Positions 1-64,000 of a stretch of 64,000 nucleotides of DNA are shown one piece after another. The position numbers and the translations under genes were made by a program. Within the stretch, counting starts at the first letter, position 1. Each line of letters starts with the position of its first letter. Under the pieces are notes generated by a model. The model ran no database searches. It had not been told where the DNA came from and saw only the letters and a program-made list of their open reading frames with translations. Where the stretch lies: IMG/VR virus record IMGVR_UViG_3300017991_004311, positions 34,937-98,936 of that record. The stretch is one strand, 5' to 3'. The stretch is from a virus.

Positions 1-2
1 TG

Positions 3-389
3 CGGTCGTTGCGGGAGTTCGGATGGACGAACCCCGTACTTGCCGATAAAAACGGAACGGTCGTCGCGGGACACGGACGTTTGGAGGCGGCGAGGAAGTT
101 GGGGATGGATCGCGTTCCCGTTATTTCCCTTCCGTTCGGCGGGTGTTCGGCGGAGGCGTATATGTTGGCCGACAACAGGATCGCGTTCGACGGCGGTTGG
201 GACGAGGCGAAACTCCGTTTGATTTTGGAGTCGTTGTCCGAAAAGGATATTGATCTTTCGCTGACCGGATTCGAGGAGGACGAGTTGGCGGCGTTGGAAA
301 AGGCCGTGATTGAATTGGCCGAGGAAAGGGACATCGACGGCGAGATCGCAACGACGAACAAATGCCCGAAATGCGGATATGAATGGTAA
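3..389 (+). CDS. ParB-like nuclease-domain protein (5' end outside window)
   Basis: The frame is open from the left edge, so the N-terminus is missing. The visible part carries the ParB/sulfiredoxin-fold signature: VVAGHGRLEAARKLG, then VPVI, then the LADNR segment. The end has a CPKCGYEW stretch that could bind zinc with other cysteines. ParB-like domains of this kind often sit beside phage DNA methyltransferase genes, and here the stop overlaps the methyltransferase start. A role in DNA modification or nicking is inferred from context; chromosome partition is less likely. Confidence 0.75.
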   Translation, partial: RSLREFGWTNPVLADKNGTVVAGHGRLEAARKLGMDRVPVISLPFGGCSAEAYMLADNRIAFDGGWDEAKLRLILESLSEKDIDLSLTGFEEDELAALEKAVIELAEERDIDGEIATTNKCPKCGYEW

Positions 390-1350
390 CGGGTTGTCCT
401 TCGTGTCCTTGTTCGCTGGATGCGGGGGTTCGTCGTTGGGTTATTTGCGGGCGGGATTCAACGAGCTTTTGGCAATCGACTTGGATATTGACGCGATGGC
501 CACGTTCGTGATCAATTTTCCCGATATTCCCGTTTGGAGAAAGGACATAAGGGATGTCGGCGGGGACGAGATCCTCCGGTTCTGCGGATTGCCGAAGGGC
601 GGGCTTGGCCTTCTCGACGGGAGTCCGCCGTGTCAGGGGTTCTCCATTTCCGGGAAACGTATTGTTTCCGATTCGAGGAACGACCTTTTCGGGCATAATA
701 TCCGGTTGATCCGCGAGATCGAGCCGAAGGCGTTCGTTATCGAGAACGTTCCCGGGATGGCCGTTGGAAGGATGCGCGGGATTTTCAACGGATACATGCG
801 GGCTTTGCGGGCTTTGCCGTATTGCGTCAGGTGCAGGCTCATGAACGCGGCACGGCATGGCGTCCCTCAGGCGAGGCGGCGTCTTGTGTGGCTCGGCGTC
901 AGGAACGATCTTTCCGTGATTCCGGAATTCCCGATCGGCGATCACCGTTCCGTGACGGTCAGGGAGGCTTTGCGCGGATGCCCCCGTGGTCCGGTGCCGA
1001 AATTTGACGACAGATATGCGAAGTTGTGGTGGAGGGTGGAACCGGGTCGGAGTGCGGTGGATGTTATCGGGAAAGGATACAACAGTTGTTATAAAATACA
1101 TCCGGACAGGCCCGCTCCCGTTCTTCCGGCGTTGCAGACGGGGAGAGGGTTCGCCACGGTATGCCATTGGGCGGAGCCGCGGGCGCTTTCCATAGCGGAA
1201 GCGAAGCGGTTGCAGAGTTTTCCGGACGGATTCACGATATCGGGCGGATACCAGTCGCAATGGAGGCAATTGGGGAATTCCGTGCCGCCGAAGCTGATGG
1301 AGGCGGTGGCGGTTGCGATGGGGAACGTGTTGGGGGGCGCGGATGGATAG
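379..1350 (+). CDS. DNA (cytosine-5) methyltransferase
   Basis: The protein (323 aa) shows the ordered C5-methyltransferase motifs: FAGCGGSSLGY (motif I, SAM binding), GSPPCQGFS (motif IV with the catalytic Cys), VIENVPG (motif VI), ARHGVPQARRR (motif VIII) and QLGNSVPP (motif X). It would methylate C5 of cytosine in a short site not readable here. I start at the ATG that overlaps the end of the ParB-like gene, which gives MNGNGLSFVSLFAGCGG, rather than an earlier in-frame codon. It is followed with overlap by a Vsr-type nuclease, the usual pairing, and may protect phage DNA from host restriction. Confidence 0.92.
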   Translation: MNGNGLSFVSLFAGCGGSSLGYLRAGFNELLAIDLDIDAMATFVINFPDIPVWRKDIRDVGGDEILRFCGLPKGGLGLLDGSPPCQGFSISGKRIVSDSRNDLFGHNIRLIREIEPKAFVIENVPGMAVGRMRGIFNGYMRALRALPYCVRCRLMNAARHGVPQARRRLVWLGVRNDLSVIPEFPIGDHRSVTVREALRGCPRGPVPKFDDRYAKLWWRVEPGRSAVDVIGKGYNSCYKIHPDRPAPVLPALQTGRGFATVCHWAEPRALSIAEAKRLQSFPDGFTISGGYQSQWRQLGNSVPPKLMEAVAVAMGNVLGGADG

Positions 1351-1762
1351 GATCGGTCCTGCGACGAGAAGCAGGCTGATGTCGCGGATACGGTCGGTCG
1401 ACACGAGTTCCGAACGCGCGCTCCGCCGCGAGTTGAGGGCGCGCGGATTCGGTTACAGGAAGAACGTCCGCGGATTGCTCGGGCGTCCCGATATCGCGTT
1501 CCCGGGCGAACGGATCGCGGTTTTCGTCGACGGATGCTTCTGGCACGGATGCCCGCGATGCTATCGGGAACTCGCGTCGAACACGGCGTTCTGGAGGCGG
1601 AAGGTCTCCGCGAACAGGGAGCGCGACGGGAGGCAGAATCACGAACTCGCGGCGATGGGGTGGACGGTGCTCAAATACTGGGAGCACGAATCGCTCGTAT
1701 TCGTCGCCGACGAGATCGAGGACGTGGTTATAACACGAAGGAGGCGAGCGCAGCATGGGTAG
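1343..1762 (+). CDS. vsr: Vsr-type (very short patch repair) endonuclease
   Basis: The protein (139 aa) matches Vsr in length and motifs: MSRIRSVDTSSERALRREL near the N-terminus, GRPDIAFPGERIAVFVDG (catalytic Asp region) and CFWHGCPRC (metal and zinc site). Vsr nicks next to T:G mismatches created by deamination of 5-methylcytosine. The gene overlaps the 3' end of the C5 methyltransferase, which supports a coupled modification/repair pair. Some Vsr-fold proteins instead act as restriction nucleases, and the sequence alone does not separate the two roles. Confidence 0.9.
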   Translation: MDRIGPATRSRLMSRIRSVDTSSERALRRELRARGFGYRKNVRGLLGRPDIAFPGERIAVFVDGCFWHGCPRCYRELASNTAFWRRKVSANRERDGRQNHELAAMGWTVLKYWEHESLVFVADEIEDVVITRRRRAQHG

Positions 1763-2267
1763 GATCTCGAAGTACGACCCGGACACGTTCCCCGCTAGGG
1801 CGAAGGCATTGGCCCTGAAGGGGTTGTCGGACAAGCAGATCGCGCACAGGCTGGGGATCAACCCCAGGACTCTCAGGCGCTACAGGGACAGGTATCAGGA
1901 ATTCAAGGAGGCGTTGAAGGAGGGGAAGATGCCGGTGGACCGCGAGGTCGAGAACGCGCTCCTGAAGCGAGCGCTCGGATACGAGACCGAGGAGACGCGC
2001 ACCACGGTCCGGGAGGGGGGCAATTACGGCATGATGAGACAGGTGGAGCGCATCAAACGCTTCGTGCCCCCGGACGTGAACGCCCAGATGTTCTGGCTCA
2101 AGAACCGTCAGCCGGAGAGGTGGCGGGACAAGCAGGAGATCAAGCACAGCGGCACGCTGGCCGATTTCCTGTCGCGCACCGGCTCCCTTTCTGATACGGA
2201 ACAAAAGGTGGTCGACGAGTATTACGAGCGTTATGACACCCTGGGCATGAGGGTTTCCCGGAATTGA
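1755..2267 (+). CDS. terS: Terminase small subunit-like protein
   Basis: The protein has 170 aa. The N-terminal part is a helix-turn-helix (KGLSDKQIAHRLGINPRTLRRYR). The centre has ALLKRALGYETEE and the end PPDVNAQMFWLKNRQPERW, the conserved pattern of a common phage small-terminase family. It would recognise the packaging site and load the large terminase. Its ATG overlaps the vsr stop. Position directly before the terminase ATPase supports the call. Confidence 0.8.
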   Translation: MGRISKYDPDTFPARAKALALKGLSDKQIAHRLGINPRTLRRYRDRYQEFKEALKEGKMPVDREVENALLKRALGYETEETRTTVREGGNYGMMRQVERIKRFVPPDVNAQMFWLKNRQPERWRDKQEIKHSGTLADFLSRTGSLSDTEQKVVDEYYERYDTLGMRVSRN

Positions 2268-2337
2268 GGAGGGGGGCGGCGTAGAGGCGACAAGGAAGAT
2301 CCAGTTCTGGGACAGGCGCTACAAGAAGCTGCGCACC

Positions 2338-2679
2338 GTGGTTGTCATGAACACGTCCGATATCGCCTTTCTCGGCAACGACGGCGTGATCTCGACGGTC
2401 GAGGAGCAGATGGACGACAGCGGGTTCGACCCCGCCTCGATTCGTCTGCTCTTTTCCGTTAAGGACAACCTGAAGGGGGGGTTGGACGCGCTCATCGCCT
2501 ACCTGTACTATTGGGAGGGGAAGACCCAGTCGGAGATAGCCAGGATCATCGGCGTCTCCGCCTCCTTCGTGTTCAACCGCCTGCAGGACTTCCGTGAAGC
2601 CGTGCGCGGTTCCCGGGAGTGCCGTGAACTCTGGGAAGAGATGGTCGGGGGCAACGGCGACGGGGAGGTCACCGGATAG
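2338..2679 (+). CDS. Helix-turn-helix protein between terminase genes
   Basis: About 113 aa, with a sigma-region-4-like helix-turn-helix near the C-terminus (GKTQSEIARIIGVSASFVFNRLQDFR). It may be a second DNA-binding packaging factor or a regulator. The start is uncertain. The frame is open upstream to about 2263, and a good ribosome site (GAGGAGGGGGG, 2266-2276) lies well before the first GTG, so a non-standard start giving an N-terminal VEATRKIQFWDRRYKKLRT segment is possible. Function unknown. Confidence 0.6.
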   Translation: MVVMNTSDIAFLGNDGVISTVEEQMDDSGFDPASIRLLFSVKDNLKGGLDALIAYLYYWEGKTQSEIARIIGVSASFVFNRLQDFREAVRGSRECRELWEEMVGGNGDGEVTG

Positions 2680-2680
2680 C

Positions 2681-3499
2681 ATGGAGATACTCACGAGGTC
2701 ACCGCAGCCGATTCACCGCCCGTGCTGGGAGCTGAGCGACCGGAACACCCCGGCGGTGCGTTGGGTGGACGAGCATATCGGCATCCCGTTGTGGAGCAAA
2801 CAGATCGAGGTATTGAACGCGGTTTTCACGCAGGGGTCCGTCACGGTGAGGAGCGGGCACGGGATCGGGAAGACGCTCATCGCGGCCGTGATCACGCTCT
2901 GTTTCATCGACACGCTCAGGCCGAGCAAGGTCATCACCACCGCCCCAACCTGGCGCCAGGTGGCCCATATCCTCTGGGCGGAGATCAACACGCTCTATCG
3001 CAAGTCGAAGATCCCGCAGCTCATCGGGGGGCGGATGCTGAACATGAGCTACTGGCTCAGCGACGAGCATTTCGCGGTCGGGTTCCACCCCCGCGAGAAC
3101 CGCCTGGAGGAGTTCCAGGGTTACCACAGCCCGAACATCCTCATCATCATGGACGAATCCCCCGGCATCTCCCAAGTGCTCTACGACGCGGCGATGGGGC
3201 TCATGACCACGAACGCCTACATCCTCCAGATCGGCAACCCGACCGAGCCGGCGGGGCACTTCTGGGGATCGTTCCAGGACGATGCGTACCACAAGGTGCA
3301 CGTGTCCTGCTTCGACAGCCCGAACGTGACCGGGGAGGCGCACATCCCCGGGCTGGTCACGAGGGAGTGGATCGAGGCGAGGAGGAATGACTGGGGGGAG
3401 GACGACCCCCGCTACAGGAACAAGGTCCTGGGCGAGTTCTCCGACACCACGGAGGACCGCGGCATCCCGATGGATTGGATCAGGGCGGCGTTCGCATGA
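2681..3499 (+). CDS. terL: Terminase large subunit, ATPase part (split gene)
   Basis: The protein (272 aa) has the Walker A region SGHGIGKT (a deviant P-loop typical of TerL), TTAPTWRQV, a Walker B with catalytic acid in ILIIMDESPGI, and a coupling motif region LQIGNPTEPAG. It ends at TGA just after the ATPase domain, whereas TerL proteins normally continue into an RNase H-like nuclease. The nuclease follows in another frame through an ATGA overlap. Either the phage has a genuinely split, translationally coupled terminase, or there is one frameshift in the sequence. Confidence 0.9.
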   Translation: MEILTRSPQPIHRPCWELSDRNTPAVRWVDEHIGIPLWSKQIEVLNAVFTQGSVTVRSGHGIGKTLIAAVITLCFIDTLRPSKVITTAPTWRQVAHILWAEINTLYRKSKIPQLIGGRMLNMSYWLSDEHFAVGFHPRENRLEEFQGYHSPNILIIMDESPGISQVLYDAAMGLMTTNAYILQIGNPTEPAGHFWGSFQDDAYHKVHVSCFDSPNVTGEAHIPGLVTREWIEARRNDWGEDDPRYRNKVLGEFSDTTEDRGIPMDWIRAAFA

Positions 3500-4236
3500 G
3501 GGTGCTCGGGGGGGATTACGCGAGGATGGGACCGGACCAGACGGTGTTCTGCCTCGCCGACAACGAGGGATGGTCGGAGCATGTCGTGCACGGGTTCTGG
3601 GAGTTCTCCGGGTTGAAGAACCCGCAGCGCGTGCAGAGGACGAGGGACCTTTATGTGTCAGAGCATCCGATGTTCGTGTCGGTGGACGCGGTGGGGATCG
3701 GCTCGGGCACGGCGGACGATCTGGAGGCGATCGGGGTCCCGGTGTTCCGGGTGATGGGGGGAGCGGCGGCGTTCAACCCGGACTACTACGATCTGCGTTC
3801 GGAACTGTTCTGGATCATGCGGAGGAAGTTCGAGCGCCATATCATGCACATCGTCGCCCAGGGGGTCACGAAGGCGCAGAGGGAGAGGATCATCCGGGAG
3901 GTCAGCAGCCTCCGTTATTATACCACGTCGAAGGGGAAGATCAGGTTTGAGTCGAAGGAGGAGTACATCAAGCGGGTCGGGAAGTCCCCCGATTATGCCG
4001 ACACCCTCTCCTACACCATGGTGACCATGGAGATGTGGGAAGGGGCGATGGGCGACCAGGGCGACATCGAGGTGCTCGCCGGCGATCCCGGCCCGTATCC
4101 GAGGAGCACGTGGGGCGGAGGGGGGATCGGGAATCGGGACAACATCCCCGACGACCCGGATAGGGGAGCGTTCGGCGAGGTGTCGATCGTGCGATTCGGA
4201 GTCAGGGACGACTACGACGATGAGGATGACGGGTAG
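3496..4236 (+). CDS. terL: Terminase large subunit, nuclease part (split gene)
   Basis: The protein (246 aa) starts at the ATG overlapping the ATPase-gene stop. It begins MRVLGGDYARMGPDQT, where the first nuclease Asp of the TerL RNase H fold is expected, followed by VSVDAVGIGSGTADDL (second acidic cluster) and SPDYADTLSYTM (third acid). It would cut concatemeric DNA at packaging. The C-terminus is acidic and glycine-rich. The ATGA overlap would let the two halves be made in equal amounts. Confidence 0.88.
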   Translation: MRVLGGDYARMGPDQTVFCLADNEGWSEHVVHGFWEFSGLKNPQRVQRTRDLYVSEHPMFVSVDAVGIGSGTADDLEAIGVPVFRVMGGAAAFNPDYYDLRSELFWIMRRKFERHIMHIVAQGVTKAQRERIIREVSSLRYYTTSKGKIRFESKEEYIKRVGKSPDYADTLSYTMVTMEMWEGAMGDQGDIEVLAGDPGPYPRSTWGGGGIGNRDNIPDDPDRGAFGEVSIVRFGVRDDYDDEDDG

Positions 4237-4272
4237 GAAGAGGGGTTTGGTGTTAATATAAAATGAGAAGCC

Positions 4273-4419
4273 TCCGTTGTGGTGGAATAGGTAGACACTA
4301 GTGAAAGGCATAAGCGAGTCTAGTGGTGTAAATTTGGGAACACGTCTCCGAAACTATAAACGATTTGCCATCGTAGGAAGTAGGAGGGATACCAGGTTAG
4401 AGTCCTGGCGGGACATCCA
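4273..4419 (+). ncRNA. tRNA-like RNA, Leu-type D-arm, interrupted body, encoded CCA
   Basis: The D-arm (4282-4298, GTGGAATAGGTAGACAC) is that of a leucine-type tRNA. The T-arm (4392-4408, CCAGG-loop-CCTGG with loop TTAGAGT) is canonical, followed by a seven-base acceptor strand, T and CCA (4417-4419). Between them are about 93 nt, some 60 more than a normal tRNA, able to form several hairpins, e.g. ACGAT/ATCGT. The 5' acceptor strand does not pair with the 3' strand. So it is not a plain tRNA: perhaps a Y-RNA-like mimic as at 14.0 kb, or a disrupted tRNA. Confidence 0.55.
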
Positions 4420-4464
4420 AAGTGCAAATCCTTGGCAGCGGGGGCATACAAGAGGAGGAATGGC

Positions 4465-4866
4465 ATGAAGCTCGACACTGAGGCGTTGGTGAAAGCGTTG
4501 GGGACTCTGGAGGGCATGCAGAAGAAAGTGAATGCCCAGAAAGCGGCTATTTTGGCGATGCTCCCGGTCCGCACGGGTGACGCGGTATTCTATGACGGGA
4601 ACCCCGGCAAGGTGATTGATAGGAGCGTCATGGGACCGCCGTTCTGGATGAAGGTGTCCGTCATGGTGATTATCGGCGAGAAGGGCAGGGATTTTGATTA
4701 CGCCGATGTTGACCAGAAGACGCTGCGGTTCCCGTTCGATGATAAGGCGGTAGGGAATTATTCGCCCCGTGACCACAAGGCCGATTGGGACAAGTTGACG
4801 TTCTTCCCCCGGAGGGAGGAGGCGGTTGAGGACCCACTTCAACGCCCGGATATGGAGGGATGCTGA
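4465..4866 (+). CDS. Hypothetical protein
   Basis: A 133-aa protein. The start is the ATG preceded by AGGAGG at a proper distance; an upstream in-frame codon would run into the tRNA-like RNA. The first 35 residues look helical (VKALGTLEGMQKKVNAQKAAIL), and the rest is mixed with a central VMVIIGEKGRDFDYADVD stretch. I recognise no family. It lies between the terminase and a membrane protein gene. Confidence 0.65.
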   Translation: MKLDTEALVKALGTLEGMQKKVNAQKAAILAMLPVRTGDAVFYDGNPGKVIDRSVMGPPFWMKVSVMVIIGEKGRDFDYADVDQKTLRFPFDDKAVGNYSPRDHKADWDKLTFFPRREEAVEDPLQRPDMEGC

Positions 4867-4867
4867 C

Positions 4868-5221
4868 TTGGACGCTGTAACAGTGGGTTCGGCGACGATA
4901 TTCATGGGCGCGTGGCTCGGATTCTGGGGTCTCGTCATCAGCAGGAGCTACAAGGGGCAGTTCGATATCCTCATCCCTGTGGTGGTGTTCCTGGTCCTGG
5001 CGGGTATAGTCTGCACCGTGGGCCGGTGGATCGTCCCGGTGGCGTTTCTCAATCTGGTCGTGGGCATCATCCTCGGCACGCTGTTCATCCCCACGTGGAA
5101 GGACAACAAGGAGAGGAACGACAAGCCGGGCCAGCTGATGGCGGTGCTCATGATGGGGGTGCCGGGCGCGGTCGGACTGGGAAGCGCGGTGCCGGCGCTG
5201 ATGACGATATTGGGAGGGTGA
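4868..5221 (+). CDS. Small four-helix membrane protein
   Basis: About 117 aa, probably starting at TTG with a GGAGGG site about 8 bases upstream; an earlier in-frame start overlaps the previous gene. Four hydrophobic segments are visible: SATIFMGAWLGFWGLVI, ILIPVVVFLVLAGIVCTV, PVAFLNLVVGIILGTLFI and LMAVLMMGVPGAVGLGSAV. A holin is possible by size and topology, but no holin family signature is recognised and no endolysin gene lies next to it. Confidence 0.6.
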   Translation: MDAVTVGSATIFMGAWLGFWGLVISRSYKGQFDILIPVVVFLVLAGIVCTVGRWIVPVAFLNLVVGIILGTLFIPTWKDNKERNDKPGQLMAVLMMGVPGAVGLGSAVPALMTILGG

Positions 5222-5224
5222 ACG

Positions 5225-5458
5225 ATGAGAACACGCAAAGAAATCGTTGACGGAGTGAGGAGCGTGAGGGTGGGCACGGAGGACGACTTCGCGCCGGATG
5301 CTCCGCAACAGCCACCCCCGTGGGTTATGCCCCAGGCGCGCGATCCGATGCTGCGGACGCAGGCCGCGATCGACTACGCGCTGCTGGAGGTCATGCTCGA
5401 CTGCAGGGGCCTGCTCCAGAGGATATTGAACAGGCTTCCGAAAAAAGAGGTGAAGTGA
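5225..5458 (+). CDS. Hypothetical protein upstream of portal
   Basis: A 77-aa protein starting at ATG 3 bases after the membrane-protein stop, so probably translated from the same message. It has a proline-rich middle (QQPPPWVMPQARDP) and a helical C-terminal half ending NRLPKKEVK. The stop nearly touches the portal start. No family recognised; a small virion or portal accessory protein is a guess from position. Confidence 0.6.
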   Translation: MRTRKEIVDGVRSVRVGTEDDFAPDAPQQPPPWVMPQARDPMLRTQAAIDYALLEVMLDCRGLLQRILNRLPKKEVK

Positions 5459-5459
5459 C

Positions 5460-6896
5460 TTGACGAGACAGACCCCGGCCGTGGTCACGGTCGGTGACAT
5501 ACTGGAGGGCAGGCTCCCGTTCAGGCGCGGGAAGTACGGCACGATCCTGACGATCGACCAGGGAAGCTGGGAATATGCGAAGGGGAAGCGGTGGAAGAAG
5601 CCGGAGAAGCGCCTGGACCGCTACGAGATGGGGTACGAGTATTACTTGGAGCACCAGTTCGCCCGTCCGGTCACCAACCTGACCGCGAGCGCGGTCTTCG
5701 GCAAGGGCGTCCACTTGGTCGGGGAGAACGACCACGTGGACTTCGCCCGGCCCATCATCGACCAGTTGGACCATTTCATGGTGGGCATCGAGAGCAGTAT
5801 CTACGGGGACAATTTCATCCGCATCTTCGACGCTCCCCCGGACAGCGGCCGTCCGGTCGACGTCGCGCTCATCCCCCCGGTGACGATCGCGGACAAGATC
5901 ACCGCGGATGGGAACGCGATGGAGCCGACGGCGTACGTCCAGAAGTTCAGCAACGAGCAGAAGGGCGAGTCGATCCCGGCCTCCGACATGGTGCACGCGA
6001 TGGTCAACGCGGTCTCGAACTCGCTGTTCGGCAACAGCGACCATTTGCACTTGTTCTACTGGTACGACCTCTACGATTCGATGACGGAGGAGGCGGACAA
6101 GCGCCGGCTTTTCGCCTCCCAACCCATCGGGAAATTCACGGGCGTGAACATGCGCTACCGGACGCAGCTGAAGACGCGGATCAACAAGGTCGCGCGCGAC
6201 AAGGACCAGAAGACGGGCCTGCGCCGGAGCCTGCCGCCCGGGACGCAGCTCATCCTCCCCCCGGGGGCCGACTACGTGTTCGCGGAGCCGAGGGGGGCCT
6301 TCGACCTGGAATCGATGCTGAACCGGATCGCGCTCATCATCGCCATGGCGGCGGAGGTGCCGATCCACTGGCTGAACCTGGGGAAGGACGTGAACCGCGC
6401 CACCAGCACTAACATGACGTTCCCGTTCATCAAGAAGATCCAGCGCCGTCAGGAGATATTCTCGCGCAAGTACGAGGAACTGCTGCGCAAGTCGTTCGCC
6501 CGGCTGAAGGCGCAGCGCGAGAAGGGGGAGAAGTTCCGGAGGCTGCCGAGCGCGAGGATCCTCGCGGCGGACGAACTGGACGTGCGCGTGGAGTTCCCGC
6601 CCATTTTCGACTACGAGCTGGAGGACGTGGAGCGGGCGCTAAAGTCGGTCACGCTCCTGTACCAGCAGGGACTGGTGAGCCACAAGACGGCGGTGGACAC
6701 GGTGTGCAAATACCTCGGGCTCGACGTGGAGGAGGAGGAGCGATTGTTGGATGAGGAGCGGGAGAAGGCGGAGACCGCGGAACAGGAGTACAGTCCGGTC
6801 GACCGTCTGGTCCAGGAGATCGGGAGCATGGTGAGCGACGGCGACATCGACCGGGACACGGCGAACCGGATGATCGAGAAGTTGACGAAGGCGTGA
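5460..6896 (+). CDS. Portal protein
   Basis: The protein (478 aa) has the size and layout of a siphophage portal: ARPVTNLTASAVFGKGV near residue 70, a long helical stem region (LESMLNRIALIIAMAAEVPIHWLNL), and a C-terminal acidic helical tail (EEEERLLDEEREKAETAEQE). It forms the dodecameric ring through which DNA is packed and to which the tail attaches. TTG start with a nearby GAGGTGA site. Position after terminase and before the Mu F-like gene fits the call. Confidence 0.85.
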   Translation: MTRQTPAVVTVGDILEGRLPFRRGKYGTILTIDQGSWEYAKGKRWKKPEKRLDRYEMGYEYYLEHQFARPVTNLTASAVFGKGVHLVGENDHVDFARPIIDQLDHFMVGIESSIYGDNFIRIFDAPPDSGRPVDVALIPPVTIADKITADGNAMEPTAYVQKFSNEQKGESIPASDMVHAMVNAVSNSLFGNSDHLHLFYWYDLYDSMTEEADKRRLFASQPIGKFTGVNMRYRTQLKTRINKVARDKDQKTGLRRSLPPGTQLILPPGADYVFAEPRGAFDLESMLNRIALIIAMAAEVPIHWLNLGKDVNRATSTNMTFPFIKKIQRRQEIFSRKYEELLRKSFARLKAQREKGEKFRRLPSARILAADELDVRVEFPPIFDYELEDVERALKSVTLLYQQGLVSHKTAVDTVCKYLGLDVEEEERLLDEEREKAETAEQEYSPVDRLVQEIGSMVSDGDIDRDTANRMIEKLTKA

Positions 6897-6903
6897 GGGC
6901 TAA

Positions 6904-8415
6904 ATGGCCGACATCACCGGCGCGATAGCGCGTGCCACCGACAAGGCGGTCAACGAGTACGGTCGCTATACGGAGCAGCAGATCGGGAAGCTCACCCGCC
7001 ATTACCGCGAGGCGCAGAAGCAGGTGCTCGCGAGGGTGCGCGAGTTCAAGGGGGACCTGGGGGGAGCGGAGCGCGTCGCCTCCGTGCAGCATTTCGAGGC
7101 CATCGAGCGGGAGATCGCAATGGAGATGGGCGTGCTCCAGCGGCGCACGCAGGCGCAGCTCAGGGAGATGATGGGCGGCGCGGGCGAGCACGGAGTCAGG
7201 GCGGGTGAGCAGCAGCTCTCCGCGCTCCTGGCGAATATCAAGACCGATCTCTCGCCCTCCTATTCCCTCATCAACCGGGACGCCATCGAGGTCTACACCA
7301 ACTACGCGCTCCAACTCACCGACGCCGACACGATCCAGGCGCTCCGCCAGATCCAGGGGAGGCTCCGCCTGGGGCTGATCCAGGGCGACACCATCGGGAA
7401 ACTCACCACGGACATCCGCCAGATGATCGGAGCGGAGTTCCGCAAGCCCAACAGGGCGCTCACCTACAAGGCCGAGAGGATCGCGCGGACCGAGATGGCG
7501 CGGGCGTACCAGACGGGGCACCATGCGTACGGGAAGAGCGTGGATTGGATCATCGGGGAGAGATACCTGACCAACCCGATCGGTCCCTGGCCATGCCCCG
7601 AGTGCGCCGAGCTGGACGGGCACGAGTACTATTTCTCGCGCGGGGAGGCGGCCCCGATTCCGAAGCATCCCCAATGCCGCTGCTACTCCACCCATATTTT
7701 CCGCCAGGACATCTTTACCAAGGAGGAGTTGGAGCAGATTCGCCAGCAGGCCGGGGTCTTCGCCCCGGTGCGCGGAGCGGTCGCGCCTCCGAGAAGAGGG
7801 CATTTGCCGATTCATGGAAGGGAGGAAGGGGTTGCTAGGATAATGGCCGACGCAAAGGCGGCTGGCGTTAATTTGACGCAGAAAGGGGCGGAGAACATGT
7901 TCGATGCGATATATTCGTACACGAGCATGGCTTATGAACCGATTCGACATTATCAGCAATTCGGTTTTCAGGCAGTAGTCGATCATTGGTCGAAAGGAAT
8001 TGCCACTACTGCCAGAAAGTATGCTAATGCGATTGAAAAATATCTTCGATTTGCCCCTAAGTTCAACGGGAAAATCATGCGTGCCGTACCTAGTAAGGCG
8101 CTTTACGGAGAATTTTCGAAAGCTTCTGCCGTTGGCAAGACCGTGGACATGAGGGGTTTGGCATCGTGGACGAGCGAGGCTGACCAGTTGTGGGGATTTT
8201 CTGACGCGGCCACGAGGACGAACGTATTTTTTGAGCTTACCCAAACGGGAAGGGGCAGTTCTGTCATGCACATGTCGCATATTTCCGATGAGATGGAGGT
8301 ATTAGTTTCGTCTAAAGCGAAATATAGGATCGTGAAGACCGCGTCAAGGGTCGTGAAAAATCAGAATACCGGCAAAAACATCGAAGCACTTTTTGTCACC
8401 GTAGAGGAGATATAA
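6904..8415 (+). CDS. Mu F-like head morphogenesis protein with C-terminal ADP-ribosyltransferase-like domain
   Basis: The protein (503 aa) has a helical N-terminal half, then the Mu gpF/SPP1 gp7 signature around residues 195-265 (ERIARTEMARAYQTG, CPECAELDGHEYY, HPQCRC). From about residue 310 a second domain follows, with features in the order of an R-S-E ADP-ribosyltransferase: MRAVPSKALYGEF, SWTSEAD (the ST/S site) and SDEMEV (E-x-E). This part is visibly more AT-rich than its neighbours, suggesting later acquisition. The head domain enters the capsid, so the enzyme could be injected with DNA; that is inference. Confidence 0.82.
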   Translation: MADITGAIARATDKAVNEYGRYTEQQIGKLTRHYREAQKQVLARVREFKGDLGGAERVASVQHFEAIEREIAMEMGVLQRRTQAQLREMMGGAGEHGVRAGEQQLSALLANIKTDLSPSYSLINRDAIEVYTNYALQLTDADTIQALRQIQGRLRLGLIQGDTIGKLTTDIRQMIGAEFRKPNRALTYKAERIARTEMARAYQTGHHAYGKSVDWIIGERYLTNPIGPWPCPECAELDGHEYYFSRGEAAPIPKHPQCRCYSTHIFRQDIFTKEELEQIRQQAGVFAPVRGAVAPPRRGHLPIHGREEGVARIMADAKAAGVNLTQKGAENMFDAIYSYTSMAYEPIRHYQQFGFQAVVDHWSKGIATTARKYANAIEKYLRFAPKFNGKIMRAVPSKALYGEFSKASAVGKTVDMRGLASWTSEADQLWGFSDAATRTNVFFELTQTGRGSSVMHMSHISDEMEVLVSSKAKYRIVKTASRVVKNQNTGKNIEALFVTVEEI

Positions 8416-8547
8416 ATGAGGAAGAAAAGAACAAAGAAAGATATCGAGGCCAGGATCAGGAGCAATGCGATTATTGACGTGTGGGACAAGTACGGCCGCA
8501 AGGTCATCGAGGACGGGAAGGCGGTGAAGGTGCGGAGGAAGGCGTGA
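8416..8547 (+). CDS. Small basic protein
   Basis: A 43-aa protein starting at ATG immediately after the previous TAA. It is strongly basic at both ends (MRKKRTKKDIEARIR, KVRRKA) with a DVWDKYGRKVIEDG centre. No family recognised. Its stop overlaps the GTG start of the next gene, which supports real translation. Confidence 0.5.
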   Translation: MRKKRTKKDIEARIRSNAIIDVWDKYGRKVIEDGKAVKVRRKA

Positions 8548-8957
8548 CCTCGCACTTGCTGCAATGCCCGCGCTGCGGCCACATATCCGTGGCGCAGGAC
8601 GGGGCCCTGATGGTCATGGCGCTCTGCCCATATTGCGCCTACGGCGAGGTCATGGAAAAGTACAGGGAGGACGGGGTCGCGGTTGAGATCGAGGTTCCGG
8701 TCATCGGCCGTCAGGACATGCTCGCGAATTTCCTGATGATGGGGGTGCTGGATGGACAAGGAAGAGCTGAGGGGGAAGGTGGTCGGGAAGATGATGGAGT
8801 ACAGGGGGTTGCTGAACAAGCGCTACACGGCGGCGAACTACGTGGACATCGACCGGGCGGGCCCGGCGCTCGCGGACGAGATCATCGACCTCGTGCTCGG
8901 CTCCGGCCAACGGGAGAAGGAGATACTGGAGGGGAACCGTCCGATGGCCTACGGTGA
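8544..8957 (+). CDS. Zinc-ribbon protein with unusual long overlap
   Basis: GTG start overlapping the previous stop (GTGA). The first 70 residues hold a clear zinc ribbon, CPRCGHIS then CPYCAYGE, followed by an ordered MEKYREDGVAVEIEVPV segment. The frame then has no stop until 8957, so the last ~68 codons lie on top of the gene at 8752 in another frame and look like untailored glycine/arginine-rich sequence. Either the tail is a genuine overlap, or a frameshift near 8750 joins it to the next gene. Confidence 0.5.
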   Translation: MTSHLLQCPRCGHISVAQDGALMVMALCPYCAYGEVMEKYREDGVAVEIEVPVIGRQDMLANFLMMGVLDGQGRAEGEGGREDDGVQGVAEQALHGGELRGHRPGGPGARGRDHRPRARLRPTGEGDTGGEPSDGLR

Positions 8958-8967
8958 CGGGACGTGA
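8752..8967 (+). CDS. Small hypothetical protein
   Basis: A 71-aa protein with ATG start, inside the 3' part of the zinc-ribbon frame. MDKEELRGKVVGKMMEYRG and ADEIIDLVLGSGQREKEIL look like ordinary helical protein, unlike the other frame here. It ends at TGA overlapping the GTG of the next gene. No family recognised. Confidence 0.55.
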   Translation: MDKEELRGKVVGKMMEYRGLLNKRYTAANYVDIDRAGPALADEIIDLVLGSGQREKEILEGNRPMAYGDGT

Positions 8968-9251
8968 CCGCGATCCCCATCCCCCACGGGCAGGTCCTCG
9001 TGCATGAGCGGGACGGCGTGGCGCACGTGGAGATACGGCCGGGGTTCGGCTACCGGCTCGGGGTGCTCGGGGCCACCAAGGAAGGCGGGAGCGTGAGCCA
9101 GGCCGCGCGTGTCCAGCTCTACCCCGACATGGAGCAGCGCTGGCGGGATATGGAGGCGTGCCATGCGGAGCGCGGGGCCAGACGGTTCGGGGCGACGCAG
9201 GCGAGGCGGATGGGGAAGCGGTTGGACGAGGCGCTGGCGAGGGGGGCGTGA
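8964..9251 (+). CDS. Hypothetical protein
   Basis: A 95-aa protein with GTG start overlapping the upstream stop. Two parts are visible: a beta-like N-terminal half (GQVLVHERDGVAHVEIRPGFG) and a basic helical C-terminal half (QRWRDMEACHAERGARRFG). Its stop overlaps the ATG of the following gene. No function can be assigned. Confidence 0.55.
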   Translation: MTAIPIPHGQVLVHERDGVAHVEIRPGFGYRLGVLGATKEGGSVSQAARVQLYPDMEQRWRDMEACHAERGARRFGATQARRMGKRLDEALARGA

Positions 9252-9505
9252 TGCCGCTGCCGATGGTGACCGACGAGGCGTTCAAGGCGGCGATGAACAA
9301 TTGGAACCACATGCGCACGCGCGGCGAGAACCCGTTTCTGAAGACGCTCGACACCATGTCCGGGGAGAACCCGATGTTGATGCTCTCGGCGCACGGGTTC
9401 TTCAAAGGCGACCCGCCGCTCGACTTCCTCACCGGGATGGCGTTCGTCTATTCGCTCCTGAAGATCCAGCACGAGCTGGACGAGATCAAGACCATGAGTC
9501 GATAA
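9251..9505 (+). CDS. Hypothetical protein
   Basis: An 84-aa protein, ATG overlapping the previous TGA. It ends with a hydrophobic-to-helical segment (PLDFLTGMAFVYSLLKIQHELDEI), which could be a single membrane or amphipathic helix. It is the last gene before an AT-rich palindrome at 9506. No family recognised. Confidence 0.55.
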   Translation: MPLPMVTDEAFKAAMNNWNHMRTRGENPFLKTLDTMSGENPMLMLSAHGFFKGDPPLDFLTGMAFVYSLLKIQHELDEIKTMSR

Positions 9506-9524
9506 ATTATTACCCGGTAATAAT
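9506..9524. promoter_or_regulatory. 19-bp operator-like palindrome, copy 1
   Basis: ATTATTACCCGGTAATAAT is a perfect inverted repeat around one base. It fills the gap between one stop codon (9503-9505) and the next ATG (9525). The same palindrome, on the other strand reading, recurs at 20578-20596, again directly before a small gene. Two identical intergenic palindromes 11 kb apart suggest a repressor or activator site, or an RNA hairpin covering the start region. Confidence 0.7.
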
Positions 9525-9698
9525 ATGAGCAAGTACATGAGGTGGCTCAGCGGCCAGAGGGGATTCGACAGGGCACCGGAGCGGGAGATACGCTCGAGGA
9601 TGCTGAGGCGGTTCCCGGAGCTGCCGAGCCAGAGGGCGCTCTCGCTCATCCTGCTGTGGAAGCAAAGGCAAGGGAAGCGGGGGCATGATACGGGATGA
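9525..9698 (+). CDS. Small basic protein after palindrome
   Basis: A 57-aa basic protein whose ATG abuts the palindrome, so its translation could be directly controlled by it. It contains MRWLSGQRGFDRAPEREIRS and a helical LPSQRALSLILLWKQRQGKR segment. No ribosome site is obvious apart from the palindrome itself. Function unknown. Confidence 0.45.
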   Translation: MSKYMRWLSGQRGFDRAPEREIRSRMLRRFPELPSQRALSLILLWKQRQGKRGHDTG

Positions 9699-9719
9699 TG
9701 GATTAGAGGAGGGGGAATC

Positions 9720-10751
9720 CTGAAGCTCAACTGCGGAACCGAACCCAGGGACGGGTACACCACGATCGGACTCGACCGCGCCTGCGACGTGGTTTGGGAC
9801 GTGGCCCATGGTTTCCCGTACGGTGATTCGTCCGTGGAGATGGTGCGCCTCTCCCGCCTCCCCGATGCGGACGGCGCGGCGTTCCTGCTCTCCGATGCGT
9901 GGCGCGTGCTCCGTCCCGGGGGGATGCTCGTCGTTGACGCTGCGGTCGGTAGCACTTGGGACCCGGACACGTTGCTGCGCTTCTGCCTCGACGACCGGAG
10001 GGTGCTGCATTCGATCCGGGCGAAGTTCAGGGTGGAGCGTCTGGAAGACCATCAGGAAGGCGACGGGCACCGGGTGCGCGCCTGGCTCACCGCTGAGAAG
10101 GGCAAGCGGCACCATGAGGATCTGATGGCGCACGTGCGCAATTCCATCCTCTACGTGCGCATGTCGGGTGAGGGCGCCGGCTCCCCCAAGGGCGTGCTCG
10201 GCATCCGCCACGGGGTATGTGGTGACGGGTGCCTCCAGCTCCACGTGACCGGGCTCACGCCTGACGGGGAGGGATTGCTGGCGGGGCGCTCGAAGGGGAT
10301 ACGCCGTGCCGCGCGGAAGGGGGTGCGCGCCCTGCGCGGCCTCGGATTGGGACGGTTCGGGTCACATTTCGACTTCCGTCTCCTGCAGGATTCGAGGACG
10401 GGATGGCAGGGCGGGGAGATACGATGCGGGGGATCAGCGGTCGAGTCGTGGGAGCCGGGCGAGCCGTCGCCGGTGCGGTTCAAGGCGGTGGAGACGGGGC
10501 ATCCGGGGCCGATCATCTTCGTGGGGGAGAGGGAATGGATGGCCAGGGGCAGGGAACCGCAGGTCATCGACGGTTCCATGCTCGTGCTCATCGACACCTT
10601 CCGCTGGGTGGCGGAGAGCGTCCAGAGGCCGGAGGCGCACGACATCACGGTCAGGGGCGCGAAGGACTCCACGTTGAACGGTGTGTGGCGGTTCCGCCAC
10701 CGGAGGACGGACGCCGGCGGCGGATGGACCCTCCAGATCACGAAGAGCTGA
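9720..10751 (+). CDS. Methyltransferase-like protein (possible CTG start)
   Basis: The frame is open from 9720. A CTG there has AGGAGG 7 bases upstream and yields LKLNCGTEPRDGYTTIGLDR, the expected start of a class I SAM methyltransferase; the first GTG (9789) would remove it. LRPGGMLVVDAAV matches the post-motif-I strand of such enzymes. The SAM-binding glycine loop is only partly conserved (NCGTE), so activity is uncertain. Residues after about 180 form an unrecognised beta-rich domain. Substrate unknown. Confidence 0.6.
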   Translation: MKLNCGTEPRDGYTTIGLDRACDVVWDVAHGFPYGDSSVEMVRLSRLPDADGAAFLLSDAWRVLRPGGMLVVDAAVGSTWDPDTLLRFCLDDRRVLHSIRAKFRVERLEDHQEGDGHRVRAWLTAEKGKRHHEDLMAHVRNSILYVRMSGEGAGSPKGVLGIRHGVCGDGCLQLHVTGLTPDGEGLLAGRSKGIRRAARKGVRALRGLGLGRFGSHFDFRLLQDSRTGWQGGEIRCGGSAVESWEPGEPSPVRFKAVETGHPGPIIFVGEREWMARGREPQVIDGSMLVLIDTFRWVAESVQRPEAHDITVRGAKDSTLNGVWRFRHRRTDAGGGWTLQITKS

Positions 10752-10763
10752 CTTGCCCCCTTA

Positions 10764-10791
10764 TTGACATTTTGTGATATTGTGCTATAAT
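10764..10791 (+). promoter_or_regulatory. Strong sigma70-type promoter
   Basis: TTGACA (10764-10769) and TATAAT (10786-10791) are separated by 16 bases in an AT-rich gap after the methyltransferase-like gene. Downstream TATAGTGTAAT (10794-10804) also occurs after the -35 at 14.0 kb and, in part, at 32.48 kb. It should drive the 10829 gene and the small genes after it. Confidence 0.75.
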
Positions 10792-10828
10792 ATATAGTGT
10801 AATACCATCAAGAAGAAGGAGAGAGAAG

Positions 10829-11455
10829 ATGACCAAGACTATCATCATCCCGGAAGCCTTGAAAGCCATCGGAGGCAGCGAGTGGATCAGGGGAGACAAG
10901 CACCGCATTTATTTCAACGACCTCCCGAAATGGTATGGTCTCCAATACACCACCTACAACACCGGCAACGTCAAATCAGCCCAACTCGATGGCCAGCCCA
11001 TCAGCAACAGTCAGGCGCGGGGGATCATCTACGGACTGGACAAGATCTGGTACGATGTCAAAAACGGTGATTTCTCCTATCGCGGTGACCCCGAATACTG
11101 CGAAAAGGCTATTGAGAAAATCAAGGCGGAAGCCGAGAAAGCGGATGTTCCGCCAGTCCCGGAAGTCGAAGAACTCACTTCCGAAACTCCTCCCGCAGAT
11201 GGCGCATACATACTCGCAGACGAGAGTGGCCAGGTGATAGGGGCGTACCCCATCCAAGATGCACCGCCCTTTGATGAGGTAATCGCGCAACAGCGCCGGG
11301 AAGTCGCCGGATTTGATGGGACCATCACTGTATATCATATCGACGATGGTCAGGCACAGGATCTGCATCGCGCGGCGATTGATAGCCCTGATCCCATAAC
11401 CGCGGCGACAGGGTGGCTCAAAAAAGCTGGGTTGCAGGCATACTGCACCCGATAA
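10829..11455 (+). CDS. Hypothetical protein under its own strong promoter
   Basis: A 208-aa protein with ATG and an AGAAGGAGAG site. It has an ordered N-terminal domain (SEWIRGDKHRIYFNDLPKWYGL), a proline/glutamate linker near residue 110 and a C-terminal domain ending WLKKAGLQAYCTR. It is the first gene after a near-consensus promoter, as expected for an early or host-takeover gene. I recognise no family. Confidence 0.6.
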   Translation: MTKTIIIPEALKAIGGSEWIRGDKHRIYFNDLPKWYGLQYTTYNTGNVKSAQLDGQPISNSQARGIIYGLDKIWYDVKNGDFSYRGDPEYCEKAIEKIKAEAEKADVPPVPEVEELTSETPPADGAYILADESGQVIGAYPIQDAPPFDEVIAQQRREVAGFDGTITVYHIDDGQAQDLHRAAIDSPDPITAATGWLKKAGLQAYCTR

Positions 11456-11466
11456 GGAGAGGAACG

Positions 11467-11682
11467 ATGACAACCGAAGACCACGAAGCGCTGATAGCGG
11501 AATTGGTCGAAGCGATACTCGACGTCCGCGATCTCTGCGGTGACGAGGTCTAGGCGGTGAAGGATGCGATGGCCAGGCATGGTCTCCTGTTCGATTTGGC
11601 TCTCTATCGGAAGGCGCAAGTCCGGGCGGATGCCCAATGGAAGCGGGATGAGCAAATAATCGAGCGGGCGGTGAAAGTATGA
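11467..11682 (+). CDS. Small ORF interrupted in frame by an amber codon
   Basis: ATG with a GGAGAGGAACG ribosome site starts MTTEDHEALIAELVEAILD. After 28 codons a TAG (11551-11553) interrupts, but the same frame continues with helical AVKDAMARHGLLFDLALYRK to TGA at 11680-11682, which overlaps the next ATG. The two parts could be one 71-aa helical protein broken by a point mutation, a readthrough product, or a 28-aa peptide followed by a separate reading frame. Confidence 0.4.
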
Positions 11683-11825
11683 AAACCTACTGTATTCAGC
11701 ACCGGGAGGCCGATGGCACGTTGTCCCGCCCGGAATACGCGTTCGCCGAGGACGCGCAGGAGGCGTGCGAACGGTTCGGGTGGATGGTCGGGAACTGTTT
11801 TGTCAAGGAAGAAAAGGAGGGATGA
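11679..11825 (+). CDS. Small hypothetical protein
   Basis: A 48-aa protein, ATG overlapping the upstream TGA, stop touching the next ATG. YCIQHREADGTL and SRPEYAFAEDAQEACERFG resemble the small beta-beta-alpha proteins common in phage accessory regions. No function assigned. Confidence 0.5.
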   Translation: MKTYCIQHREADGTLSRPEYAFAEDAQEACERFGWMVGNCFVKEEKEG

Positions 11826-12110
11826 ATGACCGTCGTGACGGTGAACTATAAGGGTAGGGCGTGGGGCATCCGGTTGGTGTGGCAGGGCGCGGGCGAGTAC
11901 TGGTTCAACGCCCCCGATGGACAGCCGGGGGCTATCGCCTTGGGCTACTGCGCCGACCTGCACGAGTTGCGCGACGCAGTGCGGGAGGCGGTCGAGGCCG
12001 GGTCGGGCGATGAGGACTGGGGCGGATGGTCCGTGAGGCGGGAGGATGTCAGCGACCCCCACAACGCCGGGGACGAGACACGGCTCACGAAGGATGAGAT
12101 TGCCGGGTGA
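11826..12110 (+). CDS. Small hypothetical protein
   Basis: A 94-aa acidic protein with ATG and a GGAGG site inside the end of the previous gene. It starts with beta-like VTVNYKGRAWGIRLVWQGAGEYWF and continues with an alpha segment HELRDAVREAVEAG. No family recognised. It belongs to the cluster of short genes after the 10764 promoter. Confidence 0.5.
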   Translation: MTVVTVNYKGRAWGIRLVWQGAGEYWFNAPDGQPGAIALGYCADLHELRDAVREAVEAGSGDEDWGGWSVRREDVSDPHNAGDETRLTKDEIAG

Positions 12111-12130
12111 TGATAGGAGGAGGAGCAGTC

Positions 12131-12883
12131 GTGAACATTGCCGAGATGAACGCGCAGTACGAAAAAGTGGGGGGGTTCCTGTCCGAATTGGAGCGGATAG
12201 ACAAACGGTTCAGGGAGGAGAACGGGATTGGAGAAGTGTATGCGAGTCCGTTCCACCAAGAGATTAATATGAAGAAACTGATCCGGGAACTCAGGAACGA
12301 CCTGACCAAGTTCGCCATCAGGCGGTTGGCGCAGGAGCATTGCCCGAACGTGGCGGTGGATGCGGCCCGGATAAAAAAAGAGATGGACGAAAAGTGTGGT
12401 GATTCCGGGTTCGACGCTGGGGTGATTGCAGGTTACATTCAGACCCAGTATCTCCCGCATGTCGCTAAACTGAGCTGGAAAAGGATACTGGACGATGCCC
12501 GGAAATTGTTGCCCGTTGTCTGGGGGGATTTCGGGAGGGAGAACGTCTGCGCCAAGGAGATTCAGAAGAAGAAGACCCTTTCCTTGAGGATGTACGTTGG
12601 AGAATATGGATGGGGCATCAGGACGGACGAGCTGATCGCGATAGAGCAGCTTGTCAGGGTCGTCCTCGGGGGCGAGGACCCGGTGAGGGTTGAGGGGCGG
12701 GAGCTGGCGGAGGCGTACCAACATAGCGATGAACTGTACGAAGTCCACGACGTGGATGTCGGGAAGCTGCGCAAGGCGAGGTTGTACAAGAACGGGAAGC
12801 TCTTGCTCTATTTCGAGGACGAGGACGCGGCGAGGAAGGTGGCAATGGCTTTGACAAACGGGCATTACAGGGGGCGGCCATGA
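12131..12883 (+). CDS. Hypothetical protein
   Basis: About 250 aa. I prefer the GTG at 12131, with GGAGGAGGAGC just upstream, over an ATG inside the previous gene. The N-terminal half is helical. The C-terminal part has RKARLYKNGKLLLYFED, weakly like the end of the DUF4942-type phage proteins; this resemblance is not enough for a call. The stop overlaps the next ATG. Confidence 0.5.
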   Translation: MNIAEMNAQYEKVGGFLSELERIDKRFREENGIGEVYASPFHQEINMKKLIRELRNDLTKFAIRRLAQEHCPNVAVDAARIKKEMDEKCGDSGFDAGVIAGYIQTQYLPHVAKLSWKRILDDARKLLPVVWGDFGRENVCAKEIQKKKTLSLRMYVGEYGWGIRTDELIAIEQLVRVVLGGEDPVRVEGRELAEAYQHSDELYEVHDVDVGKLRKARLYKNGKLLLYFEDEDAARKVAMALTNGHYRGRP

Positions 12884-13041
12884 CACACCAAGAGGACACG
12901 TACCGGAGGGCATCGTTGGGGGCGGTCTGTTCGGTGCACGGGTGCGGGCGGTTCGCTGATTATGTCAGGGTGCACAGATGGCATGGCGGGACCGGGTTCT
13001 ATCCGATATGCCGTCTGCACCTGTCGGGACCGAATGCGTAG
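12880..13041 (+). CDS. Small putative zinc-binding protein
   Basis: A 53-aa protein with CSVHGC near residue 17 and CRLHL near residue 46, a plausible C-x3-C plus C-x2-H zinc site. ATG overlaps the upstream TGA. Such tiny zinc proteins in phages are often unassigned, and none is recognised here. Confidence 0.5.
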   Translation: MTHQEDTYRRASLGAVCSVHGCGRFADYVRVHRWHGGTGFYPICRLHLSGPNA

Positions 13042-13064
13042 ACAATTGATACGAGGAGGGAGGG

Positions 13065-13274
13065 ATGAAACGGGATTATAGCAAGTTGACGGCCAGCGTC
13101 GTGTGGTTTCTGGTGGACGCGTTGCTGCTGATGTTTCTGTGGAACGCGCTGTTCCCTGCACTGCTGGGGGCCGGGCGCATGAGCTATTGGCAGGCATTGG
13201 GGGTAGTGTTACTGTGGCAGATAGTTTTCGGCGGTTGGCGATTGAAGAGAATAGGTGATGAGATTATCAAGTAG
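13065..13274 (+). CDS. Small two-helix membrane protein
   Basis: A 69-aa protein with ATG and a GGAGGGAGG site. Two hydrophobic helices (ASVVWFLVDALLLMFLWNAL and WQALGVVLLWQIVFGG) are joined by a short loop, with charged ends. Size and topology would suit a small holin or an inner-membrane inhibitor, but there is no decisive motif. Confidence 0.5.
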   Translation: MKRDYSKLTASVVWFLVDALLLMFLWNALFPALLGAGRMSYWQALGVVLLWQIVFGGWRLKRIGDEIIK

Positions 13275-13283
13275 GAGGGAGGA

Positions 13284-13844
13284 ATGAATGCCGAGAAGTG
13301 GAAGGGCGCAGTCGCCAAGTTGTGTCGGGGGTGGCTGTCGGACACGACCATAACACTGGACGGAATCAACGATTCGGTCGAGCCCCCGTTTGTGGGGAGC
13401 GCGGCGTGTGATCCCCTTGCCGTGAGCACGGTGATGTATCATGCCTATCTGGGCGATGCCCCCGCATTCCTGGACACGGTGCTGGTGCAGGCGTGGCTGA
13501 CCGCCGATGGGGTGCGCAGCATCGTCGACGGGAAGTGGTGGATGGGCATGTGGGATCGTATTCAGGCACTCATGGTGGGCGCGGAGTTCGACGATTGGAG
13601 GCTGCATGCGGTCTCGGTCCAACGAACGGCCCCATCCAGCGGCAGGGTCGAGAATTTCCTTACCGGGAAGAGCGGGAGCCACTACAGATATTCCGACTGC
13701 GACCCCGACGGCACCGACACGCTCCGGGTGGCGCTTCCGGGCGGCGCACTACCCGGATCGGGTTGGGTGCTCGGGATCGCGCTCATGTTCCGGGGGCCGA
13801 ACCCGGAGGTGGCGCAGGCGCTTATCGGGGAGGTGGAGAAATGA
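13284..13844 (+). CDS. Hypothetical protein
   Basis: A 186-aa protein preceded by GGAGGGAGG. It reads as a folded mixed protein ([55 protein letters not shown]). Some segments echo the C-terminal part of the protein at 9720-10751 (a WVLGIALMF / PGPIIFVG style), but I cannot confirm homology. Function unknown. Confidence 0.5.
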
Positions 13845-13993
13845 GCATAGTGGGCACGCTGTTCAGGTTGGCGAGGTTGGGGGCGGACGTGAAAGCGTTC
13901 GGTTCCGGTGATCCGGTGAGGATGGCCCGGAGGGTCAAGAACAAGGCGGTGGGGAGGACGGTGGCGAGCAGGCTGTTCAGGTGGCCGTGGTAG
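13841..13993 (+). CDS. Small basic protein
   Basis: A 50-aa protein, ATG overlapping the previous TGA. It is basic and tryptophan-ended ([21 protein letters not shown]) with an amphipathic N-terminus. It is the last gene before the Ro60/Y RNA locus. No family recognised. Confidence 0.4.
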
Positions 13994-14001
13994 TGTGATT
14001 C

Positions 14002-14029
14002 TTGACATTGAGCGGAAATAATGTATAGT
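14002..14029 (+). promoter_or_regulatory. Promoter of the Y-like RNA / Ro60 locus
   Basis: TTGACA (14002-14007) and TATAGT (14024-14029) are spaced by 16 bases. The expected start (about 14036) coincides with the first base of the tRNA-like RNA, as expected for an RNA gene promoter. The TATAGTGTAAT continuation is shared with the 10764 promoter. Confidence 0.78.
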
Positions 14030-14035
14030 GTAATT

Positions 14036-14168
14036 GACGGGGGTAGCTCAGTTGGTAGAGCGCTAACGTACCCTGTGCGATTGTTCGGCCTTTTCAGGTT
14101 GCGCAGTGGAGGGTTACTTCTCCTGCTAAGAGAGAGGTCGCAGGTTCGAGTCCTGCCCCCCGCCACCA
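14036..14168 (+). ncRNA. Y-like RNA 1: tRNA mimic carrying an inserted Ro60-type stem
   Basis: Acceptor strands (14038-14043 with 14157-14162), D-arm (14046-14061, GCTCAGTTGGTAGAGC), an anticodon-type arm (14118-14134, loop CTGCTAA) and T-arm (14140-14156, loop TTCGAGT) are those of a tRNA. About 56 nt lie between D-arm and anticodon arm. They fold as GTACCC/GGGT(T)AC (14068-14073, 14111-14117), an internal loop TGTGCGATTGTT / CGCAGTGGA and a capped CGGCC/GGTTG helix. No CCA is in register. The RNA begins at the promoter start and lies upstream of a Ro60 gene, whose bacterial relatives bind tRNA-mimicking Y RNAs. Confidence 0.75.
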
Positions 14169-14189
14169 TATTTGTATTGGGCAATGATT

Positions 14190-14278
14190 CGAGAGAAGTG
14201 GCGCAGGAAAGGGATACTTCATCATACGGAGATGACGCCGAAAGGCATGTTCCCTGTCCGATTGTTCCACTTCTCTTA
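14190..14278 (+). ncRNA. Y-like RNA 2: circularly permuted partner
   Basis: A 10-bp end stem (AGAGAAGTGG 14192-14201 with CCACTTCTCT 14267-14276) closes an internal loop CGCAGGAAA / TGTCCGATTGTT, then GGGA(T)AC/GTTCCC (14211-14217, 14249-14254). The tip has two hairpins: TCATC/GATGA (14219-14235), and GCC-GAAA-GGC (14237-14246) with a GNRA tetraloop. The internal-loop strands and the bulged T match RNA 1 but in swapped order, with an A-T to T-A compensating change. It ends just before the Ro60 gene with TTACTATTTT. Confidence 0.65.
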
Positions 14279-14299
14279 CTATTTTAAAGGGGGGGATGA

Positions 14300-15793
14300 A
14301 TGAAGTTCAACCAGCCGGTTGCGAACAGCACGAAGACGGTCAATTTCGAGGGGGCGGTGAGCTATCGCACCGATCCCAGAACGGAACTAGTTTCGCGGGT
14401 GCTCTGCACGCTCGTAGGTGAGCCGAAGTTCTACGCTTCGGGGGAGGAGAGCGATCAGGAATTGGTGACGCTTTTGCGCAGTGTGGGCGCAGCTAACCCT
14501 GAATTCTGCCTGAAACTGGCGGCGTACGCCCGCAACGAGATGCACTTGCGCTCGGTGCCGCAGCTCATTTTGGTGGAGATGGCGCAGCTCGACAGCGTGA
14601 GGGGGACGGGTCTGCTCTTGAAATATGCGCCCGCCATCATCCGCAGAGCCGATGAGATCACCGAGTGCATCGCCTACCAGATCGGCAAATTCGGACGATC
14701 AATCCCGAAGCGGTTGAAGAAGGCAATCGCGCTCACGTTCAATTCCTTTTCCCGCTACCAATTCGCCAAGTACAACCGCGATGGCCAGGTAAGGATGCGG
14801 GACGCCATGTTCCTTTGCCATCCCAATCCGAAGGACGAGGAGCACGGGTTGATATTCAGGCAGTTGGCGGATCAGACGCTGGAGCCTCCGAAGACGTGGG
14901 AGGTTATCATCTCGGAGAATGGCAGCACGAAGGAAGCATGGGGAGAGGTCGTGCGCTTGTGGCTGGAGAGCCCCCGGTTTGGGAACTATATGGCGGCGCT
15001 TCGGAATCTGAGAAATCTTCTACAGGCTAAGGTTGACGCGGGATTGATGCGGCGGGTATGCGATCAGCTCCGGGATAGGGAGAACGTAAGGCGGAGCAAG
15101 CAGCTCCCGTTCCGTTTTTTGTCCGCGTACCGCCAGATTGAGCGGGTTCCGTCTCCGTTTTCCGGCATGGTGCTGGCGGCCGTCAGCGACGCCATGGACG
15201 CGAGCGTGACCAACATCCCTCATCTTCCAGGCATGACCGGGATTTTGGCTGACTTATCGGGTTCGATGGAATCGCCGTTGTCGGAGCGTGGTTCGCTCAC
15301 ATATAGCGATGTCGGGGCCGTATTGGGCGCGGGCATCGACACTATATCAAATGGATTTGTGGTCGGGTTCGGCGAGATCGCGGAATTGGCGGTGCTGAAT
15401 CGGCGGGATAGTGTGCTTACCAATGCACAGAAGATTCGGCGCATGGATGTCGGGGGAAGCACGAACGCATGGAGGGCAATGGAACTTCTGGAGCGGGAGC
15501 ATATTGTGCTCGATCGGGTGATCTTATTGTCGGACATGCAGTGCTGGGACAGTTCCCCGTGGTCCGAGAGTTTCGCTGATTCGTTCCGTTCCTACCGGAA
15601 GACCGTTGCCCCCAAGTGTCTGTTGTATTCGGTTGATCTTGCGGGCTATGGGCAGGGGGTGCAGATCCCTCAGGGCGAATATGGGGTGGCGTTGCTTGCC
15701 GGATGGTCGGACCGGTTGTTCCAGTTCATCTCTGGGTGGGAAGAGAATCGGGAATCGCAGGTGAAGGCAATCGGGAAGTATGATGTGAATTGA
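14300..15793 (+). CDS. rsr: Ro60/Rsr-like TROVE protein
   Basis: The protein (497 aa) has the length and two-part layout of Ro60: an N-terminal helical-repeat TROVE region (VSYRTDPRTELVSRVLCTL, FCLKLAAYARNEMHLRSVP) and a C-terminal von Willebrand A domain with a MIDAS site: DLSGSM near residue 318, GGSTN and LLSDMQCW. Ro60 is a ring that binds misfolded RNAs in its hole and Y RNAs on its outside; in bacteria it can work with PNPase and other exonucleases. Two Y-like RNAs lie directly upstream under a common promoter. Strong GGGGGG ribosome site. It is followed by two terminators. Confidence 0.93.
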   Translation: MKFNQPVANSTKTVNFEGAVSYRTDPRTELVSRVLCTLVGEPKFYASGEESDQELVTLLRSVGAANPEFCLKLAAYARNEMHLRSVPQLILVEMAQLDSVRGTGLLLKYAPAIIRRADEITECIAYQIGKFGRSIPKRLKKAIALTFNSFSRYQFAKYNRDGQVRMRDAMFLCHPNPKDEEHGLIFRQLADQTLEPPKTWEVIISENGSTKEAWGEVVRLWLESPRFGNYMAALRNLRNLLQAKVDAGLMRRVCDQLRDRENVRRSKQLPFRFLSAYRQIERVPSPFSGMVLAAVSDAMDASVTNIPHLPGMTGILADLSGSMESPLSERGSLTYSDVGAVLGAGIDTISNGFVVGFGEIAELAVLNRRDSVLTNAQKIRRMDVGGSTNAWRAMELLEREHIVLDRVILLSDMQCWDSSPWSESFADSFRSYRKTVAPKCLLYSVDLAGYGQGVQIPQGEYGVALLAGWSDRLFQFISGWEENRESQVKAIGKYDVN

Positions 15794-15806
15794 CCTTTTT
15801 CATTCG

Positions 15807-23892: not shown

Positions 23893-24855
23893 ATGGTTCC
23901 GGTCACGCGAGTTGAAATCTCACCGGGTACGACCGGGTCATGGCAGGACGTTGATGTCAGCGCCTATGTCGATGCCGGGAACACCGCATTCGTAGTCCTG
24001 GAGATCGTCAGCAAGACTAACCAGAACGAGTTCTGGGGAGCTCGCTGCAACGGTTCCACCGATGATCGTTATTCCAGCGTGTACAAATACAGCCATACGT
24101 ATATGGCCGTAGCGGTTGATGACGATGACATCCTAGAAATCAAGCTGGAAAATGCCTTTATCGATGTCTTTCTGGTCGCCTACGCCACGGATGACGAAGC
24201 GGGGGCACTGACAAACGGCACGGACGTGACTCCCGATTCTTCTGGCGATTGGGTGGATATTGATATATCGTCCGATACCGGTGATGACACGGCGGTATGT
24301 GCGTTTTTCGACGTGATGCCAACCGGGGATGATATCGGCTTCCGGCAAAACGGCTCTAGCGATGATCGTTATGACGGGTATCACGGGTGGCATGATGCGG
24401 GCATGATGGCCTGTGACGGAAGTGAGATTGTTGAATGTAAAATTGAAGATGAAGTCAACATGGAGATTTATCTTCTGTGCTGGCTGACCGACAATTTCAC
24501 GGCAATTACGAATGCCACGTTGTGTACTGTGTCCGAGCTTAGTGCCTGGGAGGACGAGGACCTTTCCGCTATCATTGATACCGGCCATGATGGGGCATTT
24601 TTCCACTTGTATTATGGATCAGCAGATTATGCTGGTATCAGGAAGAACGGGACAGAGATCGACAACACGGATGATGTAAGCCAGCATACCTATGGTTGGG
24701 TAGAAACGGATGGATCGCAGGTTATCGAGTGGAATAGCGAAGCATGGGCGCTCGACCTCTATATCTGGGGATCGACCGCACAGCCGTCAGCTGGACCAGA
24801 GACGCTGGAGATAAGTGTGTCGGAATGCGGTGAAGTGGGCGAGGCGGTGGCCTAG
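23893..24855 (+). CDS. Three-repeat beta-domain protein, candidate receptor-binding or decoration protein
   Basis: The protein (320 aa) consists of three related ~100-residue domains. Each starts with a D-(I/V/L)-(D/S) strand after a Trp (SWQDVDVSAYVDAG, DWVDIDISSDTGDD, AWEDEDLSAIIDTG) and each holds an RxNG(S/T) loop (RCNGSTDDRY, RQNGSSDDRY, RKNGTEID). Such acidic beta repeats are typical of virion fibres or decoration proteins. Composition differs from the head genes, as in host-range modules. Confidence 0.55.
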   Translation: MVPVTRVEISPGTTGSWQDVDVSAYVDAGNTAFVVLEIVSKTNQNEFWGARCNGSTDDRYSSVYKYSHTYMAVAVDDDDILEIKLENAFIDVFLVAYATDDEAGALTNGTDVTPDSSGDWVDIDISSDTGDDTAVCAFFDVMPTGDDIGFRQNGSSDDRYDGYHGWHDAGMMACDGSEIVECKIEDEVNMEIYLLCWLTDNFTAITNATLCTVSELSAWEDEDLSAIIDTGHDGAFFHLYYGSADYAGIRKNGTEIDNTDDVSQHTYGWVETDGSQVIEWNSEAWALDLYIWGSTAQPSAGPETLEISVSECGEVGEAVA

Positions 24856-24885
24856 GGACTAATACCAGAAAAGCGGTTCGAGGAG

Positions 24886-25392
24886 TTGATGATCATGTCG
24901 AAAAAGGGATCGGAGAGCCTCGTCAAGATCAAGGGTTTCTCCCGGGTGATGATCAGGAACAGCGACGGGATCATTGCGGGGGATTCCGGGTGGACGGGGC
25001 CGAACACGGTGACGAACCTCGGTAAGCGTCAGTACCTGTGCATGGCGCTCGGGTCCGAGGTGGGGTCGAAGTATGTGCATTATGTCTCCCTGGGCGAGGG
25101 TTCGGAGCCTGCGGCTGCGGGGACCACTCTGGAGAGCGAGTGCTCGGGCACCGACAACGTGCCTCTGCGGAAGGCGGTCACGGCGGCGAGCAACGGGTCG
25201 ACGGCGGAGCGGTTCACCGCCACCCTGGGATCGTCCGACAGTTTCGTGACGGCGACCGAGAACATCGCGAACATCGGCCTGTTCGACGCGACGACCACGG
25301 ATGCGACAATTTTTGCCGGAAACACGTTTGCATCAAGTTCGTGCGCGACGAACCAGGATGTCAACGTCACCTATGACATAACCTTCACGTAG
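24886..25392 (+). CDS. Virion-like beta protein
   Basis: A 168-aa protein, start ATG 24886 or 24895 after CGAGGAG. It is rich in Ser, Thr and Gly with beta pattern (YVHYVSLGEGSEPAAAGTTL, TATLGSSDSFVTATENIANI, DVNVTYDITFT), the style of tail-fibre head domains or baseplate wedge proteins. I do not recognise a family. Confidence 0.5.
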   Translation: MMIMSKKGSESLVKIKGFSRVMIRNSDGIIAGDSGWTGPNTVTNLGKRQYLCMALGSEVGSKYVHYVSLGEGSEPAAAGTTLESECSGTDNVPLRKAVTAASNGSTAERFTATLGSSDSFVTATENIANIGLFDATTTDATIFAGNTFASSSCATNQDVNVTYDITFT

Positions 25393-25440
25393 GCCGGCGG
25401 GGGATGTTGACGGGCCCGGGAACTGGTGAAAGGAGCGAAC

Positions 25441-25968
25441 GTGACGACCGAGATTGGCAAGCTACTCAGGAACAAACGGGGCATACAGCTCGACGTGGGG
25501 TGTGGGAGGATCTCCCGGACGAACTTCGTCGGGATGGACAAGGACCCGGACGTCGGAGCCGATATCGTGCACGACATGGAAATGTTCCCGTATCCCCTCC
25601 CGGACGGATGCTGTCTGACGATCGTGGCGAGTCACATCATGGAGCATATCAAGCCGTGGCTCACCGTCGACGTGATGAACGAACTGTGGAGGATCGCGAA
25701 GCCGGAGGGGAGGCTGGCGATCTCGACCCCCTACGCGGGGAGCCACGGGTTCTGGCAGGACCCGACGCACTGCAACGGGTTCAACGAGTCGACCTTCACT
25801 TATTTCGACCCGAGCTTCCCGTTCTGGCAGGTTTACCGTCCCAAGCCGTGGAAGATACTGAAGGGCTTCCCCGTGTGGCACGTGAACGGGAACATCGAGG
25901 CGGTGCTGGAGAAGGTCGCGGGGGAAGTGGTGGAGGCAACGGTGGAGGTGTCGCATGCCGAACCCTGA
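25441..25968 (+). CDS. SAM-dependent methyltransferase
   Basis: A 175-aa protein; GTG start with AAAGGAG. Class I motifs: QLDVGCGRIS (motif I), VASHIMEHIKPW, and ELWRIAKPEGRLAISTP. It is of the short type found in glycan gene clusters, where such enzymes methylate sugars. It is the first gene of the long glycan/methylation island and overlaps the following glycosyltransferase by 14 bases. Confidence 0.8.
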   Translation: MTTEIGKLLRNKRGIQLDVGCGRISRTNFVGMDKDPDVGADIVHDMEMFPYPLPDGCCLTIVASHIMEHIKPWLTVDVMNELWRIAKPEGRLAISTPYAGSHGFWQDPTHCNGFNESTFTYFDPSFPFWQVYRPKPWKILKGFPVWHVNGNIEAVLEKVAGEVVEATVEVSHAEP

Positions 25969-26761
25969 TCCGATCCAGAGGCAGCAGGTAACGAAGCGGT
26001 TCATGGTCGCGACCCCGGTGACGGGACTGGTGAGGATAGAGTGGGTGCACGGGAGGTACCATCAGGTGATCCCGTGCAACTGGAGCCAGGTGGAGATGTA
26101 CGAGTTCGTGCGGACCGAGGCCCCCTACCGGTCTTTGGTGGCGGACGCGAGGAACATCGTCTGCCAGTCGTTCCTGGAGCAGGAGTTCGAGTGGCTGTTC
26201 TTCGTCGACCACGACGTGGTGCTCCACCCGACCACCATCGTGCAGTGGAACCGGAGGATGTTAGAGGGTGACATACCCGTATGGTGCGGGCTCTACTTCA
26301 CCAAGAGCCGGCCGTCGGAGCCGCTGGTCTACCGGGGCAGGGGCAACGGGTTCTACAACCGGTGGAAACTTGGGGACCTGGTGTGGGTCGACGGCATCCC
26401 GATGGGTTGTACGGTGATCCACCGGTCGATCATCAGGACCATGTACGATGAGAGCGAGGAGTACGAGGTGAAGCCGGGTATAAAGGTGCGCAGGGTGTTC
26501 ACCAGCCCGCGCGACGCGTGGTTCGACCCGGACACGAACACGTTCAACACCAGCGGGGGGACCGAGGACCTGTGGTGGTGCACCCGGGTGATGAGGGACG
26601 GCATCTTCAGGAAGGCCGGGTGGCCCCAGTACCAGCGCAGGAAGTACCCGTTCCTCATCGACACCAACGTGTTCTGCCGCCATATCGACTGGAGCGGGGT
26701 GCAGTACCCCGCGTTCGGGGAGGAGAAGGAGTTCACGCGCAGGGAGGCCACGCATGGATGA
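25955..26761 (+). CDS. Glycosyltransferase (GT-A type)
   Basis: A 268-aa protein with an N-terminal VATPVTGLVRIEWVHG, SLVADARNIVCQSFLEQ and WLFFVDHDVVLHP, where DHD is the metal-binding DxD motif. GIPMGCTVIHRSII and GGTEDLWWCTRV follow the acceptor-site pattern of family-2-like enzymes. It would transfer a sugar from a nucleotide donor in the cytoplasm; substrate unknown. Confidence 0.72.
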   Translation: MPNPDPIQRQQVTKRFMVATPVTGLVRIEWVHGRYHQVIPCNWSQVEMYEFVRTEAPYRSLVADARNIVCQSFLEQEFEWLFFVDHDVVLHPTTIVQWNRRMLEGDIPVWCGLYFTKSRPSEPLVYRGRGNGFYNRWKLGDLVWVDGIPMGCTVIHRSIIRTMYDESEEYEVKPGIKVRRVFTSPRDAWFDPDTNTFNTSGGTEDLWWCTRVMRDGIFRKAGWPQYQRRKYPFLIDTNVFCRHIDWSGVQYPAFGEEKEFTRREATHG

Positions 26762-27107
26762 GAGGCTGAGGGCGATCCTGGCCCTCGCGTGCTTGAGGAG
26801 GGTCATGCGTTCGGGGATGCCTCCGCGCGGTCCCTCCGGGGGCGAGGTGCTCGATTTCGAGTACCATGTCCGGGTCAACGCCCGCAACCTCGCCGATATC
26901 GCCGCCCTTTCGGAGCGGAAGGCTAAGGAGGTGCTCGCGGACGTCCGGGAGCTCCTGGGGAAGGACACCCTGGAATGGTGGGGCCTGCCCCCGGTCTCCG
27001 ACAGCCAGGCCGTGGGTGAGCGGGTGAGGATGGGCCTCGGGGTCGCGCCCCTGGCCAGGGACGGGGTCGGCATACGCGAGCGGATAGCGGTTGCGATGAA
27101 GAACTGA
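26754..27107 (+). CDS. Hypothetical protein
   Basis: A 117-aa basic protein, ATG overlapping the glycosyltransferase end. Helical ERLRAILALACLRRVM and RNLADIAALSERKAKEVLAD could be a small winged-helix-like DNA-binding unit, but no family is clear. Confidence 0.5.
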   Translation: MDERLRAILALACLRRVMRSGMPPRGPSGGEVLDFEYHVRVNARNLADIAALSERKAKEVLADVRELLGKDTLEWWGLPPVSDSQAVGERVRMGLGVAPLARDGVGIRERIAVAMKN

Positions 27108-27121
27108 GGGGCTGAGACGCC

Positions 27122-28714
27122 ATGAGCATCTCCGTATCGGAATCGGTAGTCCTGAAGCAGGGGCTTCCCGGTGTTTCGACCAGCGACGACTTGACCGTAG
27201 GGGAGTCCACCGTTGTCAGACTTGCTTCTCATGTCAACGTGTCCGATGGGGCTGCGGTAGGGGAGGCTGTCGTCAGCAGGCTTTTGCCCCCCGTGCCGGT
27301 GTCGGATGGGCTTACGATTGGCGAGGCGGTCGCAGCCGGTATCTCGGCGGGCAAGGGGAGCGCAAGCGACGGTTTGACCGTAGGTGAATCGGCGGTCCTG
27401 TCGCTCTCCACCATGGGGGCCGACGTCGACGACGGCTTGGCTGTCGGCGAATCCCTCTCCTCCACGCTCATTCCCCTCATTGAGGTCTCCGACGGCCTGA
27501 CTGCGGCGGAATCTGTTTCTGCTATTGCCAAGTTCAACGCTTCGGTTTCGGGCGGGGTAACCGTCGGAGAGTCCGTTGCCTTAGGGACGGGGGACCTTGT
27601 GGTCTCCATCTCCGATGGCCTCACGCTTGGCGAATCGGTCTCGTCGGTGGCGGGCGTCCCGGGGCAGAGCCTGTCGGACGGCCTTGCGTTGGGGGAGGCG
27701 GTCTCGACCGTCCTTATATCATTCATTGAAGTCTCCGACGGTCTCACCCTGGCGGAATCCCTTGTCTCCACGCTCGTTTCCCTGGTCTCGGTATCCGACG
27801 GTCTCACGCTCGGTGAGGCCGTGGACTCAGGAGTGTCGACGGCGGAGGTCGGCGTTTCCGATGGATTGACGATTGCGGATTCCCCGGCCGCGCAACTCGC
27901 CGGATTGATCTCCATCCCCACCTCCGACGGCCTGACCGTGGGCGAGGCGGCGGTGCTCGGCATGAACACCGCCGGGATCAGCGTTTCCGACGGTTTGGCA
28001 GTGGCGGATTCGTCGGTAGCGGATGTGCAGTCGGCTACTGTGAGAGTTGTCTCGGTCTCCGACGGCACCACTGTAGGGGAATCGATTGACCGGGGGGCGG
28101 GTGCGCTTGGGATTTCCGTCTCCGACAGTGTAGCGATGGGAGAATCCCTGAACCGCGGGACGGGTGCGCTTGGAATCAGTGTCTCCGACGGGATTGCGAT
28201 CGGGGAGTCGTCATCGGCCGATATTGCGGCACCGTCATCGCGTAGCGTGTCCATATCGGATGGCCTCACGCTCGGTGAGAGAGTGGGGGGGTGTCTCCAT
28301 GCGCTCACTGGTGTCTCGGACGGGCTTGCCCTGGGCGATACCGCATCCGCGTCCGTTGGGGCCGGGATCAGCGTTTCCGATACGGTCACCGTCAGCGAAA
28401 GCGTAGATGCCTATATCACCGCCTATTTCCTCGGGGTGTCGGACGCGCTCACGATCGGGGAGAGCGCGCTAGGGGCGCTGGGATATTACGAGGTCTCGGT
28501 CTCGGACGCGCTCACGATCGGCGAGTCGGCCAGCGGGCTGAGCTACATATTCGTCAGGGCGTACCTCTCCCTGCTGGAGGCGGAGGCGGGGATCTCCTTC
28601 TTGTCCGCCGCCGCGTCCCTGGAGAACAAGGGGGCTGAGGCGGAGACCGAACTCCTGACCGCGAGGGCGGCCACGGAGAACGAAGAGGCTGACGCGGAGG
28701 TCGAGTTCATTTGA
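27122..28714 (+). CDS. Tandem-repeat protein (VSDGLTxGES units)
   Basis: The protein (530 aa) consists of about 20 imperfect repeats of ~20-27 residues built on the core SVSDGLTVGESV, separated by variable stretches. The last 60 residues differ: a helical Ala/Glu-rich tail (LSLLEAEAGISFLSAAASLE). Repeats of this regular D-G-L-T-x-G-E kind suggest a long fibrous beta structure, e.g. a virion fibre or surface adhesin. No signal peptide is seen. It lies among virion genes, so a fibre is favoured. Confidence 0.6.
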   Translation: MSISVSESVVLKQGLPGVSTSDDLTVGESTVVRLASHVNVSDGAAVGEAVVSRLLPPVPVSDGLTIGEAVAAGISAGKGSASDGLTVGESAVLSLSTMGADVDDGLAVGESLSSTLIPLIEVSDGLTAAESVSAIAKFNASVSGGVTVGESVALGTGDLVVSISDGLTLGESVSSVAGVPGQSLSDGLALGEAVSTVLISFIEVSDGLTLAESLVSTLVSLVSVSDGLTLGEAVDSGVSTAEVGVSDGLTIADSPAAQLAGLISIPTSDGLTVGEAAVLGMNTAGISVSDGLAVADSSVADVQSATVRVVSVSDGTTVGESIDRGAGALGISVSDSVAMGESLNRGTGALGISVSDGIAIGESSSADIAAPSSRSVSISDGLTLGERVGGCLHALTGVSDGLALGDTASASVGAGISVSDTVTVSESVDAYITAYFLGVSDALTIGESALGALGYYEVSVSDALTIGESASGLSYIFVRAYLSLLEAEAGISFLSAAASLENKGAEAETELLTARAATENEEADAEVEFI

Positions 28715-29016
28715 GATCATTCGAGCGCGGTTCGACGATACGGTTCAAGGTGACGTTCGAGAACACATCGGGTACGGCGACGGACCCGATCGACAACAAG
28801 GCGTATTGCACGGTGGTTGACCCTTCGGGGACGAAACAGCTCGATTATCAGCTAGGGACGCGCAGCACGACGGGGGTCTACTACTACGATTACACCGTCA
28901 CCACCTCGAAATCGTTGGGGATATGGAAGGTCGAGTGGGAAGCGGCGGTCGGGACGCTCACCTCGATCGGGCGCGAGCAGTTCAGGGTCGTCCACACTGA
29001 ACCGGGGACGTCGTAG
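28711..29016 (+). CDS. Ig-like domain protein
   Basis: A 101-aa protein starting at TTG overlapping the repeat-protein TGA. It is a single beta-sandwich-like domain (STIRFKVTFENTSGTATDP, TGVYYYDYTVTTSKSLGIW, EQFRVVHTEPG) resembling small Ig-like virion proteins. It is directly followed by head-tail genes. Confidence 0.55.
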   Translation: MRSFERGSTIRFKVTFENTSGTATDPIDNKAYCTVVDPSGTKQLDYQLGTRSTTGVYYYDYTVTTSKSLGIWKVEWEAAVGTLTSIGREQFRVVHTEPGTS

Positions 29017-29024
29017 GTGGCATC

Positions 29025-29480
29025 ATGAGCGAACTGTTCAACTGGGACCGGGCGGTCAGGATCGCCGACCCTGGTCCGATCATCCGGGCATTGGATAAGG
29101 TGGTCGAACGGTGCGCGGTGGAGGGCGCCGACTACGCTCGCGACCGCGACCGGTGCCCGGTGCTGACGGGGACGCTGCAGAAGTCCCTTGCGGCCAGGGA
29201 GCACTGGGAGCACCCGACCTACGAGGGCAGGGCGGTGCCTATAGTTTCGGGCGAGAAGCTCTCGTTCAGGCCCATGGAGCGGGCCATCGCCTCGGCGCTC
29301 CCCTACTGCAGGAGGCAGGAATACACGAATCCGAACGGCAAGGACCATTTCATCCACAAGGCGATCAAACACATGGAGCCGAAACTGAAGGCGATGACGG
29401 CGGCCACGCTTCGGGCGATATTCGACGAACAATGGCAAGGGGGTGTTTCGATCCATGACCTCGGAGACCTCGGAACCTGA
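29025..29480 (+). CDS. HK97 gp10-like head-tail joining / tail completion protein
   Basis: A 151-aa protein. ALDKVVERCAVEGADYARDRDRCPVLTGTLQKSL matches the start of HK97 gp10-like proteins (the conserved P-V-x-T-G-x-L-x-x-S step; written here with the ordered residues), followed by YCRRQEYT and HFIHKAIKHMEPKL. It joins head to tail. Its place inside the glycan island shows that island genes are inserted between morphogenesis genes. Confidence 0.72.
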   Translation: MSELFNWDRAVRIADPGPIIRALDKVVERCAVEGADYARDRDRCPVLTGTLQKSLAAREHWEHPTYEGRAVPIVSGEKLSFRPMERAIASALPYCRRQEYTNPNGKDHFIHKAIKHMEPKLKAMTAATLRAIFDEQWQGGVSIHDLGDLGT

Positions 29481-29760
29481 CGGATGCGCATACGGACGGG
29501 AAACGCGCGCGATACTGAGGGGCATAAAGGAGCAGTTCACCACGATCACCTCGTTGCTGAAGCAGATGGTGGCGAATGAGCTTCAGCACATGCGGGACGA
29601 TCAGGAGAAGATGGTGGCGGAGATGGGGGAGATCAGGCGGGAGCTGTCGCAGACGAAGAAGGATTCGCGGCGCACCGTCTACCTGGTGCTGGCCACCATC
29701 ATCGGCGAGCTGGCGACCGCGCTATTAGTGCTGACGCAGACGAAGATACTGGGAGGGTAG
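29455..29760 (+). CDS. XhlA-like coiled-coil protein with C-terminal membrane helix
   Basis: About 101 aa, ATG inside the end of the previous gene. A coiled coil (DDQEKMVAEMGEIRRELSQT) leads to a C-terminal membrane segment (TVYLVLATIIGELATALLVL). This layout is typical of haemolysin XhlA-like phage proteins linked to lysis. No endolysin is found beside it, so role is uncertain. Confidence 0.5.
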   Translation: MTSETSEPDGCAYGRETRAILRGIKEQFTTITSLLKQMVANELQHMRDDQEKMVAEMGEIRRELSQTKKDSRRTVYLVLATIIGELATALLVLTQTKILGG

Positions 29761-29761
29761 C

Positions 29762-30784
29762 ATGAAGGTCCTCGTGACCGGGGGATGCGGGTTCATCGGG
29801 ACGAATTTCATCATGGCGCTGCTGGACGAGGAGCCGGGCTGCGAGGTGGTCAACCTCGACGCGCTCACCTATGCGGGCAACCCGCGGAACAGCGAGCGCA
29901 TCCGGGACGGGTACCCGCAGGCGCGGTACAGCCTGGTGGTGAGGGACATCTGCGAGCTTCCGGGCAAGGGGTTGGAACACGCCCCCTTCGGGAGCTCGCA
30001 GCCGTTTGATTGGGTGGTCAACTTCGCCGCCGAGAGCCACGTGGACCGGAGCGTGATGGGGAGCGACGCTTTCACCCGCTCGAACGTGGTGGGCGCGCAG
30101 CGGCTCATGGACTGGATGCTTTCCCTCCCGGGAGCCGAGCGCCCGAGGCTGCTTCAGGTGTCGACCGATGAGGTCTACGGCGACGTGGGCCTGGAGGCGT
30201 CCTTCGAGGAGGACCGCCTGCACCCGTCCTCGCCCTACTCGGCCTCGAAGGCGGCGGCCGACCTTCTCGTGATGGCGTACGGACGCACGTTCGGCCTGGA
30301 TTACATCATCACCCGCTCCTCCAACAACTTCGGCCCTTTTCAGCATCCGGAGAAGCTCATCCCGAAGGCGATCACCCGGATGGTGGAGGGGCGGACCGTC
30401 CCGGTCTACGGCGACGGGAGGCAGCGCCGGGACTGGATTCCGGTCTCGGAGAACGCGCGCGCGATCCTCCACCTCATGGACGTGGGCATCCCCGGGGAGG
30501 TCTACAACATCGGATCGGGGGAGACGACGGCCAACATCGACATCATCAGGTTCCTGGCCGACGAGGTGGGGGTGAACGTGAACAGGTGCACCGAGTTCAC
30601 GCGGGATCGCCCCGGGCACGACCGCCGCTATTGCCTGGACAACACGAAACTCCTGAGCACGGGCTTCGCGTTCGACTGGGATTTCAAGGTGAGCCTGCGG
30701 GAGACGGTCGGGTGGTACCGGGACAATCGGGACTGGTGGGAGCCGTTGGCAAATATCGACCGGGAGGAATGCTTCGATGGATGA
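29762..30784 (+). CDS. rfbB: dTDP-glucose 4,6-dehydratase
   Basis: A 340-aa extended-SDR enzyme: TGGCGFIGTNF for NAD binding, NFAAESHVDRSV, STDEVYGDV, YSASKAAAD with the catalytic Tyr-x3-Lys, RSSNNFGPFQHPEKLIP and GDGRQRRDWI. All match RmlB, which makes dTDP-4-keto-6-deoxyglucose from dTDP-glucose. RmlA lies 400 bases downstream; RmlC and RmlD are at 49.5-51.0 kb, so the phage has the full dTDP-rhamnose set in two places. Confidence 0.92.
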   Translation: MKVLVTGGCGFIGTNFIMALLDEEPGCEVVNLDALTYAGNPRNSERIRDGYPQARYSLVVRDICELPGKGLEHAPFGSSQPFDWVVNFAAESHVDRSVMGSDAFTRSNVVGAQRLMDWMLSLPGAERPRLLQVSTDEVYGDVGLEASFEEDRLHPSSPYSASKAAADLLVMAYGRTFGLDYIITRSSNNFGPFQHPEKLIPKAITRMVEGRTVPVYGDGRQRRDWIPVSENARAILHLMDVGIPGEVYNIGSGETTANIDIIRFLADEVGVNVNRCTEFTRDRPGHDRRYCLDNTKLLSTGFAFDWDFKVSLRETVGWYRDNRDWWEPLANIDREECFDG

Positions 30785-31178
30785 ATGGGAACCGATACCG
30801 ATCAACAATAGGTCGGCGGAGAACCACGACGTCACCCTTTCGGTGACCCGCACCGGGAAGGTGACGCTGTACTTCACCCAAAGATTGCGTAAACGAAGAT
30901 ACAAGGGTCATGATGCCGCTCTTATGCAATGGTGCAAGCTGAGCCGCAGGGGGAAGCAGATCATGGCGCAATTCAGCACCAAGAAGCGGGATGAGTATTA
31001 TCGGAAGCTGTACGACAACGGAAGCGTGGTATGTCTTCGTTCCGCTGACCTTCCGGGAGGGTTCGTCCCCGGTCACCGGTACGGGCTCTGGGCACAATGC
31101 GACAACGGGCTGGTCGTCATGGATATGGGCGAGCCCGTCGATCTCGGGCCGATGAGGAGCTGGAGGCGATCGAAATGA
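30777..31178 (+). CDS. Hypothetical protein between rmlB and rmlA
   Basis: A 133-aa basic protein, ATG overlapping the rmlB end. It starts with beta (DVTLSVTRTGKVTLYFTQRL), continues KRRDEYYRKLYDNGSVVCLRS and has a VVMDMGEPVDLG end. It looks like a folded phage protein rather than a sugar enzyme. No family recognised. Confidence 0.5.
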   Translation: MDEWEPIPINNRSAENHDVTLSVTRTGKVTLYFTQRLRKRRYKGHDAALMQWCKLSRRGKQIMAQFSTKKRDEYYRKLYDNGSVVCLRSADLPGGFVPGHRYGLWAQCDNGLVVMDMGEPVDLGPMRSWRRSK

Positions 31179-31909
31179 AGGGAGTGCTGCTTGCGGGGGG
31201 CGTCGGCACCAGGCTCATGCCGTGCACGAGGGTGACGAACAAGCACTTGTTGCCGGTGTACGACCGGCCGATGGTCTACTACCCGGTCTCGACCCTGGTG
31301 GGCGCGGGCATTGCCGAAATCATGGTCATCACGGGCCGGGAGCACATGGGCGCGGTGATGGAGACGCTCGGGAGCGGACGGGAGTTCGGCGCCGAGTTCA
31401 CCTACCGCATCCAGGATCAGGCGGGCGGGATCGCGGAGGCGCTGCTGCTGGCCAGGGCGTTCGTGGACACGGACAACGTGGCCGTCATCCTGGGCGATAA
31501 TATCTTCGAGGACACGTTCGCCGAGGACGCGCGCGCGTTCGAGTTCGACGGGGCGGCGGGCCAGGCGAAAGTGTTCCTGAAGAAGGTTCCTGACCCCAGC
31601 CGCTTCGGGGTGGCGACGGTGCACGGGGACCAGGTGGTGGGGATAAAGGAGAAGCCGGCGCTCCCGGAGAGCGACCTGGCGATCACGGGCCTCTATTTCT
31701 ACGATTGCGGGGTGTTCGACACGCTCTCGTCCCAGACGTACTCCGAGCGGGGGGAGCTGGAGATAAGCGACACGAACAACGACTACCTCGCGCGCGGCCT
31801 GCTCACCTACCGGATACTTGATGGATTCTGGAGCGACGCGGGGACGTGGCCGTCGCTGATGCGCGCGGCGCGCCACTGCCAGGGGGGCAACCATGGCGAC
31901 GGTGAATAA
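31175..31909 (+). CDS. rfbA: Glucose-1-phosphate thymidylyltransferase
   Basis: The protein (244 aa) has GVLLAGGVGTRLMPCTRVT (nucleotide-binding loop), NKHLLPVYDRPMVYYPVS, QDQAGGIAEALLLA, ILGDNIFEDTF and FGVATVHGDQVVGIKEKP, the RmlA pattern. It makes dTDP-glucose from glucose-1-phosphate and dTTP. The length is that of the short RmlA forms (about 240 instead of 290). ATGA overlap with the previous gene. Confidence 0.9.
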   Translation: MKGVLLAGGVGTRLMPCTRVTNKHLLPVYDRPMVYYPVSTLVGAGIAEIMVITGREHMGAVMETLGSGREFGAEFTYRIQDQAGGIAEALLLARAFVDTDNVAVILGDNIFEDTFAEDARAFEFDGAAGQAKVFLKKVPDPSRFGVATVHGDQVVGIKEKPALPESDLAITGLYFYDCGVFDTLSSQTYSERGELEISDTNNDYLARGLLTYRILDGFWSDAGTWPSLMRAARHCQGGNHGDGE

Positions 31910-32432
31910 CCTTTCGGAGGCCTTCTTCCAGAGTCTCGTCTATTTCCTGCGGCAGGCGGCGGGTCTGAACTCGGACTTCGCGGACCGGATGTGGTGGACC
32001 CATCCGGGATTCAACCTCTCGAACCAGACGCTGCCGTTCATCCTCGTGCGCCACTACCACACGGGCGACGAGTTCGCCTCCCAGCCCGACGTGACCGGGT
32101 ACGAGTCCAGGGACATCACCTTCTCCTTCGACATCATGGTCTACTGCCAGGACCATGCGCACCAGCAGCACCTTCCGCAGCTGGTCAAGCGCACAATCGA
32201 GTCGGCGACGGTGAGCGGGGAGAGCGGGATTCAGGTGTATTCCGGGTTCGACGCCAACGGCGATCCCGATGTCGGTTCGGAGCTGGACGTGGCCGAGCCG
32301 TTCCTGGGGGCCATCGTGCCGATCGGCTCCGAGGAGGAGGAGGACGTGCTCCACAAATTCGCGTCGTCGATCGAAGGCGAGTGGAGCGTGTTCCGGGACA
32401 AAACCAAGAAGTTCATCTCGACGAACACATAG
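31893..32432 (+). CDS. Tail completion-like protein
   Basis: A 179-aa protein, ATG inside the rmlA end. SLVYFLRQAAGLNSDFADR, TLPFILVRHYHTGDEF and ITFSFDIMVYCQDHAHQQHL follow the pattern of phage tail terminator/completion proteins (alpha start, central beta with F-x-F-D-I-M-V-Y). It ends KKFISTNT, as many of these do. It follows the gp10-like gene in most siphophage orders; here rmlB-hypothetical-rmlA has come between. Confidence 0.62.
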   Translation: MATVNNLSEAFFQSLVYFLRQAAGLNSDFADRMWWTHPGFNLSNQTLPFILVRHYHTGDEFASQPDVTGYESRDITFSFDIMVYCQDHAHQQHLPQLVKRTIESATVSGESGIQVYSGFDANGDPDVGSELDVAEPFLGAIVPIGSEEEEDVLHKFASSIEGEWSVFRDKTKKFISTNT

Positions 32433-32681
32433 GGGCGGAAAATAAGACTCGCGTTGGGGCACCAAATAGCGCCGATATCGTATAGTGCAATACTATCATA
32501 TTATATGGTATTTTCAGTGGCCTTATTCGCGATTTTTTTGTCAAGCCAGTCCTGCGTTTCAGCGATTTTGGCGATTTTTGCGGCAAGATCGGAACCACAA
32601 GGGAAATGTGATTCTGAAACCCTTGTCTATACAGGGTTTCATGGGATGGGAATTGCAGCATACTTGACATAAGGAGACAGC
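32433..32681. other. AT-rich intergenic region with promoter-like box and hairpin
   Basis: About 250 bases without a gene. TATAGTGCAATAC (32481-32493) resembles the downstream boxes of the 10764 and 14002 promoters, but no -35 is clear. TGAAACCCT/AGGGTTTCA (32615-32623, 32633-32641) is a perfect 9-bp hairpin. CCAGTCCTGCGTTT (32544-32557) weakly resembles the spacer copy near 16180. Just before the next gene there is TTGACAT-AAGGAG. A small RNA or leader is possible. Confidence 0.45.
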
Positions 32682-33428
32682 ATGCCGGCATTCATACCCG
32701 GATCGGCGCAGCGGGCCAAGCGGCCGAGGGACGTGGGCAGGTGGTGTGACGCTGACTATTTCGACGGGCTCGCCGATCCGCGCGGATACTCCGACCTCCG
32801 CTACGACCACCGCAAGGGCTACGGGCTCACCTTCTGGAGCGACGGCTTCCTCGGGACCGCGCGCACCCTCGCCAAGCGCTACTCGCCCCTGGGTACGTTC
32901 CTGGAGCTCGGTTGCGCCAAGGGGTTCCTGGTGCAGGCCCTGCGCATGGTCGGCGTCGAGGCGTACGGCGTCGACATCAGCGGGTACGCGCTCTCCTGTT
33001 CCCACCCCGACATCTGCCAATTCCTCCACCGGCAGTCGGCGGCGGACCTTTCCAATCTTCCTGATTCCTATTTCGATCTTGTGTGGAGCTGGGATTTCAT
33101 GGAGCACCTAGACGAGGCCGAGATCGTGGCCTGCCTGGGGGAGAGCCTGCGCGTGGGGAGGCGGCGCGTGGTCCACAACCTCACCGTCTTCGACCGGGAA
33201 TACGGGAGCATCGCCCAGGCGTTCCCGGACGAACCTCAGGACCCCACGCACGTCTCCTGCCACACGAAGGGATGGTGGGCGAAGTTGGTTCGGGAGTTCG
33301 TCCCGGCGGAGAGGATACGGGCGATCGAGTACATCGGGGAGCCGTTTCGGGAGGACGCGCCGCGGAGGGCGATGCTCACGGTCGACCTGTGGGCGGGGGA
33401 GTTCATCGGGGAGGATGCGGATGCGTAA
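32682..33428 (+). CDS. SAM-dependent methyltransferase
   Basis: A 248-aa protein. FLELGCAKGFLVQALRMVG is motif I, YGVDISGYALS motif II, DLVWSWDFMEHLDEAE motifs III/IV. It matches class I methyltransferases of surface-glycan clusters. GGAGACAGC upstream. Its 3' end overlaps the next glycosyltransferase, suggesting joint work on one glycan. Confidence 0.82.
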   Translation: MPAFIPGSAQRAKRPRDVGRWCDADYFDGLADPRGYSDLRYDHRKGYGLTFWSDGFLGTARTLAKRYSPLGTFLELGCAKGFLVQALRMVGVEAYGVDISGYALSCSHPDICQFLHRQSAADLSNLPDSYFDLVWSWDFMEHLDEAEIVACLGESLRVGRRRVVHNLTVFDREYGSIAQAFPDEPQDPTHVSCHTKGWWAKLVREFVPAERIRAIEYIGEPFREDAPRRAMLTVDLWAGEFIGEDADA

Positions 33429-35082
33429 GGTCAACATCGTGGTGCCGACGTACAACGGGATCAGGTTCCTCGATCCGCTATGGCGGGCGCTGAACGAATC
33501 GATCAGGGATATCGATTGGGTGATGACGCTCGTCGACGACGGCTCGCGCGACGCCACGGACAAGTGGGCGGCGGCCCACCCCGAGGTCAACTACGTCAGT
33601 CACGGCGGCGCCAACCTGGGCTTCTCGAAGTCGTGCAACGATGGGGCGAGGTCGGTCGAGAGCGAGTGGGTCCTGTTCCTGAACAACGACACCGAGCCCC
33701 AGCCCGGGTTCTTGGAGGAGATGCTGAGAGCGACGGGGGAGATGATCGCCCCGCAGATCGTCGGGGCGAAGCTGGTGTTCATGGACGGGAAGGTGATCCA
33801 GCATGCGGGCATCCGCTTCATGGCGTCGGGTTATCCCTACGAATTCGGGACCGGACGCGCGCTTCACGATCCCGAATGCGACCGGGCGCAGGAGGTGGAC
33901 GCGGTCACGGCGGCATGCATGCTGGTGGAGCGGGAGCTGTTCCTGGAACTCGGCGGCTTCGACGAGAAGTTCCTGAACGGATGGGAGGATTCCTCGTTCT
34001 GCCTCACGGCCCGCGAGCACGGGGCCCGCATCTACTACTGCCCCACGGCGGTGGTCAGGCACCATCATTCCGGCTCCGAGGGGCGCTTCCTGCACGAGAT
34101 CGAGAACAAGGAGCGCTTCCGGCAGCTCTGGATACACCGGCGTAAAGTACACGTGCTCACGCCGTTCTGGATGGCGGTGGCGGCCACGTGGCGCTGCAAC
34201 TACCGCTGCCGGCACTGCGACATCTGGAGGCAGCGGGCCAAGCCCGATATCCAACCGAGAGAATTCTGCCGCGGCGTGGGGCACGACTTCTACTCCAACA
34301 TCGTGAACGTCGCCATCTTCGGCGGCGAGCCCGTGCTCATGGACCGGGAGCTGGTGAACCTCATCGCGGTGTGCGCGGACCGGTGGAAGGGGGCGGAGAT
34401 AGGCATCGTCACCAACGGCTCTATTCCCAGGAATCAGGAGGAAATCTGGCTCACCGTGAGCCGGAATCTGACGGGCAATTTCCTGGTGCGTGTGTCGGTT
34501 GATGGCCCCGAGGAGGTACACGACAAATTGAGGGGGATCAAGGGCGCATTCGCCGACGCGGTGGAAACGGTCAGGATCGTCGATGGAATCTGGCCGGGGA
34601 AGGCGGGGATATCGGTCACGGTCTATCCCGACACGGTGGAGCACCTGCCCTACCTCGTCGAGCTGGTGGAGCGGATGGGCGTCACTTTCTGCCTCCGGGC
34701 GGGAGTGAGCGGGACCTATTTCGGCGGGAAAGTGCTCGGGGAATGGACCCCGGATAAAGTGGCATTCCTGCGCAGGACGATGGAGGCGACTCCGAAGAAG
34801 CTCAAGTCGCTTGATGCGTTCACGAAGGCGCTGCCGGGCTACCTCGGGACCGGGGAGCATCGCCCGTGCTCGGCGTACCGTTCGGCCCTGGTGGTCGACA
34901 CGGACCTGCAGGTGTCGGTGTGCCACAACCGCCCGCCCATGGGCCACCTTATCGACATCCCCTCGTTGTGGGGGAGGACGGCCGAGTGGTGCCAGGCGGG
35001 GGTGGAGTGCCTGACGGGGCAGTGTTTCGAGCCCAGCTGCTTCGTGGACGGCCCCTACGCGGCGTCGGCGTATGTGGACTGA
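33421..35082 (+). CDS. Glycosyltransferase family 2 / radical-SAM fusion
   Basis: About 553 aa. Residues 1-235 are a GT2 enzyme: VNIVVPTYNGIRFLDPL, VLFLNNDTEPQPG (DxD-type), EVDAVTAACMLVERELF and NGWEDSSFCLTA. After a short linker, residues ~255-520 form a radical-SAM domain with CNYRCRHCDIW (C-x3-C-x2-C for the 4Fe-4S cluster), GGEPVLM, then a SPASM-like cysteine-rich end (CHNRPP, CQAGVECLTGQCFEPSC). Such a fusion is rare; it may couple sugar transfer to radical modification of a sugar or peptide. Confidence 0.85.
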   Translation: MRKVNIVVPTYNGIRFLDPLWRALNESIRDIDWVMTLVDDGSRDATDKWAAAHPEVNYVSHGGANLGFSKSCNDGARSVESEWVLFLNNDTEPQPGFLEEMLRATGEMIAPQIVGAKLVFMDGKVIQHAGIRFMASGYPYEFGTGRALHDPECDRAQEVDAVTAACMLVERELFLELGGFDEKFLNGWEDSSFCLTAREHGARIYYCPTAVVRHHHSGSEGRFLHEIENKERFRQLWIHRRKVHVLTPFWMAVAATWRCNYRCRHCDIWRQRAKPDIQPREFCRGVGHDFYSNIVNVAIFGGEPVLMDRELVNLIAVCADRWKGAEIGIVTNGSIPRNQEEIWLTVSRNLTGNFLVRVSVDGPEEVHDKLRGIKGAFADAVETVRIVDGIWPGKAGISVTVYPDTVEHLPYLVELVERMGVTFCLRAGVSGTYFGGKVLGEWTPDKVAFLRRTMEATPKKLKSLDAFTKALPGYLGTGEHRPCSAYRSALVVDTDLQVSVCHNRPPMGHLIDIPSLWGRTAEWCQAGVECLTGQCFEPSCFVDGPYAASAYVD

Positions 35083-35097
35083 GGGATTGAGAGTGAG

Positions 35098-35139
35098 GTG
35101 TAACGCTAGGTTACATGTTATCCACAGGTTATCCACAGG
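35098..35139. repeat. DnaA-box/palindrome element 3
   Basis: Core TGTAACGCTAGGTTACA (35099-35115) followed by two TTATCCACA boxes (35118-35126, 35129-35137). Same element as at 15.9 kb, in the orientation of 52201; the left-hand box is missing. It lies in the 80-bp gap between the radical-SAM fusion and the next glycosyltransferase. Confidence 0.85.
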
Positions 35140-35161
35140 CGTTTGAGACAAAGGAGCTAGA

Positions 35162-36073
35162 ATGATCGAGTACACGGTCGTAATTCCGGTGAAGGATCGG
35201 AACAGGAACCTCGCATGTAGCCTCATGGCGCTCGCGAAGCAGACGTTCCCCACGGACAGGTGGGAGGTGCTGGTGGCTGACGGGAGCGAATCGGACTTCG
35301 CGCTCCCCACGGTGGCGCGCTATGCCGACGCGCTCAACATCCGCTACCTCTGGTGGATGGACGGGACGGGCAACCCGGGCGCGCGGAAGACGTGGGCGGC
35401 CCATAACGCGCAGGGGGAAGCGCTCGTCTTCGTCGATTCCGACGTGGTATTGAACGAGAGAGCGCTCGCCGCGCACGACCGCCTGCACCGGAAGTGGCCG
35501 AATGCGATCATCTGCGGGCGCTATGATTGGCTCATGCCGATGGACGTGCGCGAGGAGGACATCGCCGAGCGCTTCGATGCGGTGGTGAGCAATCGGCTCC
35601 CCCTCATCGCCCCCGCGACCGGGGGGCCGCTGCCCGGAGTCGATCCGCGCTTCCAGGACGAGAGGACGAGGGAATGGGACGAACCCTCGCGGACCTCGAA
35701 GGCGGGCAAGCCGTTCGCCCTGGGCGTGTTCGGGGGCAACCTCCTCATCCCGAAGGCGCTGTTCATGGAGGCGGGCGGGTTCGACCCGGAGATACGCGGC
35801 CACGGCGGAGAAGATTCTTGCCTCGGCTGGAAGCTTCAGAAGATGGGGGCCGAGGCCGTGTTCTCGGAGGAGGTCATCGGTTGGCACGTCTGGCACCCGC
35901 GCAGGCAGGTGGAGAACGAGGAGAGCGTGAAGCGGAACATTGAATATATCGAACGAAAATATCACGATTTACACGTCAAATACGGGGTCATCGCGGACCC
36001 CGACAGCAACATGGAGTACAACGACGACGGCCTCTTCGTGCCGCCCGACAAGCGGGAGGAACTGGGGATATGA
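35162..36073 (+). CDS. Glycosyltransferase family 2
   Basis: A 303-aa protein: YTVVIPVKDRNRNLACSLMAL, VLVADGSESDFALP, ALVFVDSDVVLNERALAAHD (DSD metal site), FGGNLLIPKALFMEAGGFDPE and GHGGEDSCLGWKL. The last block is the C-terminal galactosyltransferase-like motif of chondroitin-synthase-type enzymes. It is paralogous to the gene at 44287 (both end with a NIEYIxRKx stretch). Its stop overlaps the next start. Confidence 0.85.
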   Translation: MIEYTVVIPVKDRNRNLACSLMALAKQTFPTDRWEVLVADGSESDFALPTVARYADALNIRYLWWMDGTGNPGARKTWAAHNAQGEALVFVDSDVVLNERALAAHDRLHRKWPNAIICGRYDWLMPMDVREEDIAERFDAVVSNRLPLIAPATGGPLPGVDPRFQDERTREWDEPSRTSKAGKPFALGVFGGNLLIPKALFMEAGGFDPEIRGHGGEDSCLGWKLQKMGAEAVFSEEVIGWHVWHPRRQVENEESVKRNIEYIERKYHDLHVKYGVIADPDSNMEYNDDGLFVPPDKREELGI

Positions 36074-36870
36074 GATACCTCGACGACCTCAGGGACGCCC
36101 ACAAGGGCCGGGAGATATGGGTCATCGGCTGCGGCCCGTCCATCGAGGCGTTCCCGGAGGACTTCTTCGGCGGGAAGGTGAGCATCGCTCTGAACTGGGC
36201 TCATATCGCGTTCCCGAATACCACCTACGTCCACTGGTACCACAGCGTGTGGGGAGGGCACAGGGAATACGCGAAGGAGCACCCGGAGATACTCGGGAAG
36301 ACGATCCTCCCGCTCCCCCACGAGTTGGTGAAGCGCCCGGAGGACTGGGGCGGGGGGTTCGAGGTCCCGATATGGATGCGGTGGACGGAGGCCGTATCGA
36401 ACCGGGACGAATTCGCCGAGGGCGTGCGCATGCTCGTCGAGGACGGCAGGACGGACCAGTGCCGGAGCCGGTACACGGTGGCGCACACTGCGATCCAGGC
36501 GGCCGTGCTCCTGGGCGCGCGCGACGTGACGCTCGCCGGGTGCGAGCACCATGTGGGCAGGGACAGCAACAACTCGCAGGTCCGGGGTATGGGCCGCTAC
36601 AACCAGGAACGGGTGGAGACGAGGACGCGGAAGGACGGCACCGAGGAGCGCGTCATCGTGCACCGTCCGACCGGGACGAAATTCGACGGTTCTAAAATAG
36701 AGTGGAAGGAGCATACATTTGAAGAAATGGATGAACATTGGAAGGGGGCTCGTATTGGTACGTGGTGGCTGGCGTCGCTCTTGGGGGAACGGGGTATCCG
36801 GGTACGACGTTATTTCTACCCGGAGGGCTACAGGGAAATAACACAGGAGGAAACGGATGAGAGCTATTAG
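36070..36870 (+). CDS. MptE/DUF115-like protein, glycan-island type
   Basis: A 266-aa protein. GREIWVIGCGPSIEAFPEDFF near the N-terminus and HTAIQAAVLLGARDVTLAGCEHH in the middle are Rossmann-like elements resembling DUF115/6-hydroxymethylpterin-diphosphokinase-like proteins, which occur in glycan and flagellin-modification clusters. It is a clear paralogue of the gene at 40596 (GSGRSLDDFPAGFF, HAALQIAAVMGAKEITLVGCEHR). Reaction unknown. Confidence 0.6.
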   Translation: MRYLDDLRDAHKGREIWVIGCGPSIEAFPEDFFGGKVSIALNWAHIAFPNTTYVHWYHSVWGGHREYAKEHPEILGKTILPLPHELVKRPEDWGGGFEVPIWMRWTEAVSNRDEFAEGVRMLVEDGRTDQCRSRYTVAHTAIQAAVLLGARDVTLAGCEHHVGRDSNNSQVRGMGRYNQERVETRTRKDGTEERVIVHRPTGTKFDGSKIEWKEHTFEEMDEHWKGARIGTWWLASLLGERGIRVRRYFYPEGYREITQEETDESY

Positions 36871-38122
36871 CGTGGTGGCCGCCGTGCTGCTGTGCGCCGT
36901 GTTCGCACTGCCAGTCGCAGCGGTCGAGGTGGAGTACTGGCATCCGCAGCAGCCCCCGAACGGGGACGTGCTGGACCGGGACATGGCGGCGGAGCACATG
37001 AGGGCGTACCCGGAGGTGAAGATACGCCTGCAGGAGATTCCGACCGAGAACATGGCGGACAAGATGACCCTGGCGGTCGCGTCGGGGAGGCTCCCGGACG
37101 TGGTGAGGGACTACCTCGGCAGGGTCGGCGCCTGGGGCAACATGGGCCTGCTGGAGGACCTCGCGGGCACGATGCCGCAGGAGGATATCGACGACTTCTA
37201 CCCGGACATTCTCCAGAGTTTCGTGGTCAACGGGCAGCTGATCGGCTACCCCCATCGCATGTGGGTCCAGACCTACGACGCGAACAAGACGATACTGGAC
37301 AGGGCGGGGGTGGAGCTGCCCCGGGGCGAGTGGGACATGGCGCAATGGAACGCGATGGCGGAGAAGATCAGCGCCGTGCCCGGTGTCTACCCGACCGTGC
37401 TGTTCGCCGGGGGGCGCGGCGGCGACTACTGGATGCTCCAGGTCTTCGAGTGCTTCGGCGCGCATCTCTACGAAAGTGGGGACTATGCCCACACTTCTCT
37501 GAACTGCGGCGAGGGCATCGCCGCGCTGGAATGGATGCTGGAGGTGCTGGCGAACGGGTGGGCCCCGGCCGGGGCGGCCGGGATGAGCGGGAAGGAATGC
37601 ACGGGGTACTGGAACGAGGGGAGGATCGCGCTCGGGTGCGCCGGGACCAGGATTGCCCTGCCCGAGTACAACCGCGAGAACTTCGAGAGCGGGGTGGCGA
37701 AGGAGCTGCAGGACATCCGGGTGGTGACGCAGCCGCACGCGGCGGGGGCGCCGACGCCGGGGCTGTTCGCGGGCCCGAGCGGGTTCTGCGTGTTCAGGCA
37801 GGACAGCGACGGGGTGAGGAACGCGGCGGTCGCGTTCGTGCAGGACATGACCGGCGCGGAGCGCTCCGAGTACTGGGTGCGCACCTACGATTGTCTACCG
37901 GTGCGCAGGTCGGTCAACCCCTGGGTCGGGATCGACGCCTACGAGAGCACCGTGCGGCTGGTGGGGGAGTACGGCTTGGCGGACATGGGGATCGTCTCGG
38001 AGCACTACCTGGAGGCACGGGACCTCTTCTCGCTGCTGCGTCAGGAAGTGTTCGCGGGGTTGAAGGGGCCGCGGGAGGCGCTGGACGATTTCGAGGCGTC
38101 CATGGCGGCGTTGTGGGAGTGA
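36857..38122 (+). CDS. Sugar ABC importer, extracellular solute-binding protein
   Basis: The protein (421 aa) starts with a Sec signal (MRAISVVAAVLLCAVFALPV, cut near AVAA-VEV) and has no lipobox Cys, so it should be periplasmic in a diderm host. VEYWHPQQPP, YPEVKIRLQEIPTENMADKM, LPDVVRDYLG and GYPHRMWVQTYDANKTILDRA follow the family-1 carbohydrate-binding protein pattern. Two permease genes follow with 1-2 base gaps. A complete bacterial-type importer gene set within phage structural DNA is most unusual. Confidence 0.88.
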   Translation: MRAISVVAAVLLCAVFALPVAAVEVEYWHPQQPPNGDVLDRDMAAEHMRAYPEVKIRLQEIPTENMADKMTLAVASGRLPDVVRDYLGRVGAWGNMGLLEDLAGTMPQEDIDDFYPDILQSFVVNGQLIGYPHRMWVQTYDANKTILDRAGVELPRGEWDMAQWNAMAEKISAVPGVYPTVLFAGGRGGDYWMLQVFECFGAHLYESGDYAHTSLNCGEGIAALEWMLEVLANGWAPAGAAGMSGKECTGYWNEGRIALGCAGTRIALPEYNRENFESGVAKELQDIRVVTQPHAAGAPTPGLFAGPSGFCVFRQDSDGVRNAAVAFVQDMTGAERSEYWVRTYDCLPVRRSVNPWVGIDAYESTVRLVGEYGLADMGIVSEHYLEARDLFSLLRQEVFAGLKGPREALDDFEASMAALWE

Positions 38123-38123
38123 C

Positions 38124-38987
38124 ATGACACGGCAGGAGTGGTCGGGGTACCTCTTCGTGGTCCCGGCCACCATCCTCTTCTCGGTGTTCGCGATCAAGCC
38201 GATGGCGGAGGCCATCGCGATGAGCCTCACCTGGGTGGACGTGCAGACGCGCGGCTTCGTGGGGTTGGCGAACTTCTCCGCGCTGTTCCGGGACAGGGTC
38301 TTCTGGCTGGAGCTGAGGAACACGCTCACCTATGTCGGCATCATCGTTCCGGTGAACTTCTGCCTGGCGCTCGGCGTCGCCCTGGTGCTCGACCGCCTGG
38401 GCCACAGGGCGCGTTCGGTGCTGAGGGGCTGCTTCTACCTCCCGGCGGTGTCCTCGGGCGTGGTGATGAGCATCGTGTGGCTCTGGATCTTCAACCAGAA
38501 CTGCGGACCGGTGAACTACGTGCTGGGCCTCGCCGGCCTCGGGCCGGTCATGTGGCTCAGTCATCCAGCATGGGCGAAGCTGGCGATATCGGCCGTGGTG
38601 GTCAACTGGATCGTAGGGTTGAACGTGATCCTGTTCCTCTCGGCGCTGGCGGGGGTGCCGAGGCAGATACACGAGAGCGCGCTCATCGACGGGGCGGGCG
38701 CGTGGAGAAGGTTCGTGGGTGTCACCCTCCCGCTCATCGCCCCGGTGAGCGCCTACGTGGTCGTGATGACGACGATCGGCATCTTCCAGATATGGGCGGC
38801 GATATTCCTGATGACCGCTGGGGGCCCGGCGTACACCACCGCGTCGATCACCTATCGCATCTATCAGGTGGGGTTCGCCTACGGGAAGCTGGGCGCGGCG
38901 AACGCTCGGGCCGTGGTGCTGTTCCTGATCGTGCTCTCGGTGGCGTTCCTGCAGTTCCGGTACCTGAATAGGAAGGTGGAATACTGA
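38124..38987 (+). CDS. Sugar ABC importer permease, MalF/UgpA type
   Basis: A 287-aa protein with six predicted membrane helices (e.g. YLFVVPATILFSVFAIKPM, VGIIVPVNFCLALGVALVL, SSGVVMSIVWLWIF, VVVMTTIGIFQIWAAIFLM). The EAA loop is ESALIDGAGAWRRFVGVTLP, where the ATPase docks. It would form the inner-membrane channel with the next gene. No ATPase gene is in the window, so a shared host MsmX/UgpC-type ATPase would be needed. Confidence 0.88.
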   Translation: MTRQEWSGYLFVVPATILFSVFAIKPMAEAIAMSLTWVDVQTRGFVGLANFSALFRDRVFWLELRNTLTYVGIIVPVNFCLALGVALVLDRLGHRARSVLRGCFYLPAVSSGVVMSIVWLWIFNQNCGPVNYVLGLAGLGPVMWLSHPAWAKLAISAVVVNWIVGLNVILFLSALAGVPRQIHESALIDGAGAWRRFVGVTLPLIAPVSAYVVVMTTIGIFQIWAAIFLMTAGGPAYTTASITYRIYQVGFAYGKLGAANARAVVLFLIVLSVAFLQFRYLNRKVEY

Positions 38988-39799
38988 TGAATGTGATCCC
39001 CCTGGTGCTGGTTGTCTTCCTGGCGGGCCTGTTCCTGTTCCCGCTCTACTGGATGGCGATAGGCTCCTTCGAGCCGATCCGCTGGTCGCCCAAGTACCCG
39101 CCCGACTTCTGGCCGGTCGACGTGACGCTGCGGAACTACCGCGCCATGACCGCGAACTACCCGTTCCTGCGCTGGACGGCGAACAGTGTAATAGTCGCGG
39201 GTTCGACCACGGCGATAAGCGTGGGCGCGGCGCTGGCGGCGGGCTATGCGTTCGCCAAGAAGCGGTTCCCGGGCAGGGATGTGCTCTTCTGGCTGCTGCT
39301 CTCGACGGTGATGATCCCGTTCTACGCGAGGCTCATCCCGCTGTTCCTGACCATGAGCAGGCTGGGGCTCTACGACACCTACCCCGGGGTGTTCCTCCCG
39401 CTCTGCTGCCAGGCGGGGAACATCTTCCTCGCGCGCCAGTACATGTCCACGCTCCCGAGCGAACTCATCGACAGCGCGAGGGCGGACGGGGCCTCGGAGC
39501 TGCAGGTGTTCGCGCGGGTGATCCTTCCGTTGAGCAAGCCGCTGGTCGCGGCCTTGGCGATATTCAACTTCGTGTGGGCCTGGCGGAGTTTCTTCTGGCC
39601 CCTGGTGGCGACGGGGAGCGACGAGATGCGGGTGCTGCCCACGGCGGTCGCGACGGTGTGCAGCTTTCCCGGGGGGCTGTCGGAGTACGGGCTAGCGATG
39701 GCAGGGGCGATGCTGGTGACGGCGCCGACATGCGTGGTGTTCGTGCTGTTCCAGCGGTATTTCGTGCGGGGGATCACGATGGGGGCGGTGAAGACATGA
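38987..39799 (+). CDS. Sugar ABC importer permease, MalG/UgpE type
   Basis: A 270-aa protein, ATG overlapping the previous stop. Six membrane segments, with LFPLYWMAIGSFEP and PPDFWPVDVTLRNYRAM at the N-terminus as in MalG-like permeases, and an EAA loop IDSARADGASELQVFARVIL. Its stop overlaps the cytidylyltransferase gene, so transport and sugar-nucleotide genes share one message. Confidence 0.88.
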   Translation: MNVIPLVLVVFLAGLFLFPLYWMAIGSFEPIRWSPKYPPDFWPVDVTLRNYRAMTANYPFLRWTANSVIVAGSTTAISVGAALAAGYAFAKKRFPGRDVLFWLLLSTVMIPFYARLIPLFLTMSRLGLYDTYPGVFLPLCCQAGNIFLARQYMSTLPSELIDSARADGASELQVFARVILPLSKPLVAALAIFNFVWAWRSFFWPLVATGSDEMRVLPTAVATVCSFPGGLSEYGLAMAGAMLVTAPTCVVFVLFQRYFVRGITMGAVKT

Positions 39800-40599
39800 T
39801 GGATGTGGTGGAACGGAACGAGAGGAATGCCGCGTTGGGCGCAAAGATTAAACGCAGGATCAGGGCCAACAGGATAGTAGGGTTGATACGGTTCCGCGAC
39901 CATTTTTCCAGTTCGGGGGGCAAGAACAGTTGGTCGCTTTGCGGTTATCCGATGTATTATTGGCCGATCCGCGCCGCGTACAGGTCGAGCTACCTGGAGA
40001 AAATCCTGGTTTGGACTGAAGTGGAGAGCGCGAGGGAAGTATTGGCCCCGTTCTCGGACAGGGTGATCCTGATGGAGCGCACCGTGGAGCAGTGTCGGGA
40101 ACCGACATGGAGGACCGTGGACGACCTGAAGCGCCCAGACTCCCGGGTCGACGTGAGCACCAATGCGGAGCCGTACAACGTGCTCCACGGCAAGATCAGG
40201 GACGCACTCGACTTCGAGCCCACCATCATCGTGCGCTTCTCCGCCGACTATCCGCTCACGCGGGCCGAGACCTTCGACCGGGTAGTCGAGAGGTACTTCG
40301 GGGACGACGTGGCCGAGGAGTGCCGGGCGATGACGGTTGCCCCGCAATACCTGTGGCAACATCATCCGGAGCACCCCGAATGGTTGGTGAGGACGGGTTT
40401 CTCGAACCATGCCAACCGGCGCCAGGTGATGCCGTTTATTTACACCCCGGCCAGTCCCTACATCATCACCTACCCGTGGTGCGGGATGAAACGGGTTGCT
40501 TACGTGCTGGTCCCGTTCAGCGAGGCCGTTGACGTGCATACCAAGGATGATCTGGAACTGGCGGAGTTCTACATGCGGAAGCGGTTGGGGGGAGGATGA
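39796..40599 (+). CDS. Cytidylyltransferase-like (NeuA/SpsF type) protein
   Basis: A 267-aa protein. IVGLIRFRDHFSSSGGKN corresponds to the nucleotide loop, LCGYPMYYWPIRAAYRSSYL to the following helix, VRFSADYPLTRAETFDRVVE to the metal site, and DVHTKDDLELAEFYMRKR to the conserved end of acylneuraminate cytidylyltransferases. The usual P-A-R-x-G-S loop is altered (FRDHFSSSGGK), so the sugar or activity may differ. ATGA overlap on both sides. Confidence 0.68.
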   Translation: MMDVVERNERNAALGAKIKRRIRANRIVGLIRFRDHFSSSGGKNSWSLCGYPMYYWPIRAAYRSSYLEKILVWTEVESAREVLAPFSDRVILMERTVEQCREPTWRTVDDLKRPDSRVDVSTNAEPYNVLHGKIRDALDFEPTIIVRFSADYPLTRAETFDRVVERYFGDDVAEECRAMTVAPQYLWQHHPEHPEWLVRTGFSNHANRRQVMPFIYTPASPYIITYPWCGMKRVAYVLVPFSEAVDVHTKDDLELAEFYMRKRLGGG

Positions 40600-41522
40600 G
40601 GTTTGTCGAGGAGTTGCGCGGCCGGCACGAGGGCGAGGAGATCTGGGTGCTTGGCAGCGGGAGGAGCCTGGATGATTTCCCGGCCGGGTTCTTCGACGAC
40701 AAGACCACGATCGCGGTCAACTGGAGCGCGTGGGGGCTGCCGAACGCGACCTACCGCCTCTGGTGGCATCAGGTGTTCAGCGAGATGCAGATGCTCCAGG
40801 ACCCGGAGGGGTTCCGGGGGTGCATCATCGGCTACCCGACGGAGCGCTGGGGACCGGAACAATGGGGGAAGTGCATCGACTACCCGACGCTGTTCAAGTG
40901 GGAGATCAACATCTACCGCAGGGAGCAGCTGGCCTACAATGTCAGGCGCATCATGCACGGACAGACATGCGGCTATGGCGGCTTCGGGACCACGGTGCAC
41001 GCTGCGCTTCAGATCGCGGCGGTCATGGGCGCGAAGGAGATCACGCTGGTCGGGTGCGAGCACCGGTGGGACGAGTCCTACTACCCCGAAGATTCCTACT
41101 GGGTGAAGACGCATCCCTACCTCCATTGGACGACGGAGAAGATTGAACGGTACCGCGAACTCACGAAGGAACCGGCCCTGTTTCTCACGAACATCGGACG
41201 GTTCACCGCGATGCTGCACGGGTTCTTGAAGCAGACCAGGGCCGACAAGGGCAGGCATCAGCGCGACGTGTTCGGTTTCGCCCAGCTCAACCTCCGGGGC
41301 ACGTGGTACTTCGCCGAGGAATTCGCTCGCTACGGAGTCAACGTGAGGCGCTACTACCACGGCGAGGGATACCGGAGGATCATCGAAGAGGACGGGGTCG
41401 AGCACTGGGACGTGGGGCAATTGGAGGAATGGAAACGGCGCTATCCGCTCCCGAAGCACCTGGAGGGGTTGACCCTGGAGCGGATACGAAACGGGGAGAC
41501 GGTTGCGGTCGAACAACTATGA
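40596..41522 (+). CDS. MptE/DUF115-like protein, paralogue
   Basis: A 308-aa protein: GEEIWVLGSGRSLDDFPAGFF, TIAVNWSAWGLPNATYRLWW and HAALQIAAVMGAKEITLVGC match the gene at 36070 in order and spacing, with an additional C-terminal region (HQRDVFGFAQLNLRGTWYF). The pair brackets the importer and cytidylyltransferase genes, which may mark a duplicated segment. Reaction unknown. Confidence 0.6.
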   Translation: MRFVEELRGRHEGEEIWVLGSGRSLDDFPAGFFDDKTTIAVNWSAWGLPNATYRLWWHQVFSEMQMLQDPEGFRGCIIGYPTERWGPEQWGKCIDYPTLFKWEINIYRREQLAYNVRRIMHGQTCGYGGFGTTVHAALQIAAVMGAKEITLVGCEHRWDESYYPEDSYWVKTHPYLHWTTEKIERYRELTKEPALFLTNIGRFTAMLHGFLKQTRADKGRHQRDVFGFAQLNLRGTWYFAEEFARYGVNVRRYYHGEGYRRIIEEDGVEHWDVGQLEEWKRRYPLPKHLEGLTLERIRNGETVAVEQL

Positions 41523-41827
41523 CTAATGATATCGATAGCCGGTACCGGTTACTTCACGACGCGCTCATGGCCGCATTCGGCCAGGCATCCGAGGGCAAGG
41601 GCAGGGAACGGCACGCGAACGGCCTCCCGTTCGAGCGGCAGCCCATCCTGGAGATCACGCGGATGGTGGGCGCAGGGTTCCCCCTAGGGCAGGTCATGAA
41701 GAAGGCGCAGGAGGCCCAGGGGATGGCCAAACGCGGCGAGTTTTCCCACGCAAGGGGGGAATGCCTGGGGATCATAAACTACGCGGCGGCGGCGGTCATT
41801 TGGCTGTCTGAGCAGGAGACAAAGTGA
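41519..41827 (+). CDS. Small hypothetical protein
   Basis: A 102-aa helical protein, ATGA overlap with the upstream stop. SRYRLLHDALMAAFGQASEG, FPLGQVMKKAQEAQGMAKRG and CLGIINYAAAAVIWLSEQE suggest an all-alpha fold, possibly a MazG/NTP-PPase-like helical bundle, but the acidic E-x-x-E/D motif is not evident. It ends the importer operon; a terminator hairpin follows. Confidence 0.5.
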   Translation: MTNDIDSRYRLLHDALMAAFGQASEGKGRERHANGLPFERQPILEITRMVGAGFPLGQVMKKAQEAQGMAKRGEFSHARGECLGIINYAAAAVIWLSEQETK

Positions 41828-42124
41828 ATGATATTGGACATATTCTTCGACATTTTGGTCATGAAATGTCTTTTCGCGGTTGTCAAACATACATTGCGCA
41901 CACTAACACTGCGGATGTTGTCGTGCGGATTGTGCGATAATTGGAGACCCTCCAATCTTCCGCGCATAAAATGGAACGCGGCGATTTCCGGATATTTGCT
42001 AGTAAACTAATTTGGGCTACAACTTGCGATGTTAGTTTGTAGCCTTAGTTTGGGGAACCAGTGATTTCCATTTTGGAAATAGCTTGCTAATTTTGCACAT
42101 AGAATCAAGCACAGGGGGTGACGG
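41828..42124. other. AT-rich intergenic region with five stable hairpins
   Basis: About 300 bases without a gene. GACATTT/AAATGTC (41849-41870) plus TTTT is an intrinsic terminator. Then ATTGGAG/CTCCAAT (41940-41956), CCGCG/CGCGG (41960-41981), a two-part stem AAACTAA + GGCTACAA with TTGTAGCC + TTAGTTT (42004-42051, 15 bp with a 4-base bulge), and ATTTCCA/TGGAAAT (42064-42080). The density suggests a structured small RNA or leader for the next operon. Confidence 0.6.
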
Positions 42125-42961
42125 ATGAAGATAGGGATCATCGGCGTCGGCGTGGTGGGCGGAGCGACGAAGGCCGTCATGGAGCGCGCCCACGAGGTGC
42201 GGGGCTACGACCCGTACCGAAAGGAGTTCGAGGACACGGATAATCTCCGTTGGATCGCGCGTGAAGCGGACATAGTTTTCGTCTGCGTGTCCACGCCCGG
42301 GAAGGAGGACGGCGGGGTCGGCTGCCAACATATCGACGCCTCGTTGGCCGCGCTGCGGCACGAAATGGCGGAGGTGGGTCGCCTACCCTCCGAACTCGTG
42401 GTCGCGATACGCTCGACGGCGATGGGCCCGGAACTCGACAGAGTGCTCAACGCTTACGGGTTCCGCTACGTGTGCAACCCCGAATTCCTGCGCCAGGCGA
42501 GAGCGACCGAGGACATGGAGCACCCGGCGAGGGTCGTGGTCGGGACCGACGACCGGGACGCGGGGCGGACGGTGCTCTCGGCCTACGTGCAGGCGTACGG
42601 GAACGAGAACGCGCCGCAGTTCGTGTTCACCAGCCTGAAAGCGGCGCAGGTGACGAAGTACGCCGCGAACGCGATGTTGGCGGGCCAGATCGCCCTCGCG
42701 AATGAGATCGAGGAGATATGCCGCCGCCACGGGATACGCTACCGGGGCATCATGCACGCGCTGCGCATGGACCCGAGGATCGGGAAAAACATCGAGGTGC
42801 CCGGCCCGGACGGGAAGCGCGGCTACGGGGGCAGGTGCTTCCCGAAGGACCTGAGCGCGCTCATCATGTGCGCTGAGGATACCGGCTACGGAGCCCCGCT
42901 CCTGAAGGCGGTGCGCGACAGCAATACGCAGGCGCGGAGGAGGAAAGACGATGCGGAATAA
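42125..42961 (+). CDS. UDP-glucose/GDP-mannose dehydrogenase-like, lacking C-terminal domain
   Basis: A 278-aa protein: KIGIIGVGVVGGATKAVMER (NAD loop), DIVFVCVSTPGKEDG, AIRSTAMGPELDRVL, CNPEFLRQARATEDM, KYAANAMLAGQIALANEIE and YGGRCFPKDLSAL with the catalytic Cys. These are the N-terminal and central domains. The UDP-binding C-terminal domain of the usual 390-450-aa enzyme is missing, so it may be a short natural form or a truncated gene. It would make a uronic-acid nucleotide. Confidence 0.82.
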   Translation: MKIGIIGVGVVGGATKAVMERAHEVRGYDPYRKEFEDTDNLRWIAREADIVFVCVSTPGKEDGGVGCQHIDASLAALRHEMAEVGRLPSELVVAIRSTAMGPELDRVLNAYGFRYVCNPEFLRQARATEDMEHPARVVVGTDDRDAGRTVLSAYVQAYGNENAPQFVFTSLKAAQVTKYAANAMLAGQIALANEIEEICRRHGIRYRGIMHALRMDPRIGKNIEVPGPDGKRGYGGRCFPKDLSALIMCAEDTGYGAPLLKAVRDSNTQARRRKDDAE

Positions 42962-43295
42962 GGACATCATCGCCATGGCGATAGCGGTGGGGATAATCCT
43001 GCTCGTGCTGTTCTTCTACTTGGCGCCAGTGCGGGCGGGGGAAGCCGACCACGTGGCACTGGAGAGCGAGTGCCTTGAGCTGGCCGAGCGGATCGACGGG
43101 TGCGTGAAAATCCTGGTGCGCTACTGGGGGGCGAACGAGGGAACCCCGACCGGGGCGCGGAAGGCGGTCATCGAATCGCAACTGAGGGAACTGGAGCGGC
43201 TCTCGACGGAGCTGCGCCAGAAGCTGAGCGTCCTGGACCGGGGGCGGATGGAGCGGCTGCTGCTTCAGTTCAGCCGGCAGCGGCGCGGGTGGTGA
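42951..43295 (+). CDS. Small protein with N-terminal membrane anchor and coiled coil
   Basis: A 114-aa protein, ATG overlapping the dehydrogenase end. One hydrophobic segment (IIAMAIAVGIILLVLFFYLA) is followed by a charged helical body (ESQLRELERLSTELRQKLSV). Topology resembles an inner-membrane spanin (Rz) or a signal-anchored periplasmic protein. No lysis neighbours, so function is open. Confidence 0.5.
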   Translation: MRNKDIIAMAIAVGIILLVLFFYLAPVRAGEADHVALESECLELAERIDGCVKILVRYWGANEGTPTGARKAVIESQLRELERLSTELRQKLSVLDRGRMERLLLQFSRQRRGW

Positions 43296-43336
43296 TGCGG
43301 ATGGGGGACTGGCTGGAACGGACGGGGGGTGACCTC

Positions 43337-44290
43337 ATGGACGTGGTGAGCGGCGGGGCCGGATTCATCGGGAGGCACCTGGTCAGGGCACTGTTGGACA
43401 AGGGCGACTGCGTGACCGTGGTCGACAACTTCTGCACCAGCAGCGATGCGGGATTCATAGATGAGTTCCACAAGGAGCTGTCGGGGCACAGGCTCAAGCT
43501 CATGGTGGAGGATGTGGCGAAGGTGCGGCCCGGCGCGTACTTCGAGGGTGCCGGTGTGGTCTACCACCTGGCCTCGCCCGCAAGCCCGGCGGATTACGTG
43601 CGCCTGCCGCTGGAGACTCTGGAGGTGGGGAGCGTGGGCACGGAACGCATGGCCCGGATCGCCTACGCGAACAATGCCCGTCTGGTGTTCGCCTCCACGA
43701 GCGAGGTCTACGGGGACCCCGAGGTGCACCCGCAGACGGAGGGCTATTGCGGGAGCGTGAACCCGGTCGGGCCCCGGGCGATGTACGATGAGGCCAAGCG
43801 TTTCGGGGAGGCGACGGTGTCGACGTGGGTGCGCCACCGGGGATTGAACGCGAGGATCGCCCGGTTGTTCAACACCTACGGTCCCGGGATGAGGACGGAC
43901 GACGGGCGCGCGGTCCCGAACTTCATCACTCAGGCGCTCACGGAGCGGCCGCTCACGGTGTACGGCACCGGCCGGCAGACCAGGAGCTTCTGCTACATCG
44001 ACGACACGGTCCGGGCGCTGCTCATGCTCGGATTCAGGGAGGGCCCGGATATGGGGCCGTTCAACGTGGGTAACCCGGAGGAGATCACGATCATGCGCCT
44101 GGCGAAGCTCATCAGGACGATGGCGTGCTCGGGGAGCGGAATCGAGGTGCGACCGGCCCCGGAGGAGGACCCCCGGAGGCGGTGCCCGGACATCACCACC
44201 ATCACCGAAGCGTTCGGCTGGCGGCCGACGATCCCCCTGCGGGATGGGTTGGCGAACACCATCGGATGGTTCAGGGAGAAGATGGGATGA
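43337..44290 (+). CDS. NAD-dependent sugar epimerase/decarboxylase (UXS-like)
   Basis: About 317 aa. I start at the ATG with ACGGGGGGTGACCTC before it; longer frames overlap the previous gene. SGGAGFIGRHLVRALLDKG (NAD), VYHLASPASPADYVRLPLE, FASTSEVYGDPEVHPQ and GPRAMYDEAKRFGEA (Tyr-x3-Lys) match UDP-glucuronate decarboxylase-type SDR enzymes, a sensible partner of the dehydrogenase two genes before. Stop overlaps the next ATG. Confidence 0.82.
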   Translation: MDVVSGGAGFIGRHLVRALLDKGDCVTVVDNFCTSSDAGFIDEFHKELSGHRLKLMVEDVAKVRPGAYFEGAGVVYHLASPASPADYVRLPLETLEVGSVGTERMARIAYANNARLVFASTSEVYGDPEVHPQTEGYCGSVNPVGPRAMYDEAKRFGEATVSTWVRHRGLNARIARLFNTYGPGMRTDDGRAVPNFITQALTERPLTVYGTGRQTRSFCYIDDTVRALLMLGFREGPDMGPFNVGNPEEITIMRLAKLIRTMACSGSGIEVRPAPEEDPRRRCPDITTITEAFGWRPTIPLRDGLANTIGWFREKMG

Positions 44291-45108
44291 GGCTGGCGGT
44301 GATAATCCCGGTCTACAATCGGACCAAGGAGCTGGAGTGTTGCCTGCTCTGCCTGCACCGGCAGGATTACGGAGAATTTGAGATCACAATCTGTGATGAC
44401 GGGTCGAGCGAGGACACGCTGTCCCTGGTGCGCCGCTTCTCGGACGAGGGGCTCAACGTGCGCTACTGCTGGCAACCGGACAGGGGCTTCCGCGCGGGGC
44501 AGGCGAGAAACGCGGGCGTGAGGCTGGCGCAAGGGCGCGATCCGGTGTTCCTGGACTCGGACATCATTGTGCAGGAGAACTGGGTGGGCGAGCACATGAG
44601 GCTGGCGGCGCTGTTCCCGCAGGCGGTGATCTGCGGACGCTACGATTTCCTGCTCCCCTGCGACTACACGGTTGAGGATGTGGCGTACCGGTTCGACCGG
44701 GTGGTCAGCAACACGCTCCCGAGCGTCAAGTCGCCCCCGGCGAACCAGCTGGTCGGCCCCGACATCAGGCAGTCGCTCTTCGACCGGGACCGGAGGATAC
44801 GGGAGGAGCACGGGGACGGGAGCGAGAAGCGGCTCATCCGCGGGTCGGGAGGGGCGCTGTTCGGGGGGAACGCGCGCATCCCCGAAGATTGGTTCGGGAA
44901 GGTCGGGGGCTTCGACGAACATTTCATCCGCCATGGGGGGGAGGACTCGGATTTGGGGCAGACGCTCGACGAGGCCGGGGTCCCGTTCATATTCACCGAC
45001 GAGGTCATCGGCTGGCACCTGTGGCATTGGAAGAATCAAAGGGCGAACGAGGTCAGTCTCAGGGCGAACATCGAATATATCGACCGGAAACACGGGAAGA
45101 TACCATGA
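44287..45108 (+). CDS. Glycosyltransferase family 2
   Basis: A 273-aa protein: LAVIIPVYNRTKELECCLLCL, ITICDDGSSEDTL, DPVFLDSDIIVQENW (DSD), FGGNARIPEDWFGKVGGFDE and RHGGEDSDLGQTL. It has the same two-part layout as the gene at 35162 and shares its VIGWHLWHW / NIEYIDRKH ending. ATGA overlaps on both sides place it in one translational chain of three glycosyltransferases. Confidence 0.86.
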   Translation: MRLAVIIPVYNRTKELECCLLCLHRQDYGEFEITICDDGSSEDTLSLVRRFSDEGLNVRYCWQPDRGFRAGQARNAGVRLAQGRDPVFLDSDIIVQENWVGEHMRLAALFPQAVICGRYDFLLPCDYTVEDVAYRFDRVVSNTLPSVKSPPANQLVGPDIRQSLFDRDRRIREEHGDGSEKRLIRGSGGALFGGNARIPEDWFGKVGGFDEHFIRHGGEDSDLGQTLDEAGVPFIFTDEVIGWHLWHWKNQRANEVSLRANIEYIDRKHGKIP

Positions 45109-45896
45109 GAGTGTCGGTCATCATCACGACATACAACCGGGCGGGGCACCTGAAGTACGGACTGTATTCGGTGATGGGGCAGAAATTCAAACCTTATGAG
45201 GTGCTTGTGGTCGACGACGGGAGCACGGACCACACGGAGAGGGTCGTCCGCGAGGCAAAGGAGAAGTGGCCGACGATACGGTACATCTACAACAGGAACC
45301 CCGGCTACACGAACGGGTGCCTGGCGAAGAACATCGGGGTCAGGCAGGCGGCGGGTGATCTCCTGATCTTCACCGAACCGGAGGTGCTGCACATCGGCGA
45401 GACCATGATGCAGCACGTCCTGCGCCATGGCGACGACACGCGCCTGTTCATCTCGACAGGGACGGTCTATTTCGTTTTCGGCGGGGTGGTGAAGATGCTC
45501 AGCCTCGCCGACCTGCGGGACCCGAAACGGATCGTGCGGGCATGGGACGCGAAGGAATGGAAGGACGGCTACGAGCCGCAGGCCGACGAGATGGCGGTGA
45601 ACCGGCATGTCTGCGCCACCTATTGCGCCAGCGTGAAGCGCGAGGACGTGATGCGGATAGGGGGCTACGACGAGAGGCTCCTGAAATGGTGGGGCTGGGA
45701 AGACCTCGATCTACAATCGCGCCTCTCCCGGGACGGGGTCACGTGCCTCCCGGACCCGTCGATGCAGGTGGTCCATCTGGCGCACGGGAGGACCGGGTGC
45801 TTCGAGGTGTGGGAATACAACCGTCGGCTGCACGAGGACCCGGACAAGCCGACGGTCGCGAACCAGGGCCGTGAATGGGGGGTGATCCGCACATGA
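45105..45896 (+). CDS. Glycosyltransferase family 2
   Basis: A 263-aa protein: VSVIITTYNRAGHLKYGLYS, VLVVDDGSTDHTERVVREA, NPGYTNGCLAKNIGVRQAAG, DLLIFTEPEVLH, KREDVMRIGGYDERLLKWWG and WEDLDLQSRL. EPEVL replaces the usual DxD; the same change appears in the next gene, so it seems characteristic of this subfamily. ATGA overlaps at both ends. Confidence 0.84.
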   Translation: MRVSVIITTYNRAGHLKYGLYSVMGQKFKPYEVLVVDDGSTDHTERVVREAKEKWPTIRYIYNRNPGYTNGCLAKNIGVRQAAGDLLIFTEPEVLHIGETMMQHVLRHGDDTRLFISTGTVYFVFGGVVKMLSLADLRDPKRIVRAWDAKEWKDGYEPQADEMAVNRHVCATYCASVKREDVMRIGGYDERLLKWWGWEDLDLQSRLSRDGVTCLPDPSMQVVHLAHGRTGCFEVWEYNRRLHEDPDKPTVANQGREWGVIRT

Positions 45897-46720
45897 CGCT
45901 ATCGGTGATAATGCCGTGCTACAACCGGGGGCACCTGCTCCATTGGGCGCTGCGCTCGCTCCTGAACCAGAGCGATTGGGCGGATGAGATCATCGTGATC
46001 GACGACGGGTCGGACGACGCCACGGAGGCCATCACGAGGCGGGCCATGGGCGAGCACCCGAACGGGAACATCAGCTATCATTTCAACAACCGGCCGGGAT
46101 GGAACATCTGCGTGCACGCGATGAACTGCGGGATCAGGCTGGCCACGGGCGACATCCTCATGCTCACGGAACCGGAGGTGCTCCACCCGACCGACGACAT
46201 CGCCGTCATGCGGCGTTACTTTGAGGACGAGACGAACCAGGACAGGATTCTCATCGGAAGCCCGCTCTATTGCGTCTACGAGGAGGCGCTGAGGGACATG
46301 CCCCGGCAGAACCTAGAGGAACCGCGGAGAATCCTGGAGATGGGGGGGCTGATCCACGAATGGCAGAACGGCTACTGCAGCCCCCCGGACACTATCACTT
46401 ACTTCCCCCGCGGCGGGACGCATCATATCGCAGGGGTGATGCGGCGGCACATGCTCGCCATCGGCGGCTACGACGAGGAGTTCCTGGCGGGCGGCGCGGG
46501 CGGCTACGACGACATCGATATGCTCACCCGGCTCAGGAACTACGGGGTCAAGGAGGAACGGACCGAGGACATCATCGCGATCCACCTTGACCATTTTCCT
46601 CCCCCGCCGGAGGTGCAGAAACCCGAACTCGTGCGGAAGAACTACGAGCGCATGGTCAACCGCGATCCTGAGGATTGGAAAGTGAACAGAGGAAAAGAAT
46701 GGGGCGTTTTAAGGAGATGA
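45893..46720 (+). CDS. Glycosyltransferase family 2
   Basis: A 275-aa protein: LSVIMPCYNRGHLLHWALRS, EIIVIDDGSDDATEAITRRA, NRPGWNICVHAMNCGIRLAT, DILMLTEPEVLHP and YDDIDMLTRLRN. It is paralogous to the preceding gene with the same EPEVLH site. GGGGGGTGA serves as ribosome site within the upstream gene. Specificity unknown. Confidence 0.84.
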   Translation: MTLSVIMPCYNRGHLLHWALRSLLNQSDWADEIIVIDDGSDDATEAITRRAMGEHPNGNISYHFNNRPGWNICVHAMNCGIRLATGDILMLTEPEVLHPTDDIAVMRRYFEDETNQDRILIGSPLYCVYEEALRDMPRQNLEEPRRILEMGGLIHEWQNGYCSPPDTITYFPRGGTHHIAGVMRRHMLAIGGYDEEFLAGGAGGYDDIDMLTRLRNYGVKEERTEDIIAIHLDHFPPPPEVQKPELVRKNYERMVNRDPEDWKVNRGKEWGVLRR

Positions 46721-46727
46721 GAGTGGC

Positions 46728-47894
46728 ATGAAATGGCGCGAGCATCCCGAGAGCGAGAAGCGCGTGATCGAGCTCATGGCGGACAATTCCCCCGACCGGA
46801 TCGCCGACATTCTGCAGCGGGAGTACCCGGACGAGACGATCACGCAGGTCGGGGTCGAGAGGAAGATCGATCGCCTCCGCCGGCACATGAGGGAGCGGGG
46901 GATACCGTGTAAGAAGGTAATCGGCGACCCGGTGAAGAAGGTGCTCCAATGGCTCAACCGGGCCCCATTGAGCGTGGGCGAGCTCTCGCGCCGCCTCGAC
47001 CGCTCGAAGGAGACGGTCGTCAGAATCGTGCAGGAGTTGAGGGACAAGGGCTACGACGTGGAGTTGGGCCGGGATACGAAGCAGGTGGCCCTCCACAAGA
47101 CGCGGATACGGAAATTCGAGCCGCTCAAATTGGAGCGCATCTTCCGCCGTCACCTTAAGGTGCTACTGGTGAGCGATACGCATTTCGGTTCCCGTTTCCA
47201 GCAGCCCACGCTCCTGCGGACCGCATACGAGGTGGCAACGAGGGAGAAGGCCGACTTCGCCATTCACTGCGGGGATGTGACCGACGGCATCCGCATGTAT
47301 CGGGGGCATGAGTTCGAGTTGTTCCTCCAGGGTGCGGACGAGCAGCGCTCGTACGTCATCGAGCACTTCCCGAAGGCACCGTTCAAGACCTACATGGTGA
47401 GCGGGAACCACGACCTCAGCTACAAGAAGGCGACGGGACACACCATCGTGGAGGCGATCTGCAAGGAAAGGGAGGACCTGGTGTACCGGGGTGATATCGG
47501 GGCCAGAATTGAATTCAAAAATTGCGCGGCGGAGACGATACACCCGAGCGGCGGAGTGCCCTATTCCCGGAGCTGGAGGCTGCAGCGGATGATCGAGGCC
47601 ACGGTGGGGGACTTCATCCTGCACGCGCGCAATGCGCCCGAGGACATGGCCGGGATGGCGCATCTGTACCTCTCCGGACACCTGCATCAGGCATTCTATC
47701 TGCCCTATCTCGGCTTTCACGGATTTCTCGTGCCGTGTTTCCAGGCGGTGACGCCGTACCTGCGGGCGAAGGGGTTGTTCCCGACGGTGGGCTTCTGGAT
47801 TATCACCGTGCACTTCGACGACGAGGACAACGTGACCGGGCTCGACCAAACGCTCTACGATTGGACGCATCTGGCGAGGGAGAACGACTATTGA
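46728..47894 (+). CDS. Metallophosphoesterase with N-terminal winged-helix/HTH part
   Basis: A 388-aa protein. Residues 1-125 contain helical DNA-binding-like repeats (PDRIADILQREYPDETITQV, APLSVGELSRRLDRSKETV). Residues ~145-380 are a calcineurin-like phosphoesterase with SDTHFGSRF, HCGDVTDG, VSGNHDLSY and YLSGHLHQA, the four metal-site motifs. A DNA-binding phosphoesterase within a glycan cluster is odd; it could act on DNA or be a regulator. Confidence 0.85.
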   Translation: MKWREHPESEKRVIELMADNSPDRIADILQREYPDETITQVGVERKIDRLRRHMRERGIPCKKVIGDPVKKVLQWLNRAPLSVGELSRRLDRSKETVVRIVQELRDKGYDVELGRDTKQVALHKTRIRKFEPLKLERIFRRHLKVLLVSDTHFGSRFQQPTLLRTAYEVATREKADFAIHCGDVTDGIRMYRGHEFELFLQGADEQRSYVIEHFPKAPFKTYMVSGNHDLSYKKATGHTIVEAICKEREDLVYRGDIGARIEFKNCAAETIHPSGGVPYSRSWRLQRMIEATVGDFILHARNAPEDMAGMAHLYLSGHLHQAFYLPYLGFHGFLVPCFQAVTPYLRAKGLFPTVGFWIITVHFDDEDNVTGLDQTLYDWTHLARENDY

Positions 47895-47909
47895 CACCAG
47901 GGGGTGAAC

Positions 47910-48596
47910 ATGCAGGCGCTGATACTCGCGGGCGGGGAAGGAAGACGGCTCAGGCCCCTGACGCTGATGCGGCCCAAACCGATGATGGAGGTCCGGGGCA
48001 TCCCGTTCCTGGGACACGTGCTGAGGCTGCTGAGGGAAGGGGGGATCGACCGGGCCGTCGTGAGCACGTGCTACCTCGGGAGCCAGATCAGGCACTACTT
48101 CGGGAACGGCTCCGCGTTCGGCGTCGACATCGTCTACAGTCACCGGACGGAGTACACGGAGACGCTGATGGCGCTGAGGGCGGCATGGGATAGCCTCGAC
48201 GAGGAGCCGTTCTTCCTGGTCAACGGCGACACCTACACGGAGCTGGACTACCGGGACATGTGGCGGACATGGAAGCGGAGCAATCGGCTGGCGATGGTGG
48301 CGGCGCACGAACCCGACCCGGCCCCGAACTGCCTGGTGGACCGGAAGGACGGAGACCTGGTGATGCGTCTCCCGGAGTTTCCGTGGGGACTCTGCATCGA
48401 CGCGGGGGTATGGGTCTTGGCTCGTGAAGTTCTGCCATTTCTGCCCGAGGGTGACGGGTCACTCTCAAAAACATTACTTCCGGCGTTGGCGCATGAGCGA
48501 CAGGTAAAATCATACCCAGTAGGTCCGTTCTGGGATATCGGGACGAAGGAGAAACTTGAGGCGTTCCGGGAATATATGGGGGGAAAACCATGCTGA
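47910..48596 (+). CDS. hddC: Sugar-phosphate nucleotidyltransferase, HddC-like
   Basis: About 228 aa, ATG after GGGGTGAAC. ALILAGGEGRRLRPLTLMRP, KPMMEVRGIPFLGHVLRLL, FFLVNGDTYTELD and FWDIGTKEKLEAFRE are the sugar-NTP-transferase motifs. With the GHMP kinase, GmhA and GmhB nearby, the best reading is D-glycero-D-manno-heptose-1-phosphate guanylyltransferase. A mannose- or glucose-1-phosphate enzyme is the alternative. Confidence 0.8.
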   Translation: MQALILAGGEGRRLRPLTLMRPKPMMEVRGIPFLGHVLRLLREGGIDRAVVSTCYLGSQIRHYFGNGSAFGVDIVYSHRTEYTETLMALRAAWDSLDEEPFFLVNGDTYTELDYRDMWRTWKRSNRLAMVAAHEPDPAPNCLVDRKDGDLVMRLPEFPWGLCIDAGVWVLAREVLPFLPEGDGSLSKTLLPALAHERQVKSYPVGPFWDIGTKEKLEAFREYMGGKPC

Positions 48597-49552
48597 CAAG
48601 CAAAACGCCGTTTAGGGTGAGCTTCGCAGGAGGAATGACTGATATTCCAGCGTTCTATCGGACCGAGCCGGGGGCGGTGCTCTCGGCGACGATAAACCGC
48701 TACATGTACGTCTTCGTCAACCGGAGGTTCGAGGACGGGTACCGCTGCAGCTACTCGGAGGTCGAGACGGTCCAGCGGGTACCGGAGATCAGGAACGACA
48801 TCATCCGAGAGGCGCTGCTGGAGTTCACCCCCGGCTTCGTGGATGTGTCGTCCCTAGCCGACATCCCGCAGGCGTCGGGCCTCGGTTCCTCGTGTAGCTA
48901 CGCGGTGGGGTTGGTGAACGCCCTGGCGCTCCTTTGCGTCAAGGAGATGACGCGGGAGGAGATCGCGGAGACGGCGTGCCGCCTGGAGATGGAGAGGTTG
49001 GGAAGGAACATCGGAAAACAGGACCAGTACGCGGCCGCGTTCGGGGGCATGAACCTGATCGAATTCCATCCCGACGAGTCGGTCAACGTCATCCCGGTGC
49101 GGGCGGACCGGGAGACGGTGGATGAGCTCAACCGCTCGCTCATGCTGGTCTACCTCGGCGGGAAGACGAAGCGCTCGGAGGAGATCATTGCCACCTACGA
49201 CTTCGAGGGCGAGCGGGAGACGCTCGGGGAGATGCGCGACCTGGCCTATGAGATGAAGGACGTGCTGGAGCATTGCCAGACGCTCTCTGATTTCGGATTG
49301 CTCCTGGGCGAGGAATGGGGACTGAAGAAGCGGATATCCCCGGAGGTGAGCACCCCGGAGATAGACGAGGTGTACCAGCGGGCGCTCGGGGCCGGGGCGC
49401 TGTCGGGCAAGATCTGCGGCGCGGGCCAGAACGGGTTCCTCCTCCTGTTCGTGGAGGGGGTGAACCGGGACAAGGTGCGTAAGGCGCTGTTCCCGCTGCG
49501 CGAGATCCCGTTCCGGTTCGAGTGGGGAGGTTCGAGGGTGTATGTTGAGTGA
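48590..49552 (+). CDS. hddA: GHMP-family heptose kinase, HddA-like
   Basis: A 320-aa protein: SKTPFRVSFAGGMTDIPAFY at the N-terminus (start of HddA-type kinases), DIPQASGLGSSCSYAVGLVN (the GHMP phosphate loop), NIGKQDQYAAAFGGMNLIEF, and GALSGKICGAGQNGFLLLF near the C-terminus. It would phosphorylate D-glycero-D-manno-heptose-7-phosphate at C1. It overlaps the nucleotidyltransferase start-stop and the RmlD gene. Confidence 0.88.
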   Translation: MLTSKTPFRVSFAGGMTDIPAFYRTEPGAVLSATINRYMYVFVNRRFEDGYRCSYSEVETVQRVPEIRNDIIREALLEFTPGFVDVSSLADIPQASGLGSSCSYAVGLVNALALLCVKEMTREEIAETACRLEMERLGRNIGKQDQYAAAFGGMNLIEFHPDESVNVIPVRADRETVDELNRSLMLVYLGGKTKRSEEIIATYDFEGERETLGEMRDLAYEMKDVLEHCQTLSDFGLLLGEEWGLKKRISPEVSTPEIDEVYQRALGAGALSGKICGAGQNGFLLLFVEGVNRDKVRKALFPLREIPFRFEWGGSRVYVE

Positions 49553-50450
49553 CAGGATCAAGAGGATCGCGGTCACGGGGGCGTCGGGACTCTTGGGCAC
49601 GGAGCTCTTGAGAGCGCTCAGGGGATCCTACGAGCTCCTCCCCTTCTCCTACAGGCGGGAGGGCCAGGCGATGGGGTTGAAGTTCAGGAGACTCGACCTG
49701 CGCATGGGCAGCACGCTCCTGAACGAGCTGGCCAGGTTCGCGCCCGACCTCGTCATCCATGCGGCGGCAATGACGGCGGTCGATACCTGTGAGCAACAGC
49801 CCACGGCGGCGTACCAGGCGAACGTCGCGGCGACGAGGAACGTGTGCCTCGCGGCCCGGGCCATCGGTGTGCCGGTGGTGTACTACAGCACCGACTTTGT
49901 CTTCGACGGGCGCGCACGGAAGCCGATGCGGGAGAACCACACGCCCTCGCCCATCGGGATGTACGGGTGGACGAAATGGATGGGAGAGCGCGCGGTGGCG
50001 CGGCTCCCGAAGCACCTTACCATCCGCACCTCCTGGCTCTTCGGGGAGCACGGGGTGAACTTCGTGGCGGCGATCCTGAAACAGGCGGAGTACAAAAAGG
50101 AGCTGCACGTGGTGGACGACCAGCGGGGATGCCCGACCTACGCCCCGGACCTGGCGGCGGCGACACGCACGCTCCTGGGGCTGGGTGCGACGGGCACCTA
50201 CCACGTGTGCAATGCGGGCGAGTGCTCGTGGTGCGGGTTCGCGAGGGAGATCATCCGCCTGAGCGGGAAGCGCGTCACGGTCAAGGCGATCCCCACGAGG
50301 GACCTCGACCGCCCGGCGGAGCGCCCGCGCTATTCGGTGCTCTCGACGGAGAAATACGAACGGGCGACGGGGGATGCCCTGAGGCCGTGGCAGGACGCGC
50401 TCAGGGACTACATAACAGGAGAGAATCATGGGAAAAATGATTCATCTTGA
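49542..50450 (+). CDS. rfbD: dTDP-4-dehydrorhamnose reductase
   Basis: A 302-aa protein: RIAVTGASGLLGTELLRAL (NADPH), DLVIHAAAMTAVDTCEQQPT, YYSTDFVFDGRARKPMREN, GMYGWTKWMGERA (Tyr-x3-Lys) and TSWLFGEHGVNFVAAIL. All follow RmlD, the last enzyme of dTDP-L-rhamnose synthesis. It is placed between heptose genes and rmlC, and overlaps both neighbours. Confidence 0.88.
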   Translation: MLSDRIKRIAVTGASGLLGTELLRALRGSYELLPFSYRREGQAMGLKFRRLDLRMGSTLLNELARFAPDLVIHAAAMTAVDTCEQQPTAAYQANVAATRNVCLAARAIGVPVVYYSTDFVFDGRARKPMRENHTPSPIGMYGWTKWMGERAVARLPKHLTIRTSWLFGEHGVNFVAAILKQAEYKKELHVVDDQRGCPTYAPDLAAATRTLLGLGATGTYHVCNAGECSWCGFAREIIRLSGKRVTVKAIPTRDLDRPAERPRYSVLSTEKYERATGDALRPWQDALRDYITGENHGKNDSS

Positions 50451-50958
50451 CGGGATGCCGAAGGACAGAGTCGAACTGGACGTCACCCTGGGGACCCGTC
50501 CGGCATCGATCGAGGGGGTCACGGTCAAGTCGCTGCGCCAGATACCGGACGCGCGCGGTCGTCTCATGGAGGTGCTGCGGTGCGATTGGGACCAGTTCGT
50601 GGGGTTCGGCCAGGCATACGTGACCACGGCGTACCGGGGCGCGGTGAAGGCGTGGCACATGCACCGGAAGCAGACGGATAATATCGCGGTGGTCTCGGGC
50701 ATGGCGCGGGTGGCCGTGGCGCAATTCGATCCCAAGCGACCGGAGCGGGCGCGGGTGGAGGAATGGTTCGCGGGGGTGCTGAACCCGCTCCTGATCCATG
50801 TGCCCCCGGGAATATGGCACGGGTTCATGGGACTCACCGACGACGTGGTGGTCATGAACGTGCCCGACAAGCTCTACAACTACAAGGACCCCGACGAGGA
50901 GCGCCTGGACCCGGACGGCCTCCCGTCGTTCGACTGGCATGCGGGGAGGGCGGGATGA
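50428..50958 (+). CDS. rfbC: dTDP-4-dehydrorhamnose 3,5-epimerase
   Basis: A 176-aa protein: PDARGRLMEVLRCDWDQFVG, YRGAVKAWHMHRKQTDNIAV (catalytic His region), LLIHVPPGIWHGFMGLTDD and VVVMNVPDKLYNYKDPDEER. This is the RmlC cupin signature in order and usual length. It converts the keto sugar before RmlD. It starts within the RmlD gene and its TGA overlaps the GmhA start. Confidence 0.88.
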   Translation: MGKMIHLDGMPKDRVELDVTLGTRPASIEGVTVKSLRQIPDARGRLMEVLRCDWDQFVGFGQAYVTTAYRGAVKAWHMHRKQTDNIAVVSGMARVAVAQFDPKRPERARVEEWFAGVLNPLLIHVPPGIWHGFMGLTDDVVVMNVPDKLYNYKDPDEERLDPDGLPSFDWHAGRAG

Positions 50959-51515
50959 AAGAATACCTGAACGAGCTCATCGGAGCCATCGGAAGGTTCC
51001 CCCGGGACGAGATAAGGAGGCTGGCGCAGCGCGCCGTCTACTCGTCGACCGTCTACATCGCGGGCAACGGGGGTTCGGCGGCGACCGCGAACCATTTCGC
51101 CGTGGACCTGATGAAGTCGGCGCAGGTCCGGGCGGTCAGCCTGTGCGCGAACCCGGCGCTGATAACGGCGCTGGGGAACGACATCGGGTTCGCCTACGTG
51201 TTCAGCGAGATGGCGCGCTACCACGGCATGGGTTCGGACGACACCCTGGTCATCATCAGCGTGTCCGGGGACTCGATCGACCTGGTGAACCTGGCGAAGG
51301 AATGCCGGCGCCCGAAGGAGACCCTGCGCGGGGACGACCCCTACCCCGGCACGATCGCCTCGCTGCTCGGGAGGAGCGGCAGGGGATTGCTCGCGCCGTT
51401 GTCCGACACCGTGGTCGCGATCGAATCGGACGACTACGGCGTGTGCGAGGACATGCACAGCATCTGCTGCCACCTCATCGCAAGGGAGGCGGAGGCGATC
51501 CGTGCCCAACAATAA
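50955..51515 (+). CDS. gmhA: Phosphoheptose (sedoheptulose-7-P) isomerase
   Basis: A 186-aa SIS-domain protein: VYIAGNGGSAATANHFAVDL, AQVRAVSLCANPALITALGN, TLVIISVSGDSIDLVNLAKE and CEDMHSICCHLIAREA. These match GmhA, which converts sedoheptulose-7-phosphate to D-glycero-D-manno-heptose-7-phosphate. ATGA overlap with rmlC; the GmhB gene follows by overlap. Confidence 0.88.
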   Translation: MKEYLNELIGAIGRFPRDEIRRLAQRAVYSSTVYIAGNGGSAATANHFAVDLMKSAQVRAVSLCANPALITALGNDIGFAYVFSEMARYHGMGSDDTLVIISVSGDSIDLVNLAKECRRPKETLRGDDPYPGTIASLLGRSGRGLLAPLSDTVVAIESDDYGVCEDMHSICCHLIAREAEAIRAQQ

Positions 51516-52047
51516 GGCGGTGTTCCTGGACCGGGACGGGGTCATCTGCCCGGTGCGCGGGGCGAAGTTCCAGGACAGGCCGCAACCCGACAAGTACCTC
51601 CTGGACCCGGACGACTTCGAGCTGCTCCCCGGGGTCGCGGACGCGATGCGCGCGCTCAAGCGGGAGGGGTACCTCGTCATCGTGGTCACGAACCAGCTGG
51701 CCCCGTACCTCGGCATCGCCACCAGGGAACAGGTGGACGCGGTGAACCGCCACATGGTCACGGAGCTGGCGAAACGGGGGGCCACGATCGACGACGTGTT
51801 CTGCTGCTGCGACCTCAGCCACCGGAGGAAGCCGAGCCCGGGCATGCTGGTGGAGGCGATGGTGAAATGGGATATCGACCCGGCGCGGTCCTACGTGGTC
51901 GGGGACTCGACATGGGACCTGCAGGCGGCGGAGGCGGTCGGACTCTGCCCCGTCCTGGTCACCAGTCCGCTCAGTCCGCTCGTGGCAGAGAGCCTGCATA
52001 GGGTGGCACCCCGGCTGCTCCGGGGGGAACGGCCTCCGGTGTACTGA
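51502..52047 (+). CDS. gmhB: D-glycero-D-manno-heptose-1,7-bisphosphate 7-phosphatase
   Basis: A 181-aa HAD enzyme: AVFLDRDGVICPVRG (nucleophile Asp and general acid), VIVVTNQLAPYLGIATREQV, DVFCCCDLSHRRKPSPGMLV and YVVGDSTWDLQAAEAVG. It follows the GmhB pattern, with the zinc-loop residues partly kept (CCC and H). GTG start inside gmhA. It completes the four-step GDP-heptose pathway with gmhA, hddA and hddC. Confidence 0.85.
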   Translation: MPNNKAVFLDRDGVICPVRGAKFQDRPQPDKYLLDPDDFELLPGVADAMRALKREGYLVIVVTNQLAPYLGIATREQVDAVNRHMVTELAKRGATIDDVFCCCDLSHRRKPSPGMLVEAMVKWDIDPARSYVVGDSTWDLQAAEAVGLCPVLVTSPLSPLVAESLHRVAPRLLRGERPPVY

Positions 52048-52057
52048 TGGGATCGCG

Positions 52058-52254
52058 CCTGTGGATAACCTGTAACCTAGCGTTACACCTTATCCACAGG
52101 CTTAGGGAAGCTCATTTTCCCTCAGAATAGACGTAAGGTAGGATTGAAGCGGATTTACATTGTTTTAGCAAGAAATAAATTGATTGAAGTCTAAAGGCTG
52201 CCTGTGGATAACTTGTGGATAACATGTAACGCTAGGTTACACCTTATCCACAGG
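52058..52254. repeat. DnaA-box/palindrome module, copy B (inverted relative to copy A)
   Basis: Element 4 (52058-52100; core TGTAACCTAGCGTTACA) and element 5 (52201-52254; core TGTAACGCTAGGTTACA with two left boxes and one right box) enclose 100 bp. The reverse complement of this module aligns end to end with 15888-16084, including the spacer. It fills most of the gap between gmhB and the epimerase gene. Confidence 0.87.
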
Positions 52255-52286
52255 GGCAAAAAATTCATTTACGATTGGAGGACCGG

Positions 52287-53339
52287 ATGAAGATTCTCAT
52301 CACGGGGGGGTGCGGCTTCGTGGGGAGCAACGTGGCACGCTACGCATTGGGGCGCGGCCACGAGGTGGTGGCGTTTGACAACCTCGTGCGGATCGGCTCC
52401 AGGAGCAACCTTGACGAGTTCAAGGCTGAAAATAATTTTCTCTTTATTGAAGGGGACGTGCGGGAACAGGCGGACTTCGAGGCTGCCCCTGAAGTCGATG
52501 CGGTGATCCACACCGCGGCGCAACCGGGCGTCCCGACATCGATGAGGAATCCGCGCTATGATTTCGAGGTGAATGCGCTCGGCACGTTCAATGTGCTGGA
52601 ATTCGCGCGGGAGCGGGGACTGTTGCCGTTGATATTTACGAGTACCAACAAGTGCTATTCCTGCGAAGTCAACGAGATCGGGGTGGAGATGGCCCAAAAC
52701 GGGCGAGTTTTCACCGGGGAGTACCGTGGGGGCATCCCCGAGGGGTTCCCCGTGGATTCGGCCGGGAAAGCGGCATATTCCCCCTACGGGTGCAGCAAGT
52801 ACACCGGTGATCGCTACTGCCAGGAATACTGGCACACCTACGAGGTGCCGACGGTCGTGAACCGGATGAGCTGCATCGCCGGCGAACGCCAGATGGGCGT
52901 GGAGGAGCAGGGATGGGTCGCGTGGTTCGCCTACGCCAAGATGTTCCACATCAACCTGAACATCTTCGGCGACGGGAAACAGACCCGCGACGTGCTCTAC
53001 GTGGGCGACCTGGCGAGGCTGTTCCTGGAGGAGTTGGAGCACATCGACCGGCACCGGGGGCAGGTCTACAACGTCGGCGGGGGTCCGGACAAGATGATAA
53101 GCCTCCAGGGCGTCATCGACCACCTGGTGGACCTGGAGGGATCGCTCTTTGACATCACGTACCACGAATGGCGGCAGGCGGACCATCTCGCCTACTACAC
53201 GGACATCACGAAAGTGAGCGAGTTCTGGCAACCGGAGATAGGCCCGATCGAGACGGTCGACCGCATCTGGGATTGGGCGGGGAGGAACCGTTCGCGCATC
53301 TGGAGAATGCTGAAGAAGACGCTGGGAGAAGGCGCATGA
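52287..53339 (+). CDS. CDP-paratose 2-epimerase-like SDR enzyme
   Basis: A 350-aa protein, ATG with GGAGGACC. KILITGGCGFVGSNVARYAL (NAD), DAVIHTAAQPGVPTSMRNPR, TSTNKCYSCEVNEIG (the T-x-N-K-V-Y site of this subgroup), PYGCSKYTGDRYCQEYW (Tyr-x3-Lys) and FGDGKQTRDVLYV. The STNK block points to CDP-tyvelose/paratose epimerases rather than UDP-galactose ones. Substrate not provable from sequence. Confidence 0.8.
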   Translation: MKILITGGCGFVGSNVARYALGRGHEVVAFDNLVRIGSRSNLDEFKAENNFLFIEGDVREQADFEAAPEVDAVIHTAAQPGVPTSMRNPRYDFEVNALGTFNVLEFARERGLLPLIFTSTNKCYSCEVNEIGVEMAQNGRVFTGEYRGGIPEGFPVDSAGKAAYSPYGCSKYTGDRYCQEYWHTYEVPTVVNRMSCIAGERQMGVEEQGWVAWFAYAKMFHINLNIFGDGKQTRDVLYVGDLARLFLEELEHIDRHRGQVYNVGGGPDKMISLQGVIDHLVDLEGSLFDITYHEWRQADHLAYYTDITKVSEFWQPEIGPIETVDRIWDWAGRNRSRIWRMLKKTLGEGA

Positions 53340-54223
53340 ACGAGACCGTGTTGCGTGTAGTCGGCCCCAACGGCAAACCCGGGGGGGAGGGGCTGTCCCT
53401 GGCATGGTACGAGCGCCCCGACGTGCAGGTGGTCCGGGATATCGGCACGCGCTGCTTCCCGCTCTCATCGGGCACGATGGACGAAGTGGTCCTCGATAAC
53501 GCGATCGACTACTTGGACGACTGGCCGCACCTTCTCAACGAATGCCACCGCGTGCTCAAACCGGAAGGGAAGGTGTCGGTGCGGGGATCGCTCGACACGG
53601 CGCTGTTCTCGGCGATGGCGAGGGCGACCGGGATGGAAAAGGCCGCACTCGGCCTGCGCTGCGCGTTCGAGGAGACGAACGAATGGGGACTCGCCCTGCG
53701 GTCCGAAAGCGAGCGCTCCGGTGGAGCCCGCCCGCTCCTGACGAGACCGGGTATCGCGCTCCACAACGGGCACCCGAGCTGCGTCCGGGTGGAGCTGGGA
53801 TGCGGGTCGAGGAAGCGCGGCGTCCCGGGACCGTTCATCGGCGTCGACCGCCATGAATATCCCGGGGTCGACGAGGTGGCCGACATCGAGCGGGGGCTCC
53901 CGTTCCATGACGGTTCGGTCGATTTCGTCTTCGCCTCGCACCTGATGGAGCATATCGGCGACCTCATCTTCGCGATGGAGGAGATATGGCGGGTGCTGCG
54001 GAACCGAGGGATTTTTGAAATGATTAATCCTTGGTGGAATTCTATGTATGCTTTTGTAAACCCTGATCATAAACGCGTTTTACACAACGATTTGTGGAGT
54101 TATTGGTCAAGTCAAGGAAATATAATGGACAAAGAAGCATACGGAATAAAAGCTCGCTTCGATGTTGTAAGCAATTCGCATATGGGAGATGGAAATTTTG
54201 TTACTTTAGAAGCAGAAAAATAA
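53336..54223 (+). CDS. Double-domain SAM methyltransferase with foreign AT-rich 3' end
   Basis: A 295-aa protein, ATGA overlap. Residues 1-95 resemble the second half of a methyltransferase (MDEVVLDNAIDYLDDWPHLL, HRVLKPEGKVSVRGSL); residues ~150-295 are a complete class I domain (VELGCGSRKRG, FIGVDRHEYPGVDEVADIER, ASHLMEHIGDLI). From about 54008 base composition falls sharply to AT-rich for the last ~70 codons, continuing into the HNH gene downstream. The gene's end seems to have been replaced together with that insertion. Confidence 0.78.
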   Translation: MNETVLRVVGPNGKPGGEGLSLAWYERPDVQVVRDIGTRCFPLSSGTMDEVVLDNAIDYLDDWPHLLNECHRVLKPEGKVSVRGSLDTALFSAMARATGMEKAALGLRCAFEETNEWGLALRSESERSGGARPLLTRPGIALHNGHPSCVRVELGCGSRKRGVPGPFIGVDRHEYPGVDEVADIERGLPFHDGSVDFVFASHLMEHIGDLIFAMEEIWRVLRNRGIFEMINPWWNSMYAFVNPDHKRVLHNDLWSYWSSQGNIMDKEAYGIKARFDVVSNSHMGDGNFVTLEAEK

Positions 54224-54242
54224 ATACAAAGGAACCGTTATT

Positions 54243-54998
54243 TTGACTTTCTCTGGAGAAAAAAATCCATTTTTTGGGCACAAACACACAGAAGAACAAA
54301 AGAAGCGGTGGAGTATAATGCGAACTGGAGTTAAACTTTCAGAGCAAACAAGAAAAAATATGAGTAAAGCTCAACAAGCACGGAAAAAGAAATTTGGTTA
54401 TATGCATTCAAAGGAGACTAGGAAGAAAATAAGCGAAGCACTTAAGGGGAAACGCTATAAGAGAAAACCTTTTTCAGAAGAACACAAACAAAGAATGAGC
54501 GAAGCGAAAAAGGGAATTCGTAATCCCATGTTTGGTAACTCCCATTCTGAAGAGGCAAGAAAAAAGATAAGGGAAGCTACAAAAGGCAAGAACAATCCAT
54601 TTTTTGGAAAGCGCCATAATATATTAACAAGAAAGAAAATGAGTCTCTCTGCTAAGGGAAAGCATGCCAATGAAAAAAATCCTAATTGGCACGGGGGAAT
54701 TACTCCGTTATATGGGAAAATAAGGGGAAACGACGAATATGATCAGTGGAGGAAAAAAGTCTTTACAAGAGACGGTTTTACTTGTCAACAATGTGGCAGT
54801 TCTAAGAGCGGCAGCCTTAATGCTCACCATATTAAACCTTTTTCTGAAATTATCACGTCCAATAAGATAACCACTTGTCAGCAAGCGATTGCCTGTAAAG
54901 AGCTTTGGAATATTGATAATGGAATAACTTTGTGTAAAACTTGTCACTTGAAAACGTACAGAACTATCACAGCGGGGAGGGACTGTTTACGACGATGA
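54243..54998 (+). CDS. HNH homing endonuclease with NUMOD3 repeats
   Basis: A 251-aa protein, TTG start. Residues 1-145 are repeated NUMOD3-type motifs (GEKNPFFGHKHTEE, RKKISEALKGK, EEHKQRMSEAKKGIRNPMFG, ARKKIREATKGKNNPFFG). Residues ~165-245 are HNH: RDGFTCQQCGSS, LNAHHIKPFSE, NGITLCKTCHLKTY. It is AT-rich and foreign in composition. It would cut an allele lacking it and spread by repair. It is free-standing, not inside an intron I can see. Confidence 0.9.
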   Translation: MTFSGEKNPFFGHKHTEEQKKRWSIMRTGVKLSEQTRKNMSKAQQARKKKFGYMHSKETRKKISEALKGKRYKRKPFSEEHKQRMSEAKKGIRNPMFGNSHSEEARKKIREATKGKNNPFFGKRHNILTRKKMSLSAKGKHANEKNPNWHGGITPLYGKIRGNDEYDQWRKKVFTRDGFTCQQCGSSKSGSLNAHHIKPFSEIITSNKITTCQQAIACKELWNIDNGITLCKTCHLKTYRTITAGRDCLRR

Positions 54999-55008
54999 TG
55001 GCGATGAA

Positions 55009-55638
55009 ATGACACTCAAAGATATGCCCGACATCGGGCTGACAGAAGAGGCGTTACGGAGAATACATGCGGCTGCGCTCCTGACCGAACTCGACATCTA
55101 CCATTTGTTCCAGTTCGCCCGCGAGATCCCCGAGGGCGGGACCTACCTTGAGCTAGGGGCCTATGCCGGGGGAGCGGTCATGTGCGTCGGGGAGGCGGCG
55201 AGGGCGGTGGAACGGCACGTCACCCTGATCGCGGTTGACCTGAACTTCGGCCTCGGATTCAGCGGCAATACTGGCGGCCTCCCGGTGAGAGTGATAGAGG
55301 GGAGGATCGGCGACAGGGACACGGTCAACAGGATCGACGGCGTTTCGGTTGACCTCATCTTCAACGATGCGGACCAACCGTACGGCGATCTGTGCCGTGA
55401 CATCGCTCTCTATTGGGGCAAGCTGAAGCCGGGAGGGGTGCTGCTCGGACATGATTATTGGAACGGGACCGACCGTGGGTTCATGGACACGAAGCGGGCG
55501 GTCGACGATGTGTTCGGGGAGCTGGCGACGGTGATGGAGGGGAACACCACGATGTGGATGGTGGGGAAGACGGACGAGACCGACACCATTGTCAGGAAAC
55601 TGGCGAAGGAGATCGAGGGGGAGCGGCGTGCAGAATAA
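55009..55638 (+). CDS. SAM-dependent methyltransferase
   Basis: A 209-aa protein: GGTYLELGAYAGGAVMCVGE (motif I), TLIAVDLNFGLGFSG, DLIFNDADQPYGDLCRDIAL and KLKPGGVLLGHDYWNG. It follows the Methyltransf_24 pattern seen in glycan clusters. GC-rich composition returns here, so the foreign tract ends around 55000. Its 3' end overlaps the next glycosyltransferase. Confidence 0.8.
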   Translation: MTLKDMPDIGLTEEALRRIHAAALLTELDIYHLFQFAREIPEGGTYLELGAYAGGAVMCVGEAARAVERHVTLIAVDLNFGLGFSGNTGGLPVRVIEGRIGDRDTVNRIDGVSVDLIFNDADQPYGDLCRDIALYWGKLKPGGVLLGHDYWNGTDRGFMDTKRAVDDVFGELATVMEGNTTMWMVGKTDETDTIVRKLAKEIEGERRAE

Positions 55639-56392
55639 GTTCCTGAGCGACACGGAGGAGCGCATCCCCTACCTGAGCGTGGGGGACTGTCCCCTGGCTT
55701 CGTTGGTGGTCCTGAGCTTCAACCGGCCGCAGTTCCTCCACCAGACCATTGCGAGCCTGAAACGGAACACGGAATATCCGCACGAGCTCATCGTGGTGGA
55801 TGATGGCTCCATGGACCCGGCGAACGTCGAGTTCCTGATGCGTCTGTATGGAGCAAAAGAGCTGAGCACGCTCGTCCTGAACGCGGGCAGGAACCAGGGC
55901 GTGGGCGCGAGCATCAACCGGGGATTCCACGCGGCCCACGGCAAGTGGCTCTTCAAGCTGGACTCGGACCTGGAGTACAGGCCGCAGTGGTTGGAGAAGG
56001 CAGTCGCGATCCTGGAGACCTTCCCGGAGATCGGGGTGCTGGGCCTGTTCCGCTACTGGCACGACCCGTGCGACTGGCGGAAGATGCTCATACGGCGCGA
56101 GGAGCGCGACGGGCTGGTGGTCCAGGTCGCGGAGGACCAGGTGGGTTCGACGATGGCGATGAGCCGGGAAACGTACGAGTCCCACGGTGACTTCATTGAG
56201 GGCTCCTATGCCTTCGGCGCCGACTACGAATACAAGATGGCGCTGAAGCGCGGGGGGCGTTGGATCGCCCTGCCCGACGAGGACCTGGTGGAGAACTTCG
56301 GCTTCGGGCTGACGACCACCTCGCTCCGGTGGAAGGGGGAGCCGGTCACGGTGTCGAAGGTGCCGCTCATATTCGGGAAGGGGATATCATGA
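55628..56392 (+). CDS. Glycosyltransferase family 2
   Basis: A 254-aa protein; GTG start preceded by GAGGGGGAG. ASLVVLSFNRPQFLHQTIAS, LIVVDDGSMDPANVEFL, GKWLFKLDSDLEYRPQWLEK (DSD) and GADYEYKMALKRGG. A standard GT-A glycosyltransferase of unknown specificity. The stop overlaps the next methyltransferase ATG. Confidence 0.86.
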   Translation: MQNKFLSDTEERIPYLSVGDCPLASLVVLSFNRPQFLHQTIASLKRNTEYPHELIVVDDGSMDPANVEFLMRLYGAKELSTLVLNAGRNQGVGASINRGFHAAHGKWLFKLDSDLEYRPQWLEKAVAILETFPEIGVLGLFRYWHDPCDWRKMLIRREERDGLVVQVAEDQVGSTMAMSRETYESHGDFIEGSYAFGADYEYKMALKRGGRWIALPDEDLVENFGFGLTTTSLRWKGEPVTVSKVPLIFGKGIS

Positions 56393-57048
56393 ACGTGCTC
56401 GACGAGGAACTGAGGACCTGGAAGATAGAGGACGAGGCGGGGCGCTGGGAGAAGCTGGAGCGCGAACGGGTGCGCTATCCCCGCATGCTCCGGGAGATGG
56501 GCGTGCCGCTCCTGCGCCTGGACAACAAGTCGGTCCTGGACGTGGGCTGCGGCCCGGTATCGGCGCTGGAGTTCCTGTCCCGCGCGGGGAGGAGGGCGGC
56601 GACCGACCCGCTGGCCGGGGAATACGCGGAGATATACCCGGAGCGCGACTCGTGCATCGAGTGGTACGACTGCCCGGCCGAGAAGCTGGAATTCGGCGAC
56701 GGCGAGTTCGACCTGGTCCTGTGCATGAACGCGCTGGACCACGTGGCGGAGCCCGTCACCGCGCTCGTCGAGATGAAGCGCGTGCTCAGGCCCGGGGGCT
56801 TCCTGGCGGTGCACTGCTGCGAGGACAACGCGAGGATCAACCCGCACCCGGCGCACCGGCACAACCTCACCCTGGGATGGCTCAAGGGGCTGGTGGACGA
56901 TAGCTTCGAGACCGTGGTGGAGCGCAGGGTCAGGTACGGGTGGGTCAAATGGCGCGGCAAGGTCGGCCAGCCTGCGTTCGCATGGTTGGGGAGGCTGACG
57001 ACGGGATACAAGGCATTGCCCGATAGTACGCAGGAAGGGAACGGATGA
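56389..57048 (+). CDS. SAM-dependent methyltransferase
   Basis: A 219-aa protein: KSVLDVGCGPVSALEFLSRA (motif I), ATDPLAGEYAEIYPER, DLVLCMNALDHVAEPVTAL and KRVLRPGGFLAVHCCEDN. A Methyltransf_11-like enzyme. ATGA overlap upstream and downstream. It is followed by an HNH endonuclease whose start overlaps its stop. Confidence 0.83.
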   Translation: MNVLDEELRTWKIEDEAGRWEKLERERVRYPRMLREMGVPLLRLDNKSVLDVGCGPVSALEFLSRAGRRAATDPLAGEYAEIYPERDSCIEWYDCPAEKLEFGDGEFDLVLCMNALDHVAEPVTALVEMKRVLRPGGFLAVHCCEDNARINPHPAHRHNLTLGWLKGLVDDSFETVVERRVRYGWVKWRGKVGQPAFAWLGRLTTGYKALPDSTQEGNG

Positions 57049-57863
57049 TGAAAGGCACGATGTCGATCACATGCGCCGAATGCGGGAAATTCTTCCGGGT
57101 CGCACCTTGGGAATTGAGGATAGGGAAGAAATACTGTTCTCTTAAATGTAGGTCGGCCGCAAGAGGAAGATGGCCCGAAGAAGAGTTGGTTATTCTCAGG
57201 GAACATTTCCCGCACGCTTCCAAGAAAGAGATGATGGCGCTACTCCCGCATCGGACCTATGATCGGATTCAGAAAAACGCGAAGGCGATGGGGCTGGAAA
57301 AGACGTGGGAAGCGAAACACAAATCACTTTCTGATAGACTGGTATGGAACAAGGGGAAAGGTGGATACCATGTGAGTCCGGCGAAGCCCGATGACGCGAG
57401 ACGTTATCATGTCCCTTGGAATAAGGGCAAGACGAAGGAGACGGATAAGAGAATAAAGGCAGTAGCGAAAGCTAGAGAAGGGGGAAGGAATCCAGTTCAT
57501 AAACCTGGGGTGAAAGAAAAGATATCTAAATCGCTTATGGGAAGATACGGAGGAGAGAAAAACCCGGCATATATAGACGGGAGAAACTCGATTCCGTACA
57601 CCCCGGAATTCAGGAAGGTACGGGATAGGATAAGAGCGCGCGACGGGTATAAGTGTCAGCTGTGTGGAGTTCCTGAGCGGGAATGTAAGCGGAAGCTTGA
57701 CGTGCACCATATCGACGACGATAAGTCGAACAATGCCATGGGCAATCTCGTGAGTCTATGTATGATGTGTCATTTGCACACGAGATATGATCGTGAGTTC
57801 TATCGGATGGTATTGACATCAATGATGCGTGAAAAGGAGAAAGTGAGTGGACCAAAACGCTAA
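57045..57863 (+). CDS. HNH homing endonuclease with N-terminal zinc finger
   Basis: About 271 aa. The N-terminal CAECGKFFRVAPWELRIG / KYCSLKC is a four-Cys finger, then a helix-turn-helix-like part (KEMMALLPHRTYDRIQKNAK), NUMOD-like WNKGK repeats, and a C-terminal HNH: RDGYKCQLCGVPE, LDVHHIDDDKSNN, NLVSLCMMCH. It is less GC-rich than neighbours. It sits just before a glycosyltransferase with a broken start, suggesting insertion damage. Confidence 0.88.
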   Translation: MMKGTMSITCAECGKFFRVAPWELRIGKKYCSLKCRSAARGRWPEEELVILREHFPHASKKEMMALLPHRTYDRIQKNAKAMGLEKTWEAKHKSLSDRLVWNKGKGGYHVSPAKPDDARRYHVPWNKGKTKETDKRIKAVAKAREGGRNPVHKPGVKEKISKSLMGRYGGEKNPAYIDGRNSIPYTPEFRKVRDRIRARDGYKCQLCGVPERECKRKLDVHHIDDDKSNNAMGNLVSLCMMCHLHTRYDREFYRMVLTSMMREKEKVSGPKR

Positions 57864-57900
57864 CAGAGGAGGTGCAGCGGCCAGGAGCGAGAAGGGTTCA

Positions 57901-59041
57901 ATGCGAATCTTACTCGTTTCACCTGGCCACTGAGCCCGGGATATCAACTGTCGATGTATATCACGGCCTCGGCAACGCCCTGGCCAAGAAGCTCGGTCAG
58001 GCCAATGTGTTGCCGTTCGACCTGAAACCGATTCTTAAATTCTACCGGACGGCGGTCAAGAAGATGATCGAGGGGACGGCGAAGCGGGTGGACATCAACG
58101 ACGTCTACAACAGCGCCTGCAAATCGCTCATCGTGAACGTGCTGCAGACCATGCCCGACCTCATCATCTACATCACGGGCCAGTACATACCGCAGTGGGT
58201 CCCGGCGATGATCCGCGACCGCCTCCACATCAAGCAGGCGGTCTGGTTCACCGAGAGCCCCTACCAGGTGGCCCTGGAGGCGAGGATGGCGCCGCTGTTC
58301 GATTACGTGTTCACCTGCGACAAAGCATGTGAGAGGATCTACCGGGGATTCAACCCGAACACATGGTACCTGCCGACCGCCTACGATTCCCTTTATGAGT
58401 GGGAAGTGACGGACGAACTCAAGCGGTGGGAGAGGATCATCTACACGCCCGACCTCTTCTTCGTCGGCTCCGAGGTTCCGGGGAGGCTCGACTTCCTGCG
58501 GGAATTGGTGAGCCACCTGAAGGGGCAACGGCTGCGGTTCCGCATGTTCGGCGTGTTCCCGAGTATCGAGGAGGGCAAGTGCCCGGAACTGGAGCCGTTC
58601 TACACGCCGAGGGTGCTGACGAAGTTCGATGTCATCAAGTACTACCGGTGGGCGAAGATCGTCCTGAACCATTTCAGGATCAATGAGAGCAAGAGTTTCT
58701 ACCGTGACGCGAAGACGGGGCAAGTGGTTCGCGACCCGGAGGGTAAGGTGATGGTGAGGACCATCGAGCCCTACTCGCTGAGTCCGAGGGTGTATGAGGC
58801 GCTGGCGGCGGGCGGGTTCCTGCTGACGCAGAAGAGGACCGAGATCGGCGACCTCTTCGTGCCGGGGCAGGACCTGGTGACGTACGATGACGCCGCCGAC
58901 TGCGCGAGGATGGTACGGGAGTGGCTCCCGAAGGAGAACGAGCGGCGGGAGATCGCCGACTCCGGGAGGCACAAGGTCGAGCAGGGCCATGACTACCTTG
59001 ACAGGGCGGCCCGGCTGCTCGACGCGATTCACTTCATGTAG
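57901..59041 (+). CDS. CgeB-like glycosyltransferase with a frameshift at codon 10
   Basis: ATG 57901 (GAGAAGGG before it) reads MRILLVSPGH and then meets TGA (57931-57933). One base further the other frame continues EPGISTVDVYHGLGNALAKK to 59041. The joined sequence is what a CgeB/DUF3880-type glycosyltransferase should begin with (ILLVSPGH, then a helix). The body has VLNHFRINESKSFYRD and SPRVYEALAAGGFLLTQKRT, the donor-site pattern of this group. Either a +1 frameshift, a mutation, or a sequencing error; an alternative GTG at 57872 exists in the long frame. Confidence 0.75.
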
Positions 59042-59059
59042 GCCAGGAGGTGAAACGGC

Positions 59060-59452
59060 TTGGCTAAGATTCACGGAAAAGGGGGGTACGCGATCATCGA
59101 GGGGCTCGGTATCATCACGCAACTCCACGGGTGGTCGCTTAACTTCAACCGGGACACGAGCCCGACCCCCCAGCAAGGGTACGAGTGGGTCGACTCCATC
59201 CGCGGCCAGGGACACTGGGGCGGGGCGCTGTCGATCTACTACGACGGGGCCAACCTCGGGAACCTGTACGACATTGTGAACAGCACCACGGAGAAGGACG
59301 TCTATCTCTACCCGCAGAAGAGCGACACCACGAAGTATTTCTACGGTGACGCGTGGGCGGACGTCGATTTCAGCGTCCCGGTGGACGGTCCCGAGGACAT
59401 CTCGGTCACCCTGACGGGAACGGGCCAGCTGCTCGAAGAGGGCGTAGAGTAG
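59060..59452 (+). CDS. Major tail (tube) protein-like
   Basis: A 130-aa protein, TTG after GGAGGTGAAACGGC. Beta-rich GYAIIEGLGIITQLHGWSLN, WGGALSIYYDGANLGNLYDI, YFYGDAWADVDFSVPVDGPE and ISVTLTGTGQLLEEG. The end pattern and the place before a chaperone and tape measure fit a small tail tube protein. It is followed by a hairpin. Confidence 0.7.
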   Translation: MAKIHGKGGYAIIEGLGIITQLHGWSLNFNRDTSPTPQQGYEWVDSIRGQGHWGGALSIYYDGANLGNLYDIVNSTTEKDVYLYPQKSDTTKYFYGDAWADVDFSVPVDGPEDISVTLTGTGQLLEEGVE

Positions 59453-59462
59453 CGATGAACTA

Positions 59463-64000: not shown

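What the first reader, a model, noticed from the sequence alone, without database searches (positions are those of the whole stretch)
14036..14278. The two Y-like RNAs share one binding stem in circularly permuted order, with a compensatory change
RNA 1 has CCCTGTGCGATTGTT upstream and CGCAG..GGGTTAC downstream; RNA 2 has CGCAG..GGGATAC upstream and CCCTGTCCGATTGTT downstream. In both, the second helix keeps a bulged T, with GTACCC/GGGT(T)AC against GTTCCC/GGGA(T)AC: a T-A/A-T swap that preserves pairing. So the same helix and internal loop is closed at opposite ends. This is strong internal evidence that the structure, not only sequence, is selected, and indicates the likely Ro60-contact region.
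Basis: seen in the sequence. Interest (0 to 1): 0.8.

Follow-up and report, generated by a model that had tools for sequence, protein, structure and literature searches.

The report
Phage tRNA carrying a Ro60-binding stem
Just before its Ro60 gene this phage encodes two small RNAs that present the same Ro60-type stem in opposite strand order; one of them is a complete-looking tRNA with that stem inserted beside its anticodon arm, an inside-out version of the known bacterial tRNA-mimicking Y RNAs that also occurs, unannotated, in the cultured gut phage crAss001.

Summary
Observation confirmed, but understated. The two RNAs upstream of the phage Ro60 (TROVE) gene share a stem whose strands come in opposite order. 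Across about 95 Ro60 loci the first seven pairs of this stem covary strongly.

RNA 1 is more than Y-like. It is a canonical-order tRNA: open 8-bp acceptor stem (one A.C mismatch), encoded A-CCA, D arm, 5-bp/7-nt anticodon arm with loop CUGCUAA, AGGUC variable loop, T arm. The Y stem, closed by a hairpin, sits between the D and anticodon arms. Known YrlA RNAs have the opposite topology: Y stem at the RNA ends, acceptor capped, T arm before D arm. RNA 1 is thus the circular permutant of YrlA. I found eleven such RNAs in nine viruses (20 of 28 pairs with double changes, 0/500 shuffles) and two more in crAss001, conserved across up to 24 Crassvirales records.

RNA 2 has the ordinary Y RNA topology. 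Most likely both are Ro60 ligands; RNA 1 tethers Ro60 to, or decoys, a tRNA-recognising factor. Expression, Ro60 binding and charging are untested; the key YrlA papers could not be read. New variant of a known kind.

The parts
14002..14029 (+). sigma-70-like promoter TTGACA-16-TATAGT; predicted start about 14036, the first base of the acceptor stem
   Evidence: 11 of 12 matches; 2 sites found, 0.2 expected in the region
14036..14168 (+). RNA 1: tRNA with a Y-RNA stem inserted between D arm and anticodon arm (un-permuted Y-tRNA)
   Evidence: Rfam tRNA 42.2 bits over 14037-14164 with a large insert; covariation in 10 homologues
14036..14043 (+). acceptor 5' strand GACGGGGG, 8 bp with one A.C mismatch
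14046..14061 (+). D arm GCTC/GAGC with GG-containing loop
14068..14086 (+). RNA 1 Y stem, strand A: helix GTACCCTGTG then CGATTGTTC
14086..14101 (+). RNA 1 capping hairpin CGGCC-TTTTCA-GGTTG that closes the Y stem
   Evidence: sequence; part of this hairpin predicted in the consensus fold
14101..14117 (+). RNA 1 Y stem, strand B: GCGCAG then helix TGGAGGGTTAC
14118..14134 (+). anticodon arm TTCTC-CTGCTAA-GAGAG (anticodon GCU), followed by variable loop AGGTC 14135-14139
14140..14156 (+). T arm GCAGG-TTCGAGT-CCTGC
14157..14168 (+). acceptor 3' strand CCCCCGCC, then A and encoded CCA
14191..14277 (+). RNA 2: Y RNA of ordinary topology (strand B ... strand A, closed by GAGAAGTGG/CCACTTCTC)
   Evidence: (z = -4.8, no shuffle of 200 as stable)
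14201..14217 (+). RNA 2 Y stem, strand B: GCGCAG then GAAAGGGATAC
14219..14246 (+). RNA 2 distal hairpins TCATC-ATACGGA-GATGA and GCC-GAAA-GGC
14249..14267 (+). RNA 2 Y stem, strand A: GTTCCCTGTC then CGATTGTTC
14300..15793 (+). Ro60/TROVE protein, 497 aa
   Evidence: PF05731; model pLDDT 87; PDB matches to Thermus phage phiLo Ro60, Xenopus/human Ro60 and D. radiodurans Rsr

Best explanation
The locus is a phage Ro ribonucleoprotein set: one Ro60 protein and two Y RNAs that offer it the same stem module. RNA 2 has the usual topology (stem formed by the RNA's ends, hairpins inside). RNA 1 is the reverse: a whole tRNA body with normal, open acceptor ends and CCA, in which the Y stem is an internal arm between the D and anticodon arms. 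It is a circular permutant of YrlA, in which the Y stem is at the ends and the acceptor stem is capped. Most likely mechanism: Ro60 binds the Y stem and the tRNA body docks on a host or phage factor that recognises tRNAs, so RNA 1 tethers Ro60 to that factor or occupies it; RNA 2 competes for or gates the same Ro60 surface. Shown here: anatomy, covariation, permutation, genomic linkage, Ro60 fold. Inferred: transcription, Ro60 binding, the tRNA-binding partner.
For: Ro60 gene directly downstream with confirmed family and fold. Shared stem covaries across Ro60 loci. Ten un-permuted RNAs: 95% of cells paired, 20 of 28 pairs with changes on both sides, covariation 0.711 against 0.228, 0 of 500 shuffles; RNAalifold predicts the same five arms without being given them. 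Acceptor strands about 110 nt apart pair 96% against 65% when swapped, 0 of 5000. A covariance model separates the eleven un-permuted RNAs (83-121 bits; ten of them built the model, L117 is independent) from everything else in 100 loci (70.6 bits or less). Canonical topology (B - T arm - capped acceptor - D arm - A) is seen in a Rhizobium rtcR-rsr-YrlA-rtcB operon, in a Deinococcus plasmid and in 99 units near Ro60 genes. Promoter placed so that transcription would start at the first acceptor base. crAss001 carries two un-permuted RNAs beside its TROVE gene with compensatory changes among relatives. RNA 1 is the only tRNA-like sequence in the 98.9-kb record. Tethering is the known role of Y RNA with Rsr and PNPase in D. 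radiodurans (PMC8394870).
Against: No expression, binding or structure data. Single-sequence folding of RNA 1 prefers a slightly different pairing of the insert and anticodon stretch (-53.5 against -48.3 kcal/mol for the constrained five-arm fold). crAss001 units and some others (L008 second, L011 second, L010) lack a canonical anticodon loop, so the anticodon arm is not needed in all members. L002 has a T loop without TTC. No terminator was found after RNA 2. Partner and function are not identified.
Confidence: 0.72

Rival explanations
1. Decoy reading: RNA 1 mainly works by presenting an anticodon arm and tRNA body to an anticodon nuclease, tRNA toxin or tRNA-modifying enzyme of the host, with Ro60 as carrier or stabiliser; this is counter-defence rather than RNA degradation.
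For: 32 of 151 tRNA-like units near Ro60 genes keep a perfect 5-bp/7-nt arm with loop YUNNNAA (0.03 expected, maximum 2 in 1000 shuffles); 29 of 32 have U36 while positions 34-35 vary. Competitive inhibition of an anticodon nuclease was proposed for Salmonella YrlA (PMC7790460). The crAss001 TROVE gene is described as transcribed early, under 10 min (PMC10136315).
Against: Many units, including both crAss001 ones, have no canonical anticodon loop. No anticodon nuclease was identified; the Salmonella YrlA was not cleaved in that study.
Confidence: 0.25
2. RNA 1 is a working phage tRNA gene; the Y stem is an inserted arm or intron, and the product is charged and used in translation.
For: Complete tRNA anatomy with CCA; with the insert taken out ARAGORN calls tRNA-Ser(gct) for the window and a tRNA for 6 of 7 relatives.
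Against: ARAGORN is permissive here: with the anticodon stretch shuffled it still calls about 67 of 99 rejoined units. A bacterial tRNA-Ser needs a long variable arm; this one has AGGUC. Several relatives lack encoded CCA, U33 or any anticodon loop. The stem sequence is conserved with the Y RNAs, not what an excised intron needs.
Confidence: 0.08
3. The apparent un-permuted RNA is a reading artefact across two tandem YrlA copies (D half of one, T half of the next).
For: Such across-copy readings do score up to 70.6 bits in tandem arrays, and suggest how the permutation arose.
Against: In the window there is no strand B upstream of the D half and no partner acceptor or D arm downstream of the T half. 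True un-permuted RNAs score 83-121 bits and have matched acceptors.
Confidence: 0.03
4. The structures are cis-acting: a leader controlling Ro60 translation, not trans-acting RNAs.
For: RNA 2 ends about 23 nt before the Ro60 start codon and there is no obvious terminator between.
Against: In crAss001 and L010 the RNAs lie downstream of the Ro60 gene; copies occur in numbers from one to five.
Confidence: 0.05

Closest known systems
YrlA (bacterial Y RNA-like A; Salmonella, Deinococcus, Rhizobium operons)
   Same: Y stem joined to a tRNA-like body with D, T and acceptor arms, gene next to Ro60/Rsr; same strand-A and strand-B module in the phage examples here
   Different: YrlA has the Y stem at the RNA ends and, as seen here in Rhizobium and Deinococcus, a capped acceptor with the T arm before the D arm; RNA 1 has an open acceptor with CCA, D arm before T arm, and the Y stem as a hairpin-closed internal arm
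YrlB / ordinary Y RNA
   Same: RNA 2: stem formed by the ends, hairpins inside, next to Ro60
   Different: nothing notable; it shares its stem with RNA 1
tmRNA and permuted tmRNA
   Same: tRNA-like domain combined with another functional RNA, and natural circular permutants
   Different: no mRNA-like region or SmpB link; Rfam permuted tmRNA scores 12.6 bits against a threshold of 47
circularly permuted tRNA genes of algae and archaea
   Same: tRNA halves in swapped order (the YrlA topology)
   Different: those are precursors spliced to normal tRNAs; no such processing was tested or suggested here

Membership tests
Ro60/TROVE protein | TROVE domain and Ro60 fold (helical ring plus vWFA) | tested here: met
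   PF05731 89.8 bits against cut-off 23; Foldseek 7e-20 to 9KOP, TM 0.78 to 1YVP; DLSGSM metal-site motif in the sequence
Y RNA (RNA 1 and RNA 2) | encoded beside Ro60 with a conserved stem shared by Ro60-linked RNAs | tested here: met
Y RNA (RNA 1 and RNA 2) | binds Ro60 | not testable with these tools
   needs biochemistry
YrlA (RNA 1) | tRNA-like D, T and acceptor arms | tested here: met
YrlA (RNA 1) | large stem formed by pairing of the 5' and 3' ends (PMC8394870) | tested here: not met
   RNA 1's ends form the acceptor stem; its Y stem is internal
YrlA (RNA 1) | no free CCA end (Wang et al. 2018 abstract, from memory) | tested here: not met
   open acceptor with A-CCA 14165-14168
Y RNA with stem at the ends (RNA 2) | stem formed by the RNA ends, strand order B then A | tested here: met
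YrlA (RNA 2) | tRNA-like domain | tested here: not met
   no T or D arm; two hairpins
tRNA (RNA 1) | four-arm cloverleaf recognised by tRNA finders | tested here: not met
   five arms; ARAGORN finds none in the intact window, Rfam tRNA 42.2 bits with a large insert
tRNA (RNA 1) | aminoacylation and use in translation | not testable with these tools
   needs charging assay

The most novel reading that the evidence does not exclude
Phages have turned YrlA inside out to make a Y RNA that is a genuine tRNA with free CCA ends and an anticodon arm, so that it can enter tRNA pathways (CCA repair, charging, EF-Tu, tRNA-cleaving toxins) while Ro60 is bound to it, placing Ro60 directly on tRNA surveillance or on tRNA-based defence.
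Probability: 0.2. Interest if true: 0.88.

Novelty: new variant of a known kind. Interest (0 to 1): 0.7.

Why it matters
It shows that the Ro60-binding stem is a movable, order-independent module and that the tRNA part of bacterial Y RNAs exists in nature in both circular permutations. Free acceptor ends and conserved U36-A37-A38 anticodon loops in many members make the open question of what the tRNA mimic of Y RNAs binds directly testable, in a cultured phage (crAss001) whose TROVE gene is reported to be expressed early. Two unannotated RNAs of a dominant human gut phage group get a likely identity.

Tried and rejected
An automatic pairing search that picked the best-complementary strand A was biased and mixed up neighbouring copies; a first motif-only pairing was confounded by T arms whose TTCGA mimics strand A; both replaced by the motif-only test. 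ARAGORN on rejoined tRNAs looked striking but the shuffled control passed about 67 of 99, so it is not used as evidence for the anticodon arm; the stricter count is. A loose DNA pattern gave mostly noise; its tighter form gave L320 as the one new true case. DNA similarity of the window RNAs to phage records: none. Rfam has no Y or YrlA match here. Thermus phage phiLo, source of the solved phage Ro60, shows no un-permuted RNA near its gene. No un-permuted form in 198 cellular genomes of one phylum; hits at 58 bits or less, nearly all plain tRNA-sized and at the score of plain tRNAs. A Ro60 tree suggests about four changes of the un-permuted state, but deep support is low, so the number of origins is left open. 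The primary YrlA papers (Chen 2013, Chen 2014, Wang 2018, Sim and Wolin 2018, 2020) are not held, so prior description of this topology in phages cannot be excluded.

Full report
Where it is. The window is part of a 98.9-kb virus record with terminase, portal and prohead-protease genes, i.e. a tailed phage. The finding lies in a 306-base gap between a small unknown ORF (ending at 13993) and a 497-aa Ro60/TROVE gene (14300-15793). The protein passes PF05731. Its AlphaFold model (pLDDT 87) matches solved Ro60 proteins, the closest by E-value being 9KOP and the Ro60 of Thermus phage phiLo, 9L5Y (E 7e-20 and 6e-19), with TM 0.78 to Xenopus Ro60 1YVP.

The observation. Both RNAs contain strand A (helix, then CGATTGTTC) and strand B (GCGCAG, then helix ending GTTAC or GATAC, then TTC), in the order A-B in RNA 1 and B-A in RNA 2. 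RNA 2 folds far better than shuffled sequence (z -4.8); RNA 1 modestly so (z -2.0), as expected for a tRNA-like molecule.

Is it more than chance? I collected about 95 Ro60 loci at first, later more, from viruses, bacterial genomes, phage records and plasmids. The strand-B motif is found 163 times on the sense strand and 8 times on the antisense strand. Choosing strand A by motif alone, the seven pairs next to the internal loop are kept in 71-97% of 58 units and most occur as all four Watson-Crick pairs; swapping partners between units lowers pairing over b0-b7 from 81.5% to 52.7% (maximum 61.4% in 5000). So structural selection is confirmed, on different pairs from those proposed.

What RNA 1 really is. 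Rfam's tRNA model matches 14037-14164 with a large insert (42.2 bits). Read by eye, RNA 1 has an 8-bp acceptor stem GACGGGGG/CCCCCGCC (one A.C mismatch), A73 and encoded CCA, U8-A9, a standard D arm, a 5-bp anticodon arm with the 7-nt loop CUGCUAA (anticodon GCU), a 5-nt variable loop AGGUC and a standard T arm. The Y stem lies between the D arm and the anticodon arm and is closed by its own hairpin. A TTGACA-16-TATAGT promoter ends 7 nt before the first acceptor base, so transcription itself would make the correct 5' end (inference). No other tRNA was found in the record.

Comparison with relatives. In canonical YrlA topology the order is strand B, T arm, acceptor closed by a short loop, D arm, strand A. 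I see this in a Rhizobium rtcR-rsr-YrlA-rtcB operon, on a Deinococcus plasmid and in 99 units in the Ro60 loci, in line with the published description of YrlA as a stem formed by the 5' and 3' ends plus a tRNA-like domain (PMC8394870). RNA 1 is the circular permutant of that. The same un-permuted form occurs in L002, L004, L008 (twice), L010, L011 (twice), L014, L117 and L320. Ten of them aligned give 95% paired cells, changes on both sides in 20 of 28 pairs and a covariation score of 0.711 against 0.228 in shuffles, never reached in 500; sliding the partners by one to three bases drops pairing to 40-50%. RNAalifold finds the same five arms unaided. Acceptor strands pair 96% within RNAs and 65% when swapped. 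A covariance model scores the eleven at 83-121 bits (ten built the model; L117, at 83, did not); the next best are readings across two tandem canonical copies (70.6 bits or less) and plain tRNAs. Such tandem copies are an obvious route to circular permutation by duplication and loss (inference). L010 carries both permutations, both downstream of its Ro60 gene.

crAss001. The same model finds an un-permuted unit directly downstream of the TROVE gene of Bacteroides phage crAss001, and a weaker second one (64.8 and 35.3 bits); these scores alone would not separate them from across-copy readings, but their acceptor strands pair 7 of 7 and the Y helix 7 of 7. The region is unannotated and similar DNA is present in 24 Crassvirales records, 20 of which cover at least 80% of it. 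Between crAss001, cr112, cr106, PhiCrAssBcn4 and PhiCrAssBcn20 the Y helix and a T stem change in compensating ways while all pairs are kept. A review reports that the crAss001 TROVE gene is transcribed within 10 minutes of infection (PMC10136315).

The anticodon arm. Among 151 units with TACTTC followed by a T arm, 32 have a perfect 5-bp/7-nt arm with loop YUNNNAA, against 0.03 expected and 2 at most in 1000 shuffles. In 29 of the 32 position 36 is U, while 34 and 35 vary (UGU, GCU, GUU, UUU, GGU, GAU, UCU, UAU, CUU): the pattern of tRNAs that read ANN codons and carry t6A37 (established knowledge). Both permutations show it. It is not universal: the crAss001 units, L010 and the second units of L008 and L011 lack it. 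ARAGORN on rejoined molecules is not a good test of this arm.

Mechanism. Shown: linkage to Ro60, shared stem, covariation, topology. Inferred: both RNAs bind Ro60 through this stem; RNA 1's tRNA body is the effector domain. In D. radiodurans Y RNA tethers Rsr to PNPase (PMC8394870); for Salmonella YrlA a role as competitive inhibitor of an anticodon nuclease was proposed (PMC7790460). A tRNA body with free ends and often an anticodon arm suits either a tether to, or decoy of, a tRNA-recognising factor. I favour tether/occupancy in general and put 0.25 on an anti-nuclease decoy as the main role.

Novelty. Phage Y RNAs and tRNA-like Y RNAs are known; the un-permuted, open-acceptor form with internal Y stem was not described in any paper I could read, but the primary YrlA papers were not available. 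I call it a new variant of a known kind, with that caveat.

Noticed in passing
L332 3624-3767 and 3879-4017 (crAss001 MH675552.1, about 96200-96620): Two unannotated tRNA-plus-Y-stem RNAs directly downstream of the TROVE gene; similar DNA in 24 Crassvirales records.
   Followed up: partly
tRNA-like Y units in L004, L014, L028, L029, L034, L035, L043, L053, L097, window 14118-14134 and others: Anticodon-like loops keep U33, U36, A37, A38 while positions 34-35 vary; every U36 loop would read ANN codons. No explanation tested.
   Followed up: partly
L002 2214-2360: A further A-hairpin-B stem sits in a scaffold without tRNA arms, so the A-B order is not confined to tRNAs.
   Followed up: no
L002 2173-2189: The un-permuted RNA here has T loop TGAAAAT instead of TTCRANT: still a possible T-loop fold but without U55.
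   Followed up: no
L008 2293-2320: Un-permuted unit with loop CUUCAGA, i.e. anticodon UCA, which would read the stop codon UGA.
   Followed up: no
L320 4230-4354: Un-permuted unit whose loop CUCUGGA and D arm look like an archaeal tRNA-Gln; the window Ro60's nearest named phage relative is Halogranum tailed virus 1.
   Followed up: no
L097 2256-2323 (Xanthomonas phage 10KY502B): Feature annotated as tRNA-Thr overlaps a canonical permuted YrlA beside the Ro60 gene and is probably misannotated.
   Followed up: partly
window 16263-18482: 739-aa ORF joining a ClpP-type head maturation protease with a second prohead-protease-like region.
   Followed up: no
window 1313-1762: Vsr-type mismatch endonuclease gene (PF03852) in the phage.
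   Followed up: no
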